From NCBI RefSeq assembly GCF_000419525.1, contig NZ_ATTE01000001.1, positions 682,001 through 746,000 on the forward strand: a stretch of 64,000 nucleotides of DNA. The letters are read 5' to 3'. The DNA comes from Leucothrix mucor DSM 2157 (lineage in GTDB: Bacteria; Pseudomonadota; Gammaproteobacteria; Thiotrichales; Thiotrichaceae). The translations under genes and the position numbers were made by a program. This document shows, in pieces, positions 1 through 64,000 of this stretch (the first letter of the stretch is position 1; each line of letters begins with the position of its first letter). A model generated the notes under the pieces. That model made no database searches and was not told the origin of the DNA. It saw only the letters and a list, made by a program, of their open reading frames with translations.

Positions 1-9
1 AAGGACTAA

Positions 10-762
10 ATGATGGTTGCACTGAAAACGCTGGTTCAAGCGGCTGATGAGTTATTGGACGTGGGTCGTTTTAAAGACTACGCACCCAATGGATTACAGC
101 TTGAGGGCAAGTCGGAGGTGCAACGCATTGTGTCTGGTGTGACAGCCAGTCAGGCTTTGATCGATGCGGCCATTGCGGCCAATGCAGATGTGTTGTTGGT
201 TCACCACGGCTGGTTTTGGCGTGGTGAAGATCAGCGTATTGTCGGCATGAAAAAGCGTCGGATTAAAGCCTTATTGGATAACGATATTAGCTTATTAGGC
301 TATCATCTACCGCTTGATGCACACCCTGAGCTAGGCAATAACGCACAGCTGGCAAAGCGCCTAGGCTTTATTCGCGATGGTGCGATGAATGCGGAAGGGG
401 TTGGTGATTATGGCCACCTTGAGCAAGCGCTTAGCGTGAATGAACTCGCAGAGCGTATGCAGCAGCAATTGCAGCGTACGCCGACCGTCGTTTCTGGCGG
501 TGATCATCCGATCAAAACGATTGCTTGGTGTACCGGTGGCGCACAGTCTTATATCCAACAGGCGATTGCGTTAGGCGTCGATGCTTTTGTAAGTGGTGAG
601 ATTTCTGAGCAAACTACCCATGAAGCACGTGAAAATGGCGTGCATTATTTTGCAGCCGGTCATCACGCTACAGAACGCTATGGCGCACCGGCTTTGGGTG
701 AGTATCTCGCCCAGCAGTTTGGGATTGAACATCAGTTTATTGATATTGATAATCCCGCTTAA
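10..762 (+). CDS. Nif3-like dinuclear metal centre protein (YbgI family)
   Basis: The protein (250 aa) belongs to the Nif3/YbgI/DUF34 family, which forms a toroidal hexamer with a two-metal site; its cellular reaction is not settled. The metal-binding residues are visible: the His pair in LVHHGWFW (H65, H66), H99 and D103 in GYHLPLDAH, and H218 plus E222 in AAGHHATERYG. Length is normal for the short bacterial form. An AGGA ribosome site at 2-5 precedes two adjacent ATG codons at 10 and 13; the second has the better spacing, so the first residue may not be used. The next gene follows after 13 bases, so the two are probably co-transcribed. Family assignment is firm, function is not. Confidence 0.92.
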   Translation: MMVALKTLVQAADELLDVGRFKDYAPNGLQLEGKSEVQRIVSGVTASQALIDAAIAANADVLLVHHGWFWRGEDQRIVGMKKRRIKALLDNDISLLGYHLPLDAHPELGNNAQLAKRLGFIRDGAMNAEGVGDYGHLEQALSVNELAERMQQQLQRTPTVVSGGDHPIKTIAWCTGGAQSYIQQAIALGVDAFVSGEISEQTTHEARENGVHYFAAGHHATERYGAPALGEYLAQQFGIEHQFIDIDNPA

Positions 763-775
763 GTAGGAGCTTAGT

Positions 776-1606
776 ATGTCGCACGAACAGTCGCTATCAG
801 AACACTACCGGCATGGCAGTTTACTGAGTGCTATTGAAGCGGCACTTCCTCAGCTTGGCAAAACTCGCGATACCGTTACCCTCGAAGACCTTGCGCCCGT
901 TGATGAATTTCATATCGGTGGCCGCCTTGCAACGGATCATCTACTAAAGCAACTTCATTTCTCTGACCAAGACCAGTTGCTAGATATCGGCTGTGGCTTA
1001 GGTGGGGCTGCTCGTTATGTCGCTTCCCAATATCATACGCAGGTTACTGGCATTGATCTCACGCCCGAATACATTGAAACGGGTAATGTACTTTCCGAGT
1101 GGCTAAAGCTTGAAAGTTCGGTGACTCTCAAACAGGGAAGCGCACTGGATATGCCATTTCAGGATAATGCCTTTGATGGGGCTTACCTGCTGCATGTTGG
1201 CATGAATATCGAAGATAAAGCAGCTTTGTTCACTGAAATATTTCGTGTATTAAAATCCGGCGCGCGTTTGGGACTCTATGATGTGATGCAGCAAGTAGAG
1301 GGTGACTTGCTTTACCCGCTGCCTTGGGCGACAGAGTCTGCTAGTAGTAATCTGGCGACTGCAGAGGCTTACCGGCAAGCGCTTATTGCAGCTGGGTTTA
1401 CGATTGAGATTGAAAATAATCGCCGTGAATTTGCTTTGTCACTCTTTGAAAAAATGCGGGAGAAAGCAAAGACTGGTAATGGTCCTTCGGCTTTAGGTCT
1501 GCACACCTTAATGCCCGATACTAGCGCCCAAAAAGTAAAAAATATGGTTCGCAATATCAGCAATGGCCTGATTAGTCCTGTTGAAATAATTGCTTTGAAA
1601 CCCTGA
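776..1606 (+). CDS. Class I SAM-dependent methyltransferase
   Basis: A 276-aa methyltransferase. Motif I is LLDIGCGLGG around residue 65, followed by the acidic end of strand 2 (GIDLT) about 22 residues later and a motif IV-like segment (DGAYLLHVGMNI). The N-terminal HIGGRLATDHL segment resembles sarcosine/dimethylglycine and other small-molecule N-methyltransferases, but the substrate cannot be told from sequence. A TAGGAG ribosome site lies just upstream of the ATG. It follows the Nif3-like gene closely and probably shares its transcript. The class I methyltransferase call is firm; a small-molecule rather than nucleic-acid substrate is an inference. Confidence 0.85.
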   Translation: MSHEQSLSEHYRHGSLLSAIEAALPQLGKTRDTVTLEDLAPVDEFHIGGRLATDHLLKQLHFSDQDQLLDIGCGLGGAARYVASQYHTQVTGIDLTPEYIETGNVLSEWLKLESSVTLKQGSALDMPFQDNAFDGAYLLHVGMNIEDKAALFTEIFRVLKSGARLGLYDVMQQVEGDLLYPLPWATESASSNLATAEAYRQALIAAGFTIEIENNRREFALSLFEKMREKAKTGNGPSALGLHTLMPDTSAQKVKNMVRNISNGLISPVEIIALKP

Positions 1607-1634
1607 GTCTATTTCCGTTTCTAGTGATAGCATG

Positions 1635-1663
1635 GTTTTTAGTTGAAACGAAAACCTAAAAAC
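1635..1663. repeat. 8-bp inverted repeat upstream of the DUF2164 gene
   Basis: GTTTTTAG at 1635-1642 and CTAAAAAC at 1656-1663 are exact reverse complements separated by 13 bases, 22 bp before the DUF2164 start. No T-run follows, so it does not look like a terminator. It may be an operator or an mRNA hairpin. Confidence 0.4.
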
Positions 1664-1684
1664 TCCTAATCAAGAGGTACTATC

Positions 1685-1939
1685 ATGGATGAAATTCAAT
1701 TCAGCCAAGCTGAAAAAGAGCAGATGGCACATAAGGTGAAGCGCTACTTTAGCGAAGAACTTGGTCAGGATATTGGTGGCTTTGAAGCGGAATTTCTAAT
1801 CGATTTTTTTGCTAAAGAAATGGGTAGCTACTTTTACAATCGCGGTGTTTATGATGCTGAAACGGTTGTGACAGAGAAAGTGAGCGAAATCTCAGATCTG
1901 TTACTGCAGCTGGAAAAACCAACCTCAAACCCCTCTTAA
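1685..1939 (+). CDS. DUF2164 family protein
   Basis: A small acidic soluble protein (84 aa) matching the DUF2164 pattern: an N-terminal helix rich in Glu and Lys, then GGFEAEFLIDFFAKEMGSYFYNRGVYDA, which is the family core, and a helical C-terminus. No function is established for this family. There are no catalytic motifs and no signal peptide. The ATG follows an AAGAGG ribosome site. It sits between the methyltransferase and the DUF1294 gene with short gaps, so a shared transcript is possible. The family call rests on the recognisable core; nothing in the context points to a role. Confidence 0.8.
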   Translation: MDEIQFSQAEKEQMAHKVKRYFSEELGQDIGGFEAEFLIDFFAKEMGSYFYNRGVYDAETVVTEKVSEISDLLLQLEKPTSNPS

Positions 1940-1968
1940 TTTCTAATAATATAAAAGAGACGCAATAA

Positions 1969-2319
1969 ATGAAAATCCGCACGTTTTCGATCGCATTGGC
2001 GGCTGTGTTTATGGCAGCGCTTGGTGCTTTGGCTCTGGCTGATCGACTGCCATTGTTCGTTATCGTGACTTACGCAGCGATGAGCCTCGTGACCTTTATT
2101 GCGTATTGGCTAGATAAGCGAGCGGCGATAAGCAATACCCGCCGAACTCCTGAAAATACCTTGCATTTATTGGCCTTAGCGTGTGGCTGGCCGGGTGGGC
2201 TAGTCGCTCAGCAGTGGTTGCGACATAAAACACTGAAAGTGCCGTTTCGCTATGTGCTTTGGGCGACAGTATTGTTAAATGCTGGCGTGCTGATTTGGTT
2301 TATTAGTGCTAATTGGTAA
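1969..2319 (+). CDS. DUF1294 family membrane protein
   Basis: A 116-aa inner-membrane protein with about four hydrophobic segments. The family signature is present: YWLDKRAA about one third in, followed by R.TPE..LH and GWPGGLVAQQWLRHKTLK, then a further hydrophobic segment near the C-terminus. DUF1294 proteins have no known activity; in some bacteria the domain is fused to a cold-shock domain, which is absent here. The gene follows DUF2164 by 29 bases and converges on the ABC exporter gene. Confidence 0.82.
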   Translation: MKIRTFSIALAAVFMAALGALALADRLPLFVIVTYAAMSLVTFIAYWLDKRAAISNTRRTPENTLHLLALACGWPGGLVAQQWLRHKTLKVPFRYVLWATVLLNAGVLIWFISANW

Positions 2320-2335
2320 GTGATGTGTTCCAAAG

Positions 2336-2400
2336 TGGAGCCTATGAGTAATGACCTCATAAACTCCATGTTAGCCATAAGGTGATCTCCATAGGCTCCA
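2336..2400. terminator. 11-bp inverted repeat between convergent genes
   Basis: TGGAGCCTATG (2336-2346) and CATAGGCTCCA (2390-2400) are perfect reverse complements with 43 bases between. The element occupies most of the gap between the convergent DUF1294 and ABC exporter genes. It has no clear T-run on either side, so it may be a structured 3' end rather than a classic Rho-independent terminator. Confidence 0.4.
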
Positions 2401-2433
2401 GCTTCGCCATGGCAATTCGTGAAGTAGCCGGCT

Positions 2434-4209
2434 CTAGCGCTCACCCGTCTGTAAGCGCCACAACATGGCATAACTTCCATTACACTTTAATAGTTCATCA
2501 TGCGTGCCAGACTCGGTAATGCGACCATGCTCCAAGACATGAATGCAATGGGCATGGCGTACAGTCGATAAGCGATGCGCAATAATCAAACTGGTACGTC
2601 CAACGATTAAACGGTCCAGCGATCGCTGAATGGCGGCTTCGGTTTCATTATCAACCGCTGAAGTGGCTTCATCGAGTATTAGAATAGGTGGATTCTTTAA
2701 AATGGCACGTGCCAGTGCTAGCCGTTGTCGCTGACCACCAGAGAGTTTCATTCCACGTTCGCCGACTTGAGTGTCATAGCCTTCGGGTAACTGGCTAATA
2801 AATTCATGGGCTTCGGCGGATTTAGCCGCTTCAATTATAGCTTCGCGCGAGACATCATTGCTGCCATAGGCAATATTTTCGGCTACGGTTGCGTCAGCCA
2901 AAAAGGTATCCTGAGCAACATAGCCAATCGCACGGCGCAAATCCTGTAGCTGTATTTCATTAATGGCTTGTCCGTCGAGACAGAGACTGCCTTGTTGTGG
3001 GTCATGAAAGCGTAGTAGCAGTTTAATTAAGGTACTTTTACCGCCACCGGTACTGCCAACAAAGGCAATATTTTCACCGGCATTAATGGTCAGGTTGAGA
3101 TCAGTGATAGCAGACTGTGATTGCCCCGGATAGCTAAAGCTGACGTTGTTAAAAGTAAGTTTGCCTTTCACATCAGCGGCTGATAGCGGTTTACCCTCAT
3201 ATTTAATTTCAATCGGAGTATGTAGCATATCCAATACGCGATCAATGGATGCCATGGAGCGCTGATAGAGATCAGTCATATCCGCTAAGCGGGTCAGAGG
3301 CCAAAGCAGTCGTTGAGTCAGAAACACTAGCGCAGAGTAACTGCCCACGCCAAGCTCGCCATTCAATGTCATAAAGCCGCCATAGAGTAGGGTGAAGATA
3401 AACCCTACCAAAATGGCCATACGAATAACCGGCGTAATGGCGGATGACCAGACAATGGCTTCTTTATTACGTTTGAGGTATTCATCCGAACCTTGACGCA
3501 CTTTTTCAGCTTCGAAGTCTTCAGCGGCATAGGCTTTCACAGTGGCAATACCGCTGAGATTATTATTCAGTCGAGTTGCCAGATTACCGGCAGCGGCGCG
3601 CATGGCAGCATAACGCGGTGCTAAACGGCCTTGAAACCAGAAGGCACCCAGCAGAATAAATGGGATGGGCATTAGCGCTAAAAACGCCAGTTCACTGGTC
3701 AAGGCAAAGAACACACCACTCACCATTAGCGAGCCAACAAACACCTGAATCAGATCATTGGCGCCGCTATTTAAAAAGCGCTCCATCTGGTTGATGTCTT
3801 CATTGAGCACTGAGAGCAGGTTACCGCTGCGGTTTCGCTCAAACCAAGCCATATCCAGTTTCTGTACGTGCTGATAGGCATCCATGCGTAAGTCATGTTG
3901 CAGATTCTGAGCTAGATTACGCCATTTCAAATTGTACAAATACTGAAACAGGGATTCAGCTGCCCAGACAAAGGCGGTGAGAATCGACAATAAAATAATC
4001 TGGTGTTTAGGGTCAGCAATGCCTAGTTTAGACACAAAGGAGTCTTGGCGGTTGACGACCACATCCACCGCAACCCCGATTAGAATTTCCGGCAGCACAT
4101 CAAAAAACTTATTCAAAATCGAATAAATGGTCGCTTTAATAACATCAAGCCGATATTGGCGTGAGTAATTAAACAGGCGCTTCAGAGGATGAACGGCTTG
4201 CATGCTCAT
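2434..4209 (-). CDS. ABC exporter, fused permease/ATPase (MsbA/HlyB-like)
   Basis: A 591-aa half-transporter. The first ~320 residues form a six-helix ABC exporter membrane domain and the last ~230 a nucleotide-binding domain with Walker A (GSTGGGKST), Q-loop, signature [15 protein letters not shown], Walker B with the catalytic Glu (ILILDEATSAVD) and an H-loop His (IAHRLST). Such proteins work as homodimers exporting lipids, peptides or drugs; the substrate is unknown. The chosen ATG at 4209 has an AAGGA site about 8 bases upstream; the longer reading frame reaching 4254 lacks one. The gene stands alone, diverging from proQ. Confidence 0.88.
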   Translation of the reverse strand: MSMQAVHPLKRLFNYSRQYRLDVIKATIYSILNKFFDVLPEILIGVAVDVVVNRQDSFVSKLGIADPKHQIILLSILTAFVWAAESLFQYLYNLKWRNLAQNLQHDLRMDAYQHVQKLDMAWFERNRSGNLLSVLNEDINQMERFLNSGANDLIQVFVGSLMVSGVFFALTSELAFLALMPIPFILLGAFWFQGRLAPRYAAMRAAAGNLATRLNNNLSGIATVKAYAAEDFEAEKVRQGSDEYLKRNKEAIVWSSAITPVIRMAILVGFIFTLLYGGFMTLNGELGVGSYSALVFLTQRLLWPLTRLADMTDLYQRSMASIDRVLDMLHTPIEIKYEGKPLSAADVKGKLTFNNVSFSYPGQSQSAITDLNLTINAGENIAFVGSTGGGKSTLIKLLLRFHDPQQGSLCLDGQAINEIQLQDLRRAIGYVAQDTFLADATVAENIAYGSNDVSREAIIEAAKSAEAHEFISQLPEGYDTQVGERGMKLSGGQRQRLALARAILKNPPILILDEATSAVDNETEAAIQRSLDRLIVGRTSLIIAHRLSTVRHAHCIHVLEHGRITESGTHDELLKCNGSYAMLWRLQTGER

Positions 4210-4339
4210 CAGGACGTTCCTTTGACAGATAGGTGAGGGAAAGCAGTCTATCACAGGCTTATGGCGCTGTGATTCATCTGTTTTGATTGCCTAGATTGGC
4301 ATTATCAGTCGATTTCACGGGAGAATTACAGTAAAAACT

Positions 4340-4348
4340 TGTTATAAT
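4340..4348 (+). promoter_or_regulatory. Extended -10 promoter for proQ
   Basis: TGTTATAAT is a perfect TATAAT hexamer with the TGn extension, which can replace a good -35 box; no clear -35 is seen. The predicted start lies about 33 bases before the proQ ATG. Confidence 0.5.
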
Positions 4349-4387
4349 GATGGCTCAATATTGAATCAAAGATTCAGGATCACTTCG

Positions 4388-4897
4388 ATGACCGATGAAA
4401 AACCTCGTAAAAAGCTCTCCCTAAAGCGCAAGCCCGCTGCGGCTAAAGAAGACGGCGCTCTGTCGACTGAGACCAATAAAAATGGCGATGAAGTTAAGGA
4501 ATTTGTACGTGGTAAAAAACGCGTATTGAAAATGCAGTCTGCGGCGGCTAAAAAAGCCGAGAAAGACAGCCTGCTATCACCTGCTGAAAGACAGTCTCGC
4601 GAACTAAAGCGAATTATGGCTGAGACCTTTTCGGTATGGCGCAGACGACGTCCGCTAGCGATTGGTATTGATGATCAGATAGCGGCTTTTGTTGCTGAAA
4701 AGAATATGGACTACAGCAAGCGCGCAATTAAAAAATTGCTGCGTCGTCATGCTAAGCACAAAAGCTATCTGCAAAATGTGGCGCGTGGTGGAGTGCGGTT
4801 TGATTTGGATGGCACAGAAGTCGGCAAGATTTCACCGGAAGAGCAAGATTATGCCCGTCGTGCGCTAGAAGAGCCTGAAAAGGAAAAAAAGAGATAA
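4388..4897 (+). CDS. proQ: ProQ/FinO-type RNA chaperone
   Basis: A 169-aa RNA-binding protein. The first ~75 residues are a Lys/Arg-rich disordered arm; the FinO/ProQ fold follows from about residue 75 to 150, with the characteristic RPLAIGIDDQI segment and the basic helix RAIKKLLRRHAKHKSYL. The E. coli ProQ C-terminal Tudor-like domain is missing, as in the short forms of this family. ProQ binds structured 3' ends of sRNAs and mRNAs. The ATG at 4388 is preferred over a TTG at 4361; a weak CAGGA site precedes it. A chaperone of this type fits with the presence of sRNA-like units at 23.5-24.1 kb, but that link is only a suggestion. Confidence 0.85.
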   Translation: MTDEKPRKKLSLKRKPAAAKEDGALSTETNKNGDEVKEFVRGKKRVLKMQSAAAKKAEKDSLLSPAERQSRELKRIMAETFSVWRRRRPLAIGIDDQIAAFVAEKNMDYSKRAIKKLLRRHAKHKSYLQNVARGGVRFDLDGTEVGKISPEEQDYARRALEEPEKEKKR

Positions 4898-4899
4898 GT

Positions 4900-4951
4900 T
4901 AACGCGCATCAATCTCAAGATAGGGTGAACAGATGAGACCAATGCGCGTTA
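4900..4951. terminator. 10-bp inverted repeat between convergent genes
   Basis: TAACGCGCAT (4900-4909) and ATGCGCGTTA (4942-4951) are perfect reverse complements, directly after the proQ stop and before the end of the small minus-strand gene. No T-run is present. A structured bidirectional 3' end is the likely role. Confidence 0.4.
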
Positions 4952-4975
4952 GTTGTAACGCGTTGCACTGAGCGA

Positions 4976-5134
4976 TCAGTGCTGTGGAGAATGCTTGTCA
5001 TTAGTCAGGTTTACATTCGCAGCAGGTTTTCCGGATAGAACATACATTTTATAAACGAACCATCCCATACCGCCGAAAATTGCGACTAAAGTAACGATGC
5101 TTAGTAAGGCTGTTTGGCTAAATAAAAATTCCAT
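4976..5134 (-). CDS. Small single-pass membrane protein (DUF3149-like)
   Basis: A 52-aa reading frame beginning MEFLFSQTALLSIV, with one hydrophobic segment at about residues 8-28, a short basic/aromatic stretch (FVYKMY) and a polar tail. The ATG has a GGAGA ribosome site 9-13 bases upstream. Size and layout resemble the DUF3149 group of tiny membrane proteins, though this is a resemblance and not a proven match. An FNR-like site lies upstream. Function unknown. Confidence 0.6.
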   Translation of the reverse strand: MEFLFSQTALLSIVTLVAIFGGMGWFVYKMYVLSGKPAANVNLTNDKHSPQH

Positions 5135-5200
5135 GACGCTCTTCTCCGAATAACTTTTGATTTGATGAGTTAAGTGTAGAGCGCATTCCTTCTGCCTACC

Positions 5201-5214
5201 TTGACTAAAATCAA
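5201..5214. promoter_or_regulatory. FNR/Anr-like box
   Basis: TTGACTAAAATCAA matches the FNR consensus TTGAT-N4-ATCAA at 9 of 10 defined bases. On the minus strand a TACACT -10 element at 5173-5178 predicts a start near 5166, which puts the centre of the box at -41.5, the classical class II position for the small membrane protein gene. It could also act on the pfpI-like gene on the other side. Confidence 0.5.
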
Positions 5215-5330
5215 TTTTCAGCCTTTTTATTAATTTTTTCGCAAATCATTGATGTATTAATCCCTTAATACCTCCTCATTTTCGTTCCATGCTACCGTTA
5301 AGTCCTGTGTTTAATCAGGAGGATAGCATC

Positions 5331-5900
5331 ATGAGTAGTAAGAAAATTCTAATGATCACCGGTGACTTCACCGAAGATTATGAGACGATGGTTCCATTCC
5401 AAACGTTGTTAGCTGTTGGTCATACTGTGCACGCCGTGTGCCCCGAGAAAAAGGCGGGCGATACGGTTGCCACCTGTATTCACGACTTTGAAGGCGATCA
5501 GACCTATACCGAAAAGCGTGGCCATAATTTCGCGCTGAATGCGACTTTCGACGATATCGACCCTGCGGATTATGATGCACTAGTGATTCCGGGTGGACGT
5601 GCGCCAGAGTATTTACGCTTGAATGCGCGCGTGCTGGAGATGGTGCGACACTTTTTTGACACCAATAAGCCAGTAGCCGCTGTGTGCCATGGTGCGCAGA
5701 TTTTAACAGCAGCGGGTGTGTTAAAAGGCCGTGAAGTCTCCGCTTATCCAGCGTGTAAGCCTGAAGTTGAAATGGCTGGCGCCGCCTATTGCGAGATTCC
5801 AATCGATTCTGCAGTCACCGACGGCAATTTAGTGAGTGCGCCAGCTTGGCCAGCACATCCTGCTTGGATGCAGCAGTTTATGGCGCTATTATCGAAATAA
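5331..5900 (+). CDS. DJ-1/PfpI family protein
   Basis: A 189-aa protein of the DJ-1/PfpI superfamily. The nucleophile elbow AVCHGAQ carries the conserved Cys, with the Glu-containing N-terminal motif (GDFTEDYE) and the family motif [15 protein letters not shown]. Members act as glyoxalase III/deglycase-like enzymes, chaperones or proteases; which applies here cannot be told. The ATG at 5331 has a strong AGGAGG site at 5317-5322; the longer frame starting at 5289 is unlikely. The following gene starts 24 bases after the stop, suggesting a two-gene unit. Confidence 0.88.
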
Positions 5901-5924
5901 GTCAGAGGCTTGGAGGCGGTTGTC

Positions 5925-6275
5925 ATGTGTAAATTATTCATTAATGCGAAGTCAGAAATGTGGGCGAGCCACACCCGGTCACTCAGAATCGATGGCATGG
6001 TGACGAGTGTGCGTTTGGAAGATTATTTCTGGCGAACCATTGATGAAATCGCAGCCCGCGATGGCATGACAGCCCCACAAATGCTCACACGTTTGTATCA
6101 TGAATCCATTGATGCCGGACATGACTTGGGAAATTTCACATCCTTTTTGCGAGTGTGTTGTTTGCGCTATATGCACTTACAGTTAGATGGCTATATTCCC
6201 CGAGATAAGTCAGTGGCATTAGGGGATTTGAATGCGGAAAAGATTCTGGCGGGCGAGTCCAGAATCTACCATTGA
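5925..6275 (+). CDS. Ribbon-helix-helix domain protein
   Basis: A 116-aa protein with a ribbon-helix-helix fold of the RHH_4 type: strand RIDGMVTSVRLED, then helix DYFWRTIDEIAARDGM and helix APQMLTRLYHESIDAG, followed by NFTSFLRVCCLRY, which is a hallmark of this group. These are predicted DNA-binding proteins found alone in many proteobacteria; targets are unknown. The ATG at 5925 has a GGAGG site at 5912-5916. It follows the DJ-1/PfpI gene and may regulate it, but no operator is evident. Confidence 0.8.
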   Translation: MCKLFINAKSEMWASHTRSLRIDGMVTSVRLEDYFWRTIDEIAARDGMTAPQMLTRLYHESIDAGHDLGNFTSFLRVCCLRYMHLQLDGYIPRDKSVALGDLNAEKILAGESRIYH

Positions 6276-6311
6276 AAATGATATTCAGGATGCTGCTAAA
6301 GCACATCCTGA
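6241..6311. terminator. Two tandem hairpins between convergent genes
   Basis: AGATTCTGG (6241-6249) pairs perfectly with CCAGAATCT (6259-6267) over the last codons of the RHH gene, and TCAGGATG (6285-6292) pairs with CATCCTGA (6304-6311) after it. Neither has a T-run. They separate the RHH gene from the convergent liu operon. Confidence 0.4.
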
Positions 6312-6359
6312 CTTAATCTAGTAGAGATTGCTGGCCTGTTTAACACAAGCCAGCAAATC

Positions 6360-7160
6360 TTAGGATTGTTTCCACTCTGGCGTTTTGCGCCGGAAAAAAC
6401 AGTCAATACCATGTTGGGCTTCGGGGCTTTCCCAGCGATCAGCCAAGCAAGCCGCGGTATAATCCAACTGGTCTTCATCCGAGTTTCTAGCCAAGTGCTG
6501 GCATAGAGCTTTAGCTGCGGCTACAGCGCCCGGTGCGCAGTCCAGATACGGCATTACTTCAGCTTCAACTGTGGCATCAAGCTCATCAACGCTACAGGTT
6601 TTAGCGACCAATCCTAGCGTTACAGCGCGTTCGGCATTAAAGATCTGCCCACTCATAAACACCTGTCTGGCAGCGCCTTCACCTAAGCGACGCACAACAT
6701 AAGGCCCGATGGTGGCGGGAATTAACCCTAAGCGCGTTTCGGTTAGCGCAAAGCGAGCGGTATCCACACTGATCACACTGTCGCAGACGGCCATCATGCC
6801 AATGCCACCACCGAAGGCCTGCCCTTGTACCCGAGCAATCAATGGCTTCGGTAGACTATCCAAGTCGCGCAACATAAAGGCTAGCTCTGAGGACTCGGCA
6901 ATTTTCCCTGCACGGTCTTTTTCAGCCTGCGATTGCATCCAGCTTAAATCGCCGCCAGCGCAAAAGCTTTTACCCAAAGCGCTCAGAATAACTACTCGTA
7001 CCGCTTCATTTTCGGCTAACCAAGCGCTAGCGCGACGCAGTTCCTGAATCATTTGGGCATTCAGGGCGTTGTGTTTTTGTTCGCGCGCTAAGGTGAGAGT
7101 CGCAACCCCTCGCTGGTCAACACTTATCTGCAGGTTGTCAAAGTCCGGAGTGCTTATCAT
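6360..7160 (-). CDS. liuC: Methylglutaconyl-CoA hydratase (enoyl-CoA hydratase family)
   Basis: A 266-aa crotonase-fold enzyme, last gene of the liu operon. It should hydrate 3-methylglutaconyl-CoA to HMG-CoA in leucine breakdown. The oxyanion-hole motifs are present: LGKSFCAGGDLSWM near residue 65 and GQAFGGGIGMMAVCD near residue 113, followed by ETRLGLIPATIGPYVV, typical of LiuC/AUH homologues. The start overlaps the stop of liuE by 4 bases, so translation is probably coupled. The specific substrate is inferred from operon context. Confidence 0.9.
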   Translation of the reverse strand: MISTPDFDNLQISVDQRGVATLTLAREQKHNALNAQMIQELRRASAWLAENEAVRVVILSALGKSFCAGGDLSWMQSQAEKDRAGKIAESSELAFMLRDLDSLPKPLIARVQGQAFGGGIGMMAVCDSVISVDTARFALTETRLGLIPATIGPYVVRRLGEGAARQVFMSGQIFNAERAVTLGLVAKTCSVDELDATVEAEVMPYLDCAPGAVAAAKALCQHLARNSDEDQLDYTAACLADRWESPEAQHGIDCFFRRKTPEWKQS

Positions 7161-8029
7161 GCCGTTTTACTCAATTGTTTTTTAACGGAGAGAATGTATT
7201 CGCTAGCCGCGTGCAGTTTCATCGGGTCGATACCCGTTGTATAGCCAGAGCCTGAGAGTAGGGTGAGCACTGAACTGGTGGATACATTGCCTTTAGCGCC
7301 GGGCGCATACGGGCAGCCACCTAAGCCACCAACTGCGGCATCAAAGGTACGAATACCCATTTCTAAGCTGGTCTGAATATTTTCCAACGCTCGGTTGTTG
7401 GTATCGTGATAATGACCTGCTAACAAATGAGCTGGGATAACTTTAAGCACGGCTTCCAGCATTGTTGCTACATTCTCAGGTGTGGCTTTACCGATGGTAT
7501 CGCCCAGTGAGATTTCATAGCAGCCCATTTCCAGCAGTTTCGCCGCGACCATTGCGACAGTTTCCGGAGCAACAGCGCCTTCATAAGGGCATTCCACCAC
7601 GCAAGAAACGTAGCCTCTCACCGGTATACCATCCGCTTTGGCTTGCTGCATAATCGGTTTGAAGCGCTCTAAACTATCTTCGATACTGCAGTTAATATTT
7701 TTCTGGCTAAAGGTTTCCGAAGCCGCGCCAAAGATCGCGACTTCACTGACCTCGGATGCTTTCGCAGCTTCATAGCCTTTTAGATTGGGCGTGAGTGCGG
7801 TATAAGCGACTCCAGCTTTGCGATCTATGCCGGCAAGTACTTCAGCGGCATCGGCCATTTGAGGCACCCATTTGGACGACACAAAGCTGGTGGCTTCGAT
7901 TTTTTGCAGGCCGGAATCGGATAATAAATTGATCAACTCAATCTTATTGGCGGCCGGAATCATTACCGACTCATTTTGCAAGCCGTCGCGCGGCCCCATT
8001 TCAAAGATGGTGACATGTTTGTCTGACAT
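7157..8029 (-). CDS. liuE: Hydroxymethylglutaryl-CoA lyase
   Basis: A 290-aa TIM-barrel lyase that cleaves HMG-CoA into acetyl-CoA and acetoacetate. The N-terminal FEMGPRDGLQNE motif, the metal-binding HYHDTNNRALEN (two His) and the catalytic-Cys loop GLGGCPYAPGAKGNVST are all present. Length is standard for bacterial MvaB/LiuE. It lies 3 bases after liuD and overlaps liuC by 4 bases within the operon. Acetoacetate made here could feed the 3-hydroxybutyrate dehydrogenase at 20.7 kb. Confidence 0.95.
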   Translation of the reverse strand: MSDKHVTIFEMGPRDGLQNESVMIPAANKIELINLLSDSGLQKIEATSFVSSKWVPQMADAAEVLAGIDRKAGVAYTALTPNLKGYEAAKASEVSEVAIFGAASETFSQKNINCSIEDSLERFKPIMQQAKADGIPVRGYVSCVVECPYEGAVAPETVAMVAAKLLEMGCYEISLGDTIGKATPENVATMLEAVLKVIPAHLLAGHYHDTNNRALENIQTSLEMGIRTFDAAVGGLGGCPYAPGAKGNVSTSSVLTLLSGSGYTTGIDPMKLHAASEYILSVKKQLSKTA

Positions 8030-8032
8030 GGT

Positions 8033-10012
8033 TTAAGTTCCGCTTTCAAAGAGAATTAGGACACTACCACCTTCCACCTGATCACCGGCTTCCACTGTAA
8101 TTTCACGAATCACTGCATCGTAAGGGGCGCACAGAGTATGTTCCATTTTCATGGCTTCCATCACCATGAGTACATCGCCGGCATTGACACTGTCACCCGT
8201 TTTGGCGCTCACCAGTTTGATTTGTCCCGGCATCGGTGACGTGATGCGATCACTGCTGCCAGCACTTGCGTCAGCAATGGTTAACGGGTCTGGCAAGTCA
8301 ATTTGCCAACTGGATGATTGATAGAAAATGGTTAGTGTTTGCGCCGATTGTATCAGCTGCGCTTCAACAATGTGACCATCTAAGTCGAGTCTTACAGTAT
8401 GTTTTCTTGACGATAGGATATCACCACTTAACGATTCAGTATCAGTTTTGGCACTAAAGTGCTGCCCATCTACCGTTATTGAGACCGAAATGATGTTGTC
8501 CTGCCAGTGAATCGTTTGTTGGTGAGTGGAGGCTCCCCATTGACGCCAGTGCGATAAAGTCGCCCAAGGATCATTGGATTCGCTTTTATCAAAGCATCCG
8601 GATTTAGCTAATGCAGCGATCGCCAGTACGGTGATATTCGGCGCATCGCTACGAATAAGGTTATCCAAATCGCGTTCGATTAATCCGGTATCCACACGGC
8701 CGGCTGCAAAGTCCTCATGCTGAGTCAGGCGATGTAAAAAGCCAATATTGGTGACACAGCCAGCGACCAAACTTTTACTCAAAGCCGAAGCCATGGCATT
8801 CAGCGCACTCTGGCGAGTAGGACCGTGCACTGTCAGCTTGGCAATCATTGGGTCATAAAACGGGGTGATCTCATCGCCACTGCGCACGGCAGAATCTACG
8901 CGTGCAGTCGCTTCTGGCAACGATAAATAACTGAGCGTGCCGGTGGCAGGAATAAAGCCTTTAGGCACATCTTCAGCATAGATCCGCGCTTCAAAGGCAT
9001 GACCATTAATCGTGAGCTGATCTTGTGTACACGGTAGGCTTTCACCGCTAGCAACACGTAATTGCCATTCGACTAAATCTTGTCCGGTAATCGCTTCGGT
9101 AACAGGATGCTCTACCTGCAAGCGGGTATTCATTTCCATAAAATAGAAACGATCAGCCTGCAAGCCATCGGAGGCATCAACAATAAATTCCACTGTACCC
9201 GCACCGACATAGTTTACCGCCTGCGCCGCGCGGACTCCGGCAGAGCCCATTGCTTCGCGCATTTCTGTGGTCATGCCGGGGGCAGGGGCTTCTTCGATGA
9301 CTTTTTGATGGCGACGCTGCAAGGAGCAGTCCCGCTCAAACAGGTGCACGACATTGCCATGGCTATCCCCAAATACTTGCACTTCGATATGGCGTGGGGA
9401 GGTGATGTATTTTTCAATCAGTACATGGCCATCGCCAAAGCTGGATTCGCCTTCGCGACGAGCTGAGTCGAGTAGTGCCAGAAAATCCTCCGCACGTTCA
9501 ACCAAACGCATGCCTTTTCCACCACCACCAGCACGCGCTTTGATTAATACGGGATAGCCAATTTCAGCGGCTTTTTCAGCAAGTAAGGCAGGGGTTTGGT
9601 CATCCGCATGATAGCCGGGAACCACCTTTACGCCGGCTTCAATCATTAGCTTTTTAGCGGCATCTTTTAAGCCCATGGCGCGAATCGCGGAGGCAGATGG
9701 GCCAATAAAGATAATTCCCGCTGCTTCACAGGCTTCTACAAATTCAGGGTTTTCCGAGAGAAAGCCGTAACCCGGATGGATCGCTTCAGCGCCGCTGGCT
9801 TTGGCGGCTGCAATAATGGCATCGGCTTTGAGGTAACTTTCATTTACTGGCGCAGGGCCTAGGCGATAAGCCTCATCGGCCATGGCAACGTGTTTGGCAT
9901 TGCGGTCAGCATCGGAGTAAACCGCAATGCAGCGCACGCCTAAGGCTTGTGCAGTCTGCATAACACGGCAGGCAATTTCACCACGATTGGCAATCAGTAT
10001 GGTCTTAAACAA
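8033..10012 (-). CDS. liuD: Methylcrotonyl-CoA carboxylase alpha subunit (biotin-containing)
   Basis: The 659-aa biotin carboxylase/BCCP subunit of methylcrotonyl-CoA carboxylase, which carboxylates 3-methylcrotonyl-CoA. The start MFKTILIANRGEIACRV is typical of biotin carboxylases and uses TTG; an AGAGGAG site lies upstream at slightly long spacing. The ATP-grasp region has KARAGGGGKGMR and FMEMNTRLQVEHPVTE. The C-terminal biotinyl domain carries VMEAMKMEH, the lysine being the biotin site. It is partnered with LiuB encoded just upstream. Confidence 0.95.
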   Translation of the reverse strand: MFKTILIANRGEIACRVMQTAQALGVRCIAVYSDADRNAKHVAMADEAYRLGPAPVNESYLKADAIIAAAKASGAEAIHPGYGFLSENPEFVEACEAAGIIFIGPSASAIRAMGLKDAAKKLMIEAGVKVVPGYHADDQTPALLAEKAAEIGYPVLIKARAGGGGKGMRLVERAEDFLALLDSARREGESSFGDGHVLIEKYITSPRHIEVQVFGDSHGNVVHLFERDCSLQRRHQKVIEEAPAPGMTTEMREAMGSAGVRAAQAVNYVGAGTVEFIVDASDGLQADRFYFMEMNTRLQVEHPVTEAITGQDLVEWQLRVASGESLPCTQDQLTINGHAFEARIYAEDVPKGFIPATGTLSYLSLPEATARVDSAVRSGDEITPFYDPMIAKLTVHGPTRQSALNAMASALSKSLVAGCVTNIGFLHRLTQHEDFAAGRVDTGLIERDLDNLIRSDAPNITVLAIAALAKSGCFDKSESNDPWATLSHWRQWGASTHQQTIHWQDNIISVSITVDGQHFSAKTDTESLSGDILSSRKHTVRLDLDGHIVEAQLIQSAQTLTIFYQSSSWQIDLPDPLTIADASAGSSDRITSPMPGQIKLVSAKTGDSVNAGDVLMVMEAMKMEHTLCAPYDAVIREITVEAGDQVEGGSVLILFESGT

Positions 10013-10045
10013 GGCTGGTTTTCTCCTCTAGTATCGTGGTGTGCA

Positions 10046-11656
10046 TCACATGCGGAACACGCCGAAACGTGTGTCAGCGATCGGTTGATTGAGTGCGGCG
10101 GATAACGACAGCGCAATAATATCGCGGGTTTTTCGCGGGTCGATAATGCCATCATCCCAGAGTCGGGCGGAGGCGTAGAGCGGGTGACCTTGTGCTTCAA
10201 ATTGATCGACGATTGGCTGCTTGAAGCTGGCCTCTTCATCGCTTGACCAGTTGCCGCCATTGCGCTCAATACCATCTCGTTTTACGGTGGCTAATACGCC
10301 AGCGGCTTGCTCGCCACCCATTACCGAGATGCGGCTATTGGGCCAAGTCCATAAGAAACGTGGATCGTAAGCACGGCCACACATGCCATAGTTACCGGCA
10401 CCAAAGCTGCCGCCGACTAATAAAGTCTGTTTTGGCACTTGAGCATTGGCCACTGCCATCACTAGCTTAGCGCCGTCTTTGGCGATACCGCCCGCTTCGT
10501 ACTTTTGCCCAACCATAAAGCCGGTAATATTTTGCAAGAATACCAACGGAATTTTGCGTTGGCAGCACAGCTCAACAAAGTGCGCGCCTTTTACTGCAGA
10601 CTCGGAAAACAGCACGCCGTTATTGGCAATAATGCCGACCGGAATGCCTTGTACATGCGCAAAGCCACACAATAACGTCGTGCCATAACGCGCTTTAAAC
10701 TCATCAAACCGTGAGCCATCCACCGTGCGAGCGATAACTTCACGAATATCGTAAGGTGTGCGCAGACTTGCCGGTACTACACCGAGAATTTCTTCAGGGT
10801 CATACAGTGGCGCTTCCGGAGTAGCTAGTTCGATATTATCAACGCATTTTGGGCGATTCAGATTAGCGACTACGCGACGGGCAATTGCCAGCGCGTGAGC
10901 ATCATCCTGAGCAAAATGATCGGCGACGCCAGAGAGGCGAGTGTGCACATCGGCACCACCCAAATCTTCAGCGCTGACCACTTCACCTGTGGCAGCTTTG
11001 ACCAATGGAGGTCCCGCTAGAAAGATAGTACCTTGCTCTCGAACGATAATGGTTTCATCCGACATCGCAGGCACATAAGCACCTCCCGCCGTACAGGAGC
11101 CCATGACCACGGCAATCTGTGGAATGCCTTTGGCTGACATGGTGGCTTGATTGAAGAAGATGCGCCCGAAATTATCGCGATCAGGGAATACTTCATCTTG
11201 GTTCGGCAGGTTAGCACCACCAGAATCCACCAGATAAATACACGGCAGATTGTTTTGCACCGCAATTTCTTGCGCGCGCAAATGCTTTTTAACCGACATC
11301 GGGTAGTAAGTGCCGCCTTTAACCGTGGCATCGTTACACACGATCATGCACTCGCGACCAGAGACCCGACCCACGCCACAAATCACGCCAGCGCTGGGTG
11401 CTGCGCCATCGTATAAACCGTGTGCGGCAAATAGTCCGACTTCTAAAAACGGCGAATTAGGATCGAGCAGGGTGGCAATACGGTCACGTGGCAACAGTTT
11501 TCCACGATCTAAATGGCGTTGACGCGATTTTTCACCACCGCCATTTTGGGCCAGATCAGCGGCCTCTTTCACCACTGACATGGCTTCGAGCATGGCCGCC
11601 TGATTGTCTTTAAACGCCTGCGAACGCGTGGAGATGGATGAGCCGAGTACTGACAT
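10046..11656 (-). CDS. liuB: Methylcrotonyl-CoA carboxylase beta subunit
   Basis: The 536-aa carboxyltransferase subunit of methylcrotonyl-CoA carboxylase. It has the acyl-CoA carboxyltransferase N- and C-terminal domains: [17 protein letters not shown] and [14 protein letters not shown] in the first half, and [25 protein letters not shown] and [20 protein letters not shown] in the second, matching MCC-beta rather than propionyl-CoA carboxylase. The start ATG overlaps the liuA stop by one base (TAATG). It works with LiuD. Confidence 0.95.
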
Positions 11657-12819
11657 TAGGCAGTCTCCGCAAACAGTTCCCGACCGATTAGCATGCGGCG
11701 GATTTCACTGGTGCCAGCGCCGATTTCATACAGCTTGGCATCGCGCAATAAACGACCCGTTGCATAATCATTAATATAGCCATTACCACCAAGCGTTTGG
11801 ATGGCTTCGAGTGCTACTTGTGTCGCCTTTTCTGCAGAATACAGAATGCACCCAGCGGCATCTTTACGAGTGGTTTCACCGCGATCACAAGCCGCCGCGA
11901 CAGCATAGACATAGGCACGGCAGGCATTCATGGTGGTATACATATCCGCCAATTTGCCCTGCATTAACTGGAAAGTACCGATGGCTTGGCCAAACTGTTT
12001 ACGCTCATGCACATACGGCATCACGATATCCATGCAGGCCATCATAATGCCGGTTGGGCCACCGGACAGTACGACGCGCTCATAATCCAAGCCGGACATT
12101 AAAACATTTACGCCACGGCCTAAGCCGCCCAGAATATTTTCTTCGGGCACTTCGCAATCTTCAAACACTAACTCGCACGTATTGGAGCCACGCATGCCGA
12201 GTTTATCGAGCTTTTGTGCGGTGCTGAATCCGGGCATGCCTTTTTCAATCAGAAACGCAGTAATGCCGCGAGGGCCAGCGTCCATATCGGTTTTGGCGTA
12301 GACCACTAATACATCGGCATTAGGGCCGTTGGTGATCCACATTTTATTGCCATTTAAGATGTAGTGATCACCTTTTTTATCGGCGCGTAACTTCATGGAA
12401 ACGACATCCGAACCGGAACCGGGCTCAGACATGGCCAGCGAGCCAACGTAGTCACCCGAGATTAGTTTTGGCAGGTATTTTTCTTTTTGGGCCGTGGTGC
12501 CGTTTTTGTTGATTTGGTTAACGCATAAGTTTGAATGCGCGCCGAAGGAAAGGCCAATCGAGGCAGATGCACGGCTGATTTCTTCTACTGCCACTACATG
12601 TGCTAAATAGCCCATGCCGCTGCCGCCATATTCAGGGTCGGCAGTAATACCTAGTAAACCCAAGTCGCCAAACTCTTTCCAGAGGTGGGCAGGGAAGTCA
12701 TTACTGCGGTCGGTTTCTTCGGCAATCGGGGCGATTTTGTCCTGAGAAAAACGGTAGGTCATTTCGCGCAATGCTTCGATTTCTTCGCCCAGCGCAAAGT
12801 TCATGGCGGTTGTAAACAT
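11656..12819 (-). CDS. liuA: Isovaleryl-CoA dehydrogenase
   Basis: The first gene of the liu operon, 387 aa. It is an FAD-dependent acyl-CoA dehydrogenase that oxidises isovaleryl-CoA to 3-methylcrotonyl-CoA. Motifs include [32 protein letters not shown], the catalytic-base region [18 protein letters not shown] and the C-terminal [33 protein letters not shown]. These fit the IVD subgroup, and the downstream MCC, hydratase and lyase genes confirm it. A GGAG site precedes the ATG. No LiuR or LiuQ regulator gene is next to the operon. Confidence 0.95.
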
Positions 12820-12863
12820 GATGGCTCCTCAGACAACTATGATTTGATGCAATAATCCTAGAG

Positions 12864-12880
12864 CATTGCAGTTCGCAATG
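12864..12880. promoter_or_regulatory. Inverted repeat in the liu promoter region
   Basis: CATTGC-AGTTC-GCAATG on the plus strand is a 6-bp perfect inverted repeat, 45 bp upstream of liuA. On the minus strand it directly follows a TTGGAC that could be a -35 box and precedes a TAGGAT that could be a -10, so it would lie between them. It does not look like the LiuR motif I know. It is a candidate operator only. Confidence 0.35.
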
Positions 12881-13094
12881 TCCAAGCATCTGTGTTTGAG
12901 AATTGTAAATGCGGTGTAAAAGAGTGGATTCTGGTTAAACGGGGGTGTTAAAGAGTGAAAAGCTGCAGGTGACGGAGGAATTGCTTTGCAGGCTGAGTTC
13001 GTCACCCTAAAGCTAAACTTATTGCTGGAAGCCCTTTGATTTTGGAAAGTCCTGAGTCTTTGCGCTTTACCAGACTGGATTTGTTAGCCAAGTA

Positions 13095-14111
13095 TTACGA
13101 GATATTGCCGTTTTTTGAATACTCAGACCAATCCGTAACAAGCTTCTGAACGGCTGAATTTGATCGAGCATAACTTACAATGGCGACATCCAAATCGGCC
13201 TGCTGATACCGATCTAAAGCGCGGCGAATCGCTCTAAATATCCAATCATTTTCATTCCCAAACGCGCCGCCACCGAGTAATGTCAAATAAACCGTGTTAT
13301 TACCATTTTTATGGCTATTCAAGATGCCCGCGCATAGCGTTGCTTCGTAGGCAGCTTCTAATACCAATTGTGCAAAGTCGCGCCACAGCTCGCTGGAGTG
13401 CTCGGAATAAGCCACCGGTAGTGCTGAGCAATAAACCTGCGTCACTAGCGGTTTATCATCCGAGATTGTCACTTCAGTATTCCACTGTATACCAATTCTT
13501 AAACGCTGCCTTAGCGTATCTCTATCGGTTTCGGAAAGCCCCGATAGCTGGGTGTTGATGGCATGCAAACCTTGCTCCGTTGCTAGCACATAGCCATTCA
13601 CCATTTTCCAATATTGACCAGTATTCCCCAGCGCAGCGCCCAGATCCGACAAGCAATCTAGCTGGCGATGTTCGGTTTGACCCATCTGCCCATCAAGTTC
13701 TACACAGTAATTTCGGTAAATCGTGCCTGCACCGGCGGCAATGGCACAGGCAGGCCCTTGCGTATGATCGTATTCATATCTTGTGACTCCTTGCTCAGGA
13801 GTATTCTCAGGGGATACCATTTCCAGCAGGTTAAATTGCGAAGCTACTTGAAAGAGTGCATTGGTGTTTTCGGTGTCGGCATGCAGCTTTTGTACATCAC
13901 CAATGACTTCGCGCACAGTGAGTTTGTTTTGGGGGAGTGATAGGGAGTGCACGCGCTCACGTAATTCACCTAAGCTGGGCGTTTCCAAAAAGCCGTGAGT
14001 ATATTCCTTACCGTTGACTTTAGAGCGGAGCACGCCATTGTTGATGGATAGGTTGCTTCTGACTTGCTCGGGTGTTTCTTCGCGAAACCCCATTAACGTT
14101 TCAAACCACAT
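13095..14111 (-). CDS. Uncharacterised protein with macro-like C-terminal motifs
   Basis: A 338-aa soluble protein with no assigned function. The C-terminal part contains YLTLLGGGAFGNENDWIFRAI, which resembles the phosphate-binding GxFG loop of macro domains, and the middle contains CAIAAGAGTIYRNYCVE, which could be the matching Gly-rich loop. The conserved-looking N-terminus MWFETLMGFREE and GFLETPSLGELR give no known motif. No signal peptide or membrane segment is seen. It lies between the MFS gene and the liu operon on the same strand, with separate gaps of 87 and 275 bases. A role in ADP-ribose or nucleotide-derivative binding is a guess from the motif. Confidence 0.55.
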   Translation of the reverse strand: MWFETLMGFREETPEQVRSNLSINNGVLRSKVNGKEYTHGFLETPSLGELRERVHSLSLPQNKLTVREVIGDVQKLHADTENTNALFQVASQFNLLEMVSPENTPEQGVTRYEYDHTQGPACAIAAGAGTIYRNYCVELDGQMGQTEHRQLDCLSDLGAALGNTGQYWKMVNGYVLATEQGLHAINTQLSGLSETDRDTLRQRLRIGIQWNTEVTISDDKPLVTQVYCSALPVAYSEHSSELWRDFAQLVLEAAYEATLCAGILNSHKNGNNTVYLTLLGGGAFGNENDWIFRAIRRALDRYQQADLDVAIVSYARSNSAVQKLVTDWSEYSKNGNIS

Positions 14112-14198
14112 AGGTTGCTCCTTTTGTTTGGTGAATCACTCTCTCAAGTTTACAGAATAGTCACTTCCGGTCGTATATCAACAGGGTTTTATGGGGTG

Positions 14199-15392
14199 CT
14201 AAGCCCGTTGTTGAACCAAACGACTCAACAGCACCAAACACACCGAAACAATCCCAGCCCCAAGCAACAAATACAAACTAACCCCAGCCCAACCAAGACT
14301 ACCAATCAACAAAGTCAGCACTGGTGGCCCAATAAAATTACCCAAATTCCCAAACTGCACCAAGCCACCATTCACCAACGGAATATCAGGGTCATTAGCC
14401 TCAAGCACATCAGGCAGGGAGCCGATAATTCCGGCAGGCAGTAAGCCCAGCATTAGAAAGATCACCATCGTAATCACAATGCGAGCATTGACATCATCAC
14501 TCATCAGCAGTAAAGCTAGCGCGGCCAGTGTAATCACGGCAATGGCCACCCGTACAAGCTTCCAAGGTTTGATGCCGCGCTTAAGGGTAAATAGTGCAAT
14601 CAATGTGCCCACCAAGGCGCAGCCGGGCAGCCAAAAGCCCAGCCGATACTGAGTCTCAGTTACCGCCGATAGCATCTTAGGCAGCAGGCTCACTAATGAA
14701 ACAAATAATAAAGTGTAGCCAATAAAAGTTAGTGGGATGATCAGCAGTCTTCGATGACTTAACAGCCGCCACTGTGCGCCAAGTAGCGCATTAGCAGCGG
14801 GTGGTGTGGTATTGGGCTGGCTAGGTTGCGCGTTTTGCTCAGATATAAACTGCATTATCCCACCCAATGCGAGTGCCAGTAGCAAAGCATGGAGTACTGG
14901 AAAACTTTGCCAGCCCGCAAAAGCAATTAGCGTCGGTGCGATGGATGCGACACTCATAAAGGTCAGCGTAAAATAGCAGCTCCAGAACGCCATAATTCTT
15001 GCTCTATCTTGCGGTGCGGCGAGCATTAGCATCAGAGTTGGTGCTGTCACTACAATCGCCATGTGTGCGGTACTTTCCACGACGCGTGCAATTAATAAAG
15101 GGAAATAGTTGGCACTAATTAATGGCAGTAAGGCGCCAATAATCGCAATCGCTAATCCCGCAATCAGTGAGCGCCTAAGGCCAATGCGCTGGCATAAAGC
15201 ACCTGCGAATGTCCCAAATAAGGCACCGATAATTCCGATCGTTGAAAGTAGTATCGCTTGTTGGAAACCGCTGAACTCAGCTTGCACTAACAAGTCTTTC
15301 AGCATCCACGGCATTTTTGCGTATTGGAAAGCGGCGAGCGCTCCGGCAAGGTATAAGGCAATAATCTGATACCAGTTGGTGGAAGCTTGCAT
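14199..15392 (-). CDS. MFS transporter
   Basis: A 397-aa polytopic protein with about 12 hydrophobic segments in two halves separated by a polar loop near residue 190-205 (EQNAQPSQPNTTPP). A motif A-like stretch (GALCQRIGLRRSL) lies between the second and third helices. The protein resembles the CynX/NimT-like branch of the major facilitator superfamily. Substrate unknown. It diverges from the ChaN-like lipoprotein gene and precedes the macro-like gene by 87 bases. Confidence 0.82.
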   Translation of the reverse strand: MQASTNWYQIIALYLAGALAAFQYAKMPWMLKDLLVQAEFSGFQQAILLSTIGIIGALFGTFAGALCQRIGLRRSLIAGLAIAIIGALLPLISANYFPLLIARVVESTAHMAIVVTAPTLMLMLAAPQDRARIMAFWSCYFTLTFMSVASIAPTLIAFAGWQSFPVLHALLLALALGGIMQFISEQNAQPSQPNTTPPAANALLGAQWRLLSHRRLLIIPLTFIGYTLLFVSLVSLLPKMLSAVTETQYRLGFWLPGCALVGTLIALFTLKRGIKPWKLVRVAIAVITLAALALLLMSDDVNARIVITMVIFLMLGLLPAGIIGSLPDVLEANDPDIPLVNGGLVQFGNLGNFIGPPVLTLLIGSLGWAGVSLYLLLGAGIVSVCLVLLSRLVQQRA

Positions 15393-15493
15393 GCTGATGT
15401 ACCGAGTGGGGATAAAAAGTGGCGGGATGCCGGAAGCCGCCGATGATAACAGCTGAGTTTATACATGAATACCCATTGCCCATAACAGGGAGC

Positions 15494-15521
15494 TTGGCCT
15501 TGTGAGTGGATGCTTTATACT
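15494..15521 (+). promoter_or_regulatory. Candidate promoter for the ChaN-like gene
   Basis: TTGGCC (15494-15499), 16-bp spacer and TATACT (15516-15521). The predicted start is about 25 bases before the ATG at 15554. Confidence 0.4.
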
Positions 15522-15553
15522 TCGCCAATCAGGATTTTACGAGGTGTGGGTTG

Positions 15554-16600
15554 ATGATTAGAGTGGCTTTAAATGTAAGCGTATTGGTGCTGAGTGCGCA
15601 GTTGTTAGTAGGCTGTGTGGCTAATAGCGCGCAGGGTGAAATGCGTCAGTCGATAAGCGCTAAAGCGGGTGCTTCCAATCCATCACTGCCAACGCTCTAT
15701 GATGTACAGATTCAGGACCCATTGACTAATAAAACGGTTTCGATCGATCAGCTGGCGCAGGCGCTGAAAGATGCCGATGTCGTGTTTATCGGTGAGTACC
15801 ACGGCAGTCACGGATCGCATTGGCTACAAGCACAATTGCAGGCGGCACTACACAAGCAGCGTCCGGTGCAGGTTTTGTCGATGGAGCAATTTACCCGTGA
15901 TAAGCAGTCGGTATTGGATCAATATCTAAAAGGTGAGATTGGTGAGGTTGCGCTTATAAAGCAGGGGGAAGCTTGGCCTAATTATAAAGCATCGTATCGA
16001 CCATTAGTGGAGTTTTCAAAGCAGCACCAGTTGCCAGTGATCGCGGCTAATGCTCCTGCTGATGTGGTTCGCTGTATCGGGCGAGAAGGGCGTGATTATC
16101 TTGCAAAGTTGAATAAGGCAGAGCGCCAGCAAATTGCTTCGCAGCCGTTTTTAAATAGTGCGCAATATCAAACTGCATTTCAGGCGGTTATGCATGGACC
16201 AGCGCAGCCTGCAAAGTCATCAAGCAAGGCAAGCAGTGCGTTGAGTAATAGCTATCTAGCGCAACTAAGCCGCGATAACACCATGGCTGAATCTATTTTA
16301 AATGCTCATCAGCGCTACCCAAAACATCAAATCATTCACGTGAATGGCGCGTTTCATAGTGATAATCACCTTGGTACAGTGGCTTTATTAAAGCAGCGTA
16401 GTCCATCACTGAATATCAAAGTGGTCAGCCCGGTTCAAACGCCCGATATCGAGGCTAAATATCAGGGGAAGATTCCCAAAAAGCTGGGCGACTATCTGTA
16501 TTTTGTTCAACCATTGCCAGAGCAATATGCTAATGAGGCTGAGCGCGATGCGGCATTTAAGAGCATGTTCTCAGGTGCGGCTAGGAAAGCCTGCAAATGA
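15554..16600 (+). CDS. ChaN-family (heme/iron-binding type) lipoprotein
   Basis: A 348-aa lipoprotein of the ChaN family (PF04187). The signal peptide MIRVALNVSVLVLSAQ ends in the lipobox LVGC, so Cys21 should be lipidated. The family core is clear: ADVVFIGEYHGSHGSHWLQAQL, VLSMEQFTRD and, near the end, HVNGAFHSDNHLG. The Campylobacter ChaN dimer binds stacked hemes, but the biological role is unclear. An insertion rich in Ser/Ala (AQPAKSSSKASSALS) sits in the middle. The ATG at 15554 is preferred because it starts the signal peptide; GAGG lies upstream. Confidence 0.85.
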   Translation: MIRVALNVSVLVLSAQLLVGCVANSAQGEMRQSISAKAGASNPSLPTLYDVQIQDPLTNKTVSIDQLAQALKDADVVFIGEYHGSHGSHWLQAQLQAALHKQRPVQVLSMEQFTRDKQSVLDQYLKGEIGEVALIKQGEAWPNYKASYRPLVEFSKQHQLPVIAANAPADVVRCIGREGRDYLAKLNKAERQQIASQPFLNSAQYQTAFQAVMHGPAQPAKSSSKASSALSNSYLAQLSRDNTMAESILNAHQRYPKHQIIHVNGAFHSDNHLGTVALLKQRSPSLNIKVVSPVQTPDIEAKYQGKIPKKLGDYLYFVQPLPEQYANEAERDAAFKSMFSGAARKACK

Positions 16601-16615
16601 TAATTTTAAGGTTTC

Positions 16616-16644
16616 TTGAAAAGCAGCTAAGCCGCCGCCATTAT
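16616..16644 (+). promoter_or_regulatory. Candidate promoter for fpr
   Basis: TTGAAA (16616-16621), 17-bp spacer and CATTAT (16639-16644), 34 bp before the fpr ATG. Confidence 0.45.
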
Positions 16645-16677
16645 CTGCAAACACACAGATAAAATACAGGAATTAGC

Positions 16678-17454
16678 ATGGCCAAGTACGCCACTGAATC
16701 AGTTATTGATGTAAAGCACTGGAATGATACCTTATTCAGCTTCAAAACCACGCGGGACGATGGCCTGCGGTTTCGCAATGGCGAATTTATTATGATAGGG
16801 CTGGAGGATGAGCCGCGTCCGTTGATGCGTGCTTACAGTATTGCCAGTGCCAATTATGATGAGTATCTGGAGTTTTACAGCATTAAAGCCCCGAACGGCG
16901 CGCTGACTTCACGGCTGCAGCATTTAAAGCCAGGCGATCATGTGCTGATTGGTAGCAAGCCAACCGGTACTTTGGTGGCAGATGACTTGAAGCCCGGCAA
17001 AAACTTGTTTTTGTTTGGAACTGGCACTGGCTTAGCGCCATTTCTAAGTATTATCAAAGACCCCGAGATCTACGAGAAATTTGAGAAAGTCGTGCTGTTC
17101 CATGGCGTGCGTTTCTTAAGTGAGTTGGGTTACTACGATTGGCTGTCGGAAGGTTTGAAAAGTCACGAATACTTAGGGGAAGTGATTAGCGAAAAGCTGA
17201 TTTATTACCCTGCGGTCACCCGTGAGCCATTCCGCAACCAAGGCCGTTTAACTGACTTGATTCACTCCGGAAAGCTATGTGAAGACTTAGGTTTGCCGCA
17301 ACTTAACCCGGAAACCGATCGCGCGATGGTGTGTGGTAGCCCAGCAATGTTGAAAGACATCTGCGATATGCTGGATGGTTTGGATTTTAAAATCAGCCCT
17401 AAAACCGGCGTTCAGGGCGATTATGTGATTGAGCGCTCCTTTGTAGAGCGCTAA
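16678..17454 (+). CDS. fpr: Ferredoxin-NADP reductase
   Basis: A 258-aa bacterial-type (Fpr) FAD-dependent ferredoxin/flavodoxin-NADP(+) reductase. The FAD motif RPLMRAYSIAS lies around residue 50, NADP-binding GTGTGLAPFLSI near residue 120, and MVCGSPAMLKD in the C-terminal half. The C-terminus IERSFVER has the extended end seen in class I bacterial FNRs. Its likely job is to supply reduced ferredoxin for Fe-S assembly or oxidative-stress repair. It stands alone, convergent with the membrane protein gene. Confidence 0.93.
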   Translation: MAKYATESVIDVKHWNDTLFSFKTTRDDGLRFRNGEFIMIGLEDEPRPLMRAYSIASANYDEYLEFYSIKAPNGALTSRLQHLKPGDHVLIGSKPTGTLVADDLKPGKNLFLFGTGTGLAPFLSIIKDPEIYEKFEKVVLFHGVRFLSELGYYDWLSEGLKSHEYLGEVISEKLIYYPAVTREPFRNQGRLTDLIHSGKLCEDLGLPQLNPETDRAMVCGSPAMLKDICDMLDGLDFKISPKTGVQGDYVIERSFVER

Positions 17455-17475
17455 TCCGGCTTTCTCAGTGCGTGG

Positions 17476-18798
17476 TCAAACCATGTAAAACATCAACATG
17501 GATGCAATGGTCATGGCGATTCCGTATTGCCAGTGCGCACTGAGAATCTCTTGCAAGCTTAGTTGATAGTGGCCGCGGAACATTAATGCCAGCCCCGAAA
17601 ATGGGCTAACGATGGACGCAATCGACCACGCCGAGAGATAGCATAAACCCAGTAATGTGATTGATGGATCAGTGCTCAGAACTACCGGAGCACTGATCGA
17701 TATTCCCACCAGTACATGCGCGCCCAACAGGGCGGTGCCAATCAATATCAGTAGCAGTACGCAAGCCACCGTCGCGGTGAATGTCTCGAACGGTAAAAGC
17801 GGTGGGTACTGCATGAACAAAGCGCTGCCACCGCTGCCGAGTATGCCCGCGCTGATAAACAGCAAAAACTCCCCGCGTAAATTCCCCAATTTGTGAGCGA
17901 TATGCTGACGGACACTAGTCAGTGCATTGCGTGGCCCTTGTCGTTTGAGTAGCAACACGCAAGGAATAACCAAAGACGCGATGGAGACTAATAACACCAT
18001 GGCTACATCTGGCCAGATCAGCCGCGCAATAAATACGCTGGCCAATAAGCTCATCGGTAGCAATAAGGATTCGACACTGATCGGATAGCCTTTAAAGGTT
18101 TGCAGATGATTTGGTGATAAGGCCCGAGCTTCCCAAATGGTTAGCGCCAAGCCGAGTAAGGTCAGCGGTATGCTGTAAATCCAAAGCTCCGACAAACTCA
18201 ATTCTGGAAGGTAGTGCAATACCGTTGCCATCGCCGCAAAGAAAGGAGACCAGTAAGCCGCAACACACACTGCGCGCATCACCATCGTGGTGAGAGTGTG
18301 TTCCGGCTTATCGCCTTTTTTCAAGTAATCCGCAACCACGACCGCAGCGCTCATATTGATCACGGCTGATAGGGCATGAGTCCCCAAAAAGGTTTGGATA
18401 TAGCCTTTAAGGCCGTTATTTTGGTGCTCTGCCTTTGCAGGCGCGATGGGTAGCACTCGCAAAAAGCTCACCGCTGAAAACAGAATCAACAGCGGGATAT
18501 TGCTATTGAGTGGCTCGTACCACGGAATATCTGCACCGACCATGCTCATCCAGATTAATAAGCCCAAGCCAATGGCCATCATCACGCCACATTGCCAGAG
18601 AAGCGCCGGCGATAACCGTGTCGGCAAAATCATGATAGCAATCAATGCCAATAAGCCGGTAAATTGCGGAAGCTGGTGGTTAATTTCTCCCGCTAAAGCA
18701 ATCAGTACAAAGATGAGAATAAGCCCGCCACCAATGGGTGCGCGGTATTGGGCAATCAGGCTGGGTGAGTGAGTTGAGACTGGCACGGAGGAATCCAA
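17476..18798 (-). CDS. Polytopic membrane protein, ion-transporter-like
   Basis: A protein of up to 440 aa with about 10-12 hydrophobic segments and no soluble domain. Gly/Ser-rich breaks in helices such as FISAGILGSGGSALFMQ and SAWSIASIVSPFSGLALMF resemble the re-entrant loops of ion-transporter superfamily carriers (anion/dicarboxylate type), but I do not recognise a named family. The start is uncertain: the frame begins with TTG at 18798, and a GTG at 18786 is another option; neither has a clear ribosome site. It diverges from the AcuR-like gene, with the TetR operator 71 bp upstream, so co-regulation is possible. Confidence 0.7.
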   Translation of the reverse strand: MDSSVPVSTHSPSLIAQYRAPIGGGLILIFVLIALAGEINHQLPQFTGLLALIAIMILPTRLSPALLWQCGVMMAIGLGLLIWMSMVGADIPWYEPLNSNIPLLILFSAVSFLRVLPIAPAKAEHQNNGLKGYIQTFLGTHALSAVINMSAAVVVADYLKKGDKPEHTLTTMVMRAVCVAAYWSPFFAAMATVLHYLPELSLSELWIYSIPLTLLGLALTIWEARALSPNHLQTFKGYPISVESLLLPMSLLASVFIARLIWPDVAMVLLVSIASLVIPCVLLLKRQGPRNALTSVRQHIAHKLGNLRGEFLLFISAGILGSGGSALFMQYPPLLPFETFTATVACVLLLILIGTALLGAHVLVGISISAPVVLSTDPSITLLGLCYLSAWSIASIVSPFSGLALMFRGHYQLSLQEILSAHWQYGIAMTIASMLMFYMV

Positions 18799-18858
18799 TT
18801 AGTCATTAGGAGCGGGCCAGTGTAGTGCTTGTTTATGGTTGCGTAAAGCGATCAGAGA

Positions 18859-18887
18859 TTGACATTAATAGACGATCGGTCTATAAA
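18859..18887 (+). promoter_or_regulatory. tetR promoter with embedded operator
   Basis: A consensus -35 TTGACA (18859-18864), 17-bp spacer and TATAAA (18882-18887). The 15-bp operator TAGACGATCGGTCTA at 18869-18883 fills the spacer, so a bound repressor would block polymerase. The -10 ends 7 bases before the ATG, predicting a leaderless transcript. Confidence 0.75.
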
Positions 18888-18894
18888 TAAAGTC

Positions 18895-19548
18895 ATGACT
18901 ACAGAATCTGACAATTTAGCCCTTGAAAAACCGCGTCGCGGACGTCCACCCAAGCAAAGCAGCGGGGTGGAAGCCACTCGTGAGCGCTTAATTGAGCGAG
19001 GCATTCAGATTTTTACTGAGAAGGGATTTAATAACACGGGCTTGGATGAGATTCTAAAATCTGAGAATGTCCCCAAGGGCTCGTTTTATCACTACTTCAA
19101 AAATAAAGCGCAGTATGGCGAGGTGGTGGTTGAAGCTTATGCCGTTTACTTTGGCAAGAAGTTAGCTCGTAATTTTACTAATACTTCGCTAGCGCCATTG
19201 CAGCGTTTACAGGCTTTTATCGACGAAGCTTGTCACGGTATTGAAAAGTACTCGTTTAAGCGTGGTTGCTTGGTTGGCAATTTAGGGCAGGAGTTGGGTG
19301 CTTTAGATGCAACCTTCCGTACGCAGCTAGAAGGCGTATTTCAGGAATGGCAACAGCAACTGGCCGAGCTATTGGATGAGGCTAAACAGCAAGGTGAGTT
19401 AGCCACGCAAGCTAGTACCTCTGAGCTAGCAGAATTTTTCTGGATTGGTTGGGAAGGTGCGATTTTGCGTGCCAAGTTAGTGCAATCTGATCAACCAATT
19501 CGTGCATTCGCAAAACAGTTTTTTGTTATTTGTAAGGTTGGGCTGTAA
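18895..19548 (+). CDS. TetR-family regulator, AcuR/NemR-like
   Basis: A 217-aa TetR-family repressor. After a basic arm (PRRGRPPK) comes the HTH: TRERLIERGIQIFTEKGFNNTGLDEILKSENVPKGSFYHYFKNK. The C-terminal region has KRGCLVGNLGQELGA, a pattern seen in AcuR/NemR-type regulators of reactive acyl or electrophile responses. An identical operator lies in its own promoter and before the downstream acuI-like gene, so it probably represses both. The ATG at 18895 is chosen because the upstream TTG lies inside the -35 box. Inducer (acrylate/acryloyl-CoA) is inferred from the acuI neighbour. Confidence 0.85.
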   Translation: MTTESDNLALEKPRRGRPPKQSSGVEATRERLIERGIQIFTEKGFNNTGLDEILKSENVPKGSFYHYFKNKAQYGEVVVEAYAVYFGKKLARNFTNTSLAPLQRLQAFIDEACHGIEKYSFKRGCLVGNLGQELGALDATFRTQLEGVFQEWQQQLAELLDEAKQQGELATQASTSELAEFFWIGWEGAILRAKLVQSDQPIRAFAKQFFVICKVGL

Positions 19549-19562
19549 GTCTCGACCTTTTT

Positions 19563-19591
19563 TTGGATTTTAAATAGACGATCGGTCTAAA
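19563..19591 (+). promoter_or_regulatory. acuI promoter with TetR operator
   Basis: TTGGAT (19563-19568), 17-bp spacer, TCTAAA (19586-19591). The operator TAGACGATCGGTCTA at 19575-19589 is identical to the one in the tetR promoter and again covers the spacer and part of the -10. Confidence 0.6.
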
Positions 19592-19621
19592 TGATTCAGC
19601 CGATCACAATGGGAGATGGAA

Positions 19622-20629
19622 ATGTTTAAAGCATTAGTGATTGATAAGCAGGATGATGTTCAGACGGTAGCAATTAGCGAGTTGGATGAGTCGCAGTTGC
19701 CAGAAGGCGAAGTGCGGGTAAAAGTACAGTACTCCACGCTCAACTATAAAGATGGCTTGGCAATTACCGGCAAAGCGCCAGTTGTACGTAAATTTCCAAT
19801 GGTGCCAGGTATCGACTTTGCGGGTGAAGTGATTGAAAGCAGCGATGAGCGTTGGAAAGCCGGTGATCAGGTTATCCTGAATGGCTGGGGTGTTGGTGAA
19901 AGTCATTGGGGCGGGCTAGCAGGTTGCGCACAAGTGAAAGCGGACTGGTTAGTTGCACTGCCAGAAGGCTTAAGCGCTAAGCAGGCTATGTCAGTTGGAA
20001 CAGCAGGTTACACGGCGATGTTGTGCGTGATGGCATTGCAGCAGCAAGGCGTGAAACCAGAAGATGGCGAAATATTGGTAACGGGTGCTAACGGCGGCGT
20101 TGGCACTATTTCTATTACTTTGCTGGCAACGTTAGGCTACACCGTCGTGGCATCGACTGGCCGCATGGAAGAAGCGGATTACCTGAAATCCTTAGGTGCA
20201 AGTGAAGTCATTCACCGTGATACGTTCTCATCAGCAGGTCGTCCATTGGCTAAAGAGCGCTGGGCTGGTGCTGTTGATAGTGTTGGTAGTCATACTTTGG
20301 CTAATGTTTGTGCCTCGATGCGTTATGGTGGCGCGGTTGCAGCCTGTGGTTTGGCGCAGGGTATGGATTTGCCAGCGACAGTGGCTCCCTTTATTTTACG
20401 TGGCGTTGCACTGATCGGAGTCGATAGTGTGAATGCACCATACGCTAAGCGTGTTGCAGCATGGGAACAGCTAACCAAACTATTGGATCTTGATAAGCTG
20501 GCAGCCAATACGCAGGATCTGACTCTGGAAGACTGTGTCGAAGTGGCTAGTGACTTGTTAGCCGGTAAAGTACGTGGTCGTGTTGTGGTTGATTGCACCG
20601 CTTTACGCTTCGTTGATAATCTCGCCTAG
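19622..20629 (+). CDS. acuI: Acryloyl-CoA reductase, AcuI/YhdH family
   Basis: A 335-aa zinc-independent medium-chain dehydrogenase/reductase of the AcuI/YhdH group, which reduces acryloyl-CoA to propionyl-CoA with NADPH. Signature segments are STLNYKDGLAITGKAPVVRKFPMVPGIDFAGEV at the N-terminus, TAGYTAMLCVMAL, and the nucleotide loop VTGANGGVGTISITLL. In marine bacteria acuI detoxifies acrylate from DMSP. The ATG at 19622 has GGAG 6 bases upstream, better than the ATG at 19616. Neither dmdABCD nor acuK is in the window, so the acrylate source is unknown. Confidence 0.9.
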   Translation: MFKALVIDKQDDVQTVAISELDESQLPEGEVRVKVQYSTLNYKDGLAITGKAPVVRKFPMVPGIDFAGEVIESSDERWKAGDQVILNGWGVGESHWGGLAGCAQVKADWLVALPEGLSAKQAMSVGTAGYTAMLCVMALQQQGVKPEDGEILVTGANGGVGTISITLLATLGYTVVASTGRMEEADYLKSLGASEVIHRDTFSSAGRPLAKERWAGAVDSVGSHTLANVCASMRYGGAVAACGLAQGMDLPATVAPFILRGVALIGVDSVNAPYAKRVAAWEQLTKLLDLDKLAANTQDLTLEDCVEVASDLLAGKVRGRVVVDCTALRFVDNLA

Positions 20630-20728
20630 GTTCGGCTTTAAACACCGGACTTAGGTGCAATCAAAGTCTGTTATCCGAAACGGTCACTTGCTAGACTGCG
20701 CCTACTAGTTACCCAAGGACAACTGAGT

Positions 20729-21517
20729 ATGAACGCATTAGCAGGAAAAACCGCACTCGTCACAGGCTCAACCAGCGGTATCGGTTTAGGCATTGCCAAG
20801 CGATTGGCTGCACAAGGTGCCAATATTGCTTTAAATGGCTTTGGTGATAAAGATGCCATTGAAGCTGAACGTGCCGAGCTTGAGTCAGCCCATGGCATTA
20901 CCGCTCGTTACTATGGCGCAGACCTTACCAAAGTCGATGAAATAGAAGCGATGATGACCGCGATTGAGTCTGATATCGGCGTGATTGATATTTTGGTGAA
21001 TAATGCGGGCATGCAATTTGTTGCGCCTATTGATGAGTTTCCGGTTGAGCGCTGGGATATGATTATTGCGCTTAACTTAAGCGCTGCATTCCACACCACT
21101 CGCTTAGTATTGCCGGGTATGAAAAAGAAAAATTGGGGCCGTATTATCAATATTGCTTCTGCCCATGCACTCATCGCTTCCCCCTATAAATCCGCTTATG
21201 TTGCTGCCAAGCACGGTATTGCCGGTCTCACTAAAACAGTAGCACTGGAAGTCGCCGAGCAGGGCATTACCGCGAATGCAATTTGTCCGGGTTATGTTTG
21301 GACGCCATTGGTTGAGCAGCAAGTTCCGGCAACCGCCAAAGCACGTAATATGACTGAAGAAGAAGTGATTAACGACGTCATGCTTGCGGGCCAGCCTACC
21401 AAAGAGTTTGTCACCATTGAGCAAGTTGCAGCTTATGCCGACTTCCTGTGTGGCGATGATGCGCGCGCTATTACTGGTTCGCTGCAGTCTATTGATGGCG
21501 GTTGGGTCGCGCGCTAA
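20729..21517 (+). CDS. bdhA: 3-Hydroxybutyrate dehydrogenase
   Basis: A 262-aa SDR enzyme interconverting 3-hydroxybutyrate and acetoacetate with NAD. It has the cofactor loop TGSTSGIGLGIA, NNAGMQFVAPIDEFP, the catalytic S/Y/K set (IASAHALIASPYKSAYVAAKHG), and the segment GYVWTPLVEQQ typical of bacterial BdhA. Length matches the family. An AAGGAC ribosome site precedes the ATG. It probably links the acetoacetate made by LiuE to polyhydroxybutyrate or energy metabolism. The deacetylase gene begins 2 bases after its stop. Confidence 0.92.
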   Translation: MNALAGKTALVTGSTSGIGLGIAKRLAAQGANIALNGFGDKDAIEAERAELESAHGITARYYGADLTKVDEIEAMMTAIESDIGVIDILVNNAGMQFVAPIDEFPVERWDMIIALNLSAAFHTTRLVLPGMKKKNWGRIINIASAHALIASPYKSAYVAAKHGIAGLTKTVALEVAEQGITANAICPGYVWTPLVEQQVPATAKARNMTEEEVINDVMLAGQPTKEFVTIEQVAAYADFLCGDDARAITGSLQSIDGGWVAR

Positions 21518-21519
21518 AT

Positions 21520-22443
21520 ATGCGGGCTTATTACTGCGATACCTTTGTGTTGCCCCTGCCTGAGGGGCATCGCTTTCCTATGGATAAATACCGTTTATTG
21601 CGGGAGCGGCTGGAGAGCTTGGTTGCTGATGATCCATTGCTTGGAATTGATTTTCACCTGCCACCAGCGGCTACCAATGAGCAGCTGCTAAGCGCTCATG
21701 GTGTTGATTACGTTAACAGTGTAATCACCGGAGAGCTGACTCCAAAAGAGCAGCGAGCATTAGGATTTCCTTGGTCTGAAGCTATGGTGGAGCGTTCCCG
21801 ACGTTCGTCCGGTGCTACGTTGGCAGCTTGTCGTACGGCCTTTGAAGAAGGCATTGCGGTTAATTTGGCGGGTGGTACCCACCACGCTATGGCGCATGAG
21901 GCGCAGGGCTTTTGCGTGTTTAATGATAGTGTAATCGCTGCCAGAGGTTTACAAGCGGAAGGTTTGGCAAAGCGCCCAATTGTGATTGATTTGGATGTGC
22001 ATCAGGGTAATGGCACGGCTTCAGTTCTTGAGCATGATTCGAGTATTTTCACGCTTTCTGTGCATGGCGAGCGCAATTTTCCATTTACCAAAGCGACTAG
22101 CGATTTAGATGTCGCCTTGCCGGATGGCACTCAGGATGCAGAATATCTGGATGCTTTAGATTTAGCCTTAGCAGCGGCTAGCCAGCGCTTTACACCAGAC
22201 TGCGTGATTTACATTGCCGGTGCAGACCCGTTTGAAAAGGATAAATTAGGTAAGTTGAGCTTGAGCAAGCAGGGACTGGCAGCACGCGATGAGCGAGTCT
22301 TTGAATATTGCCGGCATAATCAGCTACCGGTTGCCGTGAGCATGGCTGGCGGCTATGCCAGAGAAATTGACGATATCGTCGACATCCATGCCCAGACGGT
22401 TTTGCTCGCGGCTAACTACTGGAAGCAATTAGCGCTTCTCTGA
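21520..22443 (+). CDS. Histone deacetylase family (AcuC-like) hydrolase
   Basis: A 307-aa zinc amidohydrolase of the HDAC/AcuC superfamily. Key residues are visible: the His pair in GGTHHAM, zinc ligands Asp and His in IDLDVHQGNGT, and the second Asp in IAGADPFEKDKLGKL. Bacterial members deacetylate proteins (for example acyl-CoA synthetase in AcuC) or polyamines. The ATG lies 2 bases after the bdhA stop and has no clear ribosome site, so translation is probably coupled. The 3' end overlaps the convergent LysR gene by 15 bases. Substrate unknown. Confidence 0.85.
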   Translation: MRAYYCDTFVLPLPEGHRFPMDKYRLLRERLESLVADDPLLGIDFHLPPAATNEQLLSAHGVDYVNSVITGELTPKEQRALGFPWSEAMVERSRRSSGATLAACRTAFEEGIAVNLAGGTHHAMAHEAQGFCVFNDSVIAARGLQAEGLAKRPIVIDLDVHQGNGTASVLEHDSSIFTLSVHGERNFPFTKATSDLDVALPDGTQDAEYLDALDLALAAASQRFTPDCVIYIAGADPFEKDKLGKLSLSKQGLAARDERVFEYCRHNQLPVAVSMAGGYAREIDDIVDIHAQTVLLAANYWKQLALL

Positions 22444-23364
22444 TTCTATCTCGCTAAAAATCCAATCAACAAAGGTATTCACCGTCGTGAGTTCCTGCTT
22501 GTCTTTATCAATGACCAGATAATAGTTGTAGTCGAGCGGCAAACTCAGTTGAAATGGCGCAATCAGCCGGCCTTGAGAGATATCTTTAGAGGCCAGTGCG
22601 CCAATGGTGAGCACCACGCCATGTCCTGCAACAGCTGCTTCTAAGGCCAATGACACATGATTAAAGCGTGAGCCGCGAGAGGTATCCATTGCACTAACAC
22701 CCGCTGCTTCTAGCCAGGTATCCCAATCTTGCTGGCCACCATGCAAGGTATCATCATGAATTAACGTATAATGACGTAGGTTTTCCGGATCATCCAATGG
22801 GAATTCTCCATCCAGCAAGGTAGGGCTGCACAATGGTGTCACGGAGACAGAAAACATCTTTTTGACTTCGCAATCCGGGTACGAGCCTTTACCGAAGCGA
22901 ATTGATACATCCGTGCCATCTCGTCCGTGCTTAGCGCCTTTATAAGACTCCAGATAGTCAGAGCTTGAGATAATTCGCAGATCAATATCCGGAAACATCT
23001 CAGTAAACTGATTCATGCGTGGAATAAACCACTTGGAGGCAAAAGAGGGGGCCATGCCCACGGTAAGCTGTCGGCGATTGGTGCGTTGACGGATTTCTGC
23101 AACTGCATCGGCTAGTGTTGCAAAGCCAGTGCTGAGTTTTGGATAGCAGTGAAGTGCGACTTCAGTAAGTTCCAGTCCCTGATTACCCCGTATAAATAAG
23201 GTAACGTCCAAGTACTCTTCCAGTACTTTAATATGGCGGCTAACAGCGGCAGGCGTGACAAATAGCTCTGCAGCGGCCTTGGTGAGGTTTAAATGACGTG
23301 CGGCGACCTCAAATGCTTTAAGTGCATTTAGCGGAGGTAAAGGTGCTCTTGCGGTGTAAGTCAT
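22429..23364 (-). CDS. LysR-family regulator, GcvA-like
   Basis: A 311-aa LysR-type regulator. The N-terminal HTH (LPPLNALKAFEVAARHLNLTKAAAELFVTPAAVSRHIKVLE) matches the GcvA/DsdC/AmpR branch, and the C-terminal two-thirds is the substrate-binding-like effector domain. The ATG at 23364 has a GAGGA site; the longer frame to 23385 is unlikely. It is convergent with the deacetylase gene, overlapping it by 15 bases. Its targets are not evident; the noncoding region with small-RNA-like units lies directly upstream. Confidence 0.88.
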   Translation of the reverse strand: MTYTARAPLPPLNALKAFEVAARHLNLTKAAAELFVTPAAVSRHIKVLEEYLDVTLFIRGNQGLELTEVALHCYPKLSTGFATLADAVAEIRQRTNRRQLTVGMAPSFASKWFIPRMNQFTEMFPDIDLRIISSSDYLESYKGAKHGRDGTDVSIRFGKGSYPDCEVKKMFSVSVTPLCSPTLLDGEFPLDDPENLRHYTLIHDDTLHGGQQDWDTWLEAAGVSAMDTSRGSRFNHVSLALEAAVAGHGVVLTIGALASKDISQGRLIAPFQLSLPLDYNYYLVIDKDKQELTTVNTFVDWIFSEIESEKR

Positions 23365-23515
23365 GATTCCTCGCTTAAATAACAATACGGTAATGTTGTG
23401 GCTTGATTTATCGCGATTGGCTAACTCAATTTACAAGTCCATGAATTTATGAATTATTTTGCATAAAATCGATAGTCGTTAAAATTAACTGATAATTGCA
23501 TTGAGTTTTTGTCGA

Positions 23516-23544
23516 TTGAAGGCTGGAGAATCGGGCTCTATTAT
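23516..23544 (+). promoter_or_regulatory. Promoter of small RNA unit A
   Basis: TTGAAG (23516-23521), exactly 17-bp spacer and TATTAT (23539-23544). The predicted start at about 23551 coincides with the start of the block conserved with unit C. Confidence 0.65.
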
Positions 23545-23550
23545 TCAAAG

Positions 23551-23633
23551 CGTAAGATGATTTCCTCCTCCTTTGCGAAGAGACCTAGTATTTGAAGCCA
23601 CTTTAGGTATTAGGTTCTCTTCGACCTCTTTTT
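23551..23633 (+). ncRNA. Predicted small RNA A with anti-SD motif
   Basis: About 83 nt. The 5' part GTAAGATGATTTCCTCCTCCT is unpaired and identical to unit C over 21 nt (23552-23572). It holds CCTCCTCCT, which can pair with Shine-Dalgarno sequences. The rest is a long hairpin: CGAAGAGA (23576-23583) with TCTCTTCG (23616-23623), extended by seven more pairs around one bulged T, then CTCTTTTT. That is a Rho-independent terminator. A sigma-70 promoter sits at the right distance upstream. No reading frame of note. Function inferred only. Confidence 0.6.
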
Positions 23634-23740
23634 CCATTGTATCACCCCCCACCAAACTTTCTTCAAAATATATTTGTCCAATTATGTGTGTTAAGTGTAC
23701 ATTCATTAATGGTCTGCGATACTTGTGTACAACATCAGAC

Positions 23741-23757
23741 CTAAAGCGACACTTTAG
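23741..23757. repeat. Short hairpin between units A and B
   Basis: CTAAAG (23741-23746) and CTTTAG (23752-23757) form a 6-bp hairpin with a 5-nt loop. Just before it GGTCTG (23711-23716) pairs with CAGACC (23736-23741). Purpose unknown; they could belong to the leader of unit B. Confidence 0.3.
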
Positions 23758-23822
23758 TCAGGTTGGTTTTCGGGATAGCAGCTCGGGATCAGCAGAAGAA
23801 CGACTAAGAAAGAATAGATCAG

Positions 23823-23886
23823 GTGTTCATGATTCCTCCTCCTCGACCATGGGGTTAGATCGCAAGACTATCCCCCTCTGGTTTTT
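23823..23886 (+). ncRNA. Predicted small RNA B with anti-SD motif
   Basis: About 64 nt if it begins at the position equivalent to A and C. It holds TTCCTCCTCCTCGACCA, then a hairpin with CCA/TGG and GGGG/CCCC outer pairs (GGGG 23851-23854, CCCC 23872-23875), one T-T mismatch, three more pairs and a 9-nt loop, then TTTTT. The CCTCCTCCTCGACCAyGGGG segment is shared with unit C. No convincing promoter is seen directly upstream, so it may be weakly expressed, processed from a longer RNA, or decayed. Confidence 0.45.
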
Positions 23887-23998
23887 AAGCAAAGCTTGAG
23901 GGCAGTACTGAAAGTTGGTGGTGTTGGGAATTAGATCCAGCTAGAGAGATTAGCTATTATGAAAAGCAGAGATGCTTTAAAAGAATTTGATATTTAAA

Positions 23999-24026
23999 TT
24001 GATGCGGTGCAACAATTTGATATAAG
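23999..24026 (+). promoter_or_regulatory. Promoter of small RNA unit C
   Basis: TTGATG (23999-24004), 16-bp spacer and TATAAG (24021-24026). The conserved block begins 8 bases after the -10, as in unit A where the gap is 7. Confidence 0.5.
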
Positions 24027-24033
24027 ATAGAAA

Positions 24034-24111
24034 TGTAAGATGATTTCCTCCTCCTCGACCACGGGGATAATGAGCTAGGCCACTTGACTCATTATCCCCC
24101 CCTGGTTTTTT
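24034..24111 (+). ncRNA. Predicted small RNA C with anti-SD motif
   Basis: About 78 nt. It begins with the same 21-nt block as unit A (GTAAGATGATTTCCTCCTCC and one further T). A perfect 12-bp stem GGGGATAATGAG (24063-24074) / CTCATTATCCCC (24088-24099), flanked by CCA/TGG outer pairs, ends in TTTTTT. This is the cleanest terminator of the three. The single-stranded 5' part would expose CCUCCUCCU. Compared with B the stem bases differ but pairing is kept. Confidence 0.6.
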
Positions 24112-24392
24112 ACTTCCTCATCTCCTCATGATTCTGTTCGCAAGGACTAGGCTTAGCCATGTCTGCGATGTGGTAAATTCTATTGGTCTTTTGCTTATGT
24201 GGCAATCTTTTAATGGATAGAAATGACTGTAATTAGGATTAAATTCATTTAAAACGAGACACTAAAGCTGGTGTTTATCCATTCTTCTAAATTTTTTATG
24301 AAAGATGGTTTAGAATTGTTGCGAGTAGGGTCAAATTATTATAAATTGGTGCGGCGCAGCATTTTTGTTTTTCGCTTATCAAATTCCCTCGC
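24112..24392. other. AT-rich intergenic stretch, nothing recognised
   Basis: I see no reading frame, tRNA or strong hairpin here. CTTCCTCATCTCCTCATGATTC near 24113 weakly recalls the CCTCC block of the three units upstream but has no terminator after it. The lipase gene ends at 24393 on the other strand. Confidence 0.4.
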
Positions 24393-25265
24393 TTATTTCG
24401 TCTCCATATCTAAGTCACCTGCATTAGCTGCTTCCAAATAAATGTAATCCACATAGCGATCAATCAAGTGATCTTCAAAATGATCAATCGAACGATTTTT
24501 CAAGCCGCTGATAAATCCATTCCAGGCATCTTTCCTGCGTTCAATCAAATTGAGTTGTTTTAGCCGTCCATTGGCATTCAGATAGTGCTCCTGACCGGTA
24601 TGTCGGTAACCCAACCAAGCCGGTGGAACGCGCGTAACGATATCGTTATTGTTAACCCAGCGAATATGATCCACTTTAACGAAGTTAATGTAGCGCTTGT
24701 TGCCAACTCTTGGGCTGCCAAAGGTATAGATTTGTGCAGGGTTAGACTTTATATGTGACAACATGCAGCGTCCGGCACAAATGGTGGCCATCGCTCCGCC
24801 GAGTGAGTGTCCGGTAAACCAAAGTGTTTTGTCATTACTCAGTAAGCTGCCTTCCAGCACAGGCCAGATGTCGTCTACCTCACGCTTAAATCCACGATGA
24901 ACACGTCCGATAGTTTCAGCGACAGCCGTTGCGGCATCTAAATCTGCACGCAAATCATTCCACTCAGAAGGCTCGGTTCCACGACAGGCGATAACATGGT
25001 CATACTCATTAATAAAGGAGTAGGCCTGAGAGCCATCAAAGTCGTAATACAAGACCGTATGGAAATTGAGTTGTTCAGCGGCTTTTCTGACTTCATCTTC
25101 AGGCAGGTAGGCAATCATCGATAGCTCAGCAAAGAGTAGCGAGCGGGCTAAAGGCTTCAGGCTGGTGATCGATGCGGTGTTTTTAGAGCGGATTAACAGA
25201 TCATCAACTGTCTGCATCCCTTTTTTTACCGCTGGCGCGACATCCGTTAAAGTGGCTTTGCTCAT
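24393..25265 (-). CDS. Lipase class 3 family protein
   Basis: A 290-aa alpha/beta hydrolase of the class 3 lipase (PF01764) type. The nucleophile elbow is WFTGHSLGGAMA, preceded by the family segment IACRGTEPSEWNDLRADLDA; the Asp is likely in WVNNNDIVTRVPP and the His in the C-terminal DHFEDHLIDRY. There is no signal peptide, so it is probably cytoplasmic, unlike typical secreted lipases. The ATG at 25265 is chosen because the family-like sequence starts after it; no strong ribosome site is visible and an ATG at 25295 is possible. Natural substrate unknown. Confidence 0.82.
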   Translation of the reverse strand: MSKATLTDVAPAVKKGMQTVDDLLIRSKNTASITSLKPLARSLLFAELSMIAYLPEDEVRKAAEQLNFHTVLYYDFDGSQAYSFINEYDHVIACRGTEPSEWNDLRADLDAATAVAETIGRVHRGFKREVDDIWPVLEGSLLSNDKTLWFTGHSLGGAMATICAGRCMLSHIKSNPAQIYTFGSPRVGNKRYINFVKVDHIRWVNNNDIVTRVPPAWLGYRHTGQEHYLNANGRLKQLNLIERRKDAWNGFISGLKNRSIDHFEDHLIDRYVDYIYLEAANAGDLDMETK

Positions 25266-25406
25266 TGTTATCTGAATGGATACTATAAAAGTCATAAGTC
25301 TACAGTATCCGGTATTTTTTAGACTAATTTTTCAGTTCGAACGCGTGCATGTAATAGTTAGCTACTCAGGTGTTCATTAGTAAGTAATTTATTTAAAGAG
25401 GCAAGT

Positions 25407-26681
25407 ATGGCTGTGGTCAGTTGTGATGATCCAAAGTTTGGAGCGAGACTAATTCCGGTTGATGAGGCTTTGCAGCGTCTAAGCGAACAAGTTAAGTCAG
25501 TTACCGAAGCTGAGTGGGTGAGTGTCTCAGATAGTCTACTTAGAGTATTAGCTGAGCCTGTATTCTCAACAATTAACGTGCCACCACTTGCCAATAGCTC
25601 CATGGATGGTTACGCACTTCGGGCTGCAGATTTAATTACTGAGCCGACTAAGTCGTTTAGAGTCAGTCAGCGTATTCCTGCGGGTAGTGTGGGGGAATAT
25701 TTGGAAGTTCGAACCGTTGCGAGGATTTTTACTGGTGCACCGCTGCCGGATGGTGCGGATGCGGTGGTGATGCAGGAGGTCTGTACGGTCCATGAAGTAG
25801 ATTCGGAGGTGTCCATTACTATCAGCGGTACCGTCAAAGTCGGTGAGAATGTACGCGATGCTGGCGAAGATATTCGAGAGAACGATGAAATCTTGAGTGT
25901 TGGGCATCGCCTTGCTCCGCAAGATTTGGGTTTATTAGCATCTGTTGGTGTTACTAAAGTAAAAGTTTTTAAGAAGTTACGGGTTGCTGTGTTCTTCACT
26001 GGCGATGAACTTCGTGAGCCGGGCGAGCCTTTAGGAGTAGGTCAGATTTATAACTCTAATCGCTTTACCTTGGTTGCTATGTTGCAGCGGATGGGTTGTG
26101 AGGTAATTAATTTAGGAATTGTGACCGATACATTAGAAGGTACTATCGAGGCATTATCGCAGGCGGCATCGCAAGCTGACTTGGTAATGACTAGCGGTGG
26201 CGTATCAGTTGGTGAGGAAGATCATGTTAAAGCGGCCGTTGAATCGCTCGGCCAGTTGGACCTTTGGAGCATTAGCATTAAACCAGGGAAGCCATTAGCA
26301 TTTGGCCAGATTAATTCTGCAGGACGCAGCGTACCTTTTCTGGGAATGCCAGGAAATCCGGTTTCGGTGTTTGCAACGACATGTATTTTGGGTCGCCCGT
26401 TTATTCAGGCAATGCAAGGCATGCCATTTAAGTGCATTCAGGGCTTTAAAGTGCCAGCAGCATTCGATTTGAACTACACCGTAAGGCGTCAGGAATACCT
26501 TCGTGTAAGGCTTCAACATGATGATGTGGGTGGTTTAGCACTGCAATCTTTCCCAAATCAAAGTTCAGGAGTACTGACTTCAGCAAGTTGGGGTGACGGG
26601 TTTGCGATTGCGCGGGAAGGGTCAGCGGTAAAAAAAGGGGATATATTAGAATATTTGCCGTTTAGCTTTTTCGATCTTTAA
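25407..26681 (+). CDS. moeA: Molybdopterin molybdenumtransferase
   Basis: A 424-aa MoeA, which inserts molybdate into adenylated molybdopterin. Conserved segments include PPLANSSMDGYALRAADL near the N-terminus, RIFTGAPLPDGADAVVMQE, the MPT-binding domain with IYNSNRFTLVAMLQRMG and MTSGGVSVGEEDHVK, KPGKPLAFGQI and LGMPGNPVSVFAT. Length and domain order are standard. GAGG precedes the ATG. No other moa or mob gene is adjacent. A good terminator follows. Confidence 0.94.
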   Translation: MAVVSCDDPKFGARLIPVDEALQRLSEQVKSVTEAEWVSVSDSLLRVLAEPVFSTINVPPLANSSMDGYALRAADLITEPTKSFRVSQRIPAGSVGEYLEVRTVARIFTGAPLPDGADAVVMQEVCTVHEVDSEVSITISGTVKVGENVRDAGEDIRENDEILSVGHRLAPQDLGLLASVGVTKVKVFKKLRVAVFFTGDELREPGEPLGVGQIYNSNRFTLVAMLQRMGCEVINLGIVTDTLEGTIEALSQAASQADLVMTSGGVSVGEEDHVKAAVESLGQLDLWSISIKPGKPLAFGQINSAGRSVPFLGMPGNPVSVFATTCILGRPFIQAMQGMPFKCIQGFKVPAAFDLNYTVRRQEYLRVRLQHDDVGGLALQSFPNQSSGVLTSASWGDGFAIAREGSAVKKGDILEYLPFSFFDL

Positions 26682-26729
26682 TAAGTTGATCAAGAGAAAG
26701 GAGGCTTAAGGTGTAAAAATATGAAAATA

Positions 26730-26757
26730 GTCCTGAGTAATTGGCAGGGCTTTTTTT
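26730..26757 (+). terminator. Terminator after moeA
   Basis: GTCCTG (26730-26735) pairs with CAGGGC (26745-26750), with one G-U pair, followed by seven T (26751-26757). Confidence 0.6.
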
Positions 26758-26839
26758 GTGGGGTGTAGAAACAGGTGAGATTCTATTTATTACAGACATG
26801 AAAAAGGGAGTCCGAAGACTCCCTAAATCATTGAATAAG

Positions 26840-26916
26840 TGGCGCACTGGGAGAGATTCGAACTCCCGACCCTCTGGTTCGTAGCCAGATACTCTATCCA
26901 ACTGAGCTACCAGTGC
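26840..26916 (-). tRNA. tRNA-Arg(ACG)
   Basis: A 77-nt cloverleaf with encoded CCA. The anticodon loop CTACGAA between TCTGG and CCAGA gives ACG. D-arm AGCTCAGTTGG and T-arm GGGAGTTCGAATCTCTCC are normal; the T stem has one wobble-type end pair. Confidence 0.95.
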
Positions 26917-26934
26917 GTGCTTTCAAGGCGGCGA

Positions 26935-26963
26935 ATAATGAAGGTTTTGAAAGATCATGTCAA
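26935..26963 (-). promoter_or_regulatory. Promoter of tRNA-Arg(ACG)
   Basis: On the minus strand: TTGACA (26963-26958), 17-bp spacer, CATTAT (26940-26935), followed by a GC-rich discriminator (TCGCCGCC) typical of stable-RNA promoters. Confidence 0.65.
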
Positions 26964-27010
26964 CAACTAATTTTCAAAAACTTTATTAATCATTTCAAGG
27001 AACATTGCAA

Positions 27011-27102
27011 TGGCGGAGAAGGAGGGATTCGAACCCTCGATACGGGATAAACCATATACTCCCTTAGCAGGGGAGCGCCTTCAGCCACTCGGCCACTTCT
27101 CC
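27011..27102 (-). tRNA. tRNA-Ser(GCT)
   Basis: A 92-nt class II tRNA with a long variable arm and encoded CCA. The anticodon loop CTGCTAA between CTCCC and GGGAG gives GCT. Confidence 0.95.
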
Positions 27103-27128
27103 AACTGCAAGATTTCTTGAAGGGCCGT

Positions 27129-27157
27129 AGAATACTCACAAACTTTATTTTCGTAAA
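27129..27157 (-). promoter_or_regulatory. Promoter of tRNA-Ser(GCT)
   Basis: On the minus strand: TTTACG (27157-27152), 17-bp spacer, TATTCT (27134-27129), then ACGGCCC as a GC-rich discriminator. Confidence 0.55.
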
Positions 27158-27294
27158 GTCTTTTTTTAATTTTTTTTGATTATTTTAAAAAAACAGTTTT
27201 TGAGCGAATTCAGCTGGAAATATTTGATTTATCGTGTCAGTCAGTTTAACCTTCCGCGATTGTGTTAAACGTGGCACTTCAACAGGAGCAGCTA

Positions 27295-28044
27295 ATGCGT
27301 AAGACATTGATTGCAGGTAATTGGAAGTTGAATGGCTCTGGTGAGAGTATCACTGAGTTACTTAAAGGTATTGTTGCTGGTTTGCCGGAAACAGAGTCTT
27401 TATCCGTTGCAGTATGTCCTCCTTATATATACATACCGATGGTTGCTGATATTTTAAGTGATCAACGCGTTATGGTTGGCTCACAAAATGTAGCTGCCCA
27501 TGCAAAGGGAGCATATACCGGAGAGATCAGTGCCAGTATGTTGAGTGAATTCGGTTGCCAGTATGGCTTAGTCGGTCACTCGGAGCGTCGTAGTCTATAT
27601 AATGAGGCGGATGCCGATGTTGCGGTCAAGTTTAAAGTGCTAAGCGACTCGGGTATTATTCCGGTGCTATGTGTTGGTGAAACACTAGAAGAGCGTGATC
27701 AGGGTGTGACCGAGTCCGTAGTGTCTCGTCAGATTCAGGCAGTAATTGATCAGCACGGTATTGCTGCGTTTGCAGCGGCCGTGATTGCGTATGAGCCGGT
27801 TTGGGCAATTGGTACCGGAAGAACGGCTACGCCAGAGCAGGCACAAGATGTGCATGCGGCTATTAGAGCGCTGCTGGCGACATACGATAAGGCAATCGCG
27901 GATACTGTTCAGATTGTTTACGGTGGTAGTATGAATCCCGGTAATGCCGCTGAACTGCTGGCAATGTCGGATATTGATGGCGGCCTGATTGGTGGCGCAT
28001 CATTGAATGCAGATGACTTCCTGGCGATTTGCCGGGCGGCTTAA
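27295..28044 (+). CDS. tpiA: Triosephosphate isomerase
   Basis: A 249-aa TIM-barrel enzyme interconverting dihydroxyacetone phosphate and glyceraldehyde 3-phosphate. It has the catalytic Lys in AGNWKLNGS, catalytic His in VGHSERRSLY, catalytic Glu in AYEPVWAIGTGRTA and the phosphate loop YGGSMNPGNAAEL. The ATG at 27295 has AGGAG at 27284-27288; the longer frame to 27262 is not likely. It is followed by secG, the usual gammaproteobacterial neighbour. Confidence 0.97.
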   Translation: MRKTLIAGNWKLNGSGESITELLKGIVAGLPETESLSVAVCPPYIYIPMVADILSDQRVMVGSQNVAAHAKGAYTGEISASMLSEFGCQYGLVGHSERRSLYNEADADVAVKFKVLSDSGIIPVLCVGETLEERDQGVTESVVSRQIQAVIDQHGIAAFAAAVIAYEPVWAIGTGRTATPEQAQDVHAAIRALLATYDKAIADTVQIVYGGSMNPGNAAELLAMSDIDGGLIGGASLNADDFLAICRAA

Positions 28045-28064
28045 CTTAGAAAAACTTAATTATT

Positions 28065-28469
28065 ATGCTCTATAACATTTTATTGATCGTGCAGTTAGTT
28101 GTCTCCCTTGGAATTATTGGCTTGGTGCTAATGCAGCACGGTAAAGGAGCTGATGCTGGTGCCGCATTTGGCGGAGGCGGCGGAGGTGGCGCTTCCGGGT
28201 CTGTATTCGGTTCTCAAGGTTCGGGTAATTTCCTGAGTCGTTCAACAGCTATCTTAGCGACTGTGTTCTTTGTTAACTCTTTGTTACTGGCTTGGTTGGT
28301 TGCTCATCCAGAAGGTGGTACTCAAAGTGTTGTAGAATCTGTCGTAACAAGTACTAGTCAAGCACCAGAAAAAGCAGTACCATCTGCGCCTTCTGATGTA
28401 CCGGTGCCAGCGGCGGCCTCAACGCCAGCAGAAACAGCTTCGGATGTTCCTGTCGCACCAAAAGAGTAA
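28065..28469 (+). CDS. secG: Preprotein translocase subunit SecG
   Basis: A 134-aa inner-membrane protein of the SecYEG channel. It has two hydrophobic segments separated by the hallmark loop LMQHGKGADAGAAFGGGGGGGASGSVFG, then FLSRSTAILATVFF. The C-terminal tail from about residue 85 is Ala/Pro/Val-rich and likely disordered, as in many proteobacteria. It lies 20 bases after tpiA and 12 bases before tRNA-Leu(GAG), keeping the conserved tpiA-secG-leuU order. Confidence 0.95.
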   Translation: MLYNILLIVQLVVSLGIIGLVLMQHGKGADAGAAFGGGGGGGASGSVFGSQGSGNFLSRSTAILATVFFVNSLLLAWLVAHPEGGTQSVVESVVTSTSQAPEKAVPSAPSDVPVPAAASTPAETASDVPVAPKE

Positions 28470-28481
28470 GTTTTTATCAGT

Positions 28482-28567
28482 GCCGATGTGGTGGAATTGG
28501 TAGACACGCCATCTTGAGGGGGTGGTGGCCCTAGGCTGTGCCGGTTCGAGTCCGGCCATCGGCACCA
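28482..28567 (+). tRNA. tRNA-Leu(GAG)
   Basis: An 86-nt class II tRNA with encoded CCA. The anticodon loop TTGAGGG between CCATC and GGTGG gives GAG. Position after secG matches leuU of E. coli. Confidence 0.93.
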
Positions 28568-28612
28568 AGTATTATGCAAACCGTTAGTCACACTAATGAG
28601 TGTTGTAACAAG

Positions 28613-28639
28613 AGGCCTGATTTTTATCAGGCCTTTTTT
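28613..28639 (+). terminator. Terminator after tRNA-Leu(GAG)
   Basis: AGGCCTGA (28613-28620) and TCAGGCCT (28627-28634) form a perfect 8-bp stem, ending in TTTTTT. Confidence 0.85.
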
Positions 28640-28913
28640 GTATGTTATTCAGGCTGGGTTTTGCTGAATTCTATATCCTCTGCTCCACGACATAATCCTA
28701 ATAATAGTGTGTACCTCAGAGGGGCCGGTATCGCAATGTTAAGAAGGTTGCCCATTTGTCGGGGATGGATTATGCTTTGTCGGCAATCTATAAAGGGGTG
28801 TCGTAGTCGCCTGACTATGAATACAGAAAATAATCACAGGGACCGTCGAGTTCCATTTAAGTGCCCAACTCAGTCACTACATATTAAATGGTAGTATATT
28901 TTAGGAGTTCCAA
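28640..28913. other. Intergenic leader of the repeat-protein gene
   Basis: About 270 bases between a terminator and the next ATG. No convincing gene, promoter or tRNA is seen. A reading frame crossing the region overlaps the tRNA and terminator and has atypical composition, so I do not call it. TTAGGAG at 28901-28907 is the ribosome site of the next gene. Confidence 0.4.
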
Positions 28914-30305
28914 ATGCTGAACAAGAGTTATGCCTCAGCGGCTATTCTATCTTTATTAATCCCAATGTCTTACGCAGCTGAGGCAGACCGTGTCGATGCA
29001 ACTGATACTTTACCTGATGCTAAGCCTGGCGAATGTTATTCAAAGGTTATCGTACCGGCTGTTTTCGAAACAGTATCTGAAGAAGTGCTGGTAAAGCCTG
29101 AGACTAATACTGTTGAAATTGTTCCTGCAGTGTTCGATGTTCAAGAAAAAGAAGTACTGGTTAAAGAGGCGTTCACTCGCTTGAAAGCAGTACCTGCAAA
29201 ATACCGTACTGAAACGGAAGAAGTTGAAGTTTCTCCAGCACGTTCTGAGTGGGTTACCCGTTTAGATCGTCGTGGTATTCCTGCGAGCCCTGCATTATTG
29301 GCAGCGGCTGTGACTAATGGTGTTGACCTTGAGTCTGCTAAGCCTAGTCAGTGTTTCAGCGAGTACTATGTTCCTGCTAAGTTTGAAACAACTGAAAAAG
29401 AAGTGCTGGTTAAGGAAGAAGCAGAGCAGATCAATATCGCTGATGCTCAGTACGAGCAGACAGAAGAGACTGTAATGGTTAAGGCATCCAGCAAGGATAA
29501 AGTCCTGGTGGAAGCTGAGTACGAAGTAATCGAAGAGCAGGTAATGGTAGAGCCAGCTAAGGCCGTTTGGAAAAAAGGAACTGGCCCAATTACTCGTATT
29601 GATAACGCAACAGGCGATATCATGTGTCTGGTTCAGATCCCTGCTGTTTATAAGACCATTAAGAAGACTGTCTTGAAGGCGCCTTCAACAGTTGAAGAAG
29701 TTGAAGTACCTGCAGAGTCTATCGTTGTACCCGTTAGCCGTTTGGTTAGTGATTCAGCGGCAGATCGTGAAAAACTACCAGCAGAATTCAGTACAGTTAA
29801 AGTAACGACTAAAGTTGCTGATGCTGCGTTTATCTGGAGAGATTCCGAAGTATCTGGTGAAGGTACTGCGACGGGTAACAGAATTTGCTTGAAAGAAATT
29901 CCAGCAGAGTTCACAACAATTAAGAAGCAAGTGATCGAAGAGCCTGCAACAATTGTTGAAGAGAAAGTACCTGCTGAGTACAAGACTGTTAAAGTTAAGA
30001 ATGTTTCTGCAGAAGCTGAAGAGCGTCGCACAATCGTTCCAGCGGTTTATAACACCATCGAAAAGCGTGTTAAGAAATCTAGCGAGCGTTTGGAGTGGCA
30101 GCGTGTGTTGTGTGAAACAAACATGACTCGTGATACTAACAAGCAAATTCAGCAAGTGCTGAAAGATGCGGGTTACTATAATGGTCCTATCGATGGCAGC
30201 ATCGGTCGCGGAACATTGCTATCTGTAGAGCGTTACCAGAAAGACAACAATCTTCCAACAGGTGGTCTGACTATTCAGATGCTTGAGAAGATGGGTATCA
30301 TGTAA
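28914..30305 (+). CDS. Secreted repeat protein with C-terminal peptidoglycan-binding domain
   Basis: A 463-aa exported protein. The first ~22 residues are a signal peptide ending near SYAA. From about residue 42 to 395 there are roughly twelve copies of a 15-20 residue unit of the form (V/I)PA-V/E-(Y/F)xTxxxxVxVK, for example VPAVFETVSEEVLVK and VPAEYKTVKVKNV. Between groups lie spacers with conserved Cys (GECYSKV, SQCFSEY, DIMCLVQI, NRICLKEI). The end (IQQVLKDAGYYNGPIDGSIG to the C-terminus) is a PG_binding_1 domain. It probably sits in the periplasm attached to peptidoglycan. I do not recognise the repeat family. Confidence 0.75.
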   Translation: MLNKSYASAAILSLLIPMSYAAEADRVDATDTLPDAKPGECYSKVIVPAVFETVSEEVLVKPETNTVEIVPAVFDVQEKEVLVKEAFTRLKAVPAKYRTETEEVEVSPARSEWVTRLDRRGIPASPALLAAAVTNGVDLESAKPSQCFSEYYVPAKFETTEKEVLVKEEAEQINIADAQYEQTEETVMVKASSKDKVLVEAEYEVIEEQVMVEPAKAVWKKGTGPITRIDNATGDIMCLVQIPAVYKTIKKTVLKAPSTVEEVEVPAESIVVPVSRLVSDSAADREKLPAEFSTVKVTTKVADAAFIWRDSEVSGEGTATGNRICLKEIPAEFTTIKKQVIEEPATIVEEKVPAEYKTVKVKNVSAEAEERRTIVPAVYNTIEKRVKKSSERLEWQRVLCETNMTRDTNKQIQQVLKDAGYYNGPIDGSIGRGTLLSVERYQKDNNLPTGGLTIQMLEKMGIM

Positions 30306-30328
30306 CACGTCATGTGTTCTTGATATAA

Positions 30329-30359
30329 AAAAGGCCACTCAGAGATGAGTGGCCTTTTT
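30329..30359. terminator. Bidirectional terminator between the repeat-protein gene and tgt
   Basis: AAGGCCACTC (30331-30340) and GAGTGGCCTT (30347-30356) form a perfect 10-bp stem with A-runs before and T-runs after, so it works in both directions. Confidence 0.88.
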
Positions 30360-30388
30360 GTTTGTGTAAATCAATCAGCTTTTCGTAC

Positions 30389-31795
<1,407 letters not shown>

Positions 31796-31811
31796 CGTTT
31801 TTTTCGAGCAT

Positions 31812-31888
31812 GCGTCCGTAGCTCATCTGGATAGAGCATCGGCCTTCTAAGCCGAGGGTAGCAGGTTCGAGTCCTGCCGGACGCGCCA
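31812..31888 (+). tRNA. tRNA-Arg(TCT)
   Basis: A 77-nt tRNA with encoded CCA. The anticodon loop CTTCTAA between TCGGC and GCCGA gives TCT. Confidence 0.95.
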
Positions 31889-31916
31889 TTGTTCGGTTAG
31901 GAAATACTCTTTCAGT

Positions 31917-31993
31917 GGTGGGTGTAGCTCAGTTGGTAGAGCCCCGGATTGTGATTCCGGTGGTCGTGGGTTCGAGCCCCATCATCCACCCCA
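31917..31993 (+). tRNA. tRNA-His(GTG)
   Basis: A 77-nt tRNA with encoded CCA and the extra 5' G (G-1) facing C73. The loop between CCGGA and TCCGG gives anticodon GTG. Confidence 0.95.
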
Positions 31994-32124
31994 TTGAGTA
32001 GTTAGCTTGAATAAACCATATTCATGATTTATTCTAAAATTTCTCTAAGTGATTATACACAAGCGGCTTATAGCCATGTATAATCCCCGCTCCTAGCTCA
32101 TTGGCAGTAGCGGTGTAAGTCAAA

Positions 32125-32210
<86 letters not shown>

Positions 32211-32303
32211 TTTGACTTCTCCAAACCTGTCTCCGGGTAAATTTACGACTAACAGATTATATCTTCTCGCCGCATTGACGCGGTGGTTTATGAGGTTTTG
32301 TGC

Positions 32304-33611
32304 ATGCAAGTTTCAGTTGAATCCACTGGTAATATCGAACGTAAACTGACGATTACTATCCCAGCCGACCAAATTGACGGAGAAGTTGAATCCCGTCTGA
32401 AATCCTTGCGTGGACGCGTGAAGATAGATGGCTTCCGCCCAGGTAAAGTACCTTTGAGCGTTGTTAGCCAGCAATATGGCGATTCCGTATACCAAGAAGT
32501 GCTGGGTGAAACATTCCAACGCACTTTCAGCGAAGCAGTCGCTCAAGAAAACTTGCGTGTTGCTGGTCAGCCTGAAATCGCACCAGAGACTCTGGAGCGT
32601 GGTAAAGACCTGACTTACGTTGCAACGGTTGATATCTACCCTGAGTTTGAAATTGCTTCAATGGCTGAGCTGGAAGTTAAGCGCCCAGTGGTTGCTATTA
32701 AAGACGAAGATGTTGATCAGATGATCGAAAACCTGCGTCAACAGCAGAAAGAGTGGGAAACCATTGACCGCGCTTGTGAGAATGGCGATACCGTAAACAT
32801 CGATTTTGAAGGCTCATTGGACGGTGAGTTGTTCGATGGTGGTAGTGCTCAGGACTTTAATGTTGAGCTTGGTGCTGGCCGCATGCTGAAAGACTTTGAA
32901 GAAGGTCTGGTTGGTATGTCTAAGGGCGAAGAGAAGACAATCACTGTTGCCTTCCCTGATGAATACCCTGCAGAAAACCTGAAAGGCAAGAGCGCAGAAT
33001 TCAAGCTGACTGTAAATGACGTGAAGGCAGCTAAGTTGCCTGAAGTTGATGAAGCATTCATTGCTAAGTTTGGTGTTGATGCTGGCGATATGGAATCATT
33101 CCGCGCTGAAATCCGTCAAAACATGCAGCGTGAATTGGATAATGCCATTAAGAACCGCGTAAAGCAGTCTGTCATGGAAGGTTTGTCTTCACTGCACGAA
33201 ATTGACCTGCCTAAGGCATTGGTTAAGCAGGAAGTGACTTACGTTCGCAATGAAATGTCTGAGAACGCAAATGGCGCTGATATGTCTTCATTGCCAGATG
33301 AGTTGTTCGAAGAGCAGGCATCACGTCGTGTTAAGTTAGGTCTGATCGTTGGCGAAATCGTTACTAAAAACGAAATGAAGAGCGATGAGACAAAGATTGA
33401 TGAAATGCTGAATAACTTGGCTTCTACATATGAAGAGCCACAGCAGTTGATCGAGTATTACAAAAACAACCCACAAGCAATGCAGACTATCCAAGCAGCT
33501 GTTATGGAAGAGATGATTGTTGATTGGGTTGTGGCTCAAGCCAAAGTAGTTGATGAAGAAATGGCATTCACTGAGCTGATGAATCCTCAGCAGCAACAGG
33601 CTGCTGCATAA
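32304..33611 (+). CDS. tig: Trigger factor
   Basis: A 435-aa ribosome-bound chaperone. The N-terminal ribosome-binding domain carries the signature GFRPGKVPL; the FKBP-type PPIase domain spans about residues 150-245 ([29 protein letters not shown]); the rest is the helical chaperone domain, ending in a Gln/Ala-rich tail. The ATG at 32304 starts the usual MQVSVEST sequence. It heads the tig-clpP-clpX-lon block and may be reached by read-through from the tRNA cluster. Confidence 0.96.
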
Positions 33612-33630
33612 TTATAAAGGAGTCAATGCT

Positions 33631-34239
33631 ATGTCAAATGCATTAGACACAAAAGCCTTGGGTTTAATCCCGATGGTTGTAGAGCAAACGTCAAGAGGTG
33701 AGCGTTCATACGACATCTATTCTCGTTTGTTAAAAGAGCGCGTGATTTTTGTTGTGGGTCCTGTTGAGGACCATATGGCAAATTTGATCGTTGCTCAGCT
33801 ATTATTCCTTGAGTCTGAGAATCCTGAGAAAGATATTCACTTATATATCAATTCTCCAGGTGGCGTAGTAACGGCTGGTATGGCAATTTACGATACCATG
33901 CAGTTCATCAAGCCTGATATCAGCACAATCTGTATTGGCCAAGCGGCTAGTATGGGTGCGGTATTGTTGGCTGGCGGCACCAAAGGTAAGCGTTATGTAT
34001 TGCCACATTCACGGGTGATGATTCATCAGCCGCTGGGTGGTTTTCAGGGACAAGCGACGGATATTGATATCCATGCTCGCGAAATCCTGAAAATTCGTGA
34101 TGAGTTAAACCGTGTTCTGGCCCACCACACCGGGCAAACATTGGAGACCATTGCGAAAGATACTGATCGTGATAACTTTATGGATGCAGAAACAGCGGTA
34201 TCTTACGGTCTGGTTGATGAGGTTCTCACTCAACGTTAA
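33631..34239 (+). CDS. clpP: ATP-dependent Clp protease proteolytic subunit
   Basis: A 202-aa serine peptidase forming the ClpP tetradecamer. The catalytic triad is visible as S107 (GQAASMGA), H132 ([10 protein letters not shown]) and D181 (TDRDNFM). An AAAGGAG site lies before the ATG, 19 bases after tig. ClpX, its unfoldase partner, follows after a terminator. Confidence 0.97.
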
Positions 34240-34264
34240 TCGTATTCAATGCTCTATGCTTCCG

Positions 34265-34290
34265 AGGCCTGTCGTTTGACAGGCCTTTTT
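34265..34290 (+). terminator. Terminator between clpP and clpX
   Basis: AGGCCTGTC (34265-34273) and GACAGGCCT (34278-34286) form a perfect 9-bp stem with a 4-nt loop, then TTTTT. Confidence 0.88.
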
Positions 34291-34364
34291 GCCTTTAGCG
34301 ATGTAATAATTGAAAGTGCTGGGTTAAATAGAGGCAGTTTAAACCCTTGTAACCTTGTATTTAG

Positions 34365-34394
34365 TTGATTCCGTATCCATATAGGAAGTATATT
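34365..34394 (+). promoter_or_regulatory. Candidate clpX promoter
   Basis: TTGATT (34365-34370), 18-bp spacer, TATATT (34389-34394), about 126 bp before the clpX ATG and downstream of the clpP terminator. Confidence 0.4.
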
Positions 34395-34520
34395 CATAAA
34401 TGAAGCATCGAAAGGGCATTGGTATTAAGCTTCCATTTGCCATTAATGTGCTTTGATTGAGCAGCTAATAGAGATTCATATGCTGTCTCTTCGATAAAAG
34501 AAAATGAGGAATTCTCTGGA

Positions 34521-35807
34521 ATGAGTAAAGACAAAAAAGACGATCAGGATAATGGGAAACTGCTGTATTGCTCGTTTTGTGGCAAGAGTCAGCATGAAGT
34601 TAGAAAACTGATCGCCGGGCCGTCTGTTTTTGTTTGTGATGAGTGTGTTGATTTATGTAACGACATCATCCGTGAAGAAATGCAGGAAAAAGACGATGGC
34701 GAGCAGGAAAAACTGCCGACGCCGCGTGAAATTAATAAATTCCTCGATGATTATGTCATTGGACAGGATGCTGCCAAAAAAGTACTGTCGGTCGCGGTGT
34801 ATAACCACTATAAGCGTCTACAGCACACTGGCGGTAAAGATGGCGTTGAGCTATCGAAAAGTAATATTTTGTTGGTTGGGCCTACCGGTAGCGGTAAGAC
34901 TTTACTGGCTGAGACATTGGCGCGCATGTTGAATGTGCCGTTTACGATGGCAGATGCTACCACGCTAACTGAAGCGGGTTATGTGGGTGAGGATGTTGAA
35001 AACATCATTCAGAAGCTGCTGCAGAAATGCGACTACGATGTAGAGAAGGCCGAGACTGGTATTGTTTACATCGATGAGATCGACAAGATTTCCCGTAAAT
35101 CAGACAATCCATCGATTACTCGTGATGTGTCTGGTGAAGGTGTACAGCAAGCCCTGCTGAAATTGATCGAAGGTACGGTTGCATCGGTTCCGCCGCAAGG
35201 TGGACGTAAGCACCCGCAGCAGGAGTTTTTGCAGGTTGATACCAAAAATATTCTGTTTATCTGTGGTGGTGCATTCTCCGGATTGGATAAAGTCATTCTG
35301 GATCGTACAGAGAAAGGCAGTATCGGTTTCTCGGCAAAAGTTAAAGAAGCAGATGGTAAAAAGTCATTTGGTGACGTGATTCAGGCGATTGAAGCAGAAG
35401 ATTTGGTTCGTTACGGACTGATTCCTGAGTTTGTTGGACGTTTACCGGTTATCGCAACGCTGCTTGAGCTTGATGAAGAGTCATTAGTACGTATTCTGAC
35501 TGAGCCTAAAAATGCACTGACCAAGCAGTATAAAAAGCTGTTTGATATGGAAGGCAGCGAGCTGGACTTCCGTGATGATGCATTGCACGCGATTGCTCGT
35601 AAGGCAATGGAGCGTAAGACTGGTGCTCGTGGATTGCGTAGTATCATGGAACGTATTCTGTTGGAGACAATGTATGACTTGCCTTCAGAAGAGGATGTAA
35701 CCAAAGTGGTTGTGGATGAGTCGGTTGTCTCGGGGGAGACGAAGCCTTATCTGATTTATGAAAGCCAGGACGCCGAGCCTGAGCGCAGAGTTTCTTCTGC
35801 AGATTAA
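34521..35807 (+). CDS. clpX: ATP-dependent protease ATPase subunit ClpX
   Basis: A 428-aa AAA+ unfoldase. The N-terminal zinc finger has C17, C20, C39 and C42. Walker A is GPTGSGKT (120-127), Walker B region [10 protein letters not shown], followed by sensor motifs and [17 protein letters not shown] in the small domain. It recognises substrates and feeds them to ClpP. A strong terminator separates it from clpP, so it can be expressed on its own. Confidence 0.97.
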
Positions 35808-35821
35808 TCTGATCCAAATCA

Positions 35822-35851
35822 AGCCCCGCGCGTCCTGCTCGGGGCTTTTTT
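35822..35851 (+). terminator. Terminator after clpX
   Basis: AGCCCCG (35822-35828) and CGGGGCT (35840-35846), followed by TTTTTT. Confidence 0.85.
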
Positions 35852-35874
35852 ATAAGAATAAAAATCCCCTGTCA

Positions 35875-35903
35875 GTTGAGATTGATGTCTCCTATCCCAA
35901 TAT
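35875..35903 (+). promoter_or_regulatory. Heat-shock (sigma-32)-like promoter of lon
   Basis: GTTGAGA (35875-35881), 14-bp spacer and CCCAATAT (35896-35903) resemble the sigma-32 pattern CTTGAA-N(13-17)-CCCCATnT. lon is a classical heat-shock gene, which supports the reading. The start would be about 40 bases before the ATG. Confidence 0.5.
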
Positions 35904-35948
35904 CCATTAAATGCCCGTCAGGTATGCATTTAGGCAAAAGAGGTTTAT

Positions 35949-38369
35949 ATGGCAAGAGCAAAAATGATAAAGAACGTTCCCGTCCTCACACTGCGCGATG
36001 TCGTTGTGTATCCACACATGGTTATTCCGTTATTCGTTGGCCGGGAAAAATCGATCCTTGCCCTCGATGAGGCAATGGAAAGTGATAAACAAGTATTGCT
36101 AGTTGCCCAACGCAGTGCTGAGGTTGATGACCCAAGCGCCAAAGATATTTACGAAGTCGGTACTTTAGCGACCATCCTTCAATTACTGAAGCTGCCGGAT
36201 GGCACGTTAAAAGTTTTAGTAGAAGGTGGCGATCGCGCGCTGATTAAGAAAGTGAATGCGGATGACAAGCATTTCACTGCAGACATCGCTGTAATTCCAG
36301 TGGATGAAGACTTCGACGAGCGTAAAGTCGAACTGCTATCTCGCATGCTACTTAATCTGTTTGATAAGTACGTCAAACTCAATAAGAAGATTCCACCTGA
36401 GATTCTATCTTCGCTAAGTGGTATTGATGAGCCTGCGCGTTTGGCTGATACCGTTGCCGCACATCTGGGCTTGAAAGTTGCAGCCAAGCAAGAAATTCTG
36501 GAAACAATCGAAGTTAAAGCACGCTTAGAGCAGCTCATTGAGCTGGTTGAAGGCGAAATTGACTTGTTACAGGTTGAAAAGCGTATCCGTGGTCGCGTTA
36601 AGCAGCAGATGGAGCGTAGCCAGCGCGAGTACTATTTGAATGAGCAGATGAAGGCCATTCAAAAAGAACTGGGCGATTTGGACGATGCACCGAATGAAAA
36701 TGAAGAGCTAACCAATAAGATTCATAAGGCCGGAATGCCTAAAGAAGCGTTGGATAAGACGCTCAATGAAATGAATAAGCTGAAGATGATGTCTCCGATG
36801 TCAGCGGAAGCAACGGTTGTCCGTAATTATATCGACTGGATGGTTGGTCTGCCGTGGAAGAAAAAGTCACGGATTGTGTCTGACTTGAGCAAAGCGCAGG
36901 AAACTTTAGATATTGATCATTATGGTCTGGAAAAAGTTAAAGAGCGTATCGTTGAATATTTAGCGGTTCAGCAGCGTGTTAAGAAACTGAAAGGTCCGAT
37001 TATGTGCTTGGTAGGGCCTCCAGGTGTGGGTAAAACTTCACTGGGTCGTTCGATTGCTAAAGCAACAGGCCGTAAATATACCCGCATGGCATTAGGTGGT
37101 GTACGTGATGAAGCGGAGATCCGTGGTCATCGCCGTACTTACATCGGTGCACTGCCGGGTAAGATTGTACAGAACCTGACGCGTGTTGGTACCCGAAACC
37201 CATTATTCTTGTTAGATGAAATCGACAAGATGGCAATGGATTTCCGTGGTGACCCCGCTTCAGCGATGTTGGAAGTGCTTGATCCTGAGCAAAACCACAC
37301 CTTTGCGGATCATTATCTGGAAGTGGACTTCGATTTATCTGATGTCATGTTTGTTGCGACCTCAAACAGTATGAATATTCCGGGTCCATTATTGGATCGG
37401 ATGGAAGTTATTCGTATTCCGGGTTACACCGAAGATGAAAAACTGAATATTGCGCGCAATTATTTAGTGCCTAAGCAAATTAAAGTGAATGGCCTTGAGA
37501 AGGGTGAGTTGACGATTAGCGATGCAGCACTGATGGCAATGATTCGTCATTACACGCGTGAAGCGGGTGTGCGTAACCTTGAGCGTGAGATTTCTAAGGT
37601 GTGCCGTAAGGTTGTTCGTGAGCATTTGCTGGAGAAAAAAGACAAAACATCGTTGAGTCAGCGAAATATTGAAAAATATTTGGGTGTTCAGCGCTTTGAT
37701 TTTGGCCGGGCAGATAAAGAAAACCAGATCGGGCAGGTCACTGGACTGGCTTGGACATCGGTTGGTGGTGAGTTATTGACTATCGAAAGTGTGAAATTAC
37801 CAGGTACTGGCAACATAAAAAGTACCGGAAGTTTGGGTAAGGTCATGCAAGAGTCGATTCAGGCAGCTGAAACGGTAGTGAAGAGCAGGGCGCGTATCTT
37901 GGGAATTACACAAAAATTCATCAAGTCGCACAATGTTCATATTCACGTGCCAGAAGGTGCGACACCAAAAGATGGCCCTAGTGCGGGTGTGGGTATGGTT
38001 ACGGCGATTGTTTCGTCAATGACTAAGATACCGGTTCGTGCAGAAGTAGCAATGACGGGTGAAATTACTTTACGTGGTGAAGTATTGCCGATTGGTGGTT
38101 TGAAAGAGAAGCTACTGGCAGCACATCGCGGAGGGATTACCACTGTCATTATTCCTAAAGAGAATGAAAAAGACCTGGCCGATGTTCCTGAGAACGTCAC
38201 CAAGGGACTCACGATCAAACCGGTTAAATGGATTGATGAAGTGCTTGAGATTGCGCTTGAGAGTGTTCCTAAGTCCATCTCTATGGAAGAGTATGAAGAG
38301 GCTTCTGATGAGAAGTTGGAGCAAAAATCCTCTGAGGCTGATGCCGATGAGGAGATTCGCGCTCACTAA
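35949..38369 (+). CDS. lon: ATP-dependent Lon protease
   Basis: An 806-aa LonA protease. It has an N-terminal substrate domain ([24 protein letters not shown]), a coiled region, an AAA+ module with Walker [10 protein letters not shown] and Walker [11 protein letters not shown], and a C-terminal protease domain with the Ser-Lys dyad S678 ([10 protein letters not shown]) and K719 ([10 protein letters not shown]). It degrades misfolded and regulatory proteins. The acidic C-terminal tail (about 30 residues) is longer than in E. coli. It has its own, heat-shock-like promoter. Confidence 0.97.
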
Positions 38370-38411
38370 TGCATAGGCTAATTCTACTTGGTTTTGGGCA
38401 GTAAAAACCTG

Positions 38412-38462
38412 TAGGACAGCGTGAGAGTGGCTAATTTACTGTAGTCACGCTTCGCTGTCCTA
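38412..38462 (+). terminator. Inverted repeat after lon
   Basis: TAGGACAGCG (38412-38421) and CGCTGTCCTA (38453-38462) are perfect reverse complements, followed by AATTTT. Likely the 3' end of the lon transcript, though the T-run is short. Confidence 0.45.
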
Positions 38463-38469
38463 AATTTTG

Positions 38470-38498
38470 TTGAACAATTACTGAGTGGCTGGTATAAC
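38470..38498 (+). promoter_or_regulatory. hup promoter
   Basis: TTGAAC (38470-38475), 17-bp spacer, TATAAC (38493-38498), giving a leader of about 96 bases before the HU gene. Confidence 0.65.
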
Positions 38499-38600
38499 TG
38501 TGCGGCGTACTTCGGCACGTCTCTTGAGGTAAGGGGATTGGGGCTGGTATATATGAAATGGGTACAACCATCATCACACCATTTAAAAGGATAACAATCT

Positions 38601-38873
38601 ATGAATAAGACAGATTTAGTTGCAGCGATGGCGGAAGCTTCCGGTCTGAGTCGTGCAGATGCGGACAAGGCTTACCAGGCATTCGTTGAGACTGTAACAG
38701 CTGCCCTAAATAAAGATGACACTGTGACTCTGATTGGCTTCGGAACCTTCACTGTGCGCGAGCGTGCAGCACGTACTGGCCGTAATCCACGTACTGGCGA
38801 AGAGATCCAAATTAAAGCTTCAAAAAATCCTGTATTTAAAGCTGGTAAAGCTTTAAAAGATGCAGTAAACTAG
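38601..38873 (+). CDS. hupB: DNA-binding protein HU
   Basis: A 90-aa nucleoid protein. It has the HU fold with [21 protein letters not shown] at the N-terminus, [22 protein letters not shown] (DNA-binding arm) and a Lys/Ala-rich end. Position directly after lon matches hupB of E. coli. AAAAGGA precedes the ATG. Two tRNA genes follow at once and probably share the transcript. Confidence 0.96.
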
Positions 38874-38889
38874 CGCGCTTTCTACTGGA

Positions 38890-38965
38890 GGGTGATTAGC
38901 TCAGTTGGTAGAGCGCTGCCCTTACAAGGCAGATGTCGGGAGTTCAAGTCTCTCATCACCCACCA
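38890..38965 (+). tRNA. tRNA-Val(TAC), copy 1
   Basis: A 76-nt tRNA with encoded CCA. The anticodon loop CTTACAA between CTGCC and GGCAG gives TAC. It starts 16 bases after the hup stop. Confidence 0.96.
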
Positions 38966-38979
38966 ATTTTTTAGAGTAT

Positions 38980-39056
38980 GGAGCGGTAGTTCAGCTGGTT
39001 AGAATGCTTGCCTGTCACGCAGGAGGTCGCGGGTTCGAGTCCCGTCCGCTCCGCCA
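38980..39056 (+). tRNA. tRNA-Asp(GTC), copy 1
   Basis: A 77-nt tRNA with encoded CCA; anticodon GTC within CCTGTCACGCAGG. It lies 14 bases after tRNA-Val copy 1. Confidence 0.96.
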
Positions 39057-39098
39057 CTTTGAAAGATTTTAGTAGTAGAAAAAAAGTTTAAAAAAACC

Positions 39099-39126
39099 TT
39101 GCAGTATCGAGTGAAACGTATATACT
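39099..39126 (+). promoter_or_regulatory. Promoter of the second Val-Asp tRNA pair
   Basis: TTGCAG (39099-39104), 16-bp spacer, TATACT (39121-39126), 17 bp before tRNA-Val copy 2. Confidence 0.6.
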
Positions 39127-39143
39127 ACGCCAACTCAAACCAA

Positions 39144-39219
39144 GGGTGATTAGCTCAGTTGGTAGAGCGCTGCCCTTACAAGGCAGATGTCGGGAGTTCA
39201 AGTCTCTCATCACCCACCA
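39144..39219 (+). tRNA. tRNA-Val(TAC), copy 2
   Basis: Identical in sequence to copy 1 at 38890-38965, with encoded CCA. Confidence 0.96.
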
Positions 39220-39220
39220 C

Positions 39221-39297
39221 GGAGCGGTAGTTCAGCTGGTTAGAATGCTTGCCTGTCACGCAGGAGGTCGCGGGTTCGAGTCCCGTCCGCTCCGCCA
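39221..39297 (+). tRNA. tRNA-Asp(GTC), copy 2
   Basis: Identical to copy 1 at 38980-39056. Only one base separates it from tRNA-Val copy 2. Confidence 0.96.
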
Positions 39298-39308
39298 TAT
39301 ATAGAAAG

Positions 39309-39337
39309 AAAAGGATACCTAGTGTGTCCTTTTTTTT
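39309..39337 (+). terminator. Terminator after the tRNA pair
   Basis: AAAAGGA (39309-39315) and TCCTTTT (39327-39333) with a T-run from 39330 to 39337. Confidence 0.65.
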
Positions 39338-39447
39338 CGTCTGCAGTTTGTGCAATGCCTAGCACACAGATTGTTTTTATTGGTATGGCTTCGCTCAATC
39401 GGGTATCATCCCCTTCGATAAAAACATTAACGAATAATAGAGATATC

Positions 39448-41343
39448 ATGCTTCAAACAATCAATGATAAAGCGAAGGGATGGGTTGCATACGCAATCGT
39501 TATATTCATCAGTATACCGTTCATGCTATTTGGTATTGGCTCCTATCTGGATGGCAATGAGAAGGTCGTTGCTGCGACTGTTAACGGTGAAGATATAGAG
39601 ATCGCATCGGTTACCACTGCAGCACTGCAGCAGAAGCAACGCCTGACCTCTATTTACGGCTCTCTGCCTCCACAGCTTGATGATAAAACTATCAAAGAGC
39701 AGGTGTTGAATGACTTAGTAAACCGTGAGCTGTTAAAGCAATCGGTAGAAGAGTACGGCTACCGCGCCAGCAGCCAGGAAGTTGCTGATATGATTCGTGG
39801 CATGCCAAGCTTTCAAAAAGATGGCCAGTTTGACGAGACGACTTACCAGCAATTGCTACAAGCGAATCGCTTGAGTCCTACACTGTTTGAACAGCAGACT
39901 CGCGATGACCTTACGTTGCAGCAAATGACTTCTTCAATTGCCGATACAAGCTTTGTACCAAAGCAGCAAGCTGAGCTTTACCAGTCACTGCTTAATCAAG
40001 AGCGTAGCGGTAAGGTTTATAGTCTACGAGTAGAGAATTACACGGACCAGGTCACGCCTGATGCAGACAAAGTAAAAGCATTTTACGAAAGCAACCCAGC
40101 CTTATTTGAAAGCGCTGAGCGTGTAAAACTGCGTTACTTATTGGTTGATCGCGCTCAGTTAGCTTCTAACTTAGAAGTTGATGATGAGAAGCTGGCAGCT
40201 TATTTCGAAGAGAATGCTAATCTTTACCGTCAAGCAGAGCAGCGTAAGATTTCACACATTTTGATTCGTACTGCGGCTGAAGATGATGCAGCGGCTAAAG
40301 CACGCGCTGAAGAGCTTCATGCACGTATCATTTCTGGAGAAAAGACGTTTGAAGAGCTTGCTACAACCGACTCTGATGACACGATCGCTGCTGAAAAAGC
40401 AGGTGATATGGGGTTCATGCAGCTTAATCAAATGTCTGCTGCTCAGGCAACGGCTGCCGCAGCACTGAAGGTCGGTGAAGTATCTGAGCCTGTGTTAACG
40501 GATGCTGGTTACGAAATCATTAAGTTGTTTGATGTGAAGGAAGAAGTTATTCCTGAGTATGAGGCAGTAAAAGCAAAAGTTGATGCGGATTACCGTAACT
40601 CACAAGCAGAAAAAGTATTTATTGATCATGTTGAGAAGCTGCAAACATTGAGCTTTGAGAACGACAGCAGTCTAGAGCCAGCGGCAGATGCGCTGGGTGC
40701 AGAAGTGACTACTTCTGAGTGGATTACTCGCAGTGGTGGTGCAGGTCTTGGTCAGCAAGCTGCTGTTCGTGAAGCCGCTTTCTCTGATGATGTGATGAAC
40801 AATCGTCGTAACTCTTCACTGATTGAAATTAGCCCAACTGAAGCAGTTGTGGTCCGTCTTGAAGTTCATGAAGATGCGTCGGTGAAGCCATTTGCTGAAG
40901 TTGAGAAGCAAGCGACTGATGCGTATATCGATTCAGAGTCTCGCAAGTTAACTCGTGAAAGTGGTGAAGCACTGTTGGCTGAGCTACAAAAGACGGCTGA
41001 TTGGAGTGCGTTAGAAGGTATTGCTGAATTAAATCCAGCAGATATCGAAACTTTCGAGCAGCTTAAGCGTAATGATCGCAAGCTATCTCCACAAGTCGTG
41101 TCTGAAATATTCAAGCTAAGCCCAGCCGATGCTGAGGGTAAAGTAAGCTTTGCCAGCACCATTTTGCCGAATGGCGATTTTTCTCTGATTGGTTTAGATA
41201 AAGTCGTTGATGGCGATACTGAAGTCAGTAACGGCGGCTTAAATAGCTTTAAAGAAGAGTTATCTCGTCGTGAGCAAGATGCTTTGATTAAGGCGATGCG
41301 TGAGCAGGCTGAAGTTATTGTGAATGACTCCGCTCTCGAATAA
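39448..41343 (+). CDS. ppiD: Periplasmic folding chaperone PpiD
   Basis: A 631-aa membrane-anchored parvulin-like protein. After MLQTINDKAKGW comes one N-terminal anchor (about residues 13-33), a SurA_N-like chaperone region, and a parvulin domain near residues 265-360 (QRKISHILIRTAAEDDAAAKARAEEL and DMGFMQLNQM). PpiD acts at the SecYEG exit on the periplasmic side. The ATG at 39448 starts the family sequence; the longer frame to 39322 overlaps the terminator. Position after hup matches E. coli. Confidence 0.95.
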   Translation: MLQTINDKAKGWVAYAIVIFISIPFMLFGIGSYLDGNEKVVAATVNGEDIEIASVTTAALQQKQRLTSIYGSLPPQLDDKTIKEQVLNDLVNRELLKQSVEEYGYRASSQEVADMIRGMPSFQKDGQFDETTYQQLLQANRLSPTLFEQQTRDDLTLQQMTSSIADTSFVPKQQAELYQSLLNQERSGKVYSLRVENYTDQVTPDADKVKAFYESNPALFESAERVKLRYLLVDRAQLASNLEVDDEKLAAYFEENANLYRQAEQRKISHILIRTAAEDDAAAKARAEELHARIISGEKTFEELATTDSDDTIAAEKAGDMGFMQLNQMSAAQATAAAALKVGEVSEPVLTDAGYEIIKLFDVKEEVIPEYEAVKAKVDADYRNSQAEKVFIDHVEKLQTLSFENDSSLEPAADALGAEVTTSEWITRSGGAGLGQQAAVREAAFSDDVMNNRRNSSLIEISPTEAVVVRLEVHEDASVKPFAEVEKQATDAYIDSESRKLTRESGEALLAELQKTADWSALEGIAELNPADIETFEQLKRNDRKLSPQVVSEIFKLSPADAEGKVSFASTILPNGDFSLIGLDKVVDGDTEVSNGGLNSFKEELSRREQDALIKAMREQAEVIVNDSALE

Positions 41344-41362
41344 GTTTTAACCGTTATCTATC

Positions 41363-41400
41363 GGGCCTCTTTGGTGTTAATCCACCACAGGGGCCTTTTT
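41363..41400 (+). terminator. Terminator after ppiD
   Basis: GGCC (from 41364) with an inner TGGTG / CACCA stem and GGGGCC on the other side, ending in TTTTT. Confidence 0.75.
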
Positions 41401-41420
41401 GTATTAAGCAGGAACGTATT

Positions 41421-42707
41421 ATGAAAGTGCATTTGAAAGCCTTGGGCTGTCGTCTTAATGAAGCAGAATTGGAGCAATGGTCACATGCATTTCGTGCTGA
41501 AGGGCACTCGATGGTTACCGATCATCAGGATGCTGATGTGGTTGTCGTTAATACCTGTGCAGTTACTGCTGATGCTGGAAAAAAATCGCGCAAACTGATG
41601 AATCGCTTATACCGCGAAAATCCGGAATCAAAGCTAGTAGTCAGTGGCTGCTATGCGACTTTGGAAGCGGATAAGGTTGCAGATCATTTGGGTGTTGACT
41701 TGGTAGTGCCAAACCCTCAGAAAGATCAGCTGCCGCAAATGGTTATGGACAAATTTGAAGCCAATACCATGCCATTAATTGCGATGGAGCCTGGTGAAAG
41801 TAATTTATTTCAACGTGGTCGCCAGCGTGCTTTCATTAAAATTCAGGATGGCTGTCGTTATCGTTGTACTTTTTGCATCGTTACCGTGGCTCGTGGTGAT
41901 GAGCGTAGTCGTACAATTGCGGATATTTTGGATGAAGTTCAGCGATTGCAGACTCAAGGTATTAATGAGATCGTACTGACCGGTGTGCATGTTGGTGGTT
42001 ACGGCAGTGATTTAGATACTTCTTTGTTTGATTTGGTTAAAGCCATTTTGAGTGAGACTGATATTCAACGCATTCGTTTTGCATCGGTTGAGCCTTGGGA
42101 TTTACCCGATGAGTTTTTTGGCTTGTTTGAAGACCCACGCTTGATGCCACATATGCACCTTCCATTACAAAGTGGTTCTGATACTGTTTTACGACGCATG
42201 TCACGCCGCTGTAAGACTGACTCATTCCGCCATTTGGTAGAGCAAGCTCGCCAAAGTGTTCCAGGTTTTAATGTCACTAGCGACATCATTGTAGGCTTCC
42301 CCGGCGAAACTGAAGCTGAGTGGCAGCAAACTATGGAATATGTGGAATCCGTTGGTTTTGGTCATTTGCATATTTTCTCTTATTCGCCGCGAGAAGGCAC
42401 CAAAGCTTCACGTCTACCTAATCCGGTTGATGAGTTAATTAAGAAAGAGCGTAGTCTAGAAATGCACGCGTTGGCTGAGCGTCTTAAACAGGATTTCGCC
42501 ATGCAGCATGTCGGTCAGACAGTTCCAGTGTTATGGGAGCGTCAAAAGTTGCAGGGTACGACGGCGATCTACGCAGGCTACACGCCTAACTTTATGAAAG
42601 TTGAAACTTCTGTCACTAACGCGGTCTTACTAGAGAACCGCATCGTTAATACTCAATTGATTGGGTATGACGAGCAAAACCAAACGCTGACAGGTAAGGT
42701 AGGATGA
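41421..42707 (+). CDS. mtaB: tRNA t6A37 methylthiotransferase, MtaB family
   Basis: A 428-aa radical-SAM methylthiotransferase converting t6A37 to ms2t6A37 in ANN-decoding tRNAs. The N-terminal UPF0004 domain has LGCRLNEAELEQW, NTCAVTADAGKKSRK and SGCYA (three cluster Cys); the radical-SAM site is CRYRCTFCIVTVARGDERSR; HMHLPLQSGSDTVLRRMSR follows. The short MKVHLKALGCRLN start is typical of MtaB rather than MiaB or RimO. The stop overlaps the next ATG by 4 bases (ATGA). Confidence 0.9.
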   Translation: MKVHLKALGCRLNEAELEQWSHAFRAEGHSMVTDHQDADVVVVNTCAVTADAGKKSRKLMNRLYRENPESKLVVSGCYATLEADKVADHLGVDLVVPNPQKDQLPQMVMDKFEANTMPLIAMEPGESNLFQRGRQRAFIKIQDGCRYRCTFCIVTVARGDERSRTIADILDEVQRLQTQGINEIVLTGVHVGGYGSDLDTSLFDLVKAILSETDIQRIRFASVEPWDLPDEFFGLFEDPRLMPHMHLPLQSGSDTVLRRMSRRCKTDSFRHLVEQARQSVPGFNVTSDIIVGFPGETEAEWQQTMEYVESVGFGHLHIFSYSPREGTKASRLPNPVDELIKKERSLEMHALAERLKQDFAMQHVGQTVPVLWERQKLQGTTAIYAGYTPNFMKVETSVTNAVLLENRIVNTQLIGYDEQNQTLTGKVG

Positions 42708-43297
42708 AAATAAAGAACTGGGGATGGATATTAGCAAGCTTGCTGTTTGCGGCTGTGCTGAGTGGCTGTAATAGCAAGGAACAAACCCCGGAAGCTGTTG
42801 CTGGTGAGTTCTGGCAAGCAGTAATCGATCAGGATATGGAGAAAGCCAAGTCTTTAGCCAGCTGGGATACGGTGGATTACCTCAAATATATTCGGTCAGG
42901 GCAATTAAAGCCTGAGCGCTATGAGTTGGGTGAGGTAATGAAGGGCGAGAAAAGTGCCTCGATTGATACTTTCTTATATTCTCAAAAGCTGGGTCAAACC
43001 AGCGTTAAGATCCCCGGTAAAACAGTTCTGATTAGTACCGAGCATGGTTGGCGGGTCGATCTTGCCGAGACTATCGGTAGTACGGTACAAGAAACCATGG
43101 GAACTGTTTTCGATCAGCTGAATAATCTGATGCAGCAAGGTATTCAAGGTTTAGATAAGCAATTATCCGAATCTCTCAATGAAGTAGAGAAAGCCTTACA
43201 GCAAGGCGCAGAAGAGCTACGTAATGAACTCTCCAAGCCACCGTTTAATACTCAGCCATCACAACCCGCCATTCCACCTAATAGCCAGCGGATTTAA
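42704..43297 (+). CDS. Predicted lipoprotein, DUF4878-like
   Basis: A 197-aa protein starting with a lipoprotein signal (MKIKNWGWILASLLFAAVLSGC; Cys22 in the LSGC box). Residues about 28-105 (TPEAVAGEFWQAVIDQDMEKAKSLAS) resemble the NTF2-like DUF4878 domain. Then comes an amphipathic, probably coiled-coil region (LDKQLSESLNEVEKALQQGAEELRNEL) and a Pro-rich tail. It overlaps mtaB by 4 bases, so it is in the same operon although the function seems unrelated. Its 3' end overlaps the convergent cyclo-ligase gene by 20 bases. Confidence 0.75.
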   Translation: MKIKNWGWILASLLFAAVLSGCNSKEQTPEAVAGEFWQAVIDQDMEKAKSLASWDTVDYLKYIRSGQLKPERYELGEVMKGEKSASIDTFLYSQKLGQTSVKIPGKTVLISTEHGWRVDLAETIGSTVQETMGTVFDQLNNLMQQGIQGLDKQLSESLNEVEKALQQGAEELRNELSKPPFNTQPSQPAIPPNSQRI

Positions 43298-43892
43298 TTC
43301 GCAAGAAGCTGCTTTGTGTCGCAATCGCCTCAGCCGGGACATCCCATGGCTGGGGCGTTTGTGTTTCTATCATTTGGAAGTCATAAGCAAATGCGATGAG
43401 CTGGGGCAGTTGCGGTGCATTGTCTTGATGTTTGAATGCAAAAGTTCGATCGTAATAGCCACCACCCATACCGATGCGATTTCCTAATGGATCAATCGCT
43501 ACTAATGGCATGATCACAGCATCCAGCTTTGTAGCATCTTCCAATATTTCCGTCTGGCTTAAATCCGGCTCCAAAATCCCAAAGCGATTAATGATCATGG
43601 CTGAATCAGGTTTGTAGGCCGCAAACGTCAGTTTCGCCTGTTTATCTTCCGGTAAAATAGGCACATAAAAAGTTCTATCGGGATGGTTTTTCGCTAGCTG
43701 AGCTTGCAGGGTAGTGGGGTCTGCTTCGCCACGGATCGGCAGGTAAAAAGCAATATGCTGCGCTGATTCCAGACAACCGCTATCCAAAATATTTTGGCAA
43801 ATCTGTGCTGAGAAACTCGTTTGGTCTTCAACACTTAAGGCAGCCCGCTGCGCACAGACCTGGTGACGAATACGTTGCTGATTTTCCTGCAT
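43278..43892 (-). CDS. 5-Formyltetrahydrofolate cyclo-ligase
   Basis: A 204-aa enzyme making 5,10-methenyl-THF from 5-formyl-THF with ATP (YgfA/MTHFS family). The family segments are IAFYLPIRGEADPTTL, the C-terminal metal/phosphate motif DAVIMPLVAIDPLGNRIGMGGGYYDRTF and IAFAYDFQMIE. The ATG at 43892 has GGAG 8 bases upstream; a GTG at 43901 is less likely. In many gammaproteobacteria 6S RNA lies just upstream of this gene; here only a ~140-base gap with the MltD terminator is present. Confidence 0.93.
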   Translation of the reverse strand: MQENQQRIRHQVCAQRAALSVEDQTSFSAQICQNILDSGCLESAQHIAFYLPIRGEADPTTLQAQLAKNHPDRTFYVPILPEDKQAKLTFAAYKPDSAMIINRFGILEPDLSQTEILEDATKLDAVIMPLVAIDPLGNRIGMGGGYYDRTFAFKHQDNAPQLPQLIAFAYDFQMIETQTPQPWDVPAEAIATQSSFLRIKSAGY

Positions 43893-43965
43893 AGTGATCA
43901 CTCCGATAAGCTAAGACGCTAGGTTCAAAGTGTGATAATGCGATAGCTGTTTTGCAGATTCCAAC

Positions 43966-44006
43966 AATAAAAACGACCCCATACCAGAGCTGCTGGCAGG
44001 GGTCGT
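43966..44006 (-). terminator. Terminator after the MltD-like gene
   Basis: On the minus strand ACGACCCC (44006-43999) pairs with GGGGTCGT (43980-43973), with a CCAG/CTGG inner stem, followed by TTTTATT. Confidence 0.8.
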
Positions 44007-44044
44007 ATTATTCAAGCATAAGCCTTGAGATTAGCGACTAATTA

Positions 44045-45691
44045 TCAGATCACTTTCAGACGTGCGCCAGCATTGATGCGGCTTGAGCGTAGGCCATTCA
44101 AACGCTTCAACTTGTTTACTGTCATACCGTGGCGCATGGCAATCTTATAGATCGTCTCGCCGCGCTTAACCCGATAAGTTCTCGCCTTACTGCGCTTTTT
44201 GCTATAACGCTTAGTGCGTTTCTTGCTAGCTTTTGCAACACGAGTTCGTGAAATACTCACTGGTCTTTCAGCAGGCAATTGATGAATAACGTGCGCTAAA
44301 CGACCCGCTTGGTTGCGAGGCAATAAAATCCGCTTACTAACCCGTGGTGTGGTAACACCTTTCAGGAAGTTAGGGTTTAAGTCAGTCAGGGTATCGGCCT
44401 GAAGACCCGCATGCATCGCTGCTTTACGCAGATTTACTGGCTTGTTGACGTGAATCTCGACCAGTTTCGGCATGTTTGGTGTTTTGTTCAAACGGAAACC
44501 ATAAGACGCAGGGCGAGCAATGATCTCTTTATAGGCCAACAAACGTGGGACATATTCACGAGTCTCGCGTGGTAGCTTGATGCTCCAGTAGTCCGTTTTG
44601 CGGCCACGAGCACGATTGTATTTAATGGCGCGTGAAACTCGACCTTCACCGGCATTGTAAGCCGCGAGTGCCAGGAACCAATCACCATTAAATTGGCGGT
44701 GCAATTTCTGTAAATAATCCAAAGCAGCACGGGTCGACTCTAGCGTATCCATCCGACCATCAAAGCCTTTGTTTTGCTTAAGTCCGTACATGCGACCTGT
44801 TGACGGAATAAACTGCCACATTCCGGCAGCACCGGCGTGAGAGTAAGCCGTATTTACATAGGCGCTTTCTACAAATGGCAATAAAGCCAGTTCAGTTGGC
44901 ATGCCGCGACGTTTTAATTCAGTCACTACAATGTGCAGATAGCCCGTTGCGCGGTTGGCAATACGCTGCAAACGCTCAGGCTTCTGGCCATAAACGCGTG
45001 CAAAATGTTGTACTACGCGGCGATTTCCATGGTTGCCCATGCCGTAACCATTTTTAACGTGGTCCCACATGTCTTCACCAGGTACATCGAACATGTTCGA
45101 GCTTGCAACTTGTGGTTGGTTTTTACTTGGCGCTGCGCGTGCAGGAGTCGGGCGCTGAACTTGTTTTGGAGCTGGGGCTTGATAAGCCTGTTGAACCGGA
45201 TCTGGTGCCATGCCTGCTAATTGCAGCAATACTTGACGGTAAGCCGGATCATCTAAAATTGACTGATTACTCGCAACCCGATAAGTTTGTGGCTGCGCTT
45301 TTTTAGGTGCACGATATACTTTACGCGCTGCTTGTGGGGCAGGGTAGCTAAGCGTTTTTGGTCGTGCTGCAGGACGGGCTTGAGGGCGTGCTGCTGGCTG
45401 GTTTAATAAAACCTGTGCCGCATAAAGCAGGTCAACATCACCGTTTGATTGCTGATAGGCCGGATGATTATGAGTCGCAGCCTGTGGCTGTGGTGCATAG
45501 CTAGTCTGCGGAGCTCGTGAGCGGGTCGCACTTAAGTAGGCAACCTTCTCATGAACAATTGTTGGAGAGCTGGCGGAGGCTTGATCAGGAATAGCTTTGA
45601 TTCTGCTGGAACCGATACTGCTGCATCCTGTAATCGCGGACATCGAAAGTGCCGCCGCAATCGCGAGCGAGAGATTTCTTGGCTTTCCCAT
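44045..45691 (-). CDS. mltD: MltD-like lytic transglycosylase lipoprotein with LysM
   Basis: A 548-aa protein. The N-terminus is a lipoprotein signal with box ITGC. A long Ala/Pro/Gln-rich linker (residues ~60-200) follows, then the SLT transglycosylase domain with the catalytic Glu in ALLPFVESAYVNTAYSHAGAAGMWQFIPSTGRMYGL and ALAAYNAGEGRVSRAI. A basic stretch (KKRTKRYSKKRSK) precedes one C-terminal LysM repeat (YRVKRGETIYKIAMRHGMTVNKLKRLN); E. coli MltD has two. It cleaves peptidoglycan glycan strands in the periplasm. The ATG at 45691 has AGGG upstream. Confidence 0.9.
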   Translation of the reverse strand: MGKPRNLSLAIAAALSMSAITGCSSIGSSRIKAIPDQASASSPTIVHEKVAYLSATRSRAPQTSYAPQPQAATHNHPAYQQSNGDVDLLYAAQVLLNQPAARPQARPAARPKTLSYPAPQAARKVYRAPKKAQPQTYRVASNQSILDDPAYRQVLLQLAGMAPDPVQQAYQAPAPKQVQRPTPARAAPSKNQPQVASSNMFDVPGEDMWDHVKNGYGMGNHGNRRVVQHFARVYGQKPERLQRIANRATGYLHIVVTELKRRGMPTELALLPFVESAYVNTAYSHAGAAGMWQFIPSTGRMYGLKQNKGFDGRMDTLESTRAALDYLQKLHRQFNGDWFLALAAYNAGEGRVSRAIKYNRARGRKTDYWSIKLPRETREYVPRLLAYKEIIARPASYGFRLNKTPNMPKLVEIHVNKPVNLRKAAMHAGLQADTLTDLNPNFLKGVTTPRVSKRILLPRNQAGRLAHVIHQLPAERPVSISRTRVAKASKKRTKRYSKKRSKARTYRVKRGETIYKIAMRHGMTVNKLKRLNGLRSSRINAGARLKVI

Positions 45692-45921
45692 ATTTTTTAC
45701 CCTTTTCATTCGACCAGCAAAGCCTGAATGAATTATTGTTGTTTTTAGCGGTTTGTTCTTGTGGAGCGTGTCATTGCATTATATTTCAAGCAGACTTAGC
45801 ATAGCCTGAACAAGGCAAGTAATTGTTTAGCCAAACTTTAATAAGCATGGGATGCTGAACATTCACTATTATACACCGTCAGTTTGCGGTAGCATTCTAT
45901 CTATATAGAGAGAGGTTGATC

Positions 45922-46662
45922 ATGCAAATTCACGACTCTAATCTGCAAATTTGCCAGAAATGGTATAAAACACTGGCCGGCCAACAGGCTCTAGCTCAGT
46001 TGGATACCTTGTGCCAAACGTATATGGAAGATGTCTACGGCTACTATGCGGTGGAAATCGGTGCACTGAGTGGGCATACCAACTTTCTGCGACATAGCCG
46101 TATCGCGTTTAATGCAACGCTGGGTGAAGACAAACTCGTCAACGACATCATTGCCACTCCGGAGAATATACCGTTAACACCTGATGATATTGATTTGGTA
46201 TTGGCGACACACGTTCTGGAGACTTGCCAAGACCCGCATAAAGTCCTGCGAGAAATTGATCGTATTCTAAATCCGCATGGCGAGGTGATTATGATTGGTT
46301 TTAATCCATGGTCATTGATGCGTTCGGCTGGGGCTTTAAAAAACACGGTTGATCTGCCGGGGCCTGCACGTGTACGTGACTGGTTCTCTTTACTGGGTTT
46401 TGAAGTCAAAGATATGCAATACCTTGGCTTTCGTCCGGGCCTTCAAAGTGAAAAACTGTACCGGCGCCTGTCTTGGTTAGAGCCTCTTGGAAAGCTGGCT
46501 TGGCCATTATTTAGTAATCTGTATGTGATTCATGCCAAGAAGCAAGTGATTGCAAGACGACCTTATAAAAAGGTTTGGCAGTCGCCAATCTTGCTCACGG
46601 GTGGTAAAGTTGCGCTCAATCGCACCGCTCAGCGCGTGCGTAGAGAAAACTATTCCGGCTAA
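45922..46662 (+). CDS. YafS-like methyltransferase-domain protein
   Basis: A 246-aa protein of the methyltransf_11 type, as found next to rnhA in E. coli (yafS). It has [44 protein letters not shown] in the middle, but the usual Gly-rich SAM motif I is poorly preserved ([11 protein letters not shown]). So SAM binding is uncertain. AGAGAGG precedes the ATG at 45922. It is followed after 14 bases by rnhA, an arrangement widespread in gammaproteobacteria. Function unknown. Confidence 0.82.
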
Positions 46663-46676
46663 GTAAAAAATTCATT

Positions 46677-47129
46677 ATGACAGATAAAAAAACAGTAGAA
46701 CTGTTTACGGATGGCGGCTGCCGTGGCAACCCGGGTCCTGGCGGTTGGGGCACCTTATTGCGCTTCGGTAACCATGAAAAAGAGCTTTATGGCTATGAAG
46801 CGGAAACAACGAACAACCGCATGGAGTTGATGGCTGCAATTTGTGGTTTAGAGACTTTGTCTGAGCCGTGCAAAGTCACGTTAACCACCGACTCTCAATA
46901 TGTACGGCAAGGCATTACCAATTGGATTAAAGGCTGGAAAGCAAAAAACTGGAAAACGGCCGCCAATAAACCCGTTAAAAATAAAGACCTTTGGCAGCGT
47001 TTAGATGCGGCTAGCGCAATGCACGATATCGAATGGTGCTGGGTGAAAGGGCATAGCGGCCACGCTGAAAACGAACGCGTTGATGAGCTGGCTAATCTGG
47101 CCATGGATAAAAAAGCCGGCAGCGAATAG
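46677..47129 (+). CDS. rnhA: Ribonuclease HI
   Basis: A 150-aa RNase HI that cuts RNA in RNA-DNA hybrids. The four acidic catalytic residues are D12 ([16 protein letters not shown]), E50 (NNRMELMA), D72 (TTDSQYV) and D136 (ENERVDELA). The basic handle region ([17 protein letters not shown]) is present. Located between the yafS-like gene and dnaQ on the same strand; in E. coli rnhA and dnaQ are divergent. Confidence 0.97.
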
Positions 47130-47209
47130 TCAGGTAATCCTTAAACACCTGGCAACAAAATACTTAAAGCAGCCATCATCGGCTGCTGAACTTTCTCAGG
47201 AAATACACT

Positions 47210-47920
47210 GTGCGACAAATTGTACTGGATACTGAAACCACGGGTCTTGAGACGCGTGATGGTCACCGCATCATCGAGATCGGTTGTGTTGAGATGATCG
47301 ACCGCAAAATGACCGGCAACAACTATCACCAATACTTACAGCCCGATCGCCTGATCGACGAAGAAGCCTTGGCAGTCCACGGGATTACACCCGAATTTTT
47401 GTCTGATAAGCCGCGTTTTAACGAAGTGGCCAGAGACTTTCTGGAATACATTCAGGGCGCAGAGCTAATCATTCACAATGCGCCGTTTGATATTGGATTC
47501 TTAAATTACGAGCTAAGTTTACTGGGGCCGGACTGGGGCAATATTGAGTCTCGTTGCAAAATTACCGACTCGCTGGTGATGGCGCGTGAAATGTATCCGG
47601 GGCAGCGTAACTCACTGGATGCCTTATGTAAGCGTTTGGATATCAATAACTCGCATCGTGAGCTTCACGGCGCACTGCTTGACTCCGAGATTTTGGGTGA
47701 TGTGTATCTGGGAATGACCGGTGGACAGGTCACCATGACACTGGAAACCAGTAATACTCGCAAGAATACCGAAGAGGAAGATGAGGGCGGCGAAGCCGGT
47801 ATCCTCAGTGCTGCCTCTCTGAAACTGCGAGTAGTTCGTGCGAATGACGATGAGCTTGCCGCGCATAATGCACGGATGGAAGCCATTGAAAAAGCCGCCG
47901 GCAAGCCCGTCTGGCACTAG
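47210..47920 (+). CDS. dnaQ: DNA polymerase III epsilon subunit (proofreading exonuclease)
   Basis: A 236-aa DEDDh exonuclease. The active site has D7 and E9 (VLDTETTGLE), the second Asp in IIHNAPFDIGFLN, and His/Asp in ELHGALLDSEIL. The C-terminal part that binds the alpha subunit is present but divergent. It starts with GTG, with CAGGA about 8 bases upstream. The stop overlaps the convergent PAP2 gene by 4 bases. A hairpin (AGCAGCC/GGCTGCT, 47168-47187) lies between rnhA and this gene. Confidence 0.95.
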   Translation: MRQIVLDTETTGLETRDGHRIIEIGCVEMIDRKMTGNNYHQYLQPDRLIDEEALAVHGITPEFLSDKPRFNEVARDFLEYIQGAELIIHNAPFDIGFLNYELSLLGPDWGNIESRCKITDSLVMAREMYPGQRNSLDALCKRLDINNSHRELHGALLDSEILGDVYLGMTGGQVTMTLETSNTRKNTEEEDEGGEAGILSAASLKLRVVRANDDELAAHNARMEAIEKAAGKPVWH

Positions 47921-48681
47921 TTCTTATTTAGATGAATGAGTTCGGTGAGTTTGCGTACGCTGTAAGCAATCACAAATAAAGCGGCGGCGGTATTTAACCA
48001 CTGTGCATCAGGGTACGGGGTTTTAGCTATCACGGCGTAAATTCCGATAAACAACGTCAAACCATAAAGTGCCATCTGAGTTTTATCGGGAATGATTGCG
48101 GGCAGGTAAGTGCAAATTTTCACTGCCGCCCAGCCACCAAACCAGCCTAGTACCGCACCAAAGGCCACATCCGCTGGCCAGTGTGCACCAACGGCAATGC
48201 GACTTAGCGCAATGAGTGTCGCTACGACAAACACCAACACGCTTAGATTCCGATGCTGATACCAAGCGCTAATCAAGCCTGCCATTAAAAATACCGTCAA
48301 GGTATGGCCAGATGGAAAACTAAAACTTGTCAGAGCAGGGCCAATCTTATTAAACGCCGCTGAAACTAAAACCGCTTCAGGCCGTGGTACTGCAAAAGCA
48401 TTTTTCAGGCCGTAGTTCAACGCCATGCCAATCAATATCGCAATGAATAAGGCGCGAAGAAAGGTAGGGTGTCGATAGAACAAACTAAAGGTAATCAGTG
48501 GCGCAATCAACGGGTCTGATAGTGAAGTAACCACCTGCCAAAAGCTTGCAGGCAGACTGGCAAAGGCGCTGTTCAATGCTAAGAACAGACTTTCATTAAA
48601 CCCACCCAGCAAAAAAATAAATACAGCATCAATCAAAATAAAGCTGACAATCAATGGGAATTTTGGTGATCTTGTCATCAT
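47917..48681 (-). CDS. PAP2 family phosphatase
   Basis: A 254-aa inner-membrane protein of the PAP2/acid phosphatase superfamily with about six helices. The three catalytic motifs are KNAFAVPRP, SFPSGHT and SRIAVGAHWPADV, the two His being the general acid and nucleophile. It probably dephosphorylates a lipid phosphate such as undecaprenyl pyrophosphate or phosphatidic acid. The ATG overlaps the DUF423 stop by one base, so the two are translationally coupled; the longer frame to 48846 runs through DUF423. Confidence 0.88.
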   Translation of the reverse strand: MMTRSPKFPLIVSFILIDAVFIFLLGGFNESLFLALNSAFASLPASFWQVVTSLSDPLIAPLITFSLFYRHPTFLRALFIAILIGMALNYGLKNAFAVPRPEAVLVSAAFNKIGPALTSFSFPSGHTLTVFLMAGLISAWYQHRNLSVLVFVVATLIALSRIAVGAHWPADVAFGAVLGWFGGWAAVKICTYLPAIIPDKTQMALYGLTLFIGIYAVIAKTPYPDAQWLNTAAALFVIAYSVRKLTELIHLNKN

Positions 48682-49064
48682 TAGGCGTGCTTCCAGGCGG
48701 CGATAAACAGTAAGACCCAAGCGACGATGAAAAATACACCTCCGATCGGCGTGAACATAACGACCCATTTCGTGCCGCTCAGTACATAGATATACAAGCT
48801 GCCGGAAAACAGCAAGATACCCGCAATCATACTGCGGCCACTCCACTGTAATAAGCGAGAAGCTAAACCTTGTTTTGCTAACAGGAATACTAAGATTAAA
48901 CCCAGTGCATGATAGAATTGATAACGTACCGCGGTTTCGAATCGGTCCAGCATGCGCAGGTCGGTGATGACTTTTTCCAAACCATGCGCTGCAAAGGCAC
49001 CGAGTAGCACGCCAAGCGCTGCTAAAGCCGCTCCTATCAGCAGAAACTTTTTATATTCAGGCAC
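48681..49064 (-). CDS. DUF423 membrane protein (YgdD family)
   Basis: A 127-aa protein with four hydrophobic segments. It matches DUF423/YgdD: GAALAALGVLLGAFAAHGLE near the start, TAVRYQFYHALGLI in the middle, and PIGGVFFIVAWVLLFIAAWK at the end. Function unknown. It starts with GTG, with GAGGGA about 8 bases upstream. The start codon of the divergent Rieske-like gene is only 11 bases away. Confidence 0.88.
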   Translation of the reverse strand: MPEYKKFLLIGAALAALGVLLGAFAAHGLEKVITDLRMLDRFETAVRYQFYHALGLILVFLLAKQGLASRLLQWSGRSMIAGILLFSGSLYIYVLSGTKWVVMFTPIGGVFFIVAWVLLFIAAWKHA

Positions 49065-49075
49065 TGTGATCCCTC

Positions 49076-49627
49076 ATGACCGATAAACGATTATTGTACC
49101 GCGTGATACTCAAAGTGCTCACGGCAATTGGCATTATTGCACTCCTATTTGTGTTTTTAAACGCGACCTTCAATAGCCGGGATGCGGTGTTTGCCCCGCC
49201 ACCACCGCCAGAAACGGTGGAGTTAATGCTGGAAGATACGCTATATGGCAGTATCGTGCCGATTGGTTGGGATAATCAGCGGGTCAGAGTGTTAAAGCGT
49301 GACCCTTCTCAGCAGGCCAGCTTACTGAAATTAACTGAACAAGCCCCTGTCTTAAGTAATGATAATGCCTTTGGAAATCAAGCTGCAGCGCTTGATGCGC
49401 ACCCATGGCGCTCGCTAGATGTCAGTTACTTTGTGTATTTTGATCAGGGGGATTCGGCGCGTTGCCCACTTTACTACAATGGGCAAGGCTACAAGGATAC
49501 GTGTACCAGCAACCGCTTTGATCAAACAGGGCGCTCACTAAGCGACGGTATTGCGCCAATCTTAATACCGCCTCATTATTTCAAAGCGAAAGATCAGCTA
49601 GTGATTGGGCGCTGGGCTGCGAAGTGA
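49076..49627 (+). CDS. Membrane-anchored Rieske-like protein lacking cluster histidines
   Basis: A 183-aa protein with one N-terminal membrane anchor (residues ~10-32). The remainder follows the layout of the bc1 Rieske subunit: a strand GWDNQRVRVLKR (cf. the W-G-K-P-V..RR segment), a Cys-containing loop at C130 (SARCPLYYNG), a second at C143 followed by RFD and GR (147-153), and PPHYF (165-169) with LVIG near the end. In a true Rieske protein each Cys has a His ligand two or one residues later; here those positions are Leu and Thr. So a [2Fe-2S] cluster of normal type is unlikely. Homology is inferred by eye. Confidence 0.5.
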   Translation: MTDKRLLYRVILKVLTAIGIIALLFVFLNATFNSRDAVFAPPPPPETVELMLEDTLYGSIVPIGWDNQRVRVLKRDPSQQASLLKLTEQAPVLSNDNAFGNQAAALDAHPWRSLDVSYFVYFDQGDSARCPLYYNGQGYKDTCTSNRFDQTGRSLSDGIAPILIPPHYFKAKDQLVIGRWAAK

Positions 49628-50403
49628 CGGCAACCTAAATACACATCGTAACGAATGGCCTTGCCGCGAATATCGAAATCCGGCTTGCGCTCATTTAAGG
49701 TTGGCGCGCGTAACGGGCGCTTGACCACAATGCGTTCGGTGGCTCGCTGCAGTGCAATGGCTAATAGCTCGCCACTGTCAGGGTCTTCACCTACCACTTC
49801 ATGAAAGAAGCGCATTTCCTTTTTGACTTGCGCTTGCTTATCGCGCTCCGGAAACATAGGGTCGAGATAAATCAGTTGCGGATAATCTTCTGGCTCCAGC
49901 GCTTCCAAGTAATCAACAGAAGCTGATTGCACTAAGCGCATTCGAGCTGAAATCGCTTGTACATCTGTATCACCAGAGGCATCGGCGCGAGCTAGCGCAT
50001 CGCTTAATAGCAACTGCACAACCGGATTGCGTTCCAGCAAAGTGACATGACAGCCCAGTGTCGCCATGACAAAGGCATCGCTGCCTAAGCCAGCGGTGGC
50101 ATCAATCACGGTGGCATTCGGGAATTTTTGTAAGCCTAAAGCCTTAGACATATCCTGACCTTTGCCGCCGCCATACAGGCGTCGGTGTCGGGTTTTGCCT
50201 TCCACAAAGTCAGCAAAGATGGCTTTAGTATTGGGTTCGCGAGGATTATAAAGCTCCAGCCGGCCAGGGCTTTGATGCAGGACAAACTGCGCATCGGGCT
50301 GGGCGTCAAACAGCGGGCAGCGCAATAAGCGCGCCCGTTGTTCAATCTCGCTGGCAGGGCAGTCAGGGTGACCGCTAACTGCCAGAGTGACCGGAATCGA
50401 CAT
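49594..50403 (-). CDS. rsmJ: 16S rRNA (guanine1516-N2)-methyltransferase
   Basis: A 269-aa SAM enzyme that methylates G1516 of 16S rRNA. Motif I is VIDATAGLGSDAFVMATLG, then LLERNP, and the catalytic-type LIYLDPMFPERDKQAQVKKEM. It also has the family segments KGQDMSKALGLQKF and IVVKRPLRAPTL. It starts directly at the stop of slyX (one-base overlap) and its end overlaps the divergent-side Rieske-like gene by 34 bases, tail to tail. Confidence 0.94.
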   Translation of the reverse strand: MSIPVTLAVSGHPDCPASEIEQRARLLRCPLFDAQPDAQFVLHQSPGRLELYNPREPNTKAIFADFVEGKTRHRRLYGGGKGQDMSKALGLQKFPNATVIDATAGLGSDAFVMATLGCHVTLLERNPVVQLLLSDALARADASGDTDVQAISARMRLVQSASVDYLEALEPEDYPQLIYLDPMFPERDKQAQVKKEMRFFHEVVGEDPDSGELLAIALQRATERIVVKRPLRAPTLNERKPDFDIRGKAIRYDVYLGCRHFAAQRPITS

Positions 50404-50621
50404 CAGTAATGTGGTGGCGGCGTTTCTTCTTGCTCGCTCGCCATATCGCCGCCACTGGTGTTGGTCAGTTTGGTTTCAAGCCGTGATAGCTTTACCTGCA
50501 TCTGCTCAAGCACCAGCCGCTGCTGATGTACAATTCGGCTCAGCGTTTCCACTACGTCATCCTGCTGTGTTAGCAGGATTTCGAGGTTAGTTAGCCGGTT
50601 TTCGTGGTCATTACTCATCAT
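50403..50621 (-). CDS. slyX: SlyX family protein
   Basis: A 72-aa coiled-coil protein. The heptad-rich NRLTNLEILLTQQDDVVETLSRIVHQQRLVLEQMQVKLSRLETKL and the conserved PPPHY end are diagnostic of SlyX. Function unknown. It begins immediately after the argG stop (TAAATG) and overlaps rsmJ by one base, so argG-slyX-rsmJ is an operon. Confidence 0.92.
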   Translation of the reverse strand: MMSNDHENRLTNLEILLTQQDDVVETLSRIVHQQRLVLEQMQVKLSRLETKLTNTSGGDMASEQEETPPPHY

Positions 50622-51842
50622 TTATTTCGACTTGCGACCTGCACCAATACGTAAACGCAGCGCATTCAACTTAATGAAACCTTCTGCATCCGCTTGGTTG
50701 TAAGAGCCTTCGTCATCTTCAAAGGTGGCGATCTTCTCATCAAACAAGCTATCGGTTTCAGAAGCACGGCCAACAGCGCTAACGCTACCTTTGTACAACT
50801 TCAGGCGAACCTTACCATTCACGTGCTCTTGTGATGCATCGATCATTTTCTGCATCATTTCACGCTCAGGGCTCCACCAGTAGCCGTTGTAAATCATCTC
50901 GGCATACTTTGGCATCAGGCTATCTTTCAGATGAGCGACTTCGCGGTCCAGAGTCAGTGACTCAATGGCGCGATGTGCTTTCATCATAATGGTGCCGCCC
51001 GGTGTTTCGTAACAGCCGCGAGACTTCATGCCCACGTAGCGGTTTTCAACGATATCCAAGCGACCAACGCCGTTATCACCACCGATTTTGTTCAGTGTTT
51101 CCAGCATAGTTGCCGGAGACAGACGCTCACCATCCAATGCAACCGGGTCGCCGTTCTCGTAAGTCAGCTCGATGTAAGTCGGTACATCCGGAGCGTTCTC
51201 AGGAGAGACTGACCAGCGCCACATTTCATCTTCCGCTTCTGCCCAAGGGTCTTCCAGAATGCCGCCTTCATAAGAAATGTGCAGCAAGTTAGCATCCATT
51301 GAATAAGGAGACTTAGTCTTGGCCTTTTGGTAATCAATCGGAATGTTGTGCTCTTTTGCGTAGTTCATTAACGACTCACGCGAGCTCAAATCCCACTCAC
51401 GCCATGGCGCAATCACTTGTACGCCAGGCTTCAGTGCATAAGCACCCAGCTCAAAACGAACCTGATCATTACCTTTACCGGTCGCACCGTGAGAAATCGC
51501 ATCGGCACCCGTCTCATTCGCAATCTCAATCAGGCGCTTAGCAATCAATGGACGCGCAATTGACGTACCGAGTAAGTATTCACCTTCGTAAATCGCATTA
51601 GCGCGGAACATTGGGAATACGTAATCGCGGACAAACTCTTCACGTAAGTCTTCGATGTAAATTTCTTTAATGCCCATCGCCTGTGCTTTAGCGCGGGCTG
51701 GCTCAACTTCTTCACCTTGTCCGATATCCGCAGTGAAGGTCACAACTTCACAGGAATAGGTCTCAGAAAGCCATTTGGCAATAATGGAGGTATCCAGTCC
51801 GCCGGAATAGGCGAGTACAACTTTGTTTACAGCGTGTGACAT
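50622..51842 (-). CDS. argG: Argininosuccinate synthase
   Basis: A 406-aa enzyme joining citrulline and aspartate with ATP. It has the N-type ATP loop [33 protein letters not shown], and [23 protein letters not shown] typical of ArgG. The start at 51842 ([10 protein letters not shown]) is chosen since the longer frame overlaps the murB start. A TATAAT on the minus strand at 51881-51876 may be its -10. No clear ribosome site. Confidence 0.96.
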
Positions 51843-51906
51843 ATTTATGGGGCCTGAAAGGTTCAAAAGAGGGATATTATACCCCGATTTCTGTAAAATG
51901 CGCGCC

Positions 51907-52926
51907 ATGCAAATACAAGAAAATTACGCGTTAACCGCACATAACAGTTTTGGCGTGGCCTGCGTGGCTCGTTACTTCACTGAACTTCGTGATTCTAAGG
52001 ATTGCGATGCATTAGTCCTATGGCGCACACAAACGCCGGAAACCCCGTTATTACTCATCGGCGGCGGCAGTAATATGCTGTTTCAGGATGATTTTAAGGG
52101 GCTTGCCGTGGCGGTACAGCTGCTAGGGCGTCAATGCATTCGTGAAGATGATGAAGCCTTCTATGTACAAGCTTCTGGCGGTGAAAACTGGCATGAGTTT
52201 GTGCGTTGGACGATTGATCAGGGTTATGCCGGTTTGGAAAACTTATCGCTGATTCCGGGTACGGTGGGCGCTGCGCCCATGCAAAACATCGGAGCCTATG
52301 GCGTTGAACTAGCGGATCGCTTTCATTGTTTACAAGCACTTGACCTACATACGGGTGAGCGCCGAGAGTTTAATCAGGTCGATTGCCAGTTTGGCTACCG
52401 CGATAGCTTTTTCAAAAGCCAGCAGCCAGACCGCTGGCTAATTGAGTCGGTGACCTTCCGTTTAGCCAGGCAGCCGCAATGGGTAATTGCCTACGCCGGC
52501 GTTGAGGATGTATTAAAGGGCCAAACGCTAACCTCACGGGGTATTAGTGATGCGATTATTGCCTTGCGCCAAAGTAAATTGCCAGACCCCGCTGTGATCG
52601 GTAATGCCGGCAGTTTCTTTAAAAACCCAATCATCTCCGTAGAACAGTGGGATGAGTTAAAAGCGGAATACCCCAATTTACCGGGCTATGCCATCGCTAA
52701 TAATGATTTAGAAAAGAAAACCTCTGCCGCTTGGTTGATCGAGCAATGCAATTGGAAGGGTTATCGTTTGGATGATGCGGGTGTTTATGAGAAGCATGCA
52801 CTGGTGTTGGTGAATCATGGGTCTGCAAGCGGTAACGAGCTATGGGCGCTGGCGCAGCAGATTATTAGCTCGGTTGAAGCGAAGTTTAGAATTACGCTGG
52901 AAGCGGAGCCGCGAGTCATTGTATAG
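51907..52926 (+). CDS. murB: UDP-N-acetylenolpyruvoylglucosamine reductase
   Basis: A 339-aa FAD enzyme reducing UDP-GlcNAc-enolpyruvate to UDP-MurNAc for peptidoglycan. It has [27 protein letters not shown] (FAD), [18 protein letters not shown], the catalytic Ser region [10 protein letters not shown], and the C-terminal EPRVIV with the catalytic Glu just before. It belongs to the type I (E. coli-like) MurB. ATG at 51898 is an alternative start. It diverges from argG. Confidence 0.95.
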
Positions 52927-52932
52927 AATTGA

Positions 52933-52961
52933 TTTACAAATTATTAACAAATTACTATACT
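52933..52961 (+). promoter_or_regulatory. Promoter of the KDG kinase/GntR gene group
   Basis: TTTACA (52933-52938), 17-bp spacer, TATACT (52956-52961), about 28 bases of leader before the GntR gene. Confidence 0.6.
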
Positions 52962-52995
52962 AATGGCTCAGCACTGTTAGATACACAAGGAGCGA

Positions 52996-53736
52996 ATGAA
53001 ATCATCGGACACTAAATTACCGCAGAGCGACTCGCTGCTGCTCAGGGATACCACGTTGGCAGACCGTGTGTATGAACAGCTATTGTCTATGATTGTGCAG
53101 GGAGAAATCGGCGTGGGCGAAAAGCTTCCGACCGAACACGCACTCAGTGAACGCATGAATGTGTCGAGGCCGATACTGCGTCAGGCATTAAAACAATTAC
53201 GTGCGGATGATGTGATCGTCTCCCGCCAAGGCTCCGGCTCTTTTGTAAAGCGACGTCCCGATGAGGAAGTGCTCGACTTTGCGCCGGTTGGCTCGATTGC
53301 CGATATTCAACGGACTTTTGAGTTTCGCGCGGCTATCGAAGGCGAGGCGGCCTACCTTGCGGCCAAGCGCAGTGCGGATGCTGATATCGGACAAATGCGC
53401 GCGGCCTTAGCGGAACTGGATCGCTGCATTAAAGAAAACGAATTGGGCGTGGATGCCGACGAAGTGTTTCATGCGGCCATTTGCCGGGCCTCGGATAATC
53501 ATTATTTCGCCTCTGCTCGCAGCTCGATGAAATCCAATATCCTGACGGGTATGAATCTGACGCGTAATTTGTCATTGATGAAGCCGCGCGTGCGCTTGGA
53601 AACGGTTCAGCAGGAACACCGTGAAATTTTAAATGCCATTGAAGCAGGTGATGCGGTTGCAGCACGTGCGGCAATGCGTCGACATATTGAAAATGCCCGA
53701 ACTCGGGTATTTGAAGGTGCTGGCTCGTCTGACTAA
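52996..53736 (+). CDS. GntR-family regulator (FadR/FCD) of the sugar-acid genes
   Basis: A 246-aa regulator with an N-terminal winged HTH (YEQLLSMIVQGEIGVGEKLPTEHALSERMNVSRPILRQALKQLRADDVIVSRQGSGSFV) and a C-terminal FCD domain (EFRAAIEGEAAYLAAKRS, EVFHAAICRASDNHYF, EHREILNAIEAGD) whose Asp/His set can bind metal and a small acid. AAGGAG precedes the ATG. It lies 49 bases before the KDG kinase gene and is the likely regulator of it and uxuA. It is a clear paralogue of the gene at 56467-57180. Confidence 0.9.
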   Translation: MKSSDTKLPQSDSLLLRDTTLADRVYEQLLSMIVQGEIGVGEKLPTEHALSERMNVSRPILRQALKQLRADDVIVSRQGSGSFVKRRPDEEVLDFAPVGSIADIQRTFEFRAAIEGEAAYLAAKRSADADIGQMRAALAELDRCIKENELGVDADEVFHAAICRASDNHYFASARSSMKSNILTGMNLTRNLSLMKPRVRLETVQQEHREILNAIEAGDAVAARAAMRRHIENARTRVFEGAGSSD

Positions 53737-53785
53737 GTCAACGTTGCACCATTAATAAAGTCTCCAACGTTTGAGGACGTTAACT

Positions 53786-54694
53786 ATGAAGTCATTACTG
53801 GGTATTGGCGAGTGCATGATTGAGCTTTCATCTGAGAGTGATAACTTGTGGCGTGAAGGGTTTGCAGGCGATGTATTTAACTCGCTGTGGTATGCCAAAG
53901 CACTGGCGACGCCAGATACAAAAATCAGCTTTTTCAGCGCAGTTGGCGATGATCCAACCTCCGACAAAATGTTGAGCTTTATACAAGCCGCTGGCGTTGA
54001 TGTGGATTCGGTCACACGCATTGCCGGTGCAGTGCCTGGCTTATACAAAATTCATCTGGATGGCGGCGAGCGTAGCTTTAGTTACTGGCGCGATGCTTCA
54101 GCGGCCAGAAGAATGCTGCAAAACCCACAAGCTTTATGGGATGCGGTTAGCCAAGCAGACATTGTCTATTTATCCGGAATCACCATGGCAATTTTGCCAG
54201 ATGCGGATGCCGAGTTGTTAATTAGCAATCTACGCTCAGCCTTAAAGCCGGGTGCGATGGTTGTGTTTGATCAGAACTTGCGTCCGCGTCTTTGGAAAAC
54301 GGAAGATCGGATGCGCGACATCATTACACGCACTTCGGCAATTTCCGATATCGTGCTACCAAGCTTTGAAGATGAGCAAATTTTCTTTGGCGATGACACT
54401 CCGGAAGATACGGCACAGCGTTATCTGGCGCTGGGCGTGAATGAAGTCATCGTTAAAAATGGTGGTGAGCCAACACTTTGGGCACAAGGTAATGAGCGCC
54501 GTAGTTTTGCCGTTAACCCAGTCGATGGCGTGGTAGATACCACTGCAGCCGGTGACTCCTTTAATGGTGCCTACTTAGCCGAGTTATTACGTTCGGGTGA
54601 TATCGAAAAAGCCATCAAAGCAGGGCAGTCCTGTGCGGCCATTGTCATTTGCAATAAAGGTGCCTTGGTACCATTTAGCGTTGTACAGGCGTAA
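53786..54694 (+). CDS. kdgK: 2-Keto-3-deoxygluconate kinase
   Basis: A 302-aa PfkB-family sugar kinase. It has GIGECMIELS at the start, the substrate region WREGFAGDVFNSLWYAK, FSYWRDASAARRM (KDG-kinase-like Tyr/Arg), and the catalytic anion hole VDTTAAGDSFNGAYLAE. It phosphorylates KDG to KDPG for the Entner-Doudoroff aldolase (eda not in window). GAGGA precedes the ATG at 53786. The uxuA gene follows in the same direction. Confidence 0.88.
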   Translation: MKSLLGIGECMIELSSESDNLWREGFAGDVFNSLWYAKALATPDTKISFFSAVGDDPTSDKMLSFIQAAGVDVDSVTRIAGAVPGLYKIHLDGGERSFSYWRDASAARRMLQNPQALWDAVSQADIVYLSGITMAILPDADAELLISNLRSALKPGAMVVFDQNLRPRLWKTEDRMRDIITRTSAISDIVLPSFEDEQIFFGDDTPEDTAQRYLALGVNEVIVKNGGEPTLWAQGNERRSFAVNPVDGVVDTTAAGDSFNGAYLAELLRSGDIEKAIKAGQSCAAIVICNKGALVPFSVVQA

Positions 54695-54726
54695 GCTAAC
54701 TCTTAATTCAAGCGGGACATTATATT

Positions 54727-55899
54727 ATGAAACAAACATGGCGTTGGTTCGGGGCAAATGATCCTATTACCCTGAAGAGTATTCGACAGGCAGGCGCACA
54801 GGGTATTGTGAGCGCACTGCATGGCTATGCACCGGGAAGAGTTTGGGCTAAGGAAGATATCCAGCAGCAGAAGCAGGCGATCGAAGCAGCCGGCTTAACG
54901 TGGGATGTGTGTGAATCCATCTGGATGAGCGATGAGATCAAACTGAAAGGCGCAGCGGCGCATGAGGAAGTGGCGGCCTGGAAAGAAACACTGGCTAACC
55001 TGGGTGAAGCAGGTGTTAAAACAGTGTGTTACAACTTTATGCCCGTGGTGGATTGGACGCGTACAGACCTGAATTATGCGTTGGATGGCCAAGGCATCGC
55101 GCTGCGTTTTGATATGGTCGACTTTGTTGCATACGATGTATTCGTGTTAAAGCGCGCCAATGCCGCTGATGATTACGATGCAGAGATGGTTGCGTCAGCT
55201 AAGCAGCGTTTGACTGAGAAAACACCAGAAGCCATTGCGCTGCTGGAAAAGAATATTATTGCCGGATTACCGGGCGGTGCAGAGAGCTATGGTAGCGAGC
55301 CAATTGCTAACCGTATTGCCAAGTTTGACGACATTAGTAATGACGATATGCGCGATAATTTAGTGTCGTTCTTAAATGAAGTGACGCCAACGGCTGAGCA
55401 GTACGGCATGACTTTGGCCATCCATCCGGATGATCCACCGTTCCCACTGTTTGGTTTACCACGCATTGTGTCTACCGAAGCGGACTTGGATTATTTGTTT
55501 GATGCAGTCAAAAGCCCTGCCAATGGTTTAACCTTCTGTGTGGGTTCGTTTGGTTCGCGTCAGGATAATGATTTGGTGAATATGGCACGTAAATACGCCG
55601 ACCGTATTTACTTCACGCACTTAAGAAATGTGAGCCGTGCAACCGATGGTTCATTTTATGAATCAGAGCACTTGAATGGCGACATCAATATGATCGCCTT
55701 GATTCAGGTGTTATTGGAAGCTGAAAAAGAAGCATCAGATGGCCGCAAGCGCGCTGAAATATTCATGCGTCCTGATCACGGTCACTTGCTGGACTTTGAA
55801 GAAAATGTTCGTTCTAACCCCGGCTATTCGTATTTAGGTCGCCTAAAGGGAATGGCAGAGCTGCGAGGCGTTATTCAAACGCTTGAAGCGCTGCATTAA
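54727..55899 (+). CDS. uxuA: Mannonate dehydratase
   Basis: A 390-aa UxuA that dehydrates D-mannonate to KDG, the substrate of the preceding kinase. It shows MKQTWRWFGANDPITLKSIRQAGAQGIVSALH, VCYNFMPVVDWTRTDL, AIHPDDPPFPLFGLPRIVS (metal-binding His/Asp) and MRPDHGHLLDFE. Length is standard. Its 3' end overlaps the convergent gluconokinase gene by 29 bases. The isomerase UxaC is not present in the window. Confidence 0.95.
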   Translation: MKQTWRWFGANDPITLKSIRQAGAQGIVSALHGYAPGRVWAKEDIQQQKQAIEAAGLTWDVCESIWMSDEIKLKGAAAHEEVAAWKETLANLGEAGVKTVCYNFMPVVDWTRTDLNYALDGQGIALRFDMVDFVAYDVFVLKRANAADDYDAEMVASAKQRLTEKTPEAIALLEKNIIAGLPGGAESYGSEPIANRIAKFDDISNDDMRDNLVSFLNEVTPTAEQYGMTLAIHPDDPPFPLFGLPRIVSTEADLDYLFDAVKSPANGLTFCVGSFGSRQDNDLVNMARKYADRIYFTHLRNVSRATDGSFYESEHLNGDINMIALIQVLLEAEKEASDGRKRAEIFMRPDHGHLLDFEENVRSNPGYSYLGRLKGMAELRGVIQTLEALH

Positions 55900-56437
55900 T
55901 TCGCTGCATGATTTGCTGGGGTGTGCCGTCAATGTCGATGGCGCAACTCAGCTCATCGGCATCCGGACGTTCGAGTGTCGCAAACTGCGAATCCAGCAAA
56001 CTTCCCGGCATAAAATGGCCTTGGCGGGCATTAATGCGCTGCTGTAGTAAGGTCTTGCTACCATCCAAAAAGATAAATAGCACCGGCTCTTTAGCCGATT
56101 CAGTGATTAATTCCCGATATTGCTTGCGCAAGGCCGAACAAGCGCCGACATAGCGACCTTGCTCCGCAGCTAGCTTTTCCCCAAATAGCCGCAACCACGG
56201 ATACCTGTCTTCATCGGTGAGTGGCTCGCCACGGCTCATTTTCCCGATATTCTGAGCGCTGTGATAATCATCCGCATCCATAAATGAAGCAGTTAATGAT
56301 TGAGCCAGAGCATTGGCAATGGTGGATTTTCCACAGGCGGAGACGCCCATCACCACCATTAAGCGGGGCAATCGGGCCAATGTTTCACTCGATAGTGGCG
56401 CTGCTGCGGTGTCGGGCGTAGACAAGATTTCAGACAT
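55871..56437 (-). CDS. gntK: Gluconokinase
   Basis: A 188-aa P-loop kinase phosphorylating gluconate to 6-phosphogluconate. It has the P-loop VMGVSACGKST, FMDADDYHSAQNIGKMSRGEPLTDEDRYPWL, ACSALRKQYRE and FMPGSLLDSQFATLE, all typical of GntK. The N-terminus is extended by about 25 residues before the core. The next gene in the same direction upstream is a GntR regulator. It overlaps uxuA tail to tail by 29 bases. Confidence 0.93.
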   Translation of the reverse strand: MSEILSTPDTAAAPLSSETLARLPRLMVVMGVSACGKSTIANALAQSLTASFMDADDYHSAQNIGKMSRGEPLTDEDRYPWLRLFGEKLAAEQGRYVGACSALRKQYRELITESAKEPVLFIFLDGSKTLLQQRINARQGHFMPGSLLDSQFATLERPDADELSCAIDIDGTPQQIMQRINAALQAFE

Positions 56438-56466
56438 GATCAATAAAGCCGTATTGCGTTAAACCA

Positions 56467-57180
56467 TTAAGTATCGCGCTGATGATTCATCAAGCGAGTG
56501 CGGGCACTTTGAATGTGATAACGCATGGCAAGGTCTGCCGCCGTTACATCACCCAATGAAATTGCATCATAAATGGTTCGATGCTCTTCCTGAACCTTTT
56601 TTACGCGCTCACGTGAGCCGCCTTTGGTAATATTGAGCGCGACGCGCATACCGGAGCGCATGGCAGTGTGCAGTGTGCCTAAGATCGACATGTAAAAGTC
56701 ATTGCCAGTCGCGGTGGCAATCGCCATGTGAAAGTCGAAGTCTGCTTTATCCGCGATCTCGCCATTATTCATAGCATCTTCCATCGCGACCAATGCTGCT
56801 TCAATGGCTTGTAAATCCTCTTCCGTAGCACGCTGAGCGGCTAGTGCGGCTGCGGCACCTTCCAGTGGTAAGCGCGCTTCAAAGCAGCGCAGTAAACCCG
56901 GAATATCAGAAGGGGCGGTAAACTTGATCAAACCCTCTGGCGGGCGAGCTTTTACAAACGAGCCAGCCCCTTGGCGTGAATAAATTAAGCCATCGGCTTG
57001 TAAGCGCAGTAAGGCTTCACGAATGACAGGGCGGGATACTTGAAAGGCGCGTGAAATTTCGTTTTCAGAGGGCAATTTAAAGCCTTCTTTTAACTCACCG
57101 GAAACAATTTTTTCCAGCAATTGCCCGTAGAGTTGATCTGAGAGTTTTTCGCGTTTATTGATTTGAAAATTTAAATCCAT
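56467..57180 (-). CDS. GntR-family regulator (FadR/FCD)
   Basis: A 237-aa FadR-type regulator: HTH YGQLLEKIVSGELKEGFKLPSENEISRAFQVSRPVIREALLRLQADGLIYSRQGAGSFV and FCD domain (CFEARLPLEGAAAALAAQ, DFDFHMAIATATGND, EHRTIYDAISLGD). It is a paralogue of the regulator at 52996-53736. The ATG at 57180 (MDLNFQINK) is preferred to the longer frame at 57228. It diverges from the SDR gene, and a TNGTnnnACNA-type site lies in the shared upstream region. It is 29 bases before gntK, probably co-transcribed with it. Confidence 0.9.
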   Translation of the reverse strand: MDLNFQINKREKLSDQLYGQLLEKIVSGELKEGFKLPSENEISRAFQVSRPVIREALLRLQADGLIYSRQGAGSFVKARPPEGLIKFTAPSDIPGLLRCFEARLPLEGAAAALAAQRATEEDLQAIEAALVAMEDAMNNGEIADKADFDFHMAIATATGNDFYMSILGTLHTAMRSGMRVALNITKGGSRERVKKVQEEHRTIYDAISLGDVTAADLAMRYHIQSARTRLMNHQRDT

Positions 57181-57374
57181 TGCGTCATCCGGGCATAAGG
57201 TTTGTCGGGGTAATGAGAATGATATCAAACTGAATCGGGCGTATGCCGATTGATTGTGCGACGGATGAGAATGCAGGAGGCACTAAAGGTGGGTACGGTA
57301 TTGGTCACTTGATTTCCTTCCTCTGAGAAACGGTTGCGTAAGTGTTTCTGAAAACGTAAGTTAGCCGTAGTCAA

Positions 57375-57387
57375 CTTGTAATACAAG
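57375..57387. promoter_or_regulatory. FadR-subfamily-type operator
   Basis: CTTGTAATACAAG is a perfect palindrome with 5-bp arms and a 3-bp centre. It contains TTGTAATACAA, which fits the FadR-subfamily consensus TNGTNNNACNA. It lies between the divergent GntR and SDR genes, upstream of the SDR promoter. Confidence 0.6.
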
Positions 57388-57401
57388 ATTACATAAATAG
57401 T

Positions 57402-57430
57402 TTGACCTGTCAAAAGATATTAACTATTGT
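57402..57430 (+). promoter_or_regulatory. SDR promoter with second palindrome
   Basis: TTGACC (57402-57407), 17-bp spacer, TATTGT (57425-57430). The -35 box is part of the palindrome TTTGAC-CT-GTCAAA (57401-57414), a possible second operator. The leader to the ATG is about 79 bases; the rest of the 335-base gap (57181-57515) shows nothing further. Confidence 0.55.
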
Positions 57431-57515
57431 AATGGCCGAACACAGGAGGGAGCGGATACACGCCTGTCATTGTGACGTTATAGCCAGAAATCATTATTAC
57501 ACTTAGGAGTTAGGC

Positions 57516-58262
57516 ATGAATTTTTCAGGAAAAACAGCAATCGTTACCGGTGGCGGACGTGACATTGGACGCGCTTGTGTAATGCGTTTGGCACAGGCTG
57601 GCGCTAATGTCGTAATCAACTACCACAGCAGCAGCGCAGGCGCTGACTCAGCGGTAGAAGAGATTGTGGCCGCAGGTGGTAAAGCCGTTGCAGTGCAAGG
57701 CGACATGACCAACCCAGAAGACGTAAGCGCACTGGTATCAAAAGCATTAGAGACTTTCGGCAGCATCGATACATTGATCCACGTAACCGGTGGTTTGGTG
57801 GCGCGTAAAACCACTGCTGAAAGCACGTTAGAGCATTGGAATACGGTAATGTCTCTGAACCTAACGTCATTGTATATGATGGTTCAGGCGTGTTTGCCAC
57901 ACATGGGTGAGGGTAGCTCCATTGTGACTTTTGCATCGCAAGCCGGTCGCGATGGTGGTGGTCCGGGCGCTACAGCTTATGCTGCGTCTAAAGGTGCAGT
58001 AATGACTTATACCCGTGGTTTGGCGAAAGAGCTTGGCCCTAAAATCCGTGTTAACTCTTTGTGCCCAGGCATGATCGACACTGATTTCCATAACACATTC
58101 ACGAAAGATGAAGTCCGTGCACACGTTGCCAGCATTACACCATTAAAGCGTGAAGGGACTCCGGAAGATGTTGCCAATCTAGCGGTTTACTTGGCATCTG
58201 ACGAAGCGGCCTTTATCACAGGAACTAACGTTGATATCAATGGTGGTTTGCTGTTCTCGTAA
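57516..58262 (+). CDS. SDR oxidoreductase, probably acting on a sugar acid
   Basis: A 248-aa classical SDR. It has the cofactor loop TGGGRDIGRACVM, HVTGGLVARK where NNAG usually lies, and the Ser/Tyr/Lys set (TFASQAG, TAYAASKGAV). After the beta-1 strand the residues NYHSSSA may set cofactor choice. In this context it may be a fructuronate reductase substituting for UxuB, or a 4-deoxy-5-hexulose-uronate (DEH) or other uronate reductase. Which one is not decidable here. It is preceded by a promoter with two palindromes and followed by a good terminator. Confidence 0.75.
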   Translation: MNFSGKTAIVTGGGRDIGRACVMRLAQAGANVVINYHSSSAGADSAVEEIVAAGGKAVAVQGDMTNPEDVSALVSKALETFGSIDTLIHVTGGLVARKTTAESTLEHWNTVMSLNLTSLYMMVQACLPHMGEGSSIVTFASQAGRDGGGPGATAYAASKGAVMTYTRGLAKELGPKIRVNSLCPGMIDTDFHNTFTKDEVRAHVASITPLKREGTPEDVANLAVYLASDEAAFITGTNVDINGGLLFS

Positions 58263-58336
58263 GACTGTTTTAATAAAGCACTGAGCATAGAGTACAAGCT
58301 TATCAATTGATGGCTGTGTGCTTTCAGTGCTCAAAA

Positions 58337-58364
58337 AGAAGCCCCGTTTCTCGGGGCTTCTTTC
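58337..58364. terminator. Terminator between the SDR and HIT genes
   Basis: AGAAGCCCCG (58337-58346) and CGGGGCTTCT (58352-58361) form a perfect 10-bp stem with a 5-nt loop. A-runs before and T-runs after let it work for both convergent genes. Confidence 0.88.
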
Positions 58365-58370
58365 GTTTCA

Positions 58371-58751
58371 TCATTTGTTGAGCGTGTCTTCAATTTTTGG
58401 CAGTAAGCCTTCTAAAAACATGCTCATTTCCGGAAATTCTAATTCCGCTTCACGCTGCTTAGCACCCCACATTGGTTCAGGGTAGTAGCTGTCTTCTGCA
58501 AAGCGTGCCATCACATGCCAATGCACCTGCGGTTTGTAATTACCAAAGGAGGCAATATTGATTTTCTCCGGTTTGAAATACGCCAACATTTCTCGCTCAA
58601 TTAAGCCCAGTAACTGCCAAATCTGCTGTCGGGTAGTGTCATCACATTCGGTAAACTCTTTACAGCTTTGCTGCGAATAGATCTTCAACCACGGAATTTC
58701 ACTGCTGTGGACTTTGATATAAATATGGTCGTTCGAGTAAATAACAGACAT
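58371..58751 (-). CDS. HIT family protein
   Basis: A 126-aa histidine-triad-type protein. The active-site segment is NYKPQVHWHVMARF, with two of the three His of the HxHxHxx motif plus a Met at the third position, as in a known HIT subgroup that has HWHVxPR-like ends. Members are nucleotide hydrolases or transferases. It lacks the usual zinc Cys at the N-terminus. The gene is convergent with the SDR gene and downstream of the MATE gene. Confidence 0.8.
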   Translation of the reverse strand: MSVIYSNDHIYIKVHSSEIPWLKIYSQQSCKEFTECDDTTRQQIWQLLGLIEREMLAYFKPEKINIASFGNYKPQVHWHVMARFAEDSYYPEPMWGAKQREAELEFPEMSMFLEGLLPKIEDTLNK

Positions 58752-58790
58752 GAGATTCTCATTGCGCTTTAATTGGCTATTAGATTATCA

Positions 58791-60137
58791 CTAATCGTTA
58801 TCGACTAAACGCCTTTTCCAGCGGCCGCTGTACATGCGCAAGTGAAAGGGAACGCCTTTAATTAGCTCTTCCAGTAAGGTCAGCCCAAACACCCATACGG
58901 CGGGCAACTCCAGATACAACACAAACAATACCGAGAGCGGCACCGTCACTAACCACTGCGTATAGGCATGAATTTTAAAAACATGAGTCGCATCGCCGCC
59001 AGCGCGCAGCACATGGCCGCAAATGGTGTTAGATGAACGTATAAAAGGTGTCACCACTAAGATCGGCATAAACTGCCATAAGGTATCAATGGTTTCCTGT
59101 TGCAGCTCGGGATAAAGCCATTCAAACATAAAGAACATGCCGAGATAGCAAAAGGATACGATTAGCCCCAGTCCAAACGCAGCGCGCCAGGCACGGCTAA
59201 TAAAGTGATCTAGATTTTCTCCAATCCCTCTCCCCAGTAACTGGCCGACCAGAATGCCGGTCGCTTGTGCCCAAGCCATGACCATATGGCCCGCCACCTT
59301 TATCCAAGGCGATAGCAGCGTGATCGCGGCAAACTCACTAATGCTCAGTCGCGCATAAATCATCAGGCAAACGCTATTAGAGAGAATCATCGTGACAAAG
59401 GTCGCAGCGATTGGCAGTGCTTTGCTGAAGTGATTGCGGATATGAGCAAACGAGACTTCACTTAATTGCAGCTGTTTAAAAGGCGAACTAGGCTGACGAA
59501 CCAGAAAGCCAATGAGAAATAAGGTACGGGATAAGACAGCAATCGCAGTCCCCCAAGCGGCACCGGCCAAGCCCAGCTCCGGAAATCCCCACAAGCCATG
59601 AATTAATGCCATACTCGCGGCGACATTAATGGGTAGCTCAAAAATATTGGCGTAGAAGGGGAGTCGGCTATTGCCAGTGGCGTTAAAGAACACCGTGATA
59701 TTCTGGCAAATCGAAATACCAAAAATCACCACTGAAAAAATACTTAAGTAGGTATAAGCGAGGTCGGCTAACGCTTCCGTTTCCGCAATAAAGCCAACAA
59801 AGGCTCGGCCAAAACCCAGAATAAACACAATGCCGGACAGGGCAATCAACCAGTTAATGATTAGGCCTGCATTAAAACCCGTGCGGATGGCGGCGGTGCG
59901 TTTGGCACCATAGGCTTGGGCGAGTAATAGCTGTGTGCCGTTTGAAAAAGCGTGTAATAAACCCAAGATAATGCCGGCAATACTGGCCGCCAAGCCCATC
60001 GCTGCAAGGGATTGCTCACCAAGCGGCGTGACCATGACGGTATCGATTACTAAAATCAGCTGCAATAAAACGGCATTCATGGCGATTGGCCACGACAAAT
60101 TAAAGACATCCCGATTAGTCGGGGTGGTAGTGCTCAT
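58791..60137 (-). CDS. MATE family efflux transporter
   Basis: A 448-aa protein of 12 predicted helices in two homologous halves, matching MATE/NorM-like transporters (NLSWPIAMNAVLLQLILVIDTVMVTPLGEQSLAAMGLA at the start; GTAIAVLSRTLFLIGFL between the halves). It should exchange a cationic compound for protons or sodium. The ATG has GGAG 5 bases upstream. It diverges from a GntR regulator, with a 9-bp inverted repeat between them, so it may be under that regulator's control. Substrate unknown. Confidence 0.9.
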   Translation of the reverse strand: MSTTTPTNRDVFNLSWPIAMNAVLLQLILVIDTVMVTPLGEQSLAAMGLAASIAGIILGLLHAFSNGTQLLLAQAYGAKRTAAIRTGFNAGLIINWLIALSGIVFILGFGRAFVGFIAETEALADLAYTYLSIFSVVIFGISICQNITVFFNATGNSRLPFYANIFELPINVAASMALIHGLWGFPELGLAGAAWGTAIAVLSRTLFLIGFLVRQPSSPFKQLQLSEVSFAHIRNHFSKALPIAATFVTMILSNSVCLMIYARLSISEFAAITLLSPWIKVAGHMVMAWAQATGILVGQLLGRGIGENLDHFISRAWRAAFGLGLIVSFCYLGMFFMFEWLYPELQQETIDTLWQFMPILVVTPFIRSSNTICGHVLRAGGDATHVFKIHAYTQWLVTVPLSVLFVLYLELPAVWVFGLTLLEELIKGVPFHLRMYSGRWKRRLVDND

Positions 60138-60166
60138 GATGACTCCGCCAGGCTGTTTTACAGGGG

Positions 60167-60236
60167 GTTATACAAGTCTTACAACGCTTTGGTACCCAAA
60201 CGAATGTTTTTGCTTCAAAATAGGGCGTTGTATAAC
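60167..60236. promoter_or_regulatory. 9-bp inverted repeat between MATE and GntR genes
   Basis: GTTATACAA (60167-60175) and TTGTATAAC (60228-60236) are exact reverse complements, 52 bases apart, in the divergent region. The half-site TTGTA...AC is close to sequences bound by FCD-type GntR proteins. GCGTTGTA occurs both at 60226-60233 and, on the minus strand, next to the first arm. It could be a pair of operators that loop the DNA. Confidence 0.45.
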
Positions 60237-60318
60237 TGATGCAAAATTATAGCATCTAATATGTTAATATATTTTTTAATATACCAGATTGTTTTTGAAA
60301 GTTTTATAGGATGAGTAG

Positions 60319-61083
60319 ATGGCTGATTTAAAAGACAATACCGTATCGGAGCTGCTAGACGGCGTATGGCTAGACCCTAAAGAGAGTCTGGTTCAGCAAA
60401 TCTACACCATTCTGATGGATTGTATCGTCAACATTCGCCTGAAACCTGGCCAAGCGATGTCAGAGAAAGAAATTTCCGACTCCTTAAAAGCCAGCAAAAC
60501 ACCCGTCCGCGAAGCGCTGATTAAGCTGGAAGATACCGGACTGGTGCGGGTTGTCCCTAAAAGTGGTACTTATGTATCGCCGATTAGTCTGGACCGTTAC
60601 ATTGAAGCTTGCTTTATCCGGCTGCAATTGGAAATTGGTGCGGTCAGGCGCGCAGCGGAGCGTAATAATGATTTGCGCGGCGTGCTCAATCTGGAAACCA
60701 CCATCTCCCGACAAGTGAAAGCGCTGGCTGATGGCGATGATCAATTATTTTTCAAATTCGATGAAGCACTGCATCAGTCATTTTTTGAAATGGCAGGCAT
60801 TTCCGGTGTTTGGCAAGTGGTTAAAAAATCACAGTCGGATGTGTACCGAATTCGTCATTTAAAGCGTCATTATAATATTCGTCGCGAAATGCAGGTCATT
60901 GACGAGCACAAAGCGATTGTGTCGGCTATTCGTGCAGGATCAGCGGATGATGCCGAGGCGGCCTTGATTCAGCATATTGGCTCATTGGAAGCAGAAATTG
61001 ATAGTTTATCGTCCAATCCTGAATTATTAGACTACATTGAGCTCCTAAATTCCTCGGGTAAGCGTCCCGGTCAGTTGCGTTAA
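60319..61083 (+). CDS. GntR-family regulator (FCD type), paralogue 1
   Basis: A 254-aa regulator with a winged HTH (IRLKPGQAMSEKEISDSLKASKTPVREALIKLEDTGLVRVVPKSGTYVSPI) and an FCD domain (ACFIRLQLEIGAVRRAAE, FDEALHQSFFEMAGISG, EHKAIVSAIRAGSADDAEAALIQHI). It is about half identical to the next gene (61455-62213) along its length, so the two are a tandem duplication. The regulated target may be the divergent MATE gene or the downstream ABC importer. Confidence 0.88.
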   Translation: MADLKDNTVSELLDGVWLDPKESLVQQIYTILMDCIVNIRLKPGQAMSEKEISDSLKASKTPVREALIKLEDTGLVRVVPKSGTYVSPISLDRYIEACFIRLQLEIGAVRRAAERNNDLRGVLNLETTISRQVKALADGDDQLFFKFDEALHQSFFEMAGISGVWQVVKKSQSDVYRIRHLKRHYNIRREMQVIDEHKAIVSAIRAGSADDAEAALIQHIGSLEAEIDSLSSNPELLDYIELLNSSGKRPGQLR

Positions 61084-61454
61084 AATCCCCCACTTTTCTT
61101 CGATCAAAGACTAGTATCTTAGTTTTTTCACCACTCTTAAGACGCCTACACTCAGAACCTGTCACCCGCGACGGGTTCTGAATCGCTTGTTTTTAATGAT
61201 TTTTTTAATTGGTATTAAAAACAATCACTAAGTCTTGTGTTAATAAATATTAAATAATAAAAACAATAGCTTAACTATTTATTCCTGCCGTAATTTCCCT
61301 GACCAATCCTTAATTATTTGTTAGTTTCTTGTCTTTTATTTGTAATTTAAGTTGTAAACATTTGCTTTTTCAAAAAACTCAATCTAAGATACTAGTTAGT
61401 TATTTAAGATATTTACTCGCACATCAGTGTGCGACTACAGAGGAGAGGGAACCG
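61084..61454. other. AT-rich gap between the GntR paralogues
   Basis: This 371-base gap holds a hairpin (CAGAACC 61153-61159 / GGTTCTG 61174-61180, then CTTGTTTTT) likely ending the first GntR transcript. It also holds a palindrome TTTTTAAT-TGGT-ATTAAAAA (61202-61221) that may be an operator, and a promoter TTGCTT (61362-61367), 17-bp spacer, TAAGAT (61385-61390) for the second GntR. No reading frame of note. Confidence 0.5.
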
Positions 61455-62213
61455 ATGCCAGAACTTGAGCAGTCACTGCCAGTTTCGGACTTATTGAAAA
61501 ATAAGCCGCTTGAAGCCGCAGGCTCATTGGCCTCTCAAGTATTTACCCTCCTCAAAGAATTAATCATTTCGCTGCAACTCCGTCCGGGACAAATGATCTC
61601 GGAGAAAGAAGTGGCCGAAGCACTCAATGCCAGCAAAACCCCCGTCCGTGAAGCGATGATTCGCTTACAGGGTATCGGCTTAGTGAAAATCGTTCCTAAA
61701 AGTGGCACCTACGTCACTCCCATCCAGGTTAATCGTTATATCGAGGCATGCTTTGCCCGCCAGCAACTTGAAATCGGCGCAGTCAGACGTGCCGCCGTCC
61801 AGCAAAACTGGAGCACCAGCCTGAAAATGCAAAGCATTTTGCAAAAGCAGGTACAGGCGCTTGAAGCCGGGCAGGATGAGGAATTTTTCCAGTTAGATCA
61901 GGCATTGCACCAAACCTTTTTCGATGCCGCCGGCGTCTCCGGTGTCAGCACGCTGATCCGCGACTCGCAGGCAGAAGTTAACCGCATGCGTTATTTAAAG
62001 CGCCTTCACAACATTCGACGTGAAGGCGCTGTGATTGAAGAACACCAGGCTATTGTGGCGGCAATCCGCAGTGGCTCGGCCGATGAAGCTGAGGCAGCAA
62101 TGATCAGACACATCGGACCACTGGAGCGCGAAGTCGAAACACTGGCCTCACACGCCGGCTTGTTGGACTTTATCGAAGGACTTAATTCAGGGCGATATAA
62201 ACATCGTGCTTAA
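61455..62213 (+). CDS. GntR-family regulator (FCD type), paralogue 2
   Basis: A 252-aa regulator homologous to the gene just upstream. HTH: LQLRPGQMISEKEVAEALNASKTPVREAMIRLQGIGLVKIVPKSGTYVTPI; FCD: CFARQQLEIGAVRRAAVQQ, LDQALHQTFFDAAGVSGV, EHQAIVAAIRSGSADEAEAAMIRHIG. The ATG at 61455 has GAGGAGAGGG just upstream, unlike the longer frame from 61329. It is 43 bases before the ABC importer ATPase gene, the likely target. Confidence 0.9.
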   Translation: MPELEQSLPVSDLLKNKPLEAAGSLASQVFTLLKELIISLQLRPGQMISEKEVAEALNASKTPVREAMIRLQGIGLVKIVPKSGTYVTPIQVNRYIEACFARQQLEIGAVRRAAVQQNWSTSLKMQSILQKQVQALEAGQDEEFFQLDQALHQTFFDAAGVSGVSTLIRDSQAEVNRMRYLKRLHNIRREGAVIEEHQAIVAAIRSGSADEAEAAMIRHIGPLEREVETLASHAGLLDFIEGLNSGRYKHRA

Positions 62214-62256
62214 TGACTAGACCGGTGCTTACAGGCACGGTTGAATTGGAGGAAAG

Positions 62257-63360
62257 ATGTCAGGGGTAAAGCTTGAAAAGATAGTTAAACGTTATGGCGA
62301 CATTGAAGTCGTACATGGCATTGATCTGGAGGTAGCATCGCAGGAGTTTGTGGTGCTAGTTGGACCGTCCGGATGTGGTAAGTCGACCACCTTGCGTATG
62401 ATTGCCGGTCTGGAAGAAATCTCCGGCGGTAAGCTCACGATTGATGATCGGGAAGTGAATAATGTCGCTCCGAAAGATCGTGATGTTGCCATGGTATTTC
62501 AGAACTACGCGCTATACCCGCATCTCAATGTTGCCGAGAACATGGCCTTTGGTTTGCGCATTCGTAAAGTCCCTAAAGACGAGATCGACCGCCAGGTTAA
62601 AGAAGTTGCCGAGATTCTTGGCTTAACTGAATACCTAGAGCGTCGTCCGGCAGATTTATCCGGTGGACAGCGCCAGCGTGTGGCCATGGGCCGCGCCATT
62701 GTTCGTCATCCTAAAGTGTTCCTGTTTGATGAGCCACTATCCAATCTGGATGCCAAATTGCGGACGCAAATGCGCGCTGAAATCAAACGCCTGCACAAGC
62801 GTTTGGGTGTAACCAGTGTGTACGTAACCCACGATCAGGTTGAAGCGATGACCTTGGCCGATCGCATTGTGGTGATGTGTAACGGTCGCATTGAGCAAAT
62901 CGGTACACCGATGGAATTGTTCAATCATCCTAAGAATGTATTCGTTGCCAGCTTTATTGGTTCACCGCCAATGAATCAGCTGGAAGCCGTGCTCGAAATC
63001 AAAGATGACAAACTGTTTGCCAATATTGGTGATGACAGTCTGCAACTGCCACCGATCAGAGAGCTGAGCCATGATGACAATGGCCGCAAAGTGATTTTGG
63101 GTATTCGCCCTGAACACATCATGATCGAAGCCGACGCTGATACCAGCTCTATCTCGGTTGAATTAGATTTGATCGAGACTTTAGGCTCCGAAGCGCTGTT
63201 ACACACGCAGGTAGAAGGTAAGCCATTTGTGGTGAAAACCGAAACCCATGGCGACATCGCGCACTTAGACAACGTCAATGCCTTCCACTTCAAGCCTGGC
63301 ATGATCAAGGTCTTCGATTTTGATACCGGAGACGCTTTCGATCATCCGGGTCGGGCATAA
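62257..63360 (+). CDS. ABC importer ATPase, UgpC/MsmK family
   Basis: A 367-aa carbohydrate ABC ATPase. It has Walker [11 protein letters not shown]-loop [22 protein letters not shown], signature [15 protein letters not shown], Walker [13 protein letters not shown] and H-loop [17 protein letters not shown]-terminal OB-fold/TOBE regulatory domain begins near residue 240 ([29 protein letters not shown]). GGAGG precedes the ATG. It drives the permease encoded next, which is of the polysaccharide/oligosaccharide type. Its position after the GntR gene suggests sugar-acid oligomer uptake. Confidence 0.92.
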
Positions 63361-63374
63361 GGAGGAATGATTTT

Positions 63375-64000
63375 ATGTCAAACTTTCAAGACAAAGTAGC
63401 CTGGTTTCTCCGGCACCTACGGAGGGAGTGGCAGATTTACTTAATGCTCGCACCCACCATCATCTGGTTTATTCTGTTTTTATATAAGCCGATGTACGGC
63501 CTGCAGATTGCGTTTAAAGACTACAGTGTATTTCGTGGTATTGAGGGCAGTGCCTGGGTTGGTTTTGAGCATTTCGAAACACTCTTTGGCAATGACCAAT
63601 TTTTGCGGGCGATTAAGAACACCTTAATCATCAGCTTCCTGAGTCTGATCTTCGGTTTCCCGATTCCGATTTTGCTGGCATTGATGTTTAACGAGGTACT
63701 TAACCAGAAGTTCAAGCGTACCGCGCAAACCATCGTGTATCTGCCGCATTTTATATCCACGGTAATTATCGCGGGTATCGTAATAACCGCCTTCTCGCCC
63801 TCATCGGGGATCGTGAATTTGCTGCTCAGTAAGTTCGGTGTCGACCCCATCTACTTCTTAACCAAGCCGGAATGGTTCAGGCCAATCTTTATCGGCTCGG
63901 GAATTTGGCAAGAAGCAGGTTTTAGTTCGATCGTGTTCCTCGCGGCCATGGCAGGTATTAATCCTTCCTTGTATGAGTCCGCGGTAGTAGATGGCGCGTC
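63375..64000 (+). CDS. ABC importer permease, LplB-like (partial, cut by window end)
   Basis: The reading frame stays open to the window end (at least 208 residues). It starts MSNFQDKVAWFLRHLRREW with GGAGGA upstream at 63361-63366, followed by a helix, MYGLQIAFKDYSVFRGIEGSAWVGFEHF (typical of LplB-type permeases), more helices, and the EAA-loop region SGIWQEAGFSSIVFLAAMAGINPSLYESAVVDGA. LplB-type permeases move complex oligosaccharides, for example rhamnogalacturonan or alginate pieces. A second permease and a binding protein should follow beyond the window. Confidence 0.85.
   Translation, partial: MSNFQDKVAWFLRHLRREWQIYLMLAPTIIWFILFLYKPMYGLQIAFKDYSVFRGIEGSAWVGFEHFETLFGNDQFLRAIKNTLIISFLSLIFGFPIPILLALMFNEVLNQKFKRTAQTIVYLPHFISTVIIAGIVITAFSPSSGIVNLLLSKFGVDPIYFLTKPEWFRPIFIGSGIWQEAGFSSIVFLAAMAGINPSLYESAVVDGA

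Follow-up and report, generated by a model that had tools for sequence, protein, structure and literature searches.

Putative anti-Shine-Dalgarno small RNAs in multiple copies in Leucothrix, several with a PhaR-type palindrome at the promoter

We analysed a window of 64,000 nucleotides from the genome of Leucothrix mucor DSM 2157, in which three short units carrying an anti-Shine-Dalgarno (anti-SD) motif lie in tandem, and found that this trio is part of a six-copy RNA family. From these sequences, we consider it likely that the family represents trans-acting anti-SD small RNAs (sRNAs) of ∼80 nucleotides, specific to the genus and present in multiple copies, several of which would be repressed by PhaR and released as polyhydroxybutyrate (PHB) accumulates.

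The motif TTCCTCCTCCT occurs three times in the window, each time on the plus strand (23562, 23833 and 24045), against a mean of 0.01 in shuffled windows, and none of 100 shuffles attained three occurrences. This bears out the three plus-strand units, named A, B and C here, that an earlier sequence-only reading of this DNA had proposed. The 21-nucleotide block that it described as common to A and C was also found, as GTAAGATGATTTCCTCCTCCT at 23552 and 24035, with all 21 bases identical. Unit A (23552–23635, plus strand) consists of this conserved 5′ block (23552–23572), a stem at ∼23576–23623 and a T-rich tail, and unit C (24035–24112, plus strand) of the block (24035–24055), a stem at ∼24057–24107 and a T run. 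Unit B (23830–23887, plus strand), of a short subtype, contains an anti-SD segment at 23833–23843, a stem at ∼23845–23883 and a T run, and, counted from the motif onward, agrees with unit C at 23 of 25 bases. The promoter description held for A (TTGAAG-17-TATTAT, 23516–23544, plus strand) and C (TTGATG-16-TATAAG, 23999–24026, plus strand), where the hexamers are present, but not for B, which no recognisable promoter adjoins. A terminator-type hairpin and a T run follow each motif, as had been claimed; the folds of A and C were far more stable than those of shuffled sequences (z = −4.83 and −4.21, respectively), and that of B was less so and marginal (z = −1.82). In the folds of all three units the 5′ segment is unpaired. 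Judged by sequence, the units have an unpaired SD-complementary segment, a terminator and, with none seen for B, a promoter of their own, which are the features of a trans-acting anti-SD sRNA. A generic consensus scan, which ran near chance level (10 promoter-like sites versus 7.1, and 3 terminator-like sites versus 3.8), included the promoter of A and not that of C, and had none of the three hairpins among its terminator-like sites. An open reading frame of 108 amino acids with a TTG start (23573–23899) crosses part of the array region.

In this genome (G000, 5.19 Mb), TTCCTCCTCCT was found six times, and the six places correspond to units A to F. The additional copies, D (C1:4064111, minus strand), E (4992916) and F (4997406), carry the whole RNA, with GTAAGATGATTTCCTCCTCCTCGACCA, a long stem and CCCTCTGGTTTTTT. 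Their neighbours, named by reading the sequence, vary from copy to copy: the terminator of D directly abuts a convergent cca-type gene at its end, E is flanked by genes of urease-accessory/thioredoxin type and of HPPD type, and F precedes an sthA-type gene. The family is both tandem and dispersed in its own genome.

A covariance model matched 7 of 57 genomes, namely all seven genomes of the genus, and none of 29 other genomes of the family or 21 other genomes of the class. With a second model, applied to 369 genomes across the class under strict filters and with 12 candidates scored per listed genome, the own genome was the sole match. The anti-SD block and the terminator, whose conservation in related genomes had been put forward as a check, are thus kept in seven of seven genus genomes. 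We read out 28 units in these genomes, and a further unit that is cut by a run of N (L248) stands outside this number. The alignment comprised 20 units and left out eight of the 28, namely four of B type, the degenerate G001e and G003f, G001a (identical to G004a) and G003d. In this alignment 18 of the first 21 columns were invariant and the remaining three were at least 90% conserved. In the stem, 12 of 15 pairs had changed on both sides, and 88.9% of the cells could pair. The covariation score was 0.480, compared to 0.254 for shuffled alignments; none of 500 shuffles attained it, and structures slid along the alignment scored 0.08–0.16. The covariation of the stem indicates that the units are structured RNAs and, together with the invariant 5′ block, provides strong evidence for an RNA of which the unpaired 5′ segment is the part that selection preserves. 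The earlier proposal of small RNAs is supported by these data.

Copies that are dispersed as well as tandem, and a terminator of D abutting the end of a convergent gene, would also fit a mobile repeat, or attenuators or terminators of neighbouring genes, with no separate RNA genes at all. We regard this as very improbable, because the full copies, viewed by eye, come with their own promoter-like sequence, the neighbours differ among copies, and the unpaired 5′ block is conserved while the stem changes by compensation.

The array itself is also conserved. G003 (contig 24) and G001 (contig 187) retain the order A-B-C, which is decayed in G006 (contig 39), and B belongs to a distinct short subtype at each of the four array loci, including that of the own genome. 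Two further blocks are conserved across these four loci, TTAAGTGTACATTCATTAATGGTCTG between A and B (23690–23717, plus strand) and TTCCTCATCTCCTCATGATTC immediately 3′ of unit C (24114–24134, plus strand). The second block is present a single time per genome in the four array genomes and nowhere in the other three genomes of the genus. From its sequence (TTAAGT..CATT....TCTG), the block between A and B is possibly a promoter for another type of sigma factor, giving a longer transcript of B.

A search of the window against Rfam at gathering thresholds returned only tRNAs, and loose thresholds near the units added only chance-level matches to snoRNA, miRNA and lncRNA families. This is consistent with the earlier statement that the family was not known from gammaproteobacteria. 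The window also contains a tRNA-Val/tRNA-Asp pair twice in tandem (38890–39297). A collection-wide search with TTCCTCCTCCTCGACCA returned at least 118 stretches, which we treated as chance; the 29 that were viewed, with Pseudomonadota titles, resembled coding sequence by eye, and the family model applied to 36 of the stretches gave a best E value of 0.73, likewise treated as chance. Among open-licence papers, we found no report on a Leucothrix small RNA or on a Thiothrix sRNA with polyhydroxybutyrate, and a search combining PhaR, small RNA, polyhydroxybutyrate and phasin gave no paper on this group by title.

We then considered how the copies might be controlled. Units C, D, E and F are each preceded by the palindrome TTGNTGCNNNGCANCAA, which starts at the −35 element. 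It has five exact places in 5.19 Mb, of which four are the promoters of C to F and the fifth lies inside an open reading frame of 719 amino acids; at one mismatch it has 53 places, compared to 12 for the reversed pattern. Unit C has the palindrome as TTGATGCGGTGCAACAA over its −35 element (23999–24015), and the promoter-like sequence of A is devoid of it. Among the 28 units of the genus, nine carry the palindrome in at least 11 of 12 positions and at the same distance within one base (four units belong to G000, three to G003 and one to G002, and a degenerate one to G001). In Sinorhizobium meliloti, the PhaR motif is described, in excerpts of the source, as a palindrome with the centre YGCRNYGCR (PMC12542648); this centre is found in the promoters of C, D, E and F, that is, in four of the six copies of the own genome. 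The gel-shifted PhaR site of mmgR in that source, CAATTGTGCACCGCAGCATTA, resembles the palindrome here (PMC12542648).

The same type of site precedes genes of PHB metabolism. A strict pattern, TGNTGCRNYGCANCA, matches the own genome at 13 places, compared to none for the reversed pattern. Four of these lie before C to F and five before three phasin genes. The phasin genes at C1:22957-23274 and C1:4146297, both of which pass the Pfam Phasin_2 cut-off, have two such places each, and a near-identical phasin copy beside the C1:22957-23274 gene, identified by reading the sequence, has one. Another is found before a short-chain dehydrogenase gene and another in the window at 24347; the last two adjoin a xanthine-permease-type gene and a gene of 216 amino acids, for which no link to PHB was found. 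Phasin genes with the strict pattern in front of them are also present in G003 (two) and G002 (one), and a single one was confirmed in each of G010 and G007, which belong to two other genera. Five of ten proteins tested near strict sites were phasins, the rest being MNHE-type, AhpC-type, a short-chain dehydrogenase and two without a family. Reversed-control counts in the other genomes were below those observed, except in G010 (1 versus 1) and in G006 and G005 (0 versus 0). The phaB promoters of G000, G003 and G002 have a variant, TTTGTGCATYGCAGCAA. The own genome contains one PhaR gene (PF07879, E = 3.3e-27), in which a second domain, PF05233, fell below its cut-off (23.8 versus 27), and beside it lies a PhaC homologue that is below the NCBIfam cut-off (339.8 versus 365.3). 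No match to PhaR was obtained in G001, G004 and G005, whose genomes are 56–69% complete.

The site in the window at 24347 has the sequence TTGGTGCGGCGCAGCAT (24346–24362), and a TATAAT lies nearby on the minus strand, so that this may possibly be an antisense promoter into the array. A minus-strand transcript from here would cross the array antisense and would be GGAGG-rich.

The units could be genuine anti-SD sRNAs of the genus and still escape PhaR, if the palindrome belonged to another regulator or had been carried along with duplicated promoters. In keeping with this, the site is missing in 19 of the 28 units, including A and B, and G006 (99% complete) has PhaR and a PhaC homologue, yet none of its six units, five of which are in tandem, has the site and the strict pattern is found nowhere in its genome; the sites before a phasin-like gene there have other arms. 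However, similar sites stand before phasin genes in G000, G003, G002 and two other genera, with the variant at phaB in three genomes. In addition, over seven promoters (G002a and G001e being left out), the right arm of the palindrome, which is not part of the −35 element, is 95% identical, a figure that is partly circular because the fixed positions were chosen for being recurrent, while the free positions of the palindrome are 41% identical and the remainder of the 60-base upstream stretch is down to 47%. Taken together, we consider an absence of PhaR control unlikely.

The reading we prefer is that PhaR would control copies C to F, together with four or five copies in related genomes, from a site that covers the −35 element. 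Titration of PhaR by PHB granules has been reported for phasin and depolymerase genes of S. meliloti, in excerpts of the source (PMC12542648). By analogy, PHB granules would titrate PhaR and these copies would be derepressed along with the phasin genes and phaB, while copies that are devoid of the site, such as A and B, would provide a basal or otherwise controlled supply. Each RNA is predicted to present the unpaired 5′ segment GUAAGAUGAUUUCCUCCUCCUC, followed by the covarying hairpin of an intrinsic terminator. This segment would complement strong SD sites along with several bases on the side of the start codon. The RNAs would pair through UUUCCUCCUCCU with purine-rich ribosome-binding sites. 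The most likely outcome would be that ribosome binding is blocked on a set of mRNAs, and that translation of these targets goes down as stored carbon goes up. The arrangement suggests that the cell may tune its protein synthesis to its carbon stored as PHB.

To look for candidate targets, we ranked gene starts by duplex energy with the RNA of type D, for which the median over 85 starts was −9.1. The values for phaB (−12.9), phaR (−10.9) and phaC (−8.9) were ordinary to weak. Two phasin starts of G000 paired poorly (−7.5 and −5.9), and a copy of the link from MmgR to phasins is therefore not supported. The start of phaA ranked sixth of 85 in G000 with −17.5, and the same value was obtained in G003; in G002 the pairing is lost (−7.7), and phaA was not found in the stretch of G006 that was examined. 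We also searched four genomes for AGGAGGAAATCAT and obtained 41 places. All 15 exact places are sRNA units, including L248, and one of the 26 places with one mismatch is unit G002a; of the 25 others, 14 were read, and in five of these an ATG stands right after the match. From these results we put forward no gene as a target.

A more local role could also be envisaged, in which the units are mainly sponges or decoys, or act on a neighbour such as the LysR mRNA, and are not general blockers of SD sites. The LysR gene that adjoins the array has GAGGAATCATG from SD to AUG (23364, minus strand), which is an 11-nucleotide complement of CATGATTCCTC in unit B, and its start ranked 8th of 85 by duplex energy. 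Units D, E and F, however, lie far from this gene and beside others, and the motif is fully generic to SD sites. We therefore hold a local or decoy function to be quite improbable.

CcsR/cuckoo-type RNAs carry CCUCCUCCC anti-SD motifs and are in this respect like the units described here. Closer parallels are provided by the alpha-r8 family, as far as excerpts of the published descriptions go. MmgR of S. meliloti, a member of this family, is also a short sRNA, its anti-SD core is unpaired, and it is tied to PHB (PMC12542648, PMC12559287). Its wiring is similar, in that PhaR (AniA) represses MmgR through a gel-shifted promoter site, the counterpart here being a putative PhaR-type palindrome (PMC12542648). 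MmgR differs in being single-copy and alphaproteobacterial, whereas up to six copies are found here (PMC12542648, PMC12559287). As described there, its core UUUCCUCCCU follows a weak 5′ hairpin, while the units here have UUUCCUCCUCCU and no 5′ hairpin in the fold. MmgR is thought in these accounts to act on phasins, while the two phasin starts tried here paired poorly. A Rho-independent terminator, part of the alpha-r8 description, is present here as the covarying stem and T run, but at the place of the 10-nucleotide single-stranded core UUUCCUCCCU the units read UUUCCUCCUC, and the weak hairpin 5′ of the core is missing, the 5′ segment being unpaired in A, B and C. On the published description, the units are therefore not assigned to alpha-r8.

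SisA-D of Caulobacter, also of alpha-r8, comprise four dispersed siblings that contain an anti-SD core and end in a Rho-independent terminator; unlike the copies here, several of which have a palindrome in common in the same position, their promoters have no common motif in the excerpts of that source (PMC12559287). From sequence, the nearest in wiring would be MmgR, and the nearest in copy number and core SisA-D. NmsR of Neisseria likewise comprises tandem sibling sRNAs with predicted anti-SD motifs, which act on central metabolism; these are two in number and under RelA, and no PhaR link appears in the excerpts of that report (PMC5362039). RNAs of alpha-r14 (NfeR1) contain CCUCCUCCC anti-SD motifs as well, placed in three hairpin loops according to parts of the sources, whereas the motif occurs once here, in the unpaired 5′ segment (PMC3927594, PMC10746234).

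Anti-SD motifs were also found in other predicted transcripts that follow PhaR-type sites. The leaders of three of three phasin genes in G003 (L298, L281) and G002 (L299), taken from the PhaR-type site to the start codon, contain TTCCTCCTCCTT. This motif is absent from the leaders of three phasin genes of G000, none of which contains CCTCC, of a phasin-like gene of G006, and of a single phasin gene in each of G010 and G007. A search of 63 genomes of the family for a PhaR-type site combined with GGAGGA gave matches in 8 of 56 genomes outside the genus. All nine of these matches were read, and L217 and L219 resemble an anti-SD RNA; the other seven had no comparable RNA by eye.

L217 and L219 lie in two genomes of another genus, g2 (G019 and G078, respectively). 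The site TGTTGCATTGCAGCA is followed, after ∼15 bases, by an RNA of different design, with TTCCTCTCTCCTCCTCCT in the loop of a first hairpin and CTCCTCCTC in the loop of a terminator hairpin, in which three of 11 outer pairs differ between the genomes by compensation. The folds were far more stable than those of shuffled sequences (z = −5.3 and −5.9). With the motif in two hairpin loops, this RNA is nearer to alpha-r14, as partly described in the sources above, in its layout. It has the appearance of another sRNA family, unrelated to the first and wired in the same way. The strict sites examined in G007, also of g2, all lack the two-hairpin RNA; the g2 search used a fixed spacing, and further cases may thus have been missed.

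The meeting of PhaR-type sites with anti-SD motifs in unlike transcripts raises the odds both for control by PhaR and for a repeated origin of such control. By sequence, three unlike forms can be distinguished in this gammaproteobacterial family: the multicopy sRNA of the genus, the phasin leaders of G003 and G002, and the two-hairpin RNA of g2. We tentatively suggest, with somewhat less than even confidence, that an anti-SD RNA has been put under PhaR repeatedly, as MmgR in alphaproteobacteria and in at least these three forms here; that the forms together act as a translational brake set by storage; and that the sRNA copies may derive from promoter-leader segments of phasin genes.

Copies with and without the operator, a species that has PhaR and no sites, and phasin leaders with and without the motif offer natural contrasts by which the idea is directly testable. 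The system may also be of relevance to the engineering of PHB production. If the proposal is true, small RNAs would link translation to the physical state of the storage polymer outside the alphaproteobacteria, which would suggest that anti-SD riboregulation and the sensing of storage have met repeatedly.
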